DNA from: an uncultured Lachnospiraceae bacterium
GTDB taxonomy: Bacteria; Bacillota; Clostridia; Lachnospirales; Lachnospiraceae
Reading direction: 5' to 3'
Assembly (NCBI GenBank): GCA_902801415.1
Contig: CADCIK010000054.1
Location: 1-33,895, forward strand
Length of the DNA stretch: 33,895 bases
The translations under genes and the position numbers were made by a program. Positions 1 to 33,895 of the stretch are shown piece by piece (position 1 is the first letter of the stretch; the number at the start of each line of letters is the position of its first letter). The notes below the pieces were generated by a model that was given only the letters and a program-made list of their open reading frames with translations, did no database searches and was not told the origin of the DNA.

Positions 1-137
1 AAAGCAAGTTCTCTCGCCATCAACAGATCAACTCACCCACTAAGTTGGGCAACGACACCACGTTATCATTAGCAAGTGCCAATCGAAGCAGTCGATTTCT
101 CTCCGCGCTTCATAGACCAGCTATCAAGGAGCACATG
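1..137. other. Unassigned sequence at window edge
   Basis: No gene is recognised here. One plus-strand frame is open from base 3 to 190, but its translation resembles nothing I know and it runs straight through the terminator hairpin at 138-167, so I do not call it. It could be the tail of an element that begins outside the window. Confidence 0.3.
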
Positions 138-167
138 AAAAGCCTCGGATTTCCATCCGAGGCTTTT
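138..167. terminator. Bidirectional intrinsic terminator
   Basis: A perfect 13-bp stem (138-150 with 155-167) closes a 4-nt TTCC loop. It begins with AAAA and ends with TTTT, so it can terminate in both directions. On the minus strand it lies downstream of the ATP-grasp gene. Confidence 0.85.
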
Positions 168-187
168 CACATTGCAATCATCAACTT

Positions 188-254
188 GTGATCACAGGGT
201 TACCCTTCGGTCGCCACCGCAACGGTGTGAACCACAGGGTAACCCTGTGATCAC
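188..254. repeat. Nested palindromic intergenic repeat
   Basis: An 18-bp perfect inverted repeat (188-205 GTGATCACAGGGTTACCC with 237-254) encloses a small hairpin, CACCG/CGGTG (215-219, 223-227). The right arm also holds a 17-bp palindrome (233-249). The core GGGTTACCCTTCGGTC at 197-212 recurs at 1576-1591 and, slightly altered, at 1592-1605 and 1676-1690. It lies just after the ATP-grasp stop codon and has no T-run, so it is not a classical terminator. Confidence 0.7.
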
Positions 255-264
255 CACTCTTCGG

Positions 265-1485
265 TCACACGCTCTCAAGTACGAATCGGAAGTACTCTTC
301 CATCTCCTTCATCTCTTTGAACTTTGCCATGTAGACGTACCGGCCCATTGACGGCCAGTCGATGGGCGGCATCTCTTCCTGCATCACGATCGCACTGCCA
401 TATCGCTCCATGATCTCTTCCGGCGTGTGCACATAGCTGCAGCCATCCTTGCGGGCCGCGTACGCGCAAACATAGCGCTCCGCAGCTTCGGGGATGTATG
501 CGCTGTCCGTTGTGACCATCTGCGCGTAAATGTCGAACACATCGATCGACTGCGCGTAATTCATCATGTCGGGGTCGTGTCCGCCCGCCGGCCGCATATT
601 CACTTCCATGATCGCATAGCCGCCGGCCTTCCCGATGCCCGCGTAATCCTTCGTGATATTGATGAACTCGAAGTGGACGAAGCGCCGGTCCGCGCCAAAC
701 GCCTTAGCCGCCTTTCTGCCAAAACCCCGCAGCTCCGCGGGCACTTCTGCCACCGTGAAGAAATGGATGCTCTCATCGTTCTGCACCGAATCGATCACCG
801 GCGGATAAGTGCACATGGACTCAAACAGAGGCTCGCAGTCGGCGTCCAAAATCGCGTCATAAGTGCAGATATCACCGCACAGGAATTCCTCCATGACATA
901 GAGTTCCGTCGGGAGTTCACTGTAAAAGGCCCTGAGCTCGTCTTCACTATTGATCTTCTTCGTGCCGTTCGCGCCAACGCCGATGTCCGGTTTGACGATC
1001 ACAGGATATCCGACCTCTTTCACAAAGGCCAGTCCGGCATCCAGATTGGAGACGATGTGCTGGCGGGCGGTCGGAATCCCGGCCTCGACAAAGAGACGCT
1101 TCATGCAGGACTTCCTGACCAGGTTTCCTATTTTGTCCTCTCTTGTGCCGACAGCAATGTTGAAATCAGAACGCAGCCGTGCATCCACCGGGAGCCAGTA
1201 TTCATTCAGGGATTCAAGCCAGTCGATCCGGCCGTATTTGTGAATGAAAAAGGCGACCGCGCGGTAAACCTGATCATAATCCTCCAGCGTGTCCACATAA
1301 TAGTATTCCGTCAGGGCATTCTTCAGCTGGTCGTTCAGTGTGTCATAGGGCACGTCCCCGATTCCGAGCACATTTACGCCATGCTTGTGCAGGCGGTCGC
1401 AGAACTGCGTGCAGGTGACGGGGTATGCCGGTGAAATAAATACGTAAATATCACATTTTATCGCTTTACCACAGTAGTGTAGCAC
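265..1485 (-). CDS. ATP-grasp domain protein (carboxylate-amine ligase-like)
   Basis: Predicted to join a carboxylate to an amine or thiol at the cost of ATP; the substrate cannot be read from sequence. Residues 160-175 carry the ATP-grasp P-loop (VIVKPDIGVGANGT), 197-203 the adenine-contact strand (VMEEFLCG), and about 292-305 the metal-binding strand with MEVNMRPAGGHDPD. The length is usual for the family (about 390-400 aa). The start is uncertain. The only in-frame start upstream is GTG at 1485, but it lies inside a good extended -10 box (1476-1484). Family members start right before the IYVFISP strand, where the sequence reads ATG-T-GAT-ATT (1456-1450), one base out of frame. Real translation therefore probably begins near 1456. 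The gene follows the ABC exporter on the same strand, separated by a terminator-like repeat. Confidence 0.8.
   Translation of the reverse strand: MLHYCGKAIKCDIYVFISPAYPVTCTQFCDRLHKHGVNVLGIGDVPYDTLNDQLKNALTEYYYVDTLEDYDQVYRAVAFFIHKYGRIDWLESLNEYWLPVDARLRSDFNIAVGTREDKIGNLVRKSCMKRLFVEAGIPTARQHIVSNLDAGLAFVKEVGYPVIVKPDIGVGANGTKKINSEDELRAFYSELPTELYVMEEFLCGDICTYDAILDADCEPLFESMCTYPPVIDSVQNDESIHFFTVAEVPAELRGFGRKAAKAFGADRRFVHFEFINITKDYAGIGKAGGYAIMEVNMRPAGGHDPDMMNYAQSIDVFDIYAQMVTTDSAYIPEAAERYVCAYAARKDGCSYVHTPEEIMERYGSAIVMQEEMPPIDWPSMGRYVYMAKFKEMKEMEEYFRFVLESV
1476..1484 (-). promoter_or_regulatory. Extended -10 promoter of the ATP-grasp gene
   Basis: The minus strand reads TG-C-TACACT, an extended -10 hexamer, directly after a TTTTTT run that ends the preceding hairpin. 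Transcription would start near 1470. No convincing -35 is seen. It overlaps the GTG codon at 1485, which argues against that codon as the start. Confidence 0.45.
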
Positions 1486-1491
1486 AAAAAA

Positions 1492-1553
1492 GATATGAGT
1501 TCCTTCCGGGCTCCGCGCACAAGTGCTGAAAGTCGCCCGTCAGGACTCATATC
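1492..1553. repeat. 62-nt structured palindromic element, copy 1 (also terminator on minus strand)
   Basis: The ends GATATGAG and CTCATATC pair, followed inwards by TCCT/AGGA and CGGGC/GCCCG, around a 23-nt loop that holds GCACAAGTGC. A second copy lies at 3491-3551, with 31 identical central bases. Between copies two pairs change together: A1498-T1547 becomes G-C, and C1507-G1539 becomes A-T. On the minus strand this copy is followed at once by TTTTTT (1486-1491), so it can end transcription arriving from the ABC exporter gene. Confidence 0.75.
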
Positions 1554-1563
1554 CTCAGATCGT

Positions 1564-1710
1564 CATGTGATCATAGGGTTACCCTTCGGTCTTACCCCTT
1601 CGGTCGCGTCTATCCGGAAGCCCTGTCCCCGACAGGGCTTCCACAGCTGCGCTCATCAACATGTGCGCGGCTGTTGGTTACCCTTCGGTCACGGTCAGCG
1701 CAGCTGTTGG
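1564..1710. repeat. Composite intergenic repeats between ABC exporter and ATP-grasp gene
   Basis: The spacer holds three versions of TTACCC(C)TTCGGTC (1576-1591, 1592-1605, 1676-1690) that match the repeat at 197-212. The first is preceded by GTGATCATA, as in the copy at 188. A perfect 12-bp hairpin, GGAAGCCCTGTC/GACAGGGCTTCC, lies at 1616-1642. The arms CAGCTGCGCT (1644-1653) and AGCGCAGCTG (1697-1706) are also inverted repeats. None has a T-run. Confidence 0.65.
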
Positions 1711-3450
1711 TCACGCCAACTCCTGCGCGCGTTCCAGCTTTGCATACGCTCCATCAAGCGCCATCAGCTCCTCGCGGCTGCCTTGCTCGATGATGTGCAT
1801 GCCGTCCACAACTGCGATTCTGTTAGCGCCACGCACTGTGGAAAGGCGGTGTGCGATGACAAGGCATGTTTTGCCTTCGCTCAGAACGTCAAGGCTTTCC
1901 TGGATCTGCTTCTCCGTGACGCTGTCCAGGGCGGAAGTTGCCTCATCCAAGATCAGGATGGGTGGATTCTTGAGGAATACACGCGCAATAGAGACCCGCT
2001 GCTTCTGTCCGCCGGAAAGCACGACGCCGCGCTCTCCCACAAATGTGTCGTACCCGTCTGGCATCTGCATGATCTCGTCATGGATCCTGGCGCGGACAGC
2101 TGCTTCCACAACTTCGCGATCCGTAGCGTCGGGGCGTCCGTAGCGGATATTCTCCATGACAGTGCCCGCGAACAGGAACACGTCCTGCTGAATGATCCCG
2201 ATGCTCTTGCGGAGGCTCCGCTGCGTGAGGTCACGAACGTCGTTTCCGTCCACGGTCACGCGGCCGCCGGTCACATCGTAAAAGCGCGGGATCAGGTGGC
2301 ACATGGTGGTCTTTCCGCCGCCGGACTCTCCCACTAGCGCGACAGTCTCCCCTGGCGCGATGTGCAGACTGACATGGTCCAGCACTTCCGTACCGTCGTT
2401 GTAGGAGAAGGAGACGTCCTCAAATGCGATATCGCCTTTGACGTCAGTCAGGATCCGTGCATTCGGGGAGTCCTGAATCTCGGGCTGCGTCCGCATCAGC
2501 TCCACAAACCGGTCAAATCCGGACATGCCCTGCGTGTAGATCTCCATGAACTGCATGAGCTTGCGGATCGGCGAAGTGAAGGTGGAGACATAGAGTGTGA
2601 AAGTGACGAGGTCGATATAATTCATCTTGCCGCGCATGATCATAAAGCCGCCGACAGAGATGACGACGACCTGCATGAGGCCGACCGCGCCTTCAACGCC
2701 CGCGTGAAAGAGCCCCATCGCGCGGTAAAAGGACACTCTGCTGGCCTTGAAAGCCTCATTGGCCTCGGCAAACTTCCGGTCCTCAGCCTCCTCGTTGGCG
2801 AACGCCTTGGATGTGCGGATCCCCGAAATGCCGCTCTCGATCGCGGCGTTGATCTCTCCGGTGCGCTTCTTCACCTCGCGGTTGGCCGCCTGCATGTTGG
2901 CGCGCTGCCGCATGCCGAACACAATGCAGATCGGAAGCATGATCATGAGTACCAGCGTCAGTGTCGGATTGATCGTAAACAGGATCACGATAGCGCCGAC
3001 AATGGTCAGGAAACAGGTCAAAATATTCTCCGGCCCGTGATGCGCCAGCTCCACGATCTCAAACAGGTCGTTGGTGACGCGCGCGAGCAAGACGCCCGTC
3101 CTGTTCCGGTCGAAGAAGCTGTAGGACAGCTCCTGCATGTGCATGAACACATCTCTTCGCATGTCCGCCTCGACCAGCGTGCCCATCCGGTGTCCGATCA
3201 CGGTGACAAAATATTGACACACCGCGCGGACTATATAGGCCGCGAACATGATCACCATCACTGTGAAAAACGCCTGATACAAGGCATCCGGCAGAAGGCT
3301 CCTCATGGACCATCTGGACACATACGGAAAGATCAGGTCAACAAGCGCGATCCCCACGGACAGAGCCATGTCGATGGCGAAGGCCTTTTTATGCGGTTTT
3401 ATGTATGAGGCGAAGATCGCCAGTTTGGAGCGTGAATAATCTTTGTTCAT
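1711..3450 (-). CDS. ABC exporter, fused permease and ATPase
   Basis: A 579-aa half-transporter of the multidrug/lipid exporter type, which would work as a homo- or heterodimer in the membrane. The N-terminal half has six hydrophobic segments (about residues 20-290). The ATPase half has Walker A GESGGGKT near 372-380, Q-loop IIQQD, the signature LSGGQKQR near 476-483, Walker B ILILDEAT near 497-504 and the H-loop IAHR near 531. All catalytic residues are present. The substrate is unknown. ATG at 3450 is preceded only by a weak ribosome binding site (GGGAAC). A TATACT box lies on the minus strand at 3555-3560, so it may have its own promoter with repeat copy 2 in the leader. No partner ABC gene is adjacent. 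Confidence 0.9.
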   Translation of the reverse strand: MNKDYSRSKLAIFASYIKPHKKAFAIDMALSVGIALVDLIFPYVSRWSMRSLLPDALYQAFFTVMVIMFAAYIVRAVCQYFVTVIGHRMGTLVEADMRRDVFMHMQELSYSFFDRNRTGVLLARVTNDLFEIVELAHHGPENILTCFLTIVGAIVILFTINPTLTLVLMIMLPICIVFGMRQRANMQAANREVKKRTGEINAAIESGISGIRTSKAFANEEAEDRKFAEANEAFKASRVSFYRAMGLFHAGVEGAVGLMQVVVISVGGFMIMRGKMNYIDLVTFTLYVSTFTSPIRKLMQFMEIYTQGMSGFDRFVELMRTQPEIQDSPNARILTDVKGDIAFEDVSFSYNDGTEVLDHVSLHIAPGETVALVGESGGGKTTMCHLIPRFYDVTGGRVTVDGNDVRDLTQRSLRKSIGIIQQDVFLFAGTVMENIRYGRPDATDREVVEAAVRARIHDEIMQMPDGYDTFVGERGVVLSGGQKQRVSIARVFLKNPPILILDEATSALDSVTEKQIQESLDVLSEGKTCLVIAHRLSTVRGANRIAVVDGMHIIEQGSREELMALDGAYAKLERAQELA

Positions 3451-3490
3451 AATTCTTTGTTCCCAGCATATCGTTAATCTAAACAGTTCG

Positions 3491-3551
3491 GATACGGGTC
3501 CTTCAGGGCTCCGCGCACAAGTGCTGAAAGTCGCCCTTCAGGACCCATATC
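3491..3551. repeat. Structured palindromic element, copy 2
   Basis: Same element as at 1492-1553 with the same fold. Its end pairs carry G-C and A-T where copy 1 has A-T and C-G. Here no T-run follows on either strand, so it is not simply a terminator. It starts 15 nt after the MoxR stop codon and ends about 40 nt before the ABC exporter start, in the same orientation relative to the genes as copy 1. Confidence 0.7.
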
Positions 3552-3566
3552 CTTAGTATAATGTCA

Positions 3567-4691
3567 TCATTCGCGAGGTTTTTTCCTGTCCTCACTTCCG
3601 AATTGTTCCGTGGGGACCGGCACTGTGCGCAGGATATCGTTCATTACTACTCTCTGGCCCGCCGAGCGCCCGATGTGCCGCGTGAGCACCAGACGGTGCG
3701 CGCAGACAGGAACGGCAAGGCGCGTGATGTCTTCCGGAACGACGTAAGACCTGCCCTCCAGGAAAGCCATGCTCTGCGCGCTGTGGAGAAGCGCCAGGGT
3801 TCCGCGGGGGCTGACGCCGGCTTCAATGTCCGGCCTCTCCCGCGTTGTTTTGACCAGGTTCCGGATATAGTGGATCAGGTCCTCTGATACCTTAACTTTC
3901 CGGGCTTCCTGCCGCGCTAGTGCGATCGTCTCCGCATTGGCTACGGGGGAAATATCCGTCTCCCATCCGCCTTTTCTGTCTGTAACAGAGATTTGCTTCT
4001 CCCCGGACGCGTTCGCCATACCTTTCAGCGTTTGCTCCGTCACACTATTCTGCGCCAGCCCCAGCGATCCCTCCGGCTCACTTTTCTGTGCCAGCCTCAG
4101 AGATCTCTCCAGCGATCTCTCCATGATCAGGCACTCATTTTCCTCATCCGGAAGTCCTATGGACAGCTTCATCAGAAAGCGGTCCATCTGGGCCTCGGGC
4201 AGGGGAAAAGTTCCGCCGGTCTCGATCGGGTTCTGGGTCGCGATGACAAAGAACGGCAGAGGCAGTTCCCGCGTGACGCCGTCCGTGGTCACCTGTTTCT
4301 CCTCCATACACTCCAGAAGGCCCGCCTGGGTTCTGGGCGTCGCCCGGTTGATCTCGTCCGCCAGCAGGATGTTGGTGAAGATCGGTCCCGGCCGGAAAGT
4401 GAAGTCACCGCTCGCCTGGCTGTAGACGGAAAGTCCCGTCACGTCCGTCGGCAGCAGGTCCGGCGTGAACTGGATCCTCTGATAGCGGACGTCCAGTGAT
4501 CTCGCGAGCGTCCTCGCCAGTGTTGTTTTGCCCGTTCCCGGCAGATCCTCCAACAGCACATGACCGCCGGTGATCAGAGCCGTCATGATCAGCCTGGTCA
4601 CGTCCTCGCATCCGACCATGACCTTCGCGATGTTCTGCTCGATCGCCAATATGTTATCCCGCACAGAATTTCCGCTTTTTTCGTTCGCCAT
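3567..4691 (-). CDS. MoxR-family AAA ATPase
   Basis: Chaperone-like AAA+ ATPase that usually works with a DUF58 protein and membrane partners. Walker A GTGKTT is at residues 52-57, Walker B LLADE at 109-113, sensor 1 ATQNP at 151-155 and the sensor-2 region SPRGTLALL at 294-302. Family members are usually about 310-330 aa; this one is 374 because of an insert at about 191-247. The insert holds the repeated pieces SLRLAQKS and SLGLAQNS and looks like a local duplication in the lid region. A strong ribosome binding site (AAGGAG) precedes ATG 4691. It follows the DUF58 and membrane-protein genes, the reverse of the common MoxR-first order. Confidence 0.92.
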   Translation of the reverse strand: MANEKSGNSVRDNILAIEQNIAKVMVGCEDVTRLIMTALITGGHVLLEDLPGTGKTTLARTLARSLDVRYQRIQFTPDLLPTDVTGLSVYSQASGDFTFRPGPIFTNILLADEINRATPRTQAGLLECMEEKQVTTDGVTRELPLPFFVIATQNPIETGGTFPLPEAQMDRFLMKLSIGLPDEENECLIMERSLERSLRLAQKSEPEGSLGLAQNSVTEQTLKGMANASGEKQISVTDRKGGWETDISPVANAETIALARQEARKVKVSEDLIHYIRNLVKTTRERPDIEAGVSPRGTLALLHSAQSMAFLEGRSYVVPEDITRLAVPVCAHRLVLTRHIGRSAGQRVVMNDILRTVPVPTEQFGSEDRKKPRE

Positions 4692-4795
4692 GCCTGCTCC
4701 TTATTTCATCCTTTTCTACAATACAGTTCTCAGCCGCGTACGCCTGAATACAAAGTCCCGCCGCTTCTCTCACGCGCGCCGCATTTTGCAGCGCT

Positions 4796-6109
4796 CTATA
4801 ACAACTTCCGCTTCTCCATCTCCTGCCTGCGCCGCTCCTCTTCGCTCCTGCGCCGCACAAGTTCCCGCATGCGCTGCAGATCTCGCCGGTCCGTCAGCTC
4901 CGGTGCAAACCTTGCCTTCTCATAGAGCTGATGGATCTCCTTCCACTCCTCTTCCAGAGCCGCATCACCTGCCACTGCCTGTTCAATCTGAGAGGGCGTG
5001 TAAGATTTTGGCAGATCCATGGCTTCCGGATACATGCGGATCAGGGAGATATAGGCCCTGCGGATCCCCGCTGCCGGGCCAATGCCCGCCAGAATGGGAA
5101 GCGTCCTTGTTCCGGAGCGGGTTTTGCGCCTTGTCTCCTTCGTGTTTTTGCGCTTACGCGTATCGCCGGTCTCCGGGTCCACCGCCAGAAAGCCGTAGTA
5201 GAGACTGTAGAGACTCAGATAGATCATATAAATCACAAAAGCCGATCCGATCACAACAATGATCACGTCCACGATGATCCACAGCGTGTGCATCCAAGGG
5301 AAGAGGGCCTCCGCCGCTTCCAGGTCAAACGGTCTCGGCGCGGCACCTGCGGCGCCCATCCTGCCGCCGCTCAGCCAGTTGGCGATCAGCATAATAAGCC
5401 AGATGATCGCCCCGACGATATATCCCAGCAGCATCAGGGCCGCATACGGGATCAGAAAGACCGCTTCGGATTCCGAACAGACCGCCGTGAGACCAATGCA
5501 GAGAAGCAGCGCCGCAAGCAGGTACAGGGTCAGAAGTCCCGTGTTCAGGCGTCTGATCTTTCCGTAGGGGACGCGCGACCTCTCGGAGGCGGCAACATAG
5601 GTTCTCTCCAGGCTCTTCTGATTGTGGTAAGCCAGAAAGAGAAGGATCAGCCCGGTCTCCATGACAAAGGCTAATGCGCGCAGGATCGAAATCTCTCCGA
5701 AGGTTCCCACCATCCAGATGAGGATCGGCAGCGTCAGATGCAGCGGATGAGGCACGAAGGCCGGCTTCTGCGAGACCCGCGCGCCGTACATGCCCGAGAT
5801 TTCCACAACGGCGATCGCCAATATCGGGATCCATACTCTCGGCATTGCGAATCTGCCAAGCGCCGCTGCCAGGATCACAATTGTGAAGCATAGGATCGTG
5901 TATACACGGAAGGATCGGAGCTTGTGCTGCATCCAGTCGGCCGTCAGCGCCAGAAGCGCCATAAAAAAGCAGACGCCGGCTATTCCGGCCTGCGGGGCGC
6001 CGGAGACGATCCCCAGCGCCGCTGCCGATCCTGTCAGCGTCAGCATATTGGTCCCAACACGGACGACGCGCAGCCCTGTGCGCTCCCCTGCATTCCGTTG
6101 ATCTTCCAT
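4796..6109 (-). CDS. Polytopic membrane protein of the MoxR/DUF58 cluster
   Basis: 437 aa with about nine hydrophobic segments between residues 20 and 300. A basic stretch (RKRKNTKETRRKTR, about 310-325) is followed by a soluble tail, 365-437, with SYTPSQIEQ and many charged helices. The tail resembles the C-terminal domain of DUF4129-type proteins that accompany MoxR and DUF58 genes, but I cannot prove the family. It probably forms the membrane part of the complex served by the MoxR ATPase. ATG 6109 has AGGAAC as ribosome binding site. It starts 19 nt after the DUF58 stop codon, and the gap to MoxR is 104 nt, all on one strand. The end is rich in Arg and Glu. Confidence 0.75.
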   Translation of the reverse strand: MEDQRNAGERTGLRVVRVGTNMLTLTGSAAALGIVSGAPQAGIAGVCFFMALLALTADWMQHKLRSFRVYTILCFTIVILAAALGRFAMPRVWIPILAIAVVEISGMYGARVSQKPAFVPHPLHLTLPILIWMVGTFGEISILRALAFVMETGLILLFLAYHNQKSLERTYVAASERSRVPYGKIRRLNTGLLTLYLLAALLLCIGLTAVCSESEAVFLIPYAALMLLGYIVGAIIWLIMLIANWLSGGRMGAAGAAPRPFDLEAAEALFPWMHTLWIIVDVIIVVIGSAFVIYMIYLSLYSLYYGFLAVDPETGDTRKRKNTKETRRKTRSGTRTLPILAGIGPAAGIRRAYISLIRMYPEAMDLPKSYTPSQIEQAVAGDAALEEEWKEIHQLYEKARFAPELTDRRDLQRMRELVRRRSEEERRRQEMEKRKLL

Positions 6110-6128
6110 AAGAGTTCCTTATCACGTT

Positions 6129-7256
6129 CTAGTACTGCACCGGCACAAAATGGATGCCCGCCGGGATCGGCTTTCTCTCCACTTCCGGATCCAGGATGCA
6201 GATCCAGAAGAGCCCGCCGCACTGCTGAGACAGCGCTTCCGCCTCCTTAAGGAGGGCGTCAGACTGCCCTGAGGAGATCAGGCAGAACGCTATGTCCTCC
6301 CCCGAAGGCTGGGCGCTCATTCCCAATCTCTCCTGCCGGAGCAGTTCCCAGAAGGGTCCCGGTTTCAGGGGAAGGCTCACCCTTGCCAGCGTTTCGCCGA
6401 TAGAACCGAGATGGCGCTCCGAACTGCCGGACGGGATCTCCACTTCCCGGCCGGTGATCACGTCTCTCCCGTTGGAGGCAAGGCTGACCGGGATATTCTC
6501 CCAGATGCATCTGCCGGCAAGCGTATAGGCAAGCCGGATCTCCTGTTCAAGAAGTTCTTCCCGATAGCGGATGGACGGAGGTTCCAAGTCCAAAAGGAAC
6601 CGCACGTGCTGTCCGCACGTGTAGTCCCTGATATTGACCATATAGTCGCCGGTCCTCGCGGACGCTTTCCAGTTGACCGCATTAAGCGGGTCCGCCGGGG
6701 TATACTCCCGGATTCCCCGGAAAGAGAATACGTCCTGATAGAGCCGGCTTCGCGCGATGACGTCGCCGATGATCTGGCGGGAAATGTCGAGGATCTGCTC
6801 CCCGTCAAGCATCCGCGGACAGACTAAAAGCGCCGCCGCCTGCTCAATATTCATGTAGCGGACGCTCTCGGAGAAAAAATCCGGCAGCGTGATGCCAGCC
6901 TCATCGATCAGGTAATATCCTCTTTTGGCGGCTTTTACCGGCTGTCTTCGGGTGATGACCTCGTGCGCGCCGAGGCCAAAATATTCCACCACATTCGTCT
7001 TGTCCGAAACGGTAGCGTTCCTGTCCTCATCGATCTCTATAGACCGGTCCACTTTAAAGGACAGCGTGAGGACAGGGATGGGCAGGAATTTGTCGTTGGT
7101 CATAGTCTCTACCAGCGTCGCGCTGTCGCCTTCCTCCACGTCCCGTTCCTCAAAACACAGCTGTGCCTTAAGCCCCTTTTTCCAGAGCTTTCCATACACC
7201 ATATTCAGGATCAAATACATGGCCAGTATGCTGACCGGAATCCATATCAGCAGCAT
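6129..7256 (-). CDS. DUF58 domain protein
   Basis: 375 aa. An N-terminal hydrophobic segment (1-22) is followed by a soluble part with the DUF58 hallmark SFRGIREYTPADPLNAVNWK at residues 178-197. The family has a von Willebrand A-like fold and is nearly always paired with a MoxR ATPase; it is thought to be a target or adaptor. It is 24 nt downstream of the lipoprotein gene and 19 nt upstream of the membrane-protein gene, so co-transcription is likely. The ribosome binding site at ATG 7256 is weak, consistent with coupling to the gene before it. Confidence 0.9.
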   Translation of the reverse strand: MLLIWIPVSILAMYLILNMVYGKLWKKGLKAQLCFEERDVEEGDSATLVETMTNDKFLPIPVLTLSFKVDRSIEIDEDRNATVSDKTNVVEYFGLGAHEVITRRQPVKAAKRGYYLIDEAGITLPDFFSESVRYMNIEQAAALLVCPRMLDGEQILDISRQIIGDVIARSRLYQDVFSFRGIREYTPADPLNAVNWKASARTGDYMVNIRDYTCGQHVRFLLDLEPPSIRYREELLEQEIRLAYTLAGRCIWENIPVSLASNGRDVITGREVEIPSGSSERHLGSIGETLARVSLPLKPGPFWELLRQERLGMSAQPSGEDIAFCLISSGQSDALLKEAEALSQQCGGLFWICILDPEVERKPIPAGIHFVPVQY

Positions 7257-7280
7257 TATATTCGTTTACAGATTTACAGA

Positions 7281-9512
7281 TCAGTTTCCGCCTTCCACTG
7301 CTGCAGCTTCCGCTGTCGCCCCGGCTGCCGCTTCGCCAAAATCTGCTCCCTCAATTGCTGCCAAACCATTAAACAGCATCTCCATGAGAGCAGTAAGAAC
7401 GTTCTCACCTTGCTCACCGCTGTATTCAGCGGCGGTCTCGCCGTTCTGGTAGTTATGAACCGCTTCGGCGATTCCATCTGCTTCGAACCACGGTACCGAT
7501 GTCACATCAAAGAGCGTAGGCATCATGTCATAATCCATTGTTGTATCTTTTTCATTCGAAACGAATTCGCCATTCTGCATCGTGCCGAGCTTGAGCATTC
7601 CGGAGAAGGCCGCGGTGCGCCCGTACGCGTCAACAAAGCTTCCTACGCAGCAGTCTCCGCCGCCGGGTTTGGAGCCTATGATCTTGGCAAGTCCGTTCTT
7701 CTGCGCAAAATAGGGAAGCGCATTGCCGCAGGAGTAGGAATTTCCGCTTGACATAATATAGAAATCATACTTTTCGCCAAATCCGTCCTCATCGTCCGCG
7801 ATTCCGTCGAGATTGGTGTCGACGTGATAGTATTCCTCTCTGTAACTGCCTGTAAGCGTGTCCAGATTTGTAAGCTTCACTTCTCCGTCTTCGGTCAAAA
7901 ATCCCAGGACCGATACCAGGCCGGCTGCCGCGCCGCCGCCATTGCCTGCAACATTGATCACGACATTCTTGATCTCGTCATGCTCTTCAAGCTCCTTGAA
8001 GCAGTTGTAGAAGAAAGCAAAGTTGCTGGTCTCGGAATCCTCTTCTGTGACCGGCTCCAGATAATAGGAATTTTTCCTGTCGGGCGTATCATCTTTAAAA
8101 CTGTTGAAGTGGATCACAGCTGTATCACCGGAATACTGTATTCCCTGCCTGCCTATTTCCTTAGGCATTCTCGAGGCCATATAGTACATCCAGATCATCT
8201 GGGGAGCAGTTTCCGGAATATTGAAACCTTTTTCCATAAGCATGCCCAGAATAGCGCTCTGCTGCATCTCGCTCTGATCTGCAGGAACTTCATCAGCCGG
8301 AGCTTCTTCTGCCGGAACTTCCTTTTCTTCACCGAAAAGCTCCTGGCCTTCTTCAGAATTCTTGACATCGTCCAGAACAGATCCAACCGTCTCCTGGGTC
8401 ATATAACCCGGAGCTTTGAATACAGAGCTCGTGCCGAGAAGCGCGTCGTGTGATGAGTCAAACATATAGTAGAAAAGCAGGAATTCCGCAGTCATCGCTG
8501 CGCTGGGGTCTGTGGACGTCAGCACATCTTTGCAATTCATTCGCGTGAAGTATTCGTCAAAGGTCGTGATATTCTTTTCTGATTTGTGGCCAAAAGCCAG
8601 ATCCAGCAGCAGGCAGATCGAATAATATCCGTAGTCAGCATACGCCTGGGTCGTCTGATCTTTCTCACTGAAAGGACCGGAATAAACAGCCTTCAAATAG
8701 GGAGTTGCTTTAGCCGCCTCCAGTCCTCCTTTGTACTCCAGCGCGAAGCTCTGTGCCTTGTATATATTGAAGTAGTCCTTGCCGTTATAAGCGAGCTTAT
8801 ACTCATCGCTGAACTGCACAGCGCCAAACGTGTTCTGCAGAGCAAGGAAGGGAAGCAGAAGATCGTCTTCATACGCGATCACCGGCATATGATAATTCTT
8901 GAGGTCAACCGTGTACGGGCTCACTTCCGTCTCGCCGGACTTATTTTTGGTCGACCATGTGATCACATCGAACTCGTCCTGTTCAACAATAGCTCCTTTC
9001 ACGTCGCCGGGCGCCCGGAATCCGGCGGGATCCTCAAACATGATCGTGTCTGCGTCAGGATCAATGACTGACTTTGTGCCATTGTGCAGAACCGTCATTA
9101 CTCCGCCGTCCACACTGCATCTTGCGCGTCCTTTGGTGATGATATTCAGATAATCCGAAGCCTTGATGAAAGGAACATCCTCATATCCCTTCACTTCATA
9201 TGTGACGATCGGAATATAGTTACCGAGCCCCGTTCCGCTGTAGACGCGGCTGTCTTCCCACTTGACAGAGATGTCGGATGCCGCGATCTCCGCTCCGGCT
9301 GCTGCACCTGCTGCCTCTGCTTCTGTTTCAGAAGCTGCGTCTGCCTGCGCCTCTTCTGCCGCTTCACCGGCTGCCGCTTCTGCTTCCTGCACCGCTTCTT
9401 TGGTCGTGCCGCCCGCAGGAAGTGAAGAGCTTGCCGCCGCGCCTCCGCACCCGGCACATGTTGAAAGCATGACCAGGGTCAATCCAAGGCTGATCACTTT
9501 CTTAAGATTCAT
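7281..9512 (-). CDS. Lipoprotein with S41-like (C-terminal protease) domain
   Basis: 743 aa. A signal peptide ends in the lipobox CAGC with the lipidated Cys at 22, so it is anchored outside the membrane. Residues 25-75 are a flexible Ala/Glu-rich linker. A middle domain (about 80-330) has copper-amine-oxidase-N-like or MG2-like strands that I cannot name. The C-terminal half resembles peptidase S41: VVINVAGNGGG (about 515-526) and SSGNSYSCGNALP (about 584-596), where the Ser before Cys would be the nucleophile. A calcium-binding-type loop, DTNLDGIADDEDG, lies between them. The tail is Ala/Gly-rich. The ribosome binding site AGGAGG before ATG 9512 is strong. It is 17 nt from the Na/Pi gene and 24 nt from DUF58, so part of the same run. 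Confidence 0.8.
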   Translation of the reverse strand: MNLKKVISLGLTLVMLSTCAGCGGAAASSSLPAGGTTKEAVQEAEAAAGEAAEEAQADAASETEAEAAGAAAGAEIAASDISVKWEDSRVYSGTGLGNYIPIVTYEVKGYEDVPFIKASDYLNIITKGRARCSVDGGVMTVLHNGTKSVIDPDADTIMFEDPAGFRAPGDVKGAIVEQDEFDVITWSTKNKSGETEVSPYTVDLKNYHMPVIAYEDDLLLPFLALQNTFGAVQFSDEYKLAYNGKDYFNIYKAQSFALEYKGGLEAAKATPYLKAVYSGPFSEKDQTTQAYADYGYYSICLLLDLAFGHKSEKNITTFDEYFTRMNCKDVLTSTDPSAAMTAEFLLFYYMFDSSHDALLGTSSVFKAPGYMTQETVGSVLDDVKNSEEGQELFGEEKEVPAEEAPADEVPADQSEMQQSAILGMLMEKGFNIPETAPQMIWMYYMASRMPKEIGRQGIQYSGDTAVIHFNSFKDDTPDRKNSYYLEPVTEEDSETSNFAFFYNCFKELEEHDEIKNVVINVAGNGGGAAAGLVSVLGFLTEDGEVKLTNLDTLTGSYREEYYHVDTNLDGIADDEDGFGEKYDFYIMSSGNSYSCGNALPYFAQKNGLAKIIGSKPGGGDCCVGSFVDAYGRTAAFSGMLKLGTMQNGEFVSNEKDTTMDYDMMPTLFDVTSVPWFEADGIAEAVHNYQNGETAAEYSGEQGENVLTALMEMLFNGLAAIEGADFGEAAAGATAEAAAVEGGN

Positions 9513-9529
9513 AGATTACCTCCTTTTTT

Positions 9530-11221
9530 TCATGAATCCAGTTCTTCAAACTTATCTACAAAGAGCGCCATGATCGCGTCGTACTGTTCCTGTGACGGTG
9601 TTCGTACCGCTTCTCCGGCAGCCGTCAGAATGTGGCTGGCAATGCTGTCGCAGCGGTCGACGATCCTCTCATATCCGGCACAAAGATCTGAGAAGACGAA
9701 ATTGCTGTCCTGCCCGCACTCGCCGCTGTGCAGTCTCCGGACATTTCGTTTGCTGATCTTGCCGTGCATGTCGGTGATGATCTCTCTGTAGATCTGAACC
9801 GTCTCCGCAAGCCTTGTATTCTGAGTCGTATAATCGTGCACGGTGGCCTCCAGGATCTCCTGTGCAGCGCTTCCGAATACGCGCAGATCCTTCTCGGCCT
9901 CCTCAGAGAAGCTGTGACCTCCTTCGCGAAATTGCGTGATGCTGTTAAGCATGTTGGTAATGCGCTCTGCCATCTCCGCGTAGTCGTTTACGGCGTTGTT
10001 GAGTAAGACCAGATTGCGGGCGTCCTTGTCCTGCATCCTTCTTGCTGAAAGGCTGATGCAGTACTTCTTGAGCTGGGCCGCATACCGACCTGCTTTGTCT
10101 CCAAGTTCCCTGGTCTTCTCCAGCTGCTCCTCTGTATTCTGAGTGATCGAGTCCAAATATGCGTCAAAATATTCCTGCACCGCATCCGCCAGCATAACCG
10201 AAGCGGTCTTCACCTGAGTAAGAGCAAAGCCGGGGTTACTGAGAAAGAGCGGGTTGAGGATCGTAAGTGTATCTGCTTCCTCCTGCTGCTCTGCTTTGTC
10301 GTAGGGGATCACCTTGTGAACAAGCGGGATCATAAATCCGCCAAACGGAATGAATATGGCGCTTCCAAGCAGGTTGATGGCTGTGTGGAAGCCGGCAATA
10401 CCTACCGCTCCTGTCTCTGCCTGCAGGAACGGGAACCGCACAAACATGTTGATCAGGTAGAATACCACAAGGAACACACTGTTGCGGATCAGGTTGTAGA
10501 AAAGGTGGAGCAAAGCCGCTCTCTTACCCTTTTTATTGGACTGCAGGGAGGCTAAGATCGCTGTCAGGCAGGTTCCCAGCTGCGCGCCGCACACGATCGG
10601 GATCGCCATCCCGAAGGTCACGCCGACGGACATGGCCAGCGCCTGCAGAATACCGATCGCCGCTGCCGAACTCTGGATCATAAGCGTACACGCTATGCCT
10701 ACCAGAACTCCGATCAGAGGGTTGGATACGCTGAACATCATCTGATTAAAAGCGGGCACATCCTGCAGAGGCGCCACCGCGCTGCTCATCATATCCATAC
10801 CGATCATCATGACGGAAAATCCTATGACGATCGTGCCGATGGATTTCTTCCTGGCCGTGTTGGCAAACATCAGAAAAACCACACTGCCGATGGCCAGAAA
10901 CGGTGTAAAGGAGGAAGGCTTGAGCAGCTGGATCCAGAAAGATCCGCCCAATGAGTTCAAACTGAGCAGCCACGCTGTTGCGGTCGTTCCGAGGTTGGCG
11001 CCGATCATGACGCCCGTCACGGAGGACTGCACGAAGACAGAAAGCGCTGTGCCAAAAGACCAGGCCGCAAGCCGCTTCTCCGTGATCCTGTCGATCGCGC
11101 TGCTCAGCTGGCCGCCCGCCAGCTGCGTCAGAGTATCACTCATTACATTCATACCGAACATGAAGAGCGCGAGTCCGCTCAGCATACCGGTCACTAATCC
11201 GAAAATCTGTTGTCCACTCAT
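9530..11221 (-). CDS. Na/Pi cotransporter family protein with PhoU-like tail
   Basis: 563 aa from ATG 11221. The N-terminal half has two repeats typical of NptA/PhoU-linked transporters, each with a QSS motif (about 65-67 QSSVTG and 182-184 QSSAAA) and the G-rich LFMFGMNVM start. The C-terminal part (about 335-555) is a long helical PhoU-like domain. It should move phosphate (or a related anion) with sodium. An open frame extends upstream to 11356, but a strong extended -10 (TGGTATGAT) covers the ATG at 11293. I therefore chose ATG 11221 (MSGQQIFGL), where the hydrophobic domain begins and an AGGAG lies 15 nt upstream. It is the first gene of the minus-strand run. Confidence 0.88.
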   Translation of the reverse strand: MSGQQIFGLVTGMLSGLALFMFGMNVMSDTLTQLAGGQLSSAIDRITEKRLAAWSFGTALSVFVQSSVTGVMIGANLGTTATAWLLSLNSLGGSFWIQLLKPSSFTPFLAIGSVVFLMFANTARKKSIGTIVIGFSVMMIGMDMMSSAVAPLQDVPAFNQMMFSVSNPLIGVLVGIACTLMIQSSAAAIGILQALAMSVGVTFGMAIPIVCGAQLGTCLTAILASLQSNKKGKRAALLHLFYNLIRNSVFLVVFYLINMFVRFPFLQAETGAVGIAGFHTAINLLGSAIFIPFGGFMIPLVHKVIPYDKAEQQEEADTLTILNPLFLSNPGFALTQVKTASVMLADAVQEYFDAYLDSITQNTEEQLEKTRELGDKAGRYAAQLKKYCISLSARRMQDKDARNLVLLNNAVNDYAEMAERITNMLNSITQFREGGHSFSEEAEKDLRVFGSAAQEILEATVHDYTTQNTRLAETVQIYREIITDMHGKISKRNVRRLHSGECGQDSNFVFSDLCAGYERIVDRCDSIASHILTAAGEAVRTPSQEQYDAIMALFVDKFEELDS

Positions 11222-11288
11222 TTCCTTTGTGCTTATCTCCTGTTGTTTACGATAATTCCTGTCCTTTTTTGGACCAGGCTCTTTTATT

Positions 11289-11297
11289 ATCATACCA
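11289..11297 (-). promoter_or_regulatory. Promoter of the Na/Pi-S41-DUF58-MoxR run
   Basis: The minus strand reads TG-G-TATGAT, an extended -10 with five of six consensus bases. Transcription would start near 11282, giving a leader of about 60 nt before ATG 11221. Confidence 0.55.
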
Positions 11298-11321
11298 CGA
11301 TTCAGTAAGTGTTTTGCACCG

Positions 11322-11354
11322 GATTTGCAAATGCCAAACTTGTACGTGCAAATC
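11322..11354. promoter_or_regulatory. Inverted repeat between divergent transporters
   Basis: GATTTGCA (11322-11329) and TGCAAATC (11347-11354) form 8-bp inverted arms 17 nt apart, upstream of the Na/Pi promoter and between the two divergent transporter genes. It is a candidate operator; no regulator is known. Confidence 0.35.
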
Positions 11355-11423
11355 ACAGTGCAGCTGATATATTATTATGATTGATTGACAGAATACTAAT
11401 AACTACAGAAACGGAATACAAAA

Positions 11424-12362
11424 ATGGAATACAGTCTCATACTATTAAGCAAATTATCGTCCATGATGATCATGGCCGCGGTGGGCTACGCACTGGTAAA
11501 GCTCGGCCTGATCAAACAGGAGGATAGCAAAGTTCTCACTGTACTGCTTGTCTACGCCCTGCAGCCCTGTCTGATCTTTCGGAGCCTGCAGATCGACCTG
11601 ACGCCGGAACGGGCCGCCGGTTTTACCGCCGCCCTGATTTTCGCCTTCAGCTGCATGTTCATCGCCGCGATCTTCTCTAACCTGCTGCGTAAGCCCCTCC
11701 GCCTGGATCCCGTGGACATGTGCACGCTCATGTTTGCCAATGTCGGCAACCTGGTGCTCCCGGTGATCGCCATGATGCTCGGCAGTGAAATGACCTTCTA
11801 CTGCGCGGGCTTCCAGATGCCCTTTAATCTGTTCATGTGGATCTACGGATATATCCTCATGAGCGGCAGGCGCGACGTCCCCGTCCGCAAGATCATATTC
11901 AATCCCAACCTGATCGCGCTTTTCCTGGGATTTTTCTTCCTGCTGACCGGACTCAAGATGCCGGCCGTGATCGACACCGCGATGGAAGGACTTCAGAATA
12001 TGGTCGCAGGCGCCTCCATGATGCTGGTCGGCGTTGTCATCGCCGGCAGTGATCTGAAAGAGATCTTCGCCAACAAGAGGGCTTATCTGATCTCCGCCGG
12101 ACGTCTCATCGTCATCCCGATCCTGACCATCCTGATCCTGTTTGCCACCGGTTTCCTGAGCCGCCATCCCCAGTACAGTCAGGTCCTCATGGTGATCATG
12201 ATCGCCGCGGCCGCGCCTTCAGCCAGTTCGGTCGTCCAGCTCTCGGTCCTGACAGGCCGCGACGCCCCCAGGGCAGGCGCTTACAATGTCATGACAACTC
12301 TCCTGTGCGTTTTGACCATGCCATTGATCATATACATCTATCAGATGTTCTTTCCCATGTGA
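11424..12362 (+). CDS. AEC-family transporter
   Basis: 312-aa membrane protein of the auxin-efflux-carrier family, with about ten hydrophobic segments in two inverted halves. It keeps the family features: the LVYALQPCLIF segment near 43-53, ANVGNLVLPV near 105-114, and the C-terminal AAAAPSASSVVQLS near 266-279. Bacterial members export or exchange small organic acids such as malate; the substrate here is unknown. It stands alone on the plus strand, divergent from the Na/Pi gene, and ends at a shared terminator. The ribosome binding site is weak (ACGGAATAC). Confidence 0.9.
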   Translation: MEYSLILLSKLSSMMIMAAVGYALVKLGLIKQEDSKVLTVLLVYALQPCLIFRSLQIDLTPERAAGFTAALIFAFSCMFIAAIFSNLLRKPLRLDPVDMCTLMFANVGNLVLPVIAMMLGSEMTFYCAGFQMPFNLFMWIYGYILMSGRRDVPVRKIIFNPNLIALFLGFFFLLTGLKMPAVIDTAMEGLQNMVAGASMMLVGVVIAGSDLKEIFANKRAYLISAGRLIVIPILTILILFATGFLSRHPQYSQVLMVIMIAAAAPSASSVVQLSVLTGRDAPRAGAYNVMTTLLCVLTMPLIIYIYQMFFPM

Positions 12363-12387
12363 TGTGCGCAATTAAACACGTAAATAC

Positions 12388-12427
12388 AAAAAAGAGCCGT
12401 GCCCGAAAAACCGGGACGGCTCTTTTT
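12388..12427. terminator. Bidirectional terminator between convergent genes
   Basis: AAAAAGAGCCGT and ACGGCTCTTTTT pair, followed inwards by CCCG/CGGG with one bulged G (12401) and a short A-rich loop. It serves both the AEC gene and the converging DUF308 gene. Confidence 0.88.
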
Positions 12428-12486
12428 GAATAATGTCATTATGTCTCTCTGCACCTTCCTGATCCCCACAGGATGCGCGGCGCGTA

Positions 12487-13017
12487 TCACTGGATATATA
12501 CGATCTGCGTCGGTTTGAACGCGGAGATGATCCTCGTTATGGCCGAATAGCAGAGTCCGACTGAGTAGATCAGGGTCAGCATTGCCGGATTTTTGACAAA
12601 GCAGATGCATCCTATGACGACCAATATGTTAACTACGCCGTTGGCTGCCTTGAACTTCCAGTTCCCCTTGTGGAGCTTCGCCTCCCGGGCGCGAAGAAGG
12701 CTCACCAGACCGGAAAAGCCATGCCATCCGACCAGATACAGGATCACTATGACTCTGGGTTCGTCCAGGATCGTCACCGTAAAGGCACAGAAGTCCAGCA
12801 GGAATATGCCGAGCAGAAGCACGGATCTGCCGCCCACCATGCGCCTGGCCATCGTGAAGTAATAGATCAGGAGCCGCATACCGATCAAAAAGAGTGTGAT
12901 CGCGAGGATCAATGCGACATAAAAGGTACCGTCATCCGGCATGAAAACAAGAATCAGGCCAGTGATCAGCATCAGGACCCCGGAAGCAACCGAGCCGAAT
13001 TTCTGAAGACTATTCAT
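12487..13017 (-). CDS. HdeD/DUF308 family membrane protein
   Basis: 176 aa with six hydrophobic segments and the GxxxLIxGLxL repeats of the HdeD family (for example LMLITGLILVF near 16-26). In Escherichia coli the family is linked to acid resistance, but the function in Gram-positive bacteria is unknown. A strong ribosome binding site (AAAGGAGG) lies inside the end of the DUF6765 gene, and its ATG overlaps that stop codon as ATGA, so translation is probably coupled. It is the last gene of the CorA operon. Confidence 0.85.
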   Translation of the reverse strand: MNSLQKFGSVASGVLMLITGLILVFMPDDGTFYVALILAITLFLIGMRLLIYYFTMARRMVGGRSVLLLGIFLLDFCAFTVTILDEPRVIVILYLVGWHGFSGLVSLLRAREAKLHKGNWKFKAANGVVNILVVIGCICFVKNPAMLTLIYSVGLCYSAITRIISAFKPTQIVYIQ

Positions 13018-14177
13018 TGCTTCCTCCTTTCCCTCTCATTCTGAATGACCAGCTTCATAAAGTCGCGGATGCCCGCAAAGCCTGTGGTCTTGAAATCGAC
13101 GGAATAGCCGGCCAGAAGGTTTCCGGACTTGAAGATCGCATTGGTGACCATACTCTTCTGCGCAAGTGCTGCCAGAATGAACTTTCCGAGGAAAGTATCG
13201 TCTTTGTCTTCCTCCGACGCGGTTCGGTAATCTTCCGTATATTGTTCGACGTCAAACTCCGGAATCTCCTTCCCGGACAGCTTTTCTCCAAAGGCTTTCC
13301 AGTCCGCGCTGGAGTCCAGCTGCCGCTTCTCCAGGATCTTGCGGATCTCTATCTCATAGGGCGCCGCCGCTTCCAGGTCATAGCGCTCTTTTTCAAACGA
13401 CGCGCCCTCATCGCGCAGACACTTCATCGCATAGATCATCTGGCAGAACGCGCGGTAATAATCATTGGGGTTTTCCTTGAGGGTCACTTCGTAGTTTCCC
13501 CAGGCCGGCAGATACTTGTAATACATAAAGCTGTAGTCCGGCAGATGCCCCGCTCTTCCGTGCCCCAGGCACATCACGGAGTTCTCACTGGGCTGGAAGG
13601 GCGTATTGATATATGTACCCGTCTCCAGATCATCTTTTCCGCCCGGATTATGGCGGAAGACCACTTGCCGCTCCTTGAAAACGCCTCCCTCCGGCAGGAG
13701 CTCATAGAACCAGTAATCGGTGTTGTTGATCATGGACGGCGTTCCGGCAAAATACCTATGGGCCCATGTGTCCGCGAGCACATGCATGGCAAGTCCCACG
13801 GCCTGCAGACTTTTCCCCTTAGCCAGATTCACCGTGCTGACAAGAAGGTCTCCGTTGGGGCCGCAGATCAGGCGGTATTTGTCCTGATAGGCCCGGGATC
13901 CCTTTACGTCCGCATGGAGATCACGGGGGAGAAAGTGAAATGACGCCCAGATCCTGGTGATGTCCTGCAGTCCCAGAAGGTCTGTCCTTGCTTCCATCAT
14001 CTCCAGCTGCAGCTGTGTCGTCGCCGCATGCTGAGGACCGCCGATGTTCTCAATCAAGGTCCGTGTGCAGCAGTCCACAAACTGCGTGCTGTAGCAGACT
14101 GTCAGGCTCTCCTCGTGGGAATAGCCCGCCAGGATCGCAGCGCAATATGTCGCATAATAGTGAAAATCGATCTGCAT
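13014..14177 (-). CDS. DUF6765-like protein, possible zinc-phospholipase fold
   Basis: 387 aa from ATG 14177 (MQIDFHYYATY); the reading frame is open for 15 more codons, but the conserved start is here. The N-terminal part is helical, with H6 and the segment MHVLADTWAHRYFAG at 131-145. The spacing H132, D136, H140 is like the metal-binding helices of zinc-dependent phospholipase C and S1-type nucleases; this is inference from the pattern. The second half (about 150-387) is less conserved, with many aromatic residues. No signal peptide is visible, so it is likely cytoplasmic. It is encoded 10 nt after the membrane-protein gene and overlaps the DUF308 gene by 4 nt. Confidence 0.7.
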   Translation of the reverse strand: MQIDFHYYATYCAAILAGYSHEESLTVCYSTQFVDCCTRTLIENIGGPQHAATTQLQLEMMEARTDLLGLQDITRIWASFHFLPRDLHADVKGSRAYQDKYRLICGPNGDLLVSTVNLAKGKSLQAVGLAMHVLADTWAHRYFAGTPSMINNTDYWFYELLPEGGVFKERQVVFRHNPGGKDDLETGTYINTPFQPSENSVMCLGHGRAGHLPDYSFMYYKYLPAWGNYEVTLKENPNDYYRAFCQMIYAMKCLRDEGASFEKERYDLEAAAPYEIEIRKILEKRQLDSSADWKAFGEKLSGKEIPEFDVEQYTEDYRTASEEDKDDTFLGKFILAALAQKSMVTNAIFKSGNLLAGYSVDFKTTGFAGIRDFMKLVIQNERERRKQ

Positions 14178-14187
14178 GTTCCGCCTC

Positions 14188-14712
14188 TTACTTTCCGGAT
14201 CCGGCAGCGGCCGCGCCTTCAAGCTCGATCGCCTTCGACAGTTTCCCCACCATGAACGCGGCGTAGATCATCTGCAGCACTATGATAAAGGACGTTATGT
14301 CGACCAGCAGTGTGAGCAATTTGTCCAGCTGCATAAATTCGCCGGCAATGATGTTCTGTATACCCGACACGAATTCAAAGCCGTCCACGGCCGCTATATA
14401 AAGGGACGTGATCATAAAGCCCAGTTTGATCGTCTTCTTTCCTGTTCCGATCTTCTGCGCGCTCCTGCCGGCCGCCCATCGGAAGATCATGTCGACCAGA
14501 AATACGCTGCTCACCAATGAAATGGCGAGCACAAACATGAGCCCTCTCTCCTCAGACGGCGCGAGCTGTTCGATCATGTAGGAAAGGCTTTCCTCGGATC
14601 TGTCAAAAACAAGATATACCACCGATTTGGCCAGGCTCCACAGTCCGAACAGAATTGTACCTGTCCCGTATGTGATAAGCGTATGCTGATGTTTTCTCAG
14701 TTCTGTCTGCAT
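14188..14712 (-). CDS. Four-helix membrane protein, unknown function
   Basis: 174 aa with hydrophobic segments near 14-36, 57-79, 96-119 and 132-156. An Asp (about 81) and a Glu (about 113) lie in or next to these segments. A short Ala/Gly tail (EGAAAAGSGK) closes the protein. I do not recognise the family. It lies between corA and the DUF6765-like gene with gaps of 18 and 10 nt, so it probably acts with them. Confidence 0.7.
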   Translation of the reverse strand: MQTELRKHQHTLITYGTGTILFGLWSLAKSVVYLVFDRSEESLSYMIEQLAPSEERGLMFVLAISLVSSVFLVDMIFRWAAGRSAQKIGTGKKTIKLGFMITSLYIAAVDGFEFVSGIQNIIAGEFMQLDKLLTLLVDITSFIIVLQMIYAAFMVGKLSKAIELEGAAAAGSGK

Positions 14713-14730
14713 AATATTCCCTTCGTTTCC

Positions 14731-15657
14731 TTACAGCCACTTCTTTTTGCGGAACCACAGGATCAGACCGGCAGCGATCATAACGCTGACCAGGATCACG
14801 ACCGGATAGCTGTACTTCCAGTGCAGTTCCGGCATATACACAAAGTTCATTCCGTACCAGCCTGCGATCAGGGTCAGCGGCATGAAGATGACTGTGACGA
14901 CGGTCAGCACTGTCATGATCCTGTTCATGCGGATATCCAGCTGGGTGGAGAACAGTTCCCGGAGCTGTAACGTATAATCTTTCAGCTGTTTGACCTGGTC
15001 CATGAGGCGCATGACGCGCTCCGTGAACAGGCGGAAATAGCGCAGGTTCTTCTCTTTGAAGAATCCGTTCTCATTTTCCTCAAGTTCCTGGCCCAGATCC
15101 AGCATCTGTTCGTAGTGGATCCGCATATCCATGAGAAAGCTGCGGATCTCATTGAGCCTGTCCGGGTACTTGTCAACGCCGCTCTCAAGGATCTGATCTT
15201 CAATCTCCCGCAATTCCTGCTCCGTATTGATCAGAAGATGCAGGTCCTTCTCGATCAGCATTTCCAGAAAGTCATAGATAAACCGCTCGAGCGACGGCGC
15301 CTTGCAGTGCTTCTTCTCGCGGATCTTCTCAACGGTAATAGCCGCGTACTCGCCGTATTCGATGAAGATAATGCCCTTTTCATCCAGAGCAAAGGCGAAC
15401 TTGTGGGGTTTTCCGCCCATCTCCGACCTGCGCGGCACATGAAAAGTGCCCGTAAGGGAGTCCATGTTGACGACAGCCTTGGTCTCGAGCACTTCCAGCG
15501 GATCCATTTCTATATCAATGACCATGTCGAACTGTTCCTTGGTCCAGTACCAGGTCTTGGGATCCATGACGACGACGTACGGAGGGTCCCCGGGTTTGGG
15601 ATTAAACACCTCATCCGCGCTGCACGGCGTCAGTTTTTCTTTGATCTGATAATACAT
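14731..15657 (-). CDS. corA: CorA-family magnesium/divalent cation channel
   Basis: 308 aa, the usual CorA length. A large cytoplasmic alpha/beta domain and long stalk helix occupy about 1-240, followed by two transmembrane helices (about 245-266 and 281-300) and a basic tail. The selectivity motif GMN is at 269-271 in the sequence YGMNFVYMPELHW, as in true CorA. It should take up Mg2+ or Co2+ as a pentamer. ATG 15657 follows GGGGGA. It is the first gene of a four-gene minus-strand operon. Confidence 0.93.
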   Translation of the reverse strand: MYYQIKEKLTPCSADEVFNPKPGDPPYVVVMDPKTWYWTKEQFDMVIDIEMDPLEVLETKAVVNMDSLTGTFHVPRRSEMGGKPHKFAFALDEKGIIFIEYGEYAAITVEKIREKKHCKAPSLERFIYDFLEMLIEKDLHLLINTEQELREIEDQILESGVDKYPDRLNEIRSFLMDMRIHYEQMLDLGQELEENENGFFKEKNLRYFRLFTERVMRLMDQVKQLKDYTLQLRELFSTQLDIRMNRIMTVLTVVTVIFMPLTLIAGWYGMNFVYMPELHWKYSYPVVILVSVMIAAGLILWFRKKKWL

Positions 15658-15673
15658 ATACTGTCCCCCGCCC

Positions 15674-15722
15674 GCCTGCAGCTTGTGCAGGCAGTTATCA
15701 ATTTCTAATGGTTATTGTATCA
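15674..15722 (-). promoter_or_regulatory. corA promoter and leader hairpin
   Basis: The minus strand has TG-A-TACAAT (15714-15722), an extended -10. The leader between it and ATG 15657 holds a perfect 7-bp hairpin (GCCTGCA 15674-15680, TGCAGGC 15686-15692). It could be a simple protective or regulatory hairpin; it does not match a known Mg2+ riboswitch. Confidence 0.45.
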
Positions 15723-15801
15723 CGCGCCGGGCGTTTCACCATCCACGAATCCTCTATTCTTCCCTATTTTCTTTGACCGGATATCGGGCAGGACAATATT
15801 T

Positions 15802-15810
15802 TGATATACT
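15802..15810 (+). promoter_or_regulatory. Promoter of the SLC1-like gene
   Basis: TG-A-TATACT is a strong extended -10 on the plus strand. TTGACC at 15773 is too far away to serve as its -35. Transcription would start near 15817, giving a leader of about 130 nt. Confidence 0.55.
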
Positions 15811-15816
15811 TGACAC

Positions 15817-15948
15817 GTGGGCTACCCGCCGACTTCGTTTCGCATAGGGGACGGGGGGTATTCTGCTATCATTTTGATAAAACCACCCCATGCGGCGCTG
15901 AGCCGCGTAACGTGGAGCGGGTATAGAGCAAAAGGCAGGGAGGTCCCT
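15817..15948 (+). promoter_or_regulatory. Structured leader, candidate cis-regulatory RNA
   Basis: A long-range stem, TACCCGC (15823-15829) with GCGGGTA (15917-15923), can close two internal hairpins. One has GGGG/CCCC plus GGT/ACC (15853-15889, one bulged A) capped by TATCA/TGATA. The other is GCGGC/GCCGC (15892-15906). The ribosome binding site GGGAGG lies only about 13 nt beyond the closing stem. ACGTGG occurs on both sides (15815, 15910). The layout is riboswitch-like, but it matches no class I can name. Confidence 0.45.
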
Positions 15949-17568
15949 ATGATATCAGCGTTCAATAAGTCCGGGCAATTTGACCGCACATACAAACTAT
16001 GCTTCGAATCGGTCGATCAGACGGCCGATCGGGTTCAGAAATTTCTCGCCTATATCAAGGTGGAGAAGAACACCATGCTCCGCGTGAGGCTGTCCGTGGA
16101 GGAGGTTCTCCTGCGCTGGCTTGATGCCTTCCCTGAAGGGACGGAATTCAGGCTGACCATGGGTTCTCACTGGAACCGGCCCTTTATCGTCCTGAAACTC
16201 TGGGGCGAGGAAAGCAACCCGCTTCTCATCAAAGGCGACGAGGCAGGGATCTGGGCCAGTGACCTTCTGAGCGCCATCGGTCTGGTCCCCGTTTTCCGCT
16301 ATGTCAGCGGCTGCAATATCGTGCAGGTGCCGCTCAAGCGCCCCCACCGAAATCCGGGCGTCACTCTGCTCCTGTGCACGCTGGCCGGAGCATTCCTCGG
16401 CATTCTTCTGGACCTGGCCTTCTCCGCGGATCTCAAGCTCCTGATCACGAGCACGGTCCTGACGCCGCTCCAGGACGCCTTCATCCGCGTGCTCAACGCT
16501 GTATCCGCTCCGGTCATGTTCCTGTCGGTCCTGACGACTGTCTGCGGTGTGGGCAGCATTTCTGTCACAGGTAAATTCGGCAAGCGGATGGTCGCCCGCT
16601 TTCTTCTTTACAGTACGCTGTTCACTGTTGTATCCCTGTTTCTGTGCCAGTTTTTCTTCTCAGTCCCGGTCGGCAACGCCGCGATCTCACAAGGGGAAGT
16701 TTCCGGCGTTCTGGAGTTCTTTCTGGATGTCTTCCCGGGCGATATATTGTCGCCCTTTATCGAGGGAGACTTTACGCAGCTGATCGTGGTCGCCCTGGTA
16801 CTTGGCAATGCGTTTCTGATCGCCGGCACCAAAGTACAGACCCTCGTCACGCTGGTCGAAGAGGCCAACACGGCCGGCCTCGTTATCGCGGAGTGGATCG
16901 GGGACCTGTCACCCGGCTTCGTGGCGCTGCTCATCGTTCTCGGTATCCAGGACAGCACGATCCATATGCTGATCGGAATCTGGAAGCCCGCCCTGCTCAT
17001 CACTGTATTATCGCTGGCCGCGCTGGGGCTGAGAATGCTGCATATCAGTCTCCGCTACAAGGTGCCTCTGCGGACGCTGGCGGACAAGATGAAGGATTCT
17101 TTCCTGCTGTCCCTTAGGACCTTCTCTGTTGAGACCTCCTACACTGCCAACAAGACCTGCTGTGAGAAGAGACTGGGAATCGGCCGGCAGCTGACCGCAT
17201 ACGGCCTTCCGATCGGCCTCATCTGTTTCATGCCGGTCAGCACAGTCGCATCCACGATCCTGACCCTCTACGCCGCGGAATGCTATCACATTCCGGTCTC
17301 TCTTGTATGGATGGTCATGGCCCTTTTCCTTGCCGTCACACTGGCTGCCGCAGGGCCGCCGACCGCAGGAATCGGTATCCTGACATATACTGTCATGTTC
17401 AGCAGGCTGGGAATCCCCGCACAGGCGCTGACCATCGTGCTTGCGGGCGATATCCTCATGGGCTTTGTGATCTATCCGGTCAACCAGGCTATGCTGCAGC
17501 TTCAATTGATCTTAGAGGCAGACGGATTGGGACTTTTGAAGCACAATATTCTGCAAACTGATCAGTAA
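15949..17568 (+). CDS. Dicarboxylate/amino acid:cation symporter (SLC1-like) with N-terminal GHKL-like domain
   Basis: 539 aa from ATG 15949, which follows AGGGAGG at ideal spacing; the frame is open further upstream but that part is leader. Residues about 10-128 are a soluble domain with RLSVEEVLLRWLDAF (47-61) and a beta strand pair that resembles a GHKL/histidine-kinase-type ATP-binding fold. The usual Asn of the N-box is replaced, so ATP binding is doubtful. From about 135 to 530 it is an SLC1-type transporter: hydrophobic segments, re-entrant-loop-like PVSTVASTILTLY, and AAAGPPTAGIGILTYTVMFSRLGIP near the C-terminus, followed by GDILMGFVIYPVN. It probably carries an organic acid or amino acid with Na+ or H+. 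The SDR gene follows after 61 nt. Confidence 0.82.
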   Translation: MISAFNKSGQFDRTYKLCFESVDQTADRVQKFLAYIKVEKNTMLRVRLSVEEVLLRWLDAFPEGTEFRLTMGSHWNRPFIVLKLWGEESNPLLIKGDEAGIWASDLLSAIGLVPVFRYVSGCNIVQVPLKRPHRNPGVTLLLCTLAGAFLGILLDLAFSADLKLLITSTVLTPLQDAFIRVLNAVSAPVMFLSVLTTVCGVGSISVTGKFGKRMVARFLLYSTLFTVVSLFLCQFFFSVPVGNAAISQGEVSGVLEFFLDVFPGDILSPFIEGDFTQLIVVALVLGNAFLIAGTKVQTLVTLVEEANTAGLVIAEWIGDLSPGFVALLIVLGIQDSTIHMLIGIWKPALLITVLSLAALGLRMLHISLRYKVPLRTLADKMKDSFLLSLRTFSVETSYTANKTCCEKRLGIGRQLTAYGLPIGLICFMPVSTVASTILTLYAAECYHIPVSLVWMVMALFLAVTLAAAGPPTAGIGILTYTVMFSRLGIPAQALTIVLAGDILMGFVIYPVNQAMLQLQLILEADGLGLLKHNILQTDQ

Positions 17569-17629
17569 ATCTCCTTTTCATGGTAAAATATAGACAGCAG
17601 GATTTGTTTTACTCGAAAGGAGACATCTT

Positions 17630-18418
17630 ATGGATCTACATCTGAAAGACAAAGTTGTATTAGTCACCGGAGGCACAGGCGGAATCGGTACGGCGATCGT
17701 AAAGGGCTTCCTCAAAGAAGGCGCGAAGGTTGCGTTCTCATCCACGAGACAGACCAAGATCGATGCCCTGATGCCCACCCTGGAGGCAGAGGAAGGCCAG
17801 GTCGCGGGATTTGTCGCCGACATGACCAAGGAAGAAGACATCAAAAACCTGGTTGAAAACGTCAAGAATCACTTCGGCACCATTGATATCGTAGTTCCCA
17901 ACGCGGGATATGAGGGAAAGGCACATCCCGTACAGGACATGACACTGGAGCTCTTTGAGCAGACCTACATGCTCAACGTATTCGCTGTTATGCTCATGAT
18001 GAAATACACGGCTCCCATTCTCATCGAGAAGAAGTCCGGCGCCGTCGTCGTGATCGCGTCCGCAGCAGCATACGAGCCCACAGCAGGCAACAGCGCCTAT
18101 GTATCTTCCAAATATGCCGTAGCCGGCCTCACCAAGTGTATCGCCATGGAGCTCGGCCCGGTGGGCATACAGGTCAACTATGTCTGCCCCGGCCCCGTCG
18201 ACACGCCTATGATGCTCCGCATCGAGAAGGATTTCTTCGGCGACACCATGACCCACGAAGAGGCTATGGCAATGCTGGCAGGCACTTACGCGATGGACAA
18301 GAGATATGCCAAGCCCGAGGAGATCGCGAACGCGGTCCTCTATCTCTCCTCCGATGTTTCCGCGCACACCGCCGGAATGGGCATGCACATCGATTCCAAG
18401 GTCTCCCCGACCAGCTGA
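17630..18418 (+). CDS. SDR-family NAD(P)-dependent oxidoreductase
   Basis: 262-aa short-chain dehydrogenase/reductase. The cofactor motif TGGTGGIG is at 13-20, NAG at 91-93, and the catalytic set is S144 (possible), Y157 and K161 in SAYVSSKYA. The Pro-Gly region CPGPVDTPMM after the catalytic site is typical. The substrate is unknown. A good ribosome binding site (AAAGGAG) precedes ATG 17630. A weak extended -10 (TGGTAAAAT, 17581-17589) may give it its own promoter. It ends at a strong terminator. Confidence 0.9.
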   Translation: MDLHLKDKVVLVTGGTGGIGTAIVKGFLKEGAKVAFSSTRQTKIDALMPTLEAEEGQVAGFVADMTKEEDIKNLVENVKNHFGTIDIVVPNAGYEGKAHPVQDMTLELFEQTYMLNVFAVMLMMKYTAPILIEKKSGAVVVIASAAAYEPTAGNSAYVSSKYAVAGLTKCIAMELGPVGIQVNYVCPGPVDTPMMLRIEKDFFGDTMTHEEAMAMLAGTYAMDKRYAKPEEIANAVLYLSSDVSAHTAGMGMHIDSKVSPTS

Positions 18419-18448
18419 TCGGTCCTGCTGCCGCATAAGTGAACCCGA

Positions 18449-18491
18449 TAAAAAACGCCCGATGGTCTATTACGACCACCGGGCGTTTTTT
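18449..18491. terminator. Bidirectional terminator
   Basis: AAAAAACGCCCG and CGGGCGTTTTTT pair, followed inwards by TGGTC/GACCA with one mismatch and a TATTAC loop. It ends the plus-strand SDR gene and the minus-strand HAD-RidA-PanE-CinA-like run. Confidence 0.9.
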
Positions 18492-18505
18492 GTTCAGTTC
18501 AATTA

Positions 18506-19013
18506 TCATTCAGTTTCTGCAAGCTTCGCGATCAGAACTTTGTAGACTTCTTCCGCCACCGCCAGCTTGTACATAAGCCTTGAGGGCTGCGGTTCGAGTT
18601 CCAGATGGAATGATTCAATGACCGGCTGATCGGCCATCGTTCCGTCTTCGCTGCCAATTCCGTTATGCATCCCTATGGCAAAATATACCTGTCCGGGCAC
18701 CGACGCCTCCGGATTGGCCGGGTCTACATTGCCCATAGTCCCCGTGACGCCAATCCCGATCTGCGCGTTATAGGCCTTCATGCAGGCTGACGCCATCGCC
18801 TCCGCAGTCTCCCGGGAATAGACTGTATACTTTTCTATGGTCTCCGCAGGGACTCCCTGCAGTATTTTGGCCTCGTTGCTGTATGTGATAAAAGCACCTT
18901 TAAGGACTGCCGAAGAGCCCTCCCTCCATGGTCGTGATGGTGTATTTCCTGTCGATCAGGAGCTTAGTGAGTCTGCGATAATGTTCGCGGATTTCCTGTT
19001 CATTGTAGTTCAT
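18506..19013 (-). pseudogene. CinA-like (nicotinamide-nucleotide amidase domain) gene broken by an internal deletion
   Basis: The first part starts at ATG 19013 after GGAAGGAAG: MNYNEQEIREHYRRLTKLL, then the strand KYTITTME, and meets a stop at 18900-18902 after 37 codons. The rest continues in another frame as EGSSAVLKGAFITYSNEAKI, then the CinA-type signature GIGVTGTMGN and the C-terminus at 18506. Family members have about 17 more residues between TTME and EGSS (the segment around ESCTxGxIASLITDT, with the catalytic Ser). The bases ATGGAGGGAGGGC at the join contain short GGAG repeats, which fits a deletion between repeats. The C-terminal 96 aa alone form an open frame that starts at an internal ATG (18796). 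The gene is probably non-functional. Confidence 0.8.
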
Positions 19014-19078
19014 TGGAATCTTCCTTCCGGAGCTTATACTGCCTGCATTTCCTTATCCGGAGTTCTTCTGCTTAGAAT

Positions 19079-20020
19079 TCAGTCAAACTTCCCGTCGTTC
19101 TTCTCCTCCAGCGCCTTGATCGCATGGTAAGCAAATGCCGCGTAGGGCACTTCTATGCCGACTTCCGCCGCCTTGCGCATGAGCACGCCGGTAAACATAT
19201 CGATCTCCGTGTGCCGCCCGGCATCCAGATCCTGCAGCGTGGAAAAGCGCGCCGTCGGAGCACAGCTGTCCCAGGCGAGTGACGGCTTGGGAACTTCAAT
19301 ACCCAGTGCCGCGCCGACCCTGGTCACTTCCTCAAACAGCCTGTCGCGCAGAAACGCCACATGCGGCGAGTCAAAATATGCCCTGAACGGCACGCTGAGA
19401 ACAGCCTGCGGAAGATTGTAGCAGATGTTGGACGCGTATTTGGCCCACTGGTCCTGCAGAATATCCTCCACGAAGTAGACACTGCAGGTCGTACCCGCAA
19501 AGAGCTCCTCGATCGCTTTGATGCGCTCACTCTTGACCGGGGAGCCTTTCTCACCCAGATAGATGCCCCACTTGATCGCAGGATCAAAGGTCACAACGTC
19601 ACGCCCCTCTTCGTTCTTTCTGCGCTCGGAACTGACGCGCATCAGAGAATAGACAATCTGTGAGGGGTCAATGACCTGTGCGATCTTTTCCTCCGAGTCG
19701 ATGCCGTTGAGGAGGGACAGCACAACTGTACCGGGGGCGCAGATCGTGCGAATATCCTCCAGCACGCCGTCCAGCGCTGTGTACTTGACCGCGACCAGCA
19801 GCAGGTCCACGCCTTTTGCCTCTTCAGGCGTGCACACGCGGGGACGCAGTGTCACTGTCTCTTTCTTGTTATTGACCAGTATTCCGTCTCTCTCCAGGCG
19901 CTCTTTGCGGGCGCCGTCCGCGACTATGCAGAAATCAATATCCTTCTTTCCTGTCAGCGCGTAGGCTATAAAGGAGCCTACCGCGCCTGCCCCGATCAGG
20001 GCTGCCGACCGGATTTCCAT
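19079..20020 (-). CDS. panE: Ketopantoate reductase family protein (PanE/ApbA-like)
   Basis: 313 aa. The NADP-binding loop GAGAVG is at 10-15. The central KYASNICYN pattern holds the Lys and two Asn of the Kx3Nx3N family signature, and SLAWDSCAPTARFSTLQDLDAGRHTEID matches the PanE C-terminal domain. It probably reduces 2-ketopantoate or a related 2-keto acid with NADPH; many paralogues have other substrates. I chose ATG 20020 because AGGAGG lies 5 nt before it; a GTG at 20041 overlaps the RidA stop and is less likely. It follows ridA with a 17-nt gap. Confidence 0.88.
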   Translation of the reverse strand: MEIRSAALIGAGAVGSFIAYALTGKKDIDFCIVADGARKERLERDGILVNNKKETVTLRPRVCTPEEAKGVDLLLVAVKYTALDGVLEDIRTICAPGTVVLSLLNGIDSEEKIAQVIDPSQIVYSLMRVSSERRKNEEGRDVVTFDPAIKWGIYLGEKGSPVKSERIKAIEELFAGTTCSVYFVEDILQDQWAKYASNICYNLPQAVLSVPFRAYFDSPHVAFLRDRLFEEVTRVGAALGIEVPKPSLAWDSCAPTARFSTLQDLDAGRHTEIDMFTGVLMRKAAEVGIEVPYAAFAYHAIKALEEKNDGKFD

Positions 20021-20037
20021 TTCAACCTCCTGCTTCT

Positions 20038-20406
20038 TCACGCCTCAGCGATGCACTCGATCTCGCAGAGCGCTCCCTTGGGAAGGTCCTTTACTGCCAC
20101 GCAGCTTCTGGCGGGCTTGGAAGTGAAGTACTTGGCGTACACTTCATTAAAAGCAGCAAAATCAGCGATCTCAGCGAGGAAACAGGTCGTCTTGACAACC
20201 TTGTCCGCGGAAGAGCCTGCCGCCTCGAGAATAGCAAGAACGTTCTTGCAGCTCTGCTCAGTCTGCGCGGCAATGCCTTCCGGCATCTGGCCTGTCGCGG
20301 GGATGATCGGGATCTGGCCGGATGTGTAGACCATTCCGTTTACGATAAATCCCTGGGAATAAGGGCCGATAGCTCCGGGTGCGTTGTTTGTGCTGATCAC
20401 TTTCAT
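20038..20406 (-). CDS. ridA: RidA family enamine/imine deaminase
   Basis: 122 aa, the usual size. RidA trimers hydrolyse reactive 2-aminoacrylate-type enamines made by PLP enzymes. The family residues Y16 (GPYSQG), R100 (PARSCVAV) and the C-terminal Glu near 115 (LCEIECIAEA) are present, so activity is plausible. The ribosome binding site is AAGGAGG before ATG 20406. It lies between the truncated HAD gene and the PanE-like gene on one strand. Confidence 0.92.
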   Translation of the reverse strand: MKVISTNNAPGAIGPYSQGFIVNGMVYTSGQIPIIPATGQMPEGIAAQTEQSCKNVLAILEAAGSSADKVVKTTCFLAEIADFAAFNEVYAKYFTSKPARSCVAVKDLPKGALCEIECIAEA

Positions 20407-20446
20407 TGTTTTATTTCCTCCTTATCGGTTGATAACTTCTTTTGTG

Positions 20447-20516
20447 CCGGCTTCCGCCTTCTGTTTTGACCGGTTGCTGCCTTCTTACTGTCCGGCTGCC
20501 TTTTGATGATTGGCTG
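20447..20516. repeat. Imperfect short tandem repeat in the HAD-ridA spacer
   Basis: CCGG followed by TGCTGCCTTCT-like sequence recurs at 20447, 20470 and 20492, a period of about 22-23 nt, with a weaker fourth piece at about 20511. The copies are degenerate. After the HAD stop codon the same frame stays open for 37 lysine-rich codons up to ridA, which may be chance. Confidence 0.4.
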
Positions 20517-21119
20517 CTAACCTCTGTCATGCAGCCATGCGATCAGGTCGTTCAATGAAGGCAGGATCGCCGCCGCTTTCTGCCGCATCTCCTCATTGGG
20601 TGCGAGCCGGTCGGGCACCATGACAGGCTGCATGCCTGCGTCAAAAGCCGCCCGGATGCCGTTGTGGGAGTCCTCGATGACGTATGTCTCCTTGAATTCT
20701 TCCGACGAAATGCCCATCTGCGCCGCGCAGGTGAGGAAGATCTCCGGATCCGGCTTTCCATGCGACACCATATCTCCGCTCACGATCACGTCAAAATATC
20801 GCAGCACGTCGTGCCTCTGCAGTACCTTGTCGATCATCCGTCTCGGTGAAGAGGAAGCCAGTCCCACGGGAATCTCCTGCCCTTTGAGATATTGCAGGAT
20901 CTCCTTTGCTCCCGGTTTCAGCTGCATCTGCCCGGTCTCGACCACATTGGCAAAGTAGTCCCTGCAGGCCTTGTAGGTCCTGTCCATGTCAAACTGCGGC
21001 AGATGCCCGAAAGTCTCCGTCATGATCCTGCGCTCCTGGTCGTCCGTGACGCCTGTGGCGAGATCCACTGCCCTTCTCATATCGTCCTCGGGAAGGCCAT
21101 AGAGCTCCGCAATATTCAT
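20517..21119 (-). CDS. HAD-like hydrolase lacking its N-terminal nucleophile motif
   Basis: 200 aa, from the beta-phosphoglucomutase-like branch of the HAD superfamily. Motif II Ser is near 89-91 (ASSSPRRM), motif III Lys at 122 (GKPDPEIF) and motif IV Glu-Asp at 149-150 (VIEDSHNG). Family members begin with the strand FDMDGVL (motif I) about 25-30 residues before the point where this protein starts. Here ATG 21119 has a clear AAGGAG and a promoter only about 30 nt away, and the frame upstream is closed by a stop, so the catalytic Asp pair is absent. It may be a truncated gene or a non-catalytic form. First gene of the run to the CinA-like pseudogene. Confidence 0.75.
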   Translation of the reverse strand: MNIAELYGLPEDDMRRAVDLATGVTDDQERRIMTETFGHLPQFDMDRTYKACRDYFANVVETGQMQLKPGAKEILQYLKGQEIPVGLASSSPRRMIDKVLQRHDVLRYFDVIVSGDMVSHGKPDPEIFLTCAAQMGISSEEFKETYVIEDSHNGIRAAFDAGMQPVMVPDRLAPNEEMRQKAAAILPSLNDLIAWLHDRG

Positions 21120-21152
21120 AGACGCTCTCCTTATCTTCGTCCATTATACACG

Positions 21153-21158
21153 ACTTTA
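21153..21158 (-). promoter_or_regulatory. Promoter of the HAD-ridA-panE run
   Basis: TATAAT on the minus strand, with no good -35 17 bp upstream (TTTTTT). The start would lie near 21146, leaving a short leader with AAGGAG before ATG 21119. It sits just behind the terminator of the glucitol operon. Confidence 0.5.
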
Positions 21159-21175
21159 CAACCACAAAAAAGGCA

Positions 21176-21214
21176 GCAGCCTTGAAAGGGGAGAGGCTGC
21201 TGCCGGAAAGGATG
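21176..21214 (-). terminator. Terminator of the glucitol PTS operon
   Basis: On the minus strand GGCAGCAGCC and GGCTGCTGCC form a perfect 10-bp stem around a 13-nt loop, followed by TTTTTT. It lies 46 nt after the srlE stop codon. Confidence 0.92.
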
Positions 21215-21259
21215 ATTGTGACTTCCTGATAGGTACTTATGGATTTGTGTGCGATCGGA

Positions 21260-22285
21260 TTATGCTGCTGCGTAAAGTCCGATGCTTGCTACGAAAGCGA
21301 TGAGTACGCGAACCCAGCTTGTGATGAAGCGGGAGTACATGACGGATACAACACCGACCTCAACGGTCTCTGTCTCAGCTTCTGCAAGGCCAAGGCCTAC
21401 AGGGATGAAGTCGCAGGCTGCGTGGCAGTTCAGTGCGAACAGACCGACCAGTGCAAGTGTAGGAGAAATTCTGCCGGCTGCGATCTCAGCGCCCATGATA
21501 CCGCCGAGGATCTGGGAGATAACAGCGCCGGGTCCGAGGATTGCGGACAGACCGGGGATCGAGCAGACGATACCGAGGATCAGAAGTCCTACGAAGTTGC
21601 CCAGCAGGGGCTGAAGCAGTGTGGAGAAGAAGTTACCAAAGCCTGTGCCGTTGATGATACCGATCAGCAGGGATACGAAGCCCATGAAAGGAAGCAGTGT
21701 GGTGATGCAGGTCTGAACGGCGTCACGAGCTGCCTGGTTGAATGTTGCGACAACCTTACCTGCGCCAAGACCGATCTTAGCCAGTGCGTTGCCTTTTCCG
21801 TTCTCAGCCATCTGCTCGGAGAGCTTCTTGCTGGTGTCGATGCCGCCCTTCTTCTCGGGAGCGGGAGCTGCCTCTTCTACAGGAGCTGCCTCTACGGGAG
21901 CTGCGGAGCCGTCTGCCAGAGCGATTGTGGCATTGGTAACGCCGGATACGTAGATGTCTTCTTTGATGTACTGTGCCAGCGGGCCTGCCTTACCAACGGG
22001 GTTGATGTTGATGGTAGGGATCCTCTTCTTGGGATAGAGGCCGCAGCGAAGTGTGCCGCCGCAGTCGATGATCACGAGTGCAAGCTGATCTTCAGGGCAG
22101 CTTGTCTTGAAGCCGTTTACGGGCTCAAGTCCGGAAAGCTCAACGATCTTGTCGAGGATCTCAGGAGCAACGCCGCCGCCTGTGATGTACATAACTTTGT
22201 TCTTCTGCTCTGTGCCCTGGATCGTAAGGGGGCCGCCAAATCCGCCTGAACCTTTTTCTACACGAATTGCTCTATACTCTGCCAT
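21260..22285 (-). CDS. srlE: PTS glucitol/sorbitol transporter subunit IIB(C)
   Basis: 341 aa from ATG 22285 (MAEYRAIRV), which follows AGAGG; the frame is open 13 codons further but the conserved start is here. The cytoplasmic IIB domain (1-120) holds IDCGGTLRCGLYPKKRIPTI (73-92), where the Cys of DCGG is the phosphorylation site. A Pro/Ala linker (about 126-147) leads to the IIC part (about 165-341) with four or more membrane segments. It passes phosphate from IIA to sorbitol during uptake. It follows srlA; all gut genes share one strand. Confidence 0.92.
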   Translation of the reverse strand: MAEYRAIRVEKGSGGFGGPLTIQGTEQKNKVMYITGGGVAPEILDKIVELSGLEPVNGFKTSCPEDQLALVIIDCGGTLRCGLYPKKRIPTININPVGKAGPLAQYIKEDIYVSGVTNATIALADGSAAPVEAAPVEEAAPAPEKKGGIDTSKKLSEQMAENGKGNALAKIGLGAGKVVATFNQAARDAVQTCITTLLPFMGFVSLLIGIINGTGFGNFFSTLLQPLLGNFVGLLILGIVCSIPGLSAILGPGAVISQILGGIMGAEIAAGRISPTLALVGLFALNCHAACDFIPVGLGLAEAETETVEVGVVSVMYSRFITSWVRVLIAFVASIGLYAAA

Positions 22286-22394
22286 TTTATTTTCCTCTCT
22301 TTCTATCTCTCGATTCTCGCTCACATTGGTGAGCCGGTAAATTCAAATGTTATGGATCTTAGTGCGTCAGTCTGTAATGGCTTCTATAGCCTTA

Positions 22395-22943
22395 TCAGTG
22401 TGTCTTGAGCTCTTTGCTGAGCTGGATGCCCTGCTGCTTCTGAACGAATGCGGTTGTGAAATCGGTTGCCCATCCGGAGATGAAGTTTGCTACGAAACCG
22501 ACCAGCATGTAACGAAGTGCAAGGGGTGTAGCGTCAAGTCCGAGTGCTGTAACACCCTGTGCGATTCCGAGGTAGATCAGGATCTCGGAAGGGTTGATGT
22601 GAGGGAAAATACCGCTGTTGGTGTGGCAGTGGTAACTTGCTGCAGCGTAGTAGCTGGGCTTGTAGAACTCAGGCATGAACTTGCCCATGGAGAGTGCCAT
22701 CGGGTTGCCGAGCATGAATGCGCTGATCCAGGGAAGTACTGCGTAACGAAGAATGGGGTTGCTTGTGCAGACCTTTGCGACTACTTCGATTCTCTCGTCA
22801 CCGATCAGTGCGATGACTGCGTTCATCATGATGAGGAGCATCAGGATGGTGGGGATGATTCCGGTCACCCAACCCATGAACTGCTGACCGCCGAGCTGGA
22901 AAACACCCATGAATGCCGAAGCAAATTTTACTAAAAAATCCAT
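22395..22943 (-). CDS. srlA: PTS glucitol/sorbitol transporter subunit IIC
   Basis: 182-aa membrane subunit that forms the sorbitol channel with the IIBC protein. It matches the E. coli SrlA pattern in the strongly conserved stretches MGKFMPEFYKPSYYAAASYHCH (residues about 86-107), FPHINPSE, and the C-terminal GWATDFTTAFVQKQQGIQL. Four hydrophobic segments are visible. It starts 1 nt after the gutM stop codon, with only AAGGCGG as ribosome binding site, so coupling is likely. Confidence 0.93.
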   Translation of the reverse strand: MDFLVKFASAFMGVFQLGGQQFMGWVTGIIPTILMLLIMMNAVIALIGDERIEVVAKVCTSNPILRYAVLPWISAFMLGNPMALSMGKFMPEFYKPSYYAAASYHCHTNSGIFPHINPSEILIYLGIAQGVTALGLDATPLALRYMLVGFVANFISGWATDFTTAFVQKQQGIQLSKELKTH

Positions 22944-22944
22944 A

Positions 22945-23391
22945 TTATACCGCCTTTCTTAAAATCCTTGTTTGTGAAATTCTTTTTTCAAGCGGAGTCG
23001 GAGCTGCTGTTTCGGGGACCAGTTCACCGGCCTGGTATTTTCTGTAGGTGAGCGCCGCATCTGCGATCGCTTTGCGCAGGTTCCGGTGATTTTTGGGACC
23101 GTCCTCTTCGGTGAGATCTCCGATGTAGCGTCCTTCAAAACCGTTCAGGTCCTTAAACCTTGTAAATGCGGTGACGCCTTCGAGCTTTTTGCCCTCCTGG
23201 ATGATCCCGTCCTCGTCGATCCGGAACATCACGATGGCGCCTGCGTGAAATCCGCCTGATTTTCTTCCAAAAGCAACTTTGCCTTTCCGGCGAAGCTTTA
23301 TGAACTCATTGTTGAGATGCTTCATCTGCATGAAACTGAAGAATCCCTGCAGCGCGAATGCGATTCCCGCGACGATGATCACTGCCAGCAT
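22945..23391 (-). CDS. gutM: GutM-type regulator of the glucitol operon
   Basis: 148 aa. An N-terminal hydrophobic helix (1-20) is followed by a small basic/mixed domain with KLRRKGKVAFGRKSGGFHAGAIVMFRIDEDG. This is the hallmark of the glucitol operon activator family. It may be membrane-tethered and pass a signal about sorbitol uptake to transcription. The E. coli form is about 119 aa; the extra residues are at the C-terminus. The ribosome binding site GGAGG precedes ATG 23391. It sits between the SDR and srlA genes. Confidence 0.88.
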   Translation of the reverse strand: MLAVIIVAGIAFALQGFFSFMQMKHLNNEFIKLRRKGKVAFGRKSGGFHAGAIVMFRIDEDGIIQEGKKLEGVTAFTRFKDLNGFEGRYIGDLTEEDGPKNHRNLRKAIADAALTYRKYQAGELVPETAAPTPLEKRISQTRILRKAV

Positions 23392-23486
23392 GTTCCGACC
23401 TCCGTTTCTGTTTTTTGGCTGCTGTTTATTTCAGTGCTTTTATTGTTTCAGTGCTGTGGTCAGCTCTGTTGTTTTCTCAGGTTCGA

Positions 23487-24287
23487 TCAGCCTCTGGACT
23501 TGCCGCCGGAGATGTTGATCGTGGTTCCTGCGATGTAGCTGGATCTGTCGGATACCAGGTAAGCGACCAGTTCGCCGACTTCGTCGAGCTTTCCGTCACG
23601 GCCCATGGGGATGACCTTGGTGTAATCGGTGGAGAGCTCCTCAGGCTTTACGCCGCGGGTGTAAGCAAGTGCTTCGTTGTAAGCGGGTGTGCGAAGGCCG
23701 GTTGCTTCCATGATTCCGGGAGCGACTGCGACGACGCGGATGTTGTACTTGCCAAGTTCCTTAGCCCAGCTGCGTGTGAAGCTGTCGCAAGCGCCCTTGG
23801 TTGCGGAGTAAGCTGACTGACCCTGGGAGCCTTCCTTACCGGACTCGGAGGACATGTTGATGATGACGCCGCCTCCCTGCTTGAGCATCTGCTTAGCAGC
23901 TGCCTGTGCGCAGTACATAAGGCCCTTTACGTTGATGTTGAACATGATGTTGAAGGATTTCTCGTTCAGCTCATATTCCGGTTTCTCGCCCTTGACGTCT
24001 ACCAGGAGTCTGGGAAGGTTTACGCCTGCGTTGTTGACGATCGCGTCGAGCTTTCCGTATTTTGCAACAACTGCATCGACCATTGCCTGAACGCTTTCCT
24101 GACTTGTGACATCGCACTTGACGCAGAAGATTCCGTCTCTCTCTTCGCCTGTCTCAACGCTCACGTCCGCGATCACCGGAACAGCGCCTGCGTTCTTGAG
24201 TGTGCTGACTACGTGGGATCCGATTCCGGATGCGCCGCCTGTGACGATCACGACTCTGCCATCAATTCCTAACCAATTCTGACTCAT
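23487..24287 (-). CDS. SDR-family dehydrogenase, probable sorbitol-6-phosphate 2-dehydrogenase
   Basis: 266 aa. TGGASGIG at 16-23 binds NAD(P), NNAG is at 85-88, and the catalytic set S146/S147, Y160, K164 lies in SSESG...SAYSATK. In the glucitol operon the expected role is oxidation of sorbitol-6-phosphate to fructose-6-phosphate; this is inferred from position, and the length fits. The ribosome binding site AGGAGG precedes ATG 24287. It is the first gene of the operon SDR-gutM-srlA-srlE. No IIA gene is seen in the window. Confidence 0.85.
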   Translation of the reverse strand: MSQNWLGIDGRVVIVTGGASGIGSHVVSTLKNAGAVPVIADVSVETGEERDGIFCVKCDVTSQESVQAMVDAVVAKYGKLDAIVNNAGVNLPRLLVDVKGEKPEYELNEKSFNIMFNINVKGLMYCAQAAAKQMLKQGGGVIINMSSESGKEGSQGQSAYSATKGACDSFTRSWAKELGKYNIRVVAVAPGIMEATGLRTPAYNEALAYTRGVKPEELSTDYTKVIPMGRDGKLDEVGELVAYLVSDRSSYIAGTTINISGGKSRG

Positions 24288-24320
24288 TTCATTTCCTCCT
24301 TTGTTTGATCTTTATTTTGG

Positions 24321-24412
24321 AACAGCAGCTTGTTTTTCCTGTTCTTTTTTGTCTGCTGTTTCCGTTTCCTTTGTTCTGATGCCATTGTATGAGAGGAAAT
24401 AGAAAACTTTAA
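24321..24412 (-). promoter_or_regulatory. Promoter and leader of the glucitol operon
   Basis: TTAAAG (minus, 24407-24412) and TACAAT (24384-24389) are spaced by 17 bp. The leader of about 90 nt has arms AACAGCAG (24321-24328) and CTGCTGTT (24353-24360), which can form an 8-bp hairpin before the ribosome binding site. The rest of the leader is A-rich. Confidence 0.5.
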
Positions 24413-24432
24413 TGCGTTCAATTTCGCGCTCG

Positions 24433-24519
24433 CGGAAAGGAATTACGACGGTGGATTGCACTGTTTTGGAAAAGGTTTGATGCGCCTGTTTGCCAAAATA
24501 CGGAAAAGAATTAGTACGG
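24433..24519. repeat. Direct repeats upstream of the glucitol promoter
   Basis: CGGAAAGGAATTACGACGG (24433-24451) and CGGAAAAGAATTAGTACGG (24501-24519) differ at three of 19 positions and are 68 bp apart, behind the -35 box. They could be activator or repressor sites. An imperfect CTGTATT/AATACAG pair lies further up (about 24577). Confidence 0.4.
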
Positions 24520-24596
24520 CTGTTTTCCACGAAACGGAAATCCGCCCTATTAATGACAATTTAGTACTGTATTCGTTACATAAATACAGAAGACAT

Positions 24597-24640
24597 AAAA
24601 AGACCGCACCGGAAAGTGTCTCTGAACACCTCCGATGCGG
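24597..24640 (-). terminator. Terminator of the GH32 gene
   Basis: On the minus strand CCGCATCGGA pairs with TCCGGTGCGG (one mismatch), extended inwards by GTGT/ACAC, and is followed by TCTTTTT. It lies about 95 nt after the end of the GH32 reading frame. The interval 24520-24596 and the spacer to 24734 show nothing else. Confidence 0.8.
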
Positions 24641-24734
24641 CTGTTTTAGCTGGTTTTCTTATATTATCTGTTTGTTTCCAAATCTATCGCATTCTGTAGT
24701 CCGGATCATAGATCAGCTCCGGAAAAGCCCGGCC

Positions 24735-26154
24735 TCAGATGAGGAACTGCTCCTTTACGGCCGGTTTGAGCTTCCACATTCTGTTGAAGGTATCGCCCTC
24801 AATACGGAAGAAGTGTTCCAGCTCAGACGGGAAAACTCTTGACGTGAAGACCGCGTCGCCGTCGTTGACAAAGATCTCGATGGAACTGCTGTCCACGAAG
24901 ATCCGCAGGTGGGACAGGCCGTTCTCCAAAGGCCTTGTGCGGCTCTCGCCTTCCTGCTCGTTGAAGCGGATCGCCATTCCGCTGCGATCGACGGTGATCT
25001 CCTTCTTCTCCTCGTCATACGAAATCGTAAGTCCGCCCTTGCCGTCCTTGTCCGTGAACATATAGAGGGTCGTGTCGCCTTCGCGGCAGTCCAGCGCGAT
25101 CTCCGCGGCGCGCGGAAGCTCGTAGCAGCCGGCATCATTTGCGCGGAAAGGAACCTGCTCATCGCGCAGTTTGCGAAGCTCGGGAAGCGGCTGCTGGATC
25201 AGACGCCTGCCTCTGACTGTGAGCTCTCTGGGAAGCGTCAGGCATCCTGCCCAGTCTTCTTCATCCGTGGGGTAGCTTACGTCCGGCACGCCCATCCACG
25301 CGATCAGGATCGCCTTGTCCGCGTCCTGCAGGTTGTTGGCGCAGGCAGCCGCGTAAGAATCGAAACCGAAGTCCAGCACGTGGAACTGGCCATCCGGCGT
25401 GAAGGTCAGGGTATCCCAGTCCATGTTTCCGATGATATAGCCGTTGTGGTTCTGGCTCTGTCCTCTGCCGGGGATCGTCAGGTGCTGCGGGAAAAGATTC
25501 AAATCCGGGCACTTTCATCTCTCCGAGGAAAGTCCAGCCATGCTGCAGGTCCTCGGACGAGTAGATCAGCGCGCAGCCTCTCTTATCCTTGGTCTGGGCG
25601 CCGATGATCATATAGTAGGTATCGCTGCCCGGAATGCGGATGATCTTGGGATCTCTCTGGTGCTCCGTGTAATCCGGATTCGCGCCGAACAGCGGAAGCG
25701 GATACTTCTCCGGCCATCCGTCGTTGCCCAGTCTGGCAAGGCATGTGTACGCGTGGCGGGTCCAGTCCGCGTCTCTGTGGTTGCCCGTGTAGTAGAGGTA
25801 TATTTTGTCATCGATGGGCATAGCGGATCCCGAATAGACACCTTTATTGTCATAGCCGTCCTCCTGATCGGGCAGGAGGCAGACGCCGAGATTCTTCCAG
25901 GTCACCAGATCCTTGGAAATGATGTGGTACCAGTGCTTGAGGCCGTGTACCGCGCCCCAGGGGCACCACTGATAGAAAAGGTGCCAGCGGTTGTCGTGCC
26001 ATACAAAACCGTTAGGATCGTTCATCAGACCGGTTACAGCCTGGTTGTGGAAAGTCTGTCTGTAAACGGATTTGCTGATCTGATCATAAAGATCCTTGAG
26101 TTCCTGAGGATCCTTCAAATAGCGATACTTCTCTTCCCGCGTCCATTCTCTCAT
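24735..26154 (-). pseudogene. GH32 sucrose-6-phosphate/fructan hydrolase gene with a deletion and frameshift
   Basis: The start MREWTREEKYRYLKDPQ at ATG 26154 follows AGGAGG. Motifs in the first frame: NDPNG (45-49, nucleophile D46) and RDP (167-169). After residue 218 (GEMKVPGF, position about 25500) the first frame continues as unrelated residues for 80 codons. The family sequence resumes in another frame as NLFPQHLTIPGRGQSQNHNGYIIG and runs to the end at 24735, with the C-terminal beta-sandwich (HLRIFVDSSSIEIFVNDGD). The part lost at the join is about 25-30 residues, where family members carry the EC motif with the acid/base catalyst (usually FGxMWECPD). Both halves could be made, but neither should be active. 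It has its own terminator. Confidence 0.85.
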
Positions 26155-26177
26155 AAGGTATACCTCCTATATAAAAT

Positions 26178-26215
26178 GACAGTGACCTGTAAGCCCCCTG
26201 CTGTCTGTCACTGTC
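26178..26215. promoter_or_regulatory. Inverted repeat in the GH32 leader
   Basis: GACAGTGAC (26178-26186) and GTCACTGTC (26207-26215) are perfect 9-bp arms with 20 nt between, just upstream of the AGGAGG of the GH32 gene. It could be an operator or a leader hairpin. Confidence 0.4.
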
Positions 26216-26295
26216 TGCCCCATACTGTTTCTATTTTACTATATCTTTACATGCCCGTATATGGTTTTAGGGCATTCCATCTTCTTCTAAAACAA

Positions 26296-26324
26296 TTTAC
26301 AATTCTTCCAAAGACGATTACGAT
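26296..26324 (+). promoter_or_regulatory. Promoter of the thioesterase gene
   Basis: TTTACA and TACGAT spaced by 17 bp; the start would be near 26331, about 46 nt before ATG 26377. Confidence 0.4.
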
Positions 26325-26376
26325 AAGACAGTGGCAGCCACAATATTTTGTCATCGATCAGGTCACAGGAGCGCGC

Positions 26377-26799
26377 ATGAACTATACAGAATTTATCAGC
26401 AATTATCACAATTACTGTCCCTTTGCAAATTCTCTGGGACTCAGGCTTACCGACATGCGGGACGGGCATGTGGAAGGGGAGATCCCGATCACACCTGCAC
26501 TCTTTAACCCAATCGGGTCCATCCATGGCGGCGTCTATTATACTCTCGCTGACACGGTGGGCGGCTGCGCGGCGCGTACCCGCGGCCAAATCCCCACTAC
26601 GATTGAGGGCAAGCTCAATCATATCCGAGCAGCGACGCGCAAAGACAAAAAGCTCATTGCAAAGGGTGATGTCCTTCACTTCGGGCAGAAAACCATCGTG
26701 AGCTCTGTGGAGATCACCAATGACAGCGGGCAGACACTGGCAGTCGGCCTCTTCACCTTTTTCGCTCTGAACAAGGAAGATCTCAGCAGCTTTGTGTAA
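26377..26799 (+). CDS. PaaI-type hotdog-fold thioesterase
   Basis: 140 aa from ATG 26377 after AGGAG; the frame is open far upstream but without family features. It probably hydrolyses aromatic or small acyl-CoA thioesters. The hotdog signature NPIGSIHGGVYYTLADTVGG (44-63) has the HGG and the catalytic Asp (D59). The C-terminal strands (LIAKGDVLHFGQKTIVSSVEI, about 87-107) fit the fold. It stands alone, divergent from the GH32 gene and convergent with the PucR-type gene. The spacer 26800-26915 shows no clear terminator. Confidence 0.88.
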   Translation: MNYTEFISNYHNYCPFANSLGLRLTDMRDGHVEGEIPITPALFNPIGSIHGGVYYTLADTVGGCAARTRGQIPTTIEGKLNHIRAATRKDKKLIAKGDVLHFGQKTIVSSVEITNDSGQTLAVGLFTFFALNKEDLSSFV

Positions 26800-26915
26800 T
26801 GGTCTGACTTTATCTTGGATGAATCTCCACCCCGTGCGGCGCAGTGAATCCTATGACTGCAATACACAGCTGCTTCGCATCATAGAGCGGGACAGCTTCC
26901 GTCTGTGGCCAGTTG

Positions 26916-28067
26916 TTACATCTTGTGGATCAGGCAGGCCACAGTGTATTCCACGCGTTCTCTGGTCGTCTCCAGGCTGCATCCAAGGAGCTTTTTAATA
27001 TTGGCCATTCGGTACAGGATCGTATTTCTGTGAATGAACAGCTCTTCGGACATAGCTTTGATGCTGCCGCCGTTTCGCAGGTAGGATTCCAGCGTCTCAA
27101 GGTATCCGGCGTCGTGCTCCCGGTCATACTCGATGACCGGCGCCAGGAACTTCCATGAGAGGTCTGTGAGGAGCTTTCTGTCCTCCACCAGATACAGCAT
27201 CCGGTACAGCCCCATTGTGTCAAAATACATAAGGCTCTCTTCTCTCTTCAGCGCCATTTCCACTGCAGCCCGCGCCCTCTTAAAAGCAAAGTGCAGATTT
27301 TCGATATCTTTCACCTGGTCGCTCACACCGATATACACCCTTCTGTCGGGAATCTTGCGCTGCGTCCTCTCGCGGAAAGCTTCCAGGATCTCCTCGCACT
27401 CTTCTTCCCTCATAGCGTTCATGATGATCACGAAGCAGGAATCATAGTAGAAAAAGTGTCCGTTGTGGGTCAGATTGGTCAGATACAGCTGCAGCCTGTA
27501 TGCGATCCTCTTGCGCTCCACCGTATCCATCCGGTCCAGGTCCCCCGTCGAGATCAGCGCCACCTGGAAGGTTCCGTCCAAGTCAAAATACGGCAGCAAT
27601 TCTCTGTTGTAGAGATCCCTCGCCTCCGGATTCTCGATGGCGTGGATCAGCGCCTCGGAGATCTGTTCATCTGTTGTCGACTGCACAAAGATCCGGATCG
27701 TCAGATCCTTGATCAGATCAGCCAGGTAGATCTCCCATGGCACAGTCAGCAGGGGAAAGCCGTTGGCATTGCAATAATCCTTCACCGACTGCGGGATCTC
27801 CTTGATATAGTATCCTGTGTTGACGATCAGCCCCGAACCACTATGCGCGTTCAACTCTTCCACCAGTTCCAGCATGTCCGCCTCCGCCTGAAATCCCAGT
27901 CCTGTCGTGACAGCCAGCTCCTTGCCGGTAAAATTGTGAATGATGGTCAGATCCTCCAGCATTAAAAGCCAGCTGATCGAGTTGGACCATCCGCCGTTCC
28001 CGGCGACCATCTCCATCTTGTAGCGGTTCTGCGCGACCACAAGCATATCTTCAATCGTAAATCCCAT
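26916..28067 (-). CDS. PucR-family transcriptional regulator
   Basis: 383 aa from ATG 28067, which has GGAGG 6 nt upstream; the frame is open 7 codons more. The N-terminal 120 residues fit the PucR (purine catabolism) sensor domain, with GFTIEDMLVVAQNR and the GKELAVTTGLGF strand. A middle region (about 150-290) is a GGDEF-like fold typical of the CdaR/PucR group. The C-terminal HTH (about 322-352) reads GGSIKAMSEELFIHRNTILYRMANIKKLLG. It may sense a small metabolite and control a catabolic gene set; the target is unknown. The promoter region contains a perfect palindrome. Confidence 0.88.
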   Translation of the reverse strand: MGFTIEDMLVVAQNRYKMEMVAGNGGWSNSISWLLMLEDLTIIHNFTGKELAVTTGLGFQAEADMLELVEELNAHSGSGLIVNTGYYIKEIPQSVKDYCNANGFPLLTVPWEIYLADLIKDLTIRIFVQSTTDEQISEALIHAIENPEARDLYNRELLPYFDLDGTFQVALISTGDLDRMDTVERKRIAYRLQLYLTNLTHNGHFFYYDSCFVIIMNAMREEECEEILEAFRERTQRKIPDRRVYIGVSDQVKDIENLHFAFKRARAAVEMALKREESLMYFDTMGLYRMLYLVEDRKLLTDLSWKFLAPVIEYDREHDAGYLETLESYLRNGGSIKAMSEELFIHRNTILYRMANIKKLLGCSLETTRERVEYTVACLIHKM

Positions 28068-28106
28068 CGCAGTCCTCCATATCCTCAATTATTTTGAATA
28101 ATACTC

Positions 28107-28135
28107 ATTATAACGCAGTTGTGCTCGTAGCACAA
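28107..28135 (-). promoter_or_regulatory. pucR-type gene promoter with palindromic operator
   Basis: TTGTGC (minus, 28130-28135) and TATAAT (28107-28112) are spaced by exactly 17 bp. The palindrome TTGTGCT-CGT-AGCACAA (28119-28135) covers the -35 box and most of the spacer, so binding there would block RNA polymerase. Autoregulation or control by the neighbouring genes is a reasonable guess. Confidence 0.6.
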
Positions 28136-28185
28136 TTTATGCATTTATATTTGCGCTCGCATACCGTAGAAATGAATATTGGATT

Positions 28186-28194
28186 TGCTATTAT
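28186..28194 (+). promoter_or_regulatory. Promoter of the small orphan gene
   Basis: TG-C-TATTAT, an extended -10 on the plus strand, about 80 nt before ATG 28278. It shares an intergenic region of about 210 nt with the pucR-type gene. Confidence 0.45.
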
Positions 28195-28277
28195 GGTTTT
28201 AGAAAACAAAAGGGGATTGCACAAATGCACTGCGATCCATTCCAATACATTTTAAGACTTACGGGGAGGAAACAAAA

Positions 28278-28454
28278 ATGAGAATGAGTGATACAATTTA
28301 TTTCGATAAGCTGACTGATACACACAAAATGCCCGAATGGATCCGCGCAGAGCGCTATGAGTACTGCGAAGACTTCTACGGAAGTATGACTGAGGACAAG
28401 AGCAAGAGCTTCTTCGCAAGACTGCTCACCACCATGACAAGCATCTTTGCATAA
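28278..28454 (+). CDS. 58-residue orphan protein
   Basis: The start ATG 28278 follows GGGGAGGAAAC at good spacing and the frame ends at TAA 28454. The product begins MRMSDTIYFDKLTDTHKMPE and ends FFARLLTTMTSIFA. It is charged in the first two thirds, with YEYCEDFYG in the middle, and has a hydrophobic C-terminal tail; no transmembrane helix is long enough to be sure. I do not recognise the family. It has its own promoter and a strong terminator 33 nt after the stop, so it is a single-gene unit. The array of repeats at 28590 lies just beyond the terminator. Confidence 0.75.
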   Translation: MRMSDTIYFDKLTDTHKMPEWIRAERYEYCEDFYGSMTEDKSKSFFARLLTTMTSIFA

Positions 28455-28487
28455 TTGATCTGCAGCTTACTAAAGCTTGATTAAACC

Positions 28488-28531
28488 AAGCCGGCGTATT
28501 AAGAATTTTTTCTTAGTACGCCGGCTTTTTT
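28488..28531 (+). terminator. Strong terminator after the small orphan gene
   Basis: AAGCCGGCGTA (28488-28498) pairs with TACGCCGGCTT (28517-28527), extended inwards by TTAAG/CTTAG-like pairs, and is followed by TTTTTT. It isolates the small gene from the array that follows. Confidence 0.92.
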
Positions 28532-28589
28532 GTGTCTGGATGGGATGCTTCTTGAACCGGTGTACTGGCTTTGAATTCTGTGGATGCGA

Positions 28590-28984
28590 TTTAGGTACAA
28601 ATGACCGATTTCGATGAGATGTTCTCCATGGCTTTGATGGCTGCGGCAGCGTTAGGTACAGAGAGCAAGTTTTGATGAATTGTTCTCCATGGCTTTACTG
28701 GTTGCGACGGCTTTTAGGTACAGACAGCAACTTCTGATGATTTGTTATCCATGGTTTTGATGACTTCCGGCCGGGTTTAGGTACAGAAGGCAGATTCTGA
28801 TGAAATGTTCTCCATCATTGTCGAGATAATTAGGAACTCTTCTTGTAAAATTTGTTGCTGTACCTAAAGCAGCCAAAAGCTATGGAGAACAAATCTTTAA
28901 GAGGCCACGCTTGTACCTAAACTCGCTATAAAACGGGAAAAGTCATGGAGAAAAATTCATACGAAACCTTCCCCTGTACCTAAA
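28590..28984. repeat. Bipartite repeat array, four forward and three inverted units
   Basis: Forward units start at 28590, 28651, 28713 and 28776 (TTTAGGTACA, one with G first). Each is followed at exactly +31 by GTTCTCCATGGCTTT or a close variant (28621, 28682, 28744, 28807). Inverted units start (minus strand) at 28868, 28921 and 28984 and keep the same +31 offset (28890 and 28953; the one for 28868 is degenerate). The 21-nt spacer is partly conserved (GCA and TGATGA) in the forward copies. The forward period is 61-63 nt, not a multiple of 3. The two groups point toward each other around 28820. No long open frame fits. A degenerate partial unit may lie just upstream (GGCTTTGA at 28567). The stretch 28455-29148 has no gene. 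Confidence 0.85.
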
Positions 28985-29010
28985 GCATAAGAGTGCCGCC
29001 GGCACAAACA

Positions 29011-29038
29011 AAAAACAGACTCCAACGAGTCTGTTTTT
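29011..29038. terminator. Bidirectional terminator at the end of the array
   Basis: AAAAACAGACTC (29011-29022) pairs perfectly with GAGTCTGTTTTT (29027-29038) around CAAC. It ends transcription of the oxidoreductase on the minus strand and any transcript from the array on the plus strand. A small hairpin GTGCC/GGCAC lies just before it (28993-29005). Confidence 0.92.
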
Positions 29039-29073
29039 CATCATCTGCATAGCAAAAACAACTGATCACTTTG

Positions 29074-29150
29074 CTTCACAACCACTTCGCAATTGCTTCG
29101 CAGCCACTTCGCAACCGCTCTACAGCCGCTTCGCACCCGCTTCTCGCCTC
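29074..29150. repeat. 11-nt tandem repeat ending at the oxidoreductase stop codon
   Basis: Seven consecutive 11-nt units with consensus CTTCGCANCCR (29074, 29085, 29096, 29107, 29118, 29129, 29140), partly degenerate. The last unit reaches the stop codon (29149-29151). The period is not a multiple of 3 and the repeat stops at the gene, so it is non-coding. Confidence 0.75.
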
Positions 29151-30123
29151 ACCTCGCCTTAATCCCCGCCTGGATCCTCGCCCTGTTCAGCACTTCGTTG
29201 ACCGCAAGGCTGTGCTCGAGCTGCTTATAGCAGAAATCATGATCCTGCTCATCGATCGCGCGGATGAACTGCCTGAACTCAGGAATCATTCTCTTCTCCG
29301 CGTAGTGCTCCTCGGCCACCTCGCAGGTACCGTCCCGCAGCTGCAGCGTGACGCTGCCCACCTTGTTGGGCGTCATCTCGCTCTTGATAAAGCCGTTTGT
29401 GCCCTGAATGATCGCGCCGCTGTCGCCGTTGCAGTCCTTGGCCGCGATACATACAGCCGTGAATTTGGGATACAGCATCATGAGCACGCCGCTGGTGTCG
29501 ATGTTCCTCTCCATGTTAGGGAAGTAGGAAATGCTTTCCGGCCTGCCAAAATACTGCATGACATAGTGGATATTGTAGAGATTGAGGTCCATCAGCGCGC
29601 CGCCGGACCTTTTGGGATCAAACGCAGGCGCAATAATGCCTTTCTTGAAATTGTCGTAACGGCTGGAATACTGGCAGAAGCGGCTCTGCACGATCTTGAT
29701 ATCGCCAAGAAGCGGCAGCCATTCGCGGATCTTGCGGTATCCTTCCATGTAGACCGTAGTAATTGCCTCAAACAGGAAGAGTTTCTTTTTGCGGGCAAGA
29801 ACCGCAAGGCTCTCCGCCTCTCCCGCATCATCTGTCATAGGCTTTTCGACGATGACATTCATTCCGTTTTCAAGCGCTTTCCTGCAGTATCCGAAATGAA
29901 GATTGTTGGGAACTGCCACATAGACAGTGTCGATCCCCGTCGCACACAGCTCGTCCAGATTCGATACAGCCTTAGGAATCCCGTACTGCTGACTGAGCGC
30001 TTCCGCCTTGGCAAATCCGCTGGGGCTTCCCATGATCGAGAGGATCTCGAGCCCTTCCATTTTGACCAGTTCCGGAAGAAACTCCTTCACGATCATTCCT
30101 GTCCCGATAATTCCAAGTTTCAT
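29149..30123 (-). CDS. Gfo/Idh/MocA family oxidoreductase
   Basis: 324 aa from ATG 30123, which follows AAGGAA; the open frame continues upstream but without family features. The N-terminal Rossmann fold has GIIGTGMI (4-11), and the conserved EKP at 93-95 holds the Lys. The second domain has GGALMDLNLYNIH (174-186), the usual position of the Asp and His that act on the sugar. It probably oxidises or reduces a sugar or polyol derivative with NAD(P); the substrate is unknown. It follows the UbiB-like gene after about 125 nt that hold a tandem repeat. Confidence 0.9.
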   Translation of the reverse strand: MKLGIIGTGMIVKEFLPELVKMEGLEILSIMGSPSGFAKAEALSQQYGIPKAVSNLDELCATGIDTVYVAVPNNLHFGYCRKALENGMNVIVEKPMTDDAGEAESLAVLARKKKLFLFEAITTVYMEGYRKIREWLPLLGDIKIVQSRFCQYSSRYDNFKKGIIAPAFDPKRSGGALMDLNLYNIHYVMQYFGRPESISYFPNMERNIDTSGVLMMLYPKFTAVCIAAKDCNGDSGAIIQGTNGFIKSEMTPNKVGSVTLQLRDGTCEVAEEHYAEKRMIPEFRQFIRAIDEQDHDFCYKQLEHSLAVNEVLNRARIQAGIKAR

Positions 30124-30180
30124 GGCGTGTTCCTTTCTCTCCAATAACTTCCGATAGCTCTTTGGGGGATCCCGTCCCAT

Positions 30181-30234
30181 CTGATTGCCGGTCGCAAGTT
30201 CATTGCCGACCGCAGGCGAATCATCGACTGCAAG
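30181..30234. repeat. Three 18-nt imperfect tandem repeats
   Basis: Units at 30181, 30199 and 30217 share ATTGCCGGTCGCAAG-like sequence with about 60-70 percent identity. They lie in the spacer after the UbiB-like stop codon. The frame on the minus strand is open, and the units would read as six-residue repeats, but no start is suitable. Confidence 0.4.
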
Positions 30235-30249
30235 CTTTGGTCTGCCCGG

Positions 30250-31956
30250 CTACTTGTTGCGCGTCAGCAGATGCCGGATGAATACATACAGGCAGATGAT
30301 AAACGCCAGGATGTACCCGAAGAATCCCAGTGCGGGAATGCCCAGCAGTCGCGGCTGCATGTCTGTTGTGCAGATGATCGAGGAGCTGATCAGGAGCGCC
30401 ATGACCCACAGGCCCATGACCACGTTTCGGACCAGCCTTCTCATCAGTTGTGAGAATTTCCTGGTCGAATCAAGTTCCATGTTGATCCTGGCCTGCCCTT
30501 TGAGGTATTCCTCCAGAGCGATCTTAACCAGCGGCGGGATATCAAGAGTACGGCCGGCCGCCTTGTAGATGCGCCGTCCCGTCTTCCCCGCTTCCTTCTT
30601 CCAGTCAAAATTCTGCAGCATCTCCTCTCTGAGCCTGCCCGCAGCGATCTCCGCCATATTGATATCGGGACTTATATTGAGAAGAACGCCCTGCATCTGG
30701 GTCAGGCCGCGCACGAGCATAGTCATTCCGTGAGGGAGACGGATATTATTGCCCTTCATGATCTCCATCACATCTTTGAAAAACTCCACTGCGTCGATGC
30801 TGCCCATGGACGCGTTGCCATAGCGGTCCATCAGATCACGGAGCTCTCCATAGAGTTTTCCCGAATCGATCTTGCCCTGCACGTCGCCCAGTTCCAGGAT
30901 CGTCGATTCCAGAACAGCAATATCACCCACCGCAATAGCGCGGACTGCTGTCGCCATCAGGTTCCTGTCCCGATAGGTGAGGCGTCCCATCATTCCCATG
31001 TCGATCCAGACGATCTTGCCATCCATGACCTTGACATTGCCGGGATGGGGATCCGCATGGAAGAAGCCGTCCTCCATGACCTGCTTGATATAGTTGTTGA
31101 CCAGCTTGCGGCCGATCTCGCCAAGATCGTAACCCTCTGCGAGGAGTTTGTTCTTGTCATCCACCGGGCATCCGCCGATGTATTCCATAACAAGCACACG
31201 AGACGTCGTATACTCGTGGTAGAGCTTGGGACAGCGAATGTAATTGATCCCCTGGTTGTTGCGGGCAAATTCCTCCATGTTGGCGGCTTCCTTGAGGAAA
31301 TCCATCTCCTCCTGCGCTGTGGACCACAGTTCATCCAGAACCATCTCCAGGTCCACCACATTCTTGAGCCCGCCGATCGGGGGAAGAATACCGACTGCTC
31401 TCTTTAAGAGGCCGATATCTCTCGCCATGGTGTCATAGATGCCCTTGCGCTCTACTTTGACAATGACATCCCTGCCGTCCAGCAGTCTCGCCTTGTGGAC
31501 CTGCGCAATGGAAGCAGACCCTAATGTGTTGTGTTCAATGGAGGCGAAAATATTGCGCCAGTCCTCTCGGTAGGACCGGTTGATGACCTCCTCGACCTCC
31601 GAAAACGGCATCGGTGTGACTTCGGAAGTCAGCTTCATCAGCTCATCACAATAGCGCTGCGGCAGCACATCGGAATGTAACGACATGATCTGCCCCAGCT
31701 TGACATAAGTGGGTCCCAGTTCCTCCAGGATCGCGCGCAGCTTCTCCGGCGTAACACCTCTTGTGATATGGTGCTTGCGGAGAACCGCTGTGATCTCACG
31801 AAGTCTTGCCCTGTTGTCTATTTTGGCCTTGTCGGACTGCACGCCGTCATCCGGCGCACTGTCCAAAGGGGTATCAGATCCCGGATCCGATGCCCCTTCC
31901 GGCATATTATCGGTTACAGCATTCTGCTGTTCCTCATTCTTGTTTTCTTCGCTCAA
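30250..31956 (-). CDS. ABC1/UbiB-family atypical kinase
   Basis: 568 aa. An N-terminal acidic extension (1-45) is followed by the family core: KxGQ motif KLGQ at 86-89, the Ala-rich loop GSASIAQVH at 146-154, K167 in VKVERKG, HADPHPGN at 300-307 and IDMG at 318-321. Two hydrophobic helices are at the C-terminus (about 505-560). The family controls lipid quinone synthesis in aerobes; here it more likely regulates a lipid or prenol step. The start is TTG at 31956, six nt after the phasin-like stop, with GGAG 12 nt upstream. It follows the phasin-like and undecaprenol kinase-like genes in one operon. Confidence 0.88.
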   Translation of the reverse strand: MSEENKNEEQQNAVTDNMPEGASDPGSDTPLDSAPDDGVQSDKAKIDNRARLREITAVLRKHHITRGVTPEKLRAILEELGPTYVKLGQIMSLHSDVLPQRYCDELMKLTSEVTPMPFSEVEEVINRSYREDWRNIFASIEHNTLGSASIAQVHKARLLDGRDVIVKVERKGIYDTMARDIGLLKRAVGILPPIGGLKNVVDLEMVLDELWSTAQEEMDFLKEAANMEEFARNNQGINYIRCPKLYHEYTTSRVLVMEYIGGCPVDDKNKLLAEGYDLGEIGRKLVNNYIKQVMEDGFFHADPHPGNVKVMDGKIVWIDMGMMGRLTYRDRNLMATAVRAIAVGDIAVLESTILELGDVQGKIDSGKLYGELRDLMDRYGNASMGSIDAVEFFKDVMEIMKGNNIRLPHGMTMLVRGLTQMQGVLLNISPDINMAEIAAGRLREEMLQNFDWKKEAGKTGRRIYKAAGRTLDIPPLVKIALEEYLKGQARINMELDSTRKFSQLMRRLVRNVVMGLWVMALLISSSIICTTDMQPRLLGIPALGFFGYILAFIICLYVFIRHLLTRNK

Positions 31957-31962
31957 CGGTTC

Positions 31963-32298
31963 TTATTCTCCGCTCTTAATGGACTCCTCAGCTTTCTCGA
32001 TGAACGCTTTGAGTTTCTCAAGTTCCTCAACGGTCATGCCGGCGATCTTGTCTTCGAACTCTACCACCTTCTCATCCGCTGTGACCTCTGCATCTTCAGC
32101 CGTCTGGGTCATATCATCCAGGCTCTTCTTGACGTTTCTCTTGAGCTCCTGGTTGAGCTCCTTGCCCTGCTCGACAGTCAGCTCGCCTCTCTTGACCAGT
32201 TCATCTACGAGCTGCTGGGATTTCTCCGCTGTCACTGACGCCGCGCCGATTCCCATTAAGAGAACCTTCTTAAGTCCTTCGCCGATCTTCATTTCCAT
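31963..32298 (-). CDS. Phasin-like helical protein
   Basis: 111 aa, almost entirely helical and charged: the segment RGELTVEQGKELNQELKRNVKK and the C-terminal EELEKLKAFIEKAEESIKSGE suggest a coiled coil. The N-terminal part LKKVLLMGIGAASVTAEKSQQLVDELV resembles the phasin family (surface proteins of polyester granules). Similar proteins often lie next to UbiB-like kinases in Clostridia. The ribosome binding site GGAGG before ATG 32298 is strong, and the UbiB-like gene starts 6 nt after its stop. Confidence 0.8.
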   Translation of the reverse strand: MEMKIGEGLKKVLLMGIGAASVTAEKSQQLVDELVKRGELTVEQGKELNQELKRNVKKSLDDMTQTAEDAEVTADEKVVEFEDKIAGMTVEELEKLKAFIEKAEESIKSGE

Positions 32299-32372
32299 GA
32301 TTTACCTCCACGTCCAATCTGCAATTTGTTGCTGTGTATTGCTTCTTTATTGTGATCACTGCGCCTTCCCTG

Positions 32373-32795
32373 TCATCCGATCAGGTCCGCAATGAAAGCA
32401 ATCAATTTGGGGAAGAAAATAATGCCGCCCGTGACCGCTGCCCAGATCGCCGCGATCAGCACCGCGCCGGCTGCGCAGTCCTTGGCTCTCTTGGCGAGCG
32501 GCTGCCACTCCTCTGTCACCAGGTCCACCACGGACTCCACCGCGGTATTGACCAGCTCCAGTCCCATGATCAGGCCGAACAGCGTGAAGCAGATGTACCA
32601 TTCCGTCATGGAAATATCAAGAATCAAGCCGAATATCACGACCAATACTGCAGCAATACAGTGGATCTTGATATTTCTCTCCTCGATCACGCAGACTATG
32701 ATCCCTGCCCAGGCGTTCCCAAAGCTGCGACGAAGAGTCTGTCTGGAATGCTCAATATTCGTGTTTTCGTTCCGGGTTGAATCCTGCTCTGCCAT
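32373..32795 (-). CDS. dgkA: Diacylglycerol/undecaprenol kinase family protein
   Basis: 140 aa with three to four hydrophobic helices. The family motif GLELVNTAVESVVD (78-91) includes the catalytic Glu (E80 and E87) and Asn (N83), and AKRAKDCAAGAVL (101-113) follows. In Gram-positive bacteria this family phosphorylates undecaprenol, the lipid carrier of wall synthesis. A 25-residue soluble N-terminus precedes the first helix. ATG 32795 follows GGAGAGA. First gene of the operon with the phasin-like and UbiB-like genes. Confidence 0.9.
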   Translation of the reverse strand: MAEQDSTRNENTNIEHSRQTLRRSFGNAWAGIIVCVIEERNIKIHCIAAVLVVIFGLILDISMTEWYICFTLFGLIMGLELVNTAVESVVDLVTEEWQPLAKRAKDCAAGAVLIAAIWAAVTGGIIFFPKLIAFIADLIG

Positions 32796-32822
32796 TCCTG
32801 TCTCTCCTGCCTTTCTTTTCCT

Positions 32823-32831
32823 AGTATACCA
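32823..32831 (-). promoter_or_regulatory. Promoter of the dgkA-phasin-UbiB operon
   Basis: TG-G-TATACT on the minus strand, an extended -10 with five of six consensus bases, about 30 nt before ATG 32795. The -35 region is weak. Confidence 0.55.
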
Positions 32832-32904
32832 CTAATCCGCGCCGGACAACACAGCAATAAGTCAGACGGTGGAAACACGGCGCGCTCATTTTCTGCTCTG
32901 AAAG

Positions 32905-32960
32905 CAAAAAAACTGCCGCTGTGAGAAGCAACTCCTCAAAGAGACTTCTCACAGCGGCAG
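32905..32960 (-). terminator. Terminator after the lactate permease
   Basis: A perfect 16-bp stem (32913-32928 with 32945-32960, CTGCCGCTGTGAGAAG) encloses a 16-nt loop, and on the minus strand it is followed by TTTTTTT. It lies 20 nt after the permease stop codon. Confidence 0.95.
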
Positions 32961-32980
32961 CCCGCAATTTACGTTTTATA

Positions 32981-33895
32981 TCACTGCAGAACAAAGCAGA
33001 GCGCGCCTGCGATGACAACAAAGACAACACAGTACTTGATCACGTTGGACAGGATCTTGCTTTCCGAACCTGTCAGGCCTGCACTTGCCGCGCCGATCGC
33101 TATTCCCTGAGGAGAGATCATCTTTCCGATGCCTGCACCGCAGGTGTTGGCTGCTACAAGCCAGGAAGGATCCGAGCCGATCGCTCTCGCGGTCTCAGCC
33201 TGCATAGGTCCGAAGAGCACGCAGGTCGAAGTTCCGCTGCCGGTGACAAATCCGCCGAGCGTTCCGATCAGAGGAGAGATCAGCGGGAACATCTTGCCGG
33301 TAGCTGTCACCAGGAAAGCCGCGATGTCCGGGGTCATGCCCGCATAGCCCATGATCTTGGCTGTGGCAAGAACGCTCATGATCGTGACGATCGTCTTCAC
33401 ATTGTTCTTGACTGTTTTGACAAACACATTCAGAAGCGTCTCAGGAGACGCACCCTGGATCAGGCCTCCGATCACCGCCGAGATAATGATGATCACGCCG
33501 GGTGTATTGATCCAGGTAAAGCTGAGCTTGGAATCAGGATTTCCCGCGTAAATGTGGAAACTGCTCTTGATCGCTGAAAGGGGTTCTTTGATAAAAGGAA
33601 CCAGACTCGTCAGGACGAGCAGCACGAAGATCAGAAGGAAGGGCGCCCATGCGACCACTGCTTCACGGACATCCAGCGCACCAGAATCGCCCTCTGCTGA
33701 GGAGGCCGCCTTCGTCCTGTATTCCTCCGGCACTTCACCTTTCCGCATCCTCGCATAGACTACGATCGCTGCCATGCTGCAGATCGAGCCGATAATGTCG
33801 GGAAGTTCAGGTCCGACGAAGGTCGCGAAGATGAACATAGGGATGATAAACGAAGCAGCAGCGACAATGATCATTCCGATCATTCCCTTAAACGC
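32981..33895 (-). CDS. lctP: L-lactate permease, C-terminal part (runs off the window)
   Basis: The reading frame is open to the window end, so only the last 304 or so residues are present; full-length family members are about 500-550 aa. It imports lactate (or glycolate) with protons. Recognised features: the alternating Gly/Ser-rich segments SPLIGTLGGFVTGSGTSTCVLFGPMQ and GAGIGKMISPQGIAIGAA typical of LldP/LctP, and at least seven hydrophobic segments. A soluble loop (about residues 50-70 of the visible part, EEYRTKAASSAEGDSGALD) fits the family. No neighbouring lactate dehydrogenase is in view. Confidence 0.9.
   Translation of the reverse strand, partial: AFKGMIGMIIVAAASFIIPMFIFATFVGPELPDIIGSICSMAAIVVYARMRKGEVPEEYRTKAASSAEGDSGALDVREAVVAWAPFLLIFVLLVLTSLVPFIKEPLSAIKSSFHIYAGNPDSKLSFTWINTPGVIIIISAVIGGLIQGASPETLLNVFVKTVKNNVKTIVTIMSVLATAKIMGYAGMTPDIAAFLVTATGKMFPLISPLIGTLGGFVTGSGTSTCVLFGPMQAETARAIGSDPSWLVAANTCGAGIGKMISPQGIAIGAASAGLTGSESKILSNVIKYCVVFVVIAGALCFVLQ

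Follow-up and report, generated by a model that had tools for sequence, protein, structure and literature searches.

Convergent, helically phased repeat arrays and a linked gene for a putative nuclease in a Lachnospiraceae genus

Introduction

The locus described here raises the question of what a non-coding series of precisely spaced, oppositely oriented repeats is for. It was found in a stretch of 33,895 nucleotides, hereafter the window, that makes up positions 1 to 33,895 of contig CADCIK010000054.1 from an uncultured Lachnospiraceae bacterium (assembly GCA_902801415.1). A preliminary description made from the sequence alone had pointed out bipartite repeats with a fixed internal offset, and had offered as possible roles a protein reading both boxes on one face of the DNA, a site of recombination or integration, a replication or partition site, a regulator sink, or a folded RNA. 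It knew of no published element with this layout, and we likewise found none described in searches confined to open-access text. To our knowledge, partner enzymes have been identified for only a few families of bacterial repeats, chiefly RAYT for REP.

Results

The array in the window

Seven copies of TTTAGGTACA (box A) are present within positions 28590–28984 of the window, six of them exact and one, GTTAGGTACA at 28651, with a single mismatch, so that the seven copies originally counted stand at their place but not all as perfect matches. With one mismatch allowed, box A occurred on average 0.49 times in shuffled sequences, and none of 100 shuffles reached seven. The second box (box B) is exact GTTCTCCAT in four units, carries one mismatch in two (at 28744 and in the outermost inverted unit) and is degenerate (GTTCCTAAT) in the innermost inverted unit; the six second boxes first reported are thus obtained only when a mismatch is tolerated, and the degenerate seventh was seen correctly. 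The offset from A to B is 31 nt in all seven units, as had been claimed. Spacer rigidity was not forced by the search, because a flexible pattern (spacers of 18–26 nt) applied to the window's genome returned 18 matches of which 17 had the same spacer, the remaining one being shorter by 1 nt.

Four forward units are followed by three inverted ones facing them, in agreement with the orientation first proposed. The forward units, which unit scan and arm clustering place in an alpha arm on the plus strand, are F1 at 28590–28629 (TTTAGGTACA-N21-GTTCTCCAT), F2 at 28651–28690 (GTTAGGTACA-N21-GTTCTCCAT), F3 at 28713–28752 (TTTAGGTACA-N21-GTTATCCAT) and the innermost F4 at 28776–28815 (TTTAGGTACA-N21-GTTCTCCAT). 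A central spacer (28816–28828) separates two facing B boxes. The beta arm on the minus strand opens with the innermost unit R1 (28829–28868, from the unit scan), which has the degenerate B box and has similar degenerate central counterparts in five other arrays (L232, L237, L234, L238 and L301). It continues with R2 (28882–28921), 53 nt from R1 and so one helical turn below the usual 61–63 nt, and closes with the outermost unit R3 (28945–28984; TTTAGGTACA-N21-TTTCTCCAT), again from unit scan and arm clustering.

No ORF of at least 80 aa overlaps the array. Of the two strong terminators that had been proposed as borders, the left one was recovered by a terminator scan as an intrinsic terminator with an 18-bp stem and a T run (28488–28527, plus strand); the right one is a 12-bp inverted repeat flanked by A/T tracts (29011–29038), which the same scan did not list and which is probably a bidirectional terminator. 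The terminator at 28488–28527 and those flanking L232, L237 and L300 have a common TTAAGAA..TTCTTAA-like stem core, and may represent either the common terminator type of the species or a part of the element. Upstream lies a 58-aa ORF without Pfam match (28278–28454, plus strand), probably outside the system, and on the other side a neighbouring Gfo/Idh/MocA oxidoreductase gene (29149–30180, minus strand) converges on the array. Three 22-nt direct repeats (29071–29136) are located between the array and this gene.

A family of convergent, phased arrays

The check for recurrence suggested with the original observation gave a positive answer, as the same architecture was found in at least four genomes: the window's own (G000), its congener RUG477 (G024), RUG006 and RUG13128, the RUG names suggesting a rumen origin. 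A position weight matrix detected 223 units in 33 stretches from these four genomes (304,873 bases), and the same stretches read in reverse, used as controls, gave none. Two arms were present in 31 of the 33 stretches, L317 and L321 being one-armed and left out of the following counts, and all 31 pairs of arms converge on one centre, with no divergent pair among them. The spacing is strongly constrained: of 158 same-strand spacings, 137 measure 61–63 nt, 15 measure 50–53 nt and two 73 nt, with single cases of 78, 82, 86 and 124 nt. Since 17 of the 21 spacings outside 61–63 nt are off by about 10 nt, or one turn of the helix, the deviations mostly lie close to full turns. Across the centre, the distance from A to A measures 90–92 nt in 29 of the 31 arrays, 100 nt in one and 165 nt in another, the latter being the decayed array L236.

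The unit consensus derived from the weight matrix is TTAGGYACAG-N8-TTT-N8-TGTTCYCCAT. Since GNACA is common to box A and to box B read as its reverse complement, and the TTT lies close to the dyad, we read the 39-bp unit as an imperfect inverted repeat. When spacers were clustered blindly into two groups without use of orientation, 26 of the 31 arrays separated into pure alpha and beta arms (the mixed ones being L301, L236, L303, L305 and L315). Spacers are 68% alike within arms and 36% between arms, and the array therefore has an alpha and a beta end. Likeness of spacers within an arm, together with two opposed arms, does not fit a CRISPR array.

An exact pattern with loose spacer yielded at least 115 stretches in genome contigs, nearly all of them single chance matches as judged by spacer length and title; unit scanning of seven such loci identified five as arrays (L110, L116, L124, L137 and L169) and two as not (L144 and L156). 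In viral contigs the same search gave 92 stretches, nearly all single chance matches, and a tighter pattern gave three single matches; searches of plasmid and phage DNA for the array returned no match. In a sample of 397 genomes from across the family, the exact pattern was confined to the window's own, a count that carries little information on diverged forms. Within the genus, sequence models detected related arrays in 12 of 62 genomes (first unit model, E 0.01) and diverged arrays in 11 of 62 (second model, E 0.001), the own genome included in both counts. The genus arrays that were fetched keep the convergent layout, and their boxes are mostly TTGGGCACAG..TTGTTCCCC.

A gene between arrays

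In five genomes (G033, G013, G078, G080 and RUG477; loci L341, L345, L352, L353 and L357) two complete arrays flank one gene encoding a 278-aa protein, and in the window's genome the corresponding gene on contig 86 (L394) is likewise flanked by arrays, whose A boxes read TTTAGGTATGG and GTTAGGCACAG and whose B boxes contain TCTCC. Only this gene was seen between arrays, and since both flanking arrays are complete in the five loci, the arrangement does not fit a homing endonuclease. Homologs of the protein occur in 35 of the 62 genus genomes at E 1e-3. Among about 100 homolog matches, the best-scoring and some weak ones were examined at 45 loci, and all 45 genes have an uninterrupted reading frame as far as the alignment extends; some other copies have stops or are fragments, L349 being a broken copy.

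The protein contains the motif SKSE..PDF..WEH, and R165, S166, K167, E169, E186, P198-D199-F200 and E214-H215 (L353 numbering) are invariant in 34 aligned proteins, among them the acidic residues E169, D199 and E214. The motif is what we take to be PD-(D/E)XK. The PADLOC models PDC-S68 and HEAT_CxxC_PDDEXK match 34 and 26 of the 34 members, respectively; their C-terminal domains correspond to the same nuclease-like domain, but the PDC-S68 profiles span about 1200 positions, whereas the proteins found here are stand-alone, 241–293 aa long and encoded beside arrays. Pfam and NCBIfam gave no family for the protein, the 34 members having neither Y1_Tnp nor any shared family in Pfam, and PDB sequences gave no significant match. 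The nuclease role is therefore drawn from the motif and the likeness to PDC-S68 C-termini: the C-terminal domain is predicted to be a PD-(D/E)XK-like nuclease, and the N-terminal half presumably resembles arm-type DNA-binding domains. No relatives of the protein were confirmed in viral contigs. Distant homologs were found on three human-gut scaffolds labelled as phage, of which the two fetched are linear and unannotated. Seven plasmid records, from Rhizobium, Vibrio and others, likewise contain matches to the domain, in proteins whose annotation reads AAA ATPase or RecQ.

Array and gene tend to occur together. Homologs of at least 45% identity were found in nine of the 11 array genomes vs four of the 51 others (p=1.7e-6, with the threshold chosen afterwards), and at E 1e-3 in ten of 11 vs 25 of 51 genomes without such arrays. 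One genome, G022, has array units and no homolog, and the homolog genomes without seen arrays may have arrays whose boxes escape the models. Kinship among loci makes this and the other p-values given here optimistic, and both the identity cut and the tandem-repeat cut used below were set after seeing the data. When boxes of lone arrays were compared with those of gene-flanking arrays, as a test for cognate pairs, similarity was highest within the own genome in only two of six genomes by either measure (G000 and G024 by all-pairs mean, G024 and G036 by best-match mean).

Tandem repeats beside the gene and its diverging clades

Of the 45 examined genes, 28 (in 21 of 28 clades at 60%) have tandem repeats no more than 1 kb away, as compared to five of 47 control loci (p 2.5e-7; five of 42 when neighbouring regulator loci are also taken out of the controls), flanks shorter than 400 nt and low-complexity repeats having been dropped; at the other 17 gene loci none passes the threshold. 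The base periods were read by eye, since one best lag in each of L410, L409, L416, L419, L413 and L432 is a multiple of a shorter period and that of L405 is twice 20. Counted once per clade and period, the 18 values above 40 nt fit multiples of 10.5 (R 0.80) without any offset. For all 28 periods R is 0.55, and the ten shorter ones (14–40 nt) fit helical phasing poorly. Near-perfect tandem repeats of unrelated sequence, with best lags of 52, 64, 84, 106 and 126, were also noted beside more distant nuclease-like members (L411, L413, L423, L427, L429, L431 and L432).

A second type of array has boxes TTCGGYACAG..CGTCC and a period of 94 nt, or nine turns, and is likewise convergent (L362 1203–1544, L345 13–331, and L400/L401 on either side of the gene). 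In G078 and G033 such arrays flank a nuclease-like gene whose product is about 55% identical to that of L353. The different types meet at one conserved place, a home site between a UvrD-type helicase gene and a GntR/aminotransferase regulator gene, where Pfam supports only these broad assignments and which we take to encode HelD and MocR. The nuclease-like gene occupies this site in seven genomes (G000, RUG477, G080, G013, G078, G033 and G003); G007 has the regulator in the opposite orientation, and in G036 the two flanks belong to separate contigs. Three gene clades are found at the site together with different arrays, of 62–63 nt in RUG477, 61–62 nt in G000 and 94 nt in G033 and G078. Because one conserved site thus carries different nuclease clades with different arrays, arrays and protein may diverge together.

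Dispersal and conservation of the arrays

The window's genome has nine dispersed arrays, one remnant and two arrays beside a gene. Some arrays have been copied around the genome, as paralogs at unrelated places match up to the outer A box: L299 6695–7085 and L300 3351–2972 are 82% identical over 392 nt, and in this pair as in L232/L305 similarity ends no more than a few nt from the A box. Other arrays have stayed in place, four of them occupying the same position in G000 and RUG477, although the unit counts of the two genomes differ. A further sequence of 240–285 nt, lying outside the arrays proper, is shared next to arrays of RUG006 and RUG13128 (L323 5320–5558, L324 4626–4910 and L320 3798–4075).

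In eight orthologous pairs of arrays, boxes are identical at 872 of 935 positions (93.3%), spacers at 906 of 1072 (84.5%) and linkers at 637 of 761 (83.7%), with a p of 1.7e-12 for the box effect (7e-13 without the pair L310/L317), and the flanks are 87.3% identical. L317 lacks the centre and beta arm of its ortholog L310, half of the array having been lost. The box effect has an odds ratio of 4.9 in the four G000/RUG477 pairs, where both genomes keep the gene, and of 1.5 (p 0.03) in the four less diverged RUG006/RUG13128 pairs, the latter not being significant without L310/L317 (odds ratio 1.6, p 0.08). The conservation of boxes above spacers and the spacings quantised at about 10 nt support the early suggestion that a protein recognises the two boxes from the same side of the helix.

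The main rival to a partnership between arrays and nuclease, itself doubtful, holds that the arrays are MITE-like elements of a transposase, with the outer A boxes as terminal inverted repeats, the inner units as transposase sites and the gene as a passenger or neighbour. The paralogs that are alike over their length and end at or within a few nt of the A boxes, as terminal inverted repeats would, agree with it, as do arms that are polar like transposon ends and arrays of which none overlaps a gene called by our own gene scorer. A partly similar MITE is BrickBuilt of Porphyromonas gingivalis, an intergenic element present in 19 copies in one strain (PMC4596501). Like the present arrays it has inverted ends and is built of tandem repeats inside, but these are 23 nt long without spacers, and its abstract describes neither convergent arms nor a linked nuclease (PMC4596501). 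Against a MITE, inspection of 15 arrays (which may be old) by eye revealed no target-site duplication, no examined locus carries other genes between its arms, the broken arrays (L317, C48:6259, L321 and L313) being truncations or contig ends, and the four arrays shared by G000 and RUG477 stay put while their unit number changes.

Next, and improbable, comes a BIME-like host site, at which a nucleoid, topoisomerase or partition protein would bind the phased units, the link to the nuclease being secondary. BIME-2 elements of enterobacteria are intergenic arrays of alternately oriented units built of REP hairpins, with possible protein binding; they are alike in forming intergenic arrays and differ in having no polar two-arm layout with a fixed centre. 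Phasing, boxes conserved at fixed positions, and nine arrays in one genome that in G000 and RUG477 often lie between convergent genes are all consistent with such a site. However, of 27 loci (out of 33) with both neighbours called, ten lie between convergent, 13 between co-directional and four between divergent genes; convergent supercoiling is therefore no rule, and gyrase binding between convergent genes, considered as a general rule, is ruled out by these counts. The patchy distribution, with arrays seen by the model in 11 of 62 genus genomes, is also unlike that of a core host function.

Gain and loss of gene and arrays

The two flanking arrays form direct repeats, 79–91% alike, at eight of the 45 gene loci (L341, L345, L352, L353, L357, L395, L415 and L430); L415 and L430 belong to distant clades and have other repeat sequences, with lags of 52 and 94. 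At the remaining 37 loci the flanks are not long direct repeats; for L393, L407 and L409 the best match between the flanks is inverted, and the rest have no long match. The block of array, gene and array also occurs downstream of a radical-SAM gene, which we presume to be YgiQ although Pfam backs only the radical-SAM assignment: it is present in G080, G078, G033 and G013 and absent from G003, G067, G000 and RUG477, where both flanks can be aligned. The empty site of G003 consists of 18 nt between two convergent stop codons and holds no array copy. What RUG006 retains of the gene is a C-terminal stub for the last 33 residues (82% identical), next to a convergent array with a period of 62–63 nt (L433 1031–1584), and RUG13128 has arrays with no match to the nuclease-like gene; in these two genomes either the arrays persist longer than the gene or the MAGs are missing sequence.

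Genes between long direct repeats might also suggest a selfish, restriction-modification-like gene inserted with a long target duplication, the arrays being duplicated targets that later degenerated, a reading we consider very unlikely. Restriction-modification genes flanked by long direct repeats have been described (PMC3031569, citing Nobusato 2000), and the eight direct-repeat loci are of this form. The present case differs from that system in that no methylase ORF accompanies the array-flanked gene of G033, G013, G078, G080 and RUG477, and in that the repeats are structured arrays which also occur alone. The reading leaves the phasing, polarity and box conservation of lone arrays unexplained, and the empty site of G003 has no array copy in its 18 nt. 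A folded RNA or single-strand DNA hairpin as the working form is very unlikely and the least probable of these readings. The whole array does fold better than its shuffled versions, with z of -7.6 and -7.4 for the two strands, as expected of an inverted repeat. Against such a form, the window has no Rfam match at gathering score and no promoter-like site in 28200–29200, an alignment of 60 units has no consensus pairs (which rules out an RNA stem joining boxes A and B), spacers of opposite arms are only 36% identical and some arms differ by 10 nt in register; the folded RNA offered in the preliminary description is accordingly not supported.

Discussion

We think that the arrays are candidate protein-binding sites, and that the protein binding them is most likely the nuclease-like protein encoded between such arrays. 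The closest known parallel is REP/REPIN with RAYT, in which non-coding repeats, scattered between genes and arranged as inverted pairs or as arrays, are likewise linked to one endonuclease-type gene; dispersed intergenic copies and a linked gene are both found here, the nuclease identity of the product being predicted. RAYTs are HuH/Y1 enzymes. Two defining features of REPIN-RAYT, the Y1 enzyme and the hairpin unit, were not found: the 34 members of the nuclease-like family have no Y1_Tnp Pfam match, and whereas REPs are short hairpins, the units here are 39-bp dyads without a unit hairpin, helically phased and set in polar, convergent arms. Tandem arrays of REPs are also on record (PMC3116915).

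We therefore favour, with a probability of about 0.5, a partnership similar to that of REPIN and RAYT between dispersed arrays and a putative nuclease, with an unrelated enzyme and an unrelated architecture. In such a partnership the units would be stacked on one DNA face with the alpha and beta arms pointing at the centre of 13–14 bp, the N-terminal half of the protein would bind the boxes as an oligomer, and the bound protein would bend the DNA or bridge the two arms over the centre. The C-terminal domain may then cut at or near the array, and repair of the break or recombination between arrays could copy arrays, or the whole block of array, gene and array, to new intergenic sites. A role in recombination or mobility, as first suggested, is plausible, since similar arrays flank the nuclease-like gene as direct repeats. 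Lone arrays such as that of the window would be non-autonomous copies, or remnants kept as binding sites. Recombination between the direct repeats around the gene could remove it and leave a lone array, by analogy with solo LTRs; the empty site of G003, without an array, is unlike this outcome.

A broader and more tentative proposal, which we consider possible, is that these loci represent a new class of genome parasite or partner, in which a small putative nuclease with a DNA-binding half is paired with clade-specific, phased address arrays whose copies are scattered between genes. The array periods of the clades, near 4, 5, 6, 7 or 9 helical turns, would be part of this picture.

A second repeat-enzyme pairing, unrelated to the first, would help to tell which features (dispersed sites, fixed geometry, a linked nuclease) let repeat families persist in small genomes. 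The helical quantisation of the arrays amounts to a strong prediction on the bound complex, and the clade-specific arrays would provide a natural set of matched pairs of protein and DNA site. The putative partner, moreover, belongs to a nuclease-like family that matched no Pfam or NCBIfam family and is common in the genus, with homologs in 35 of 62 genomes at E 1e-3.
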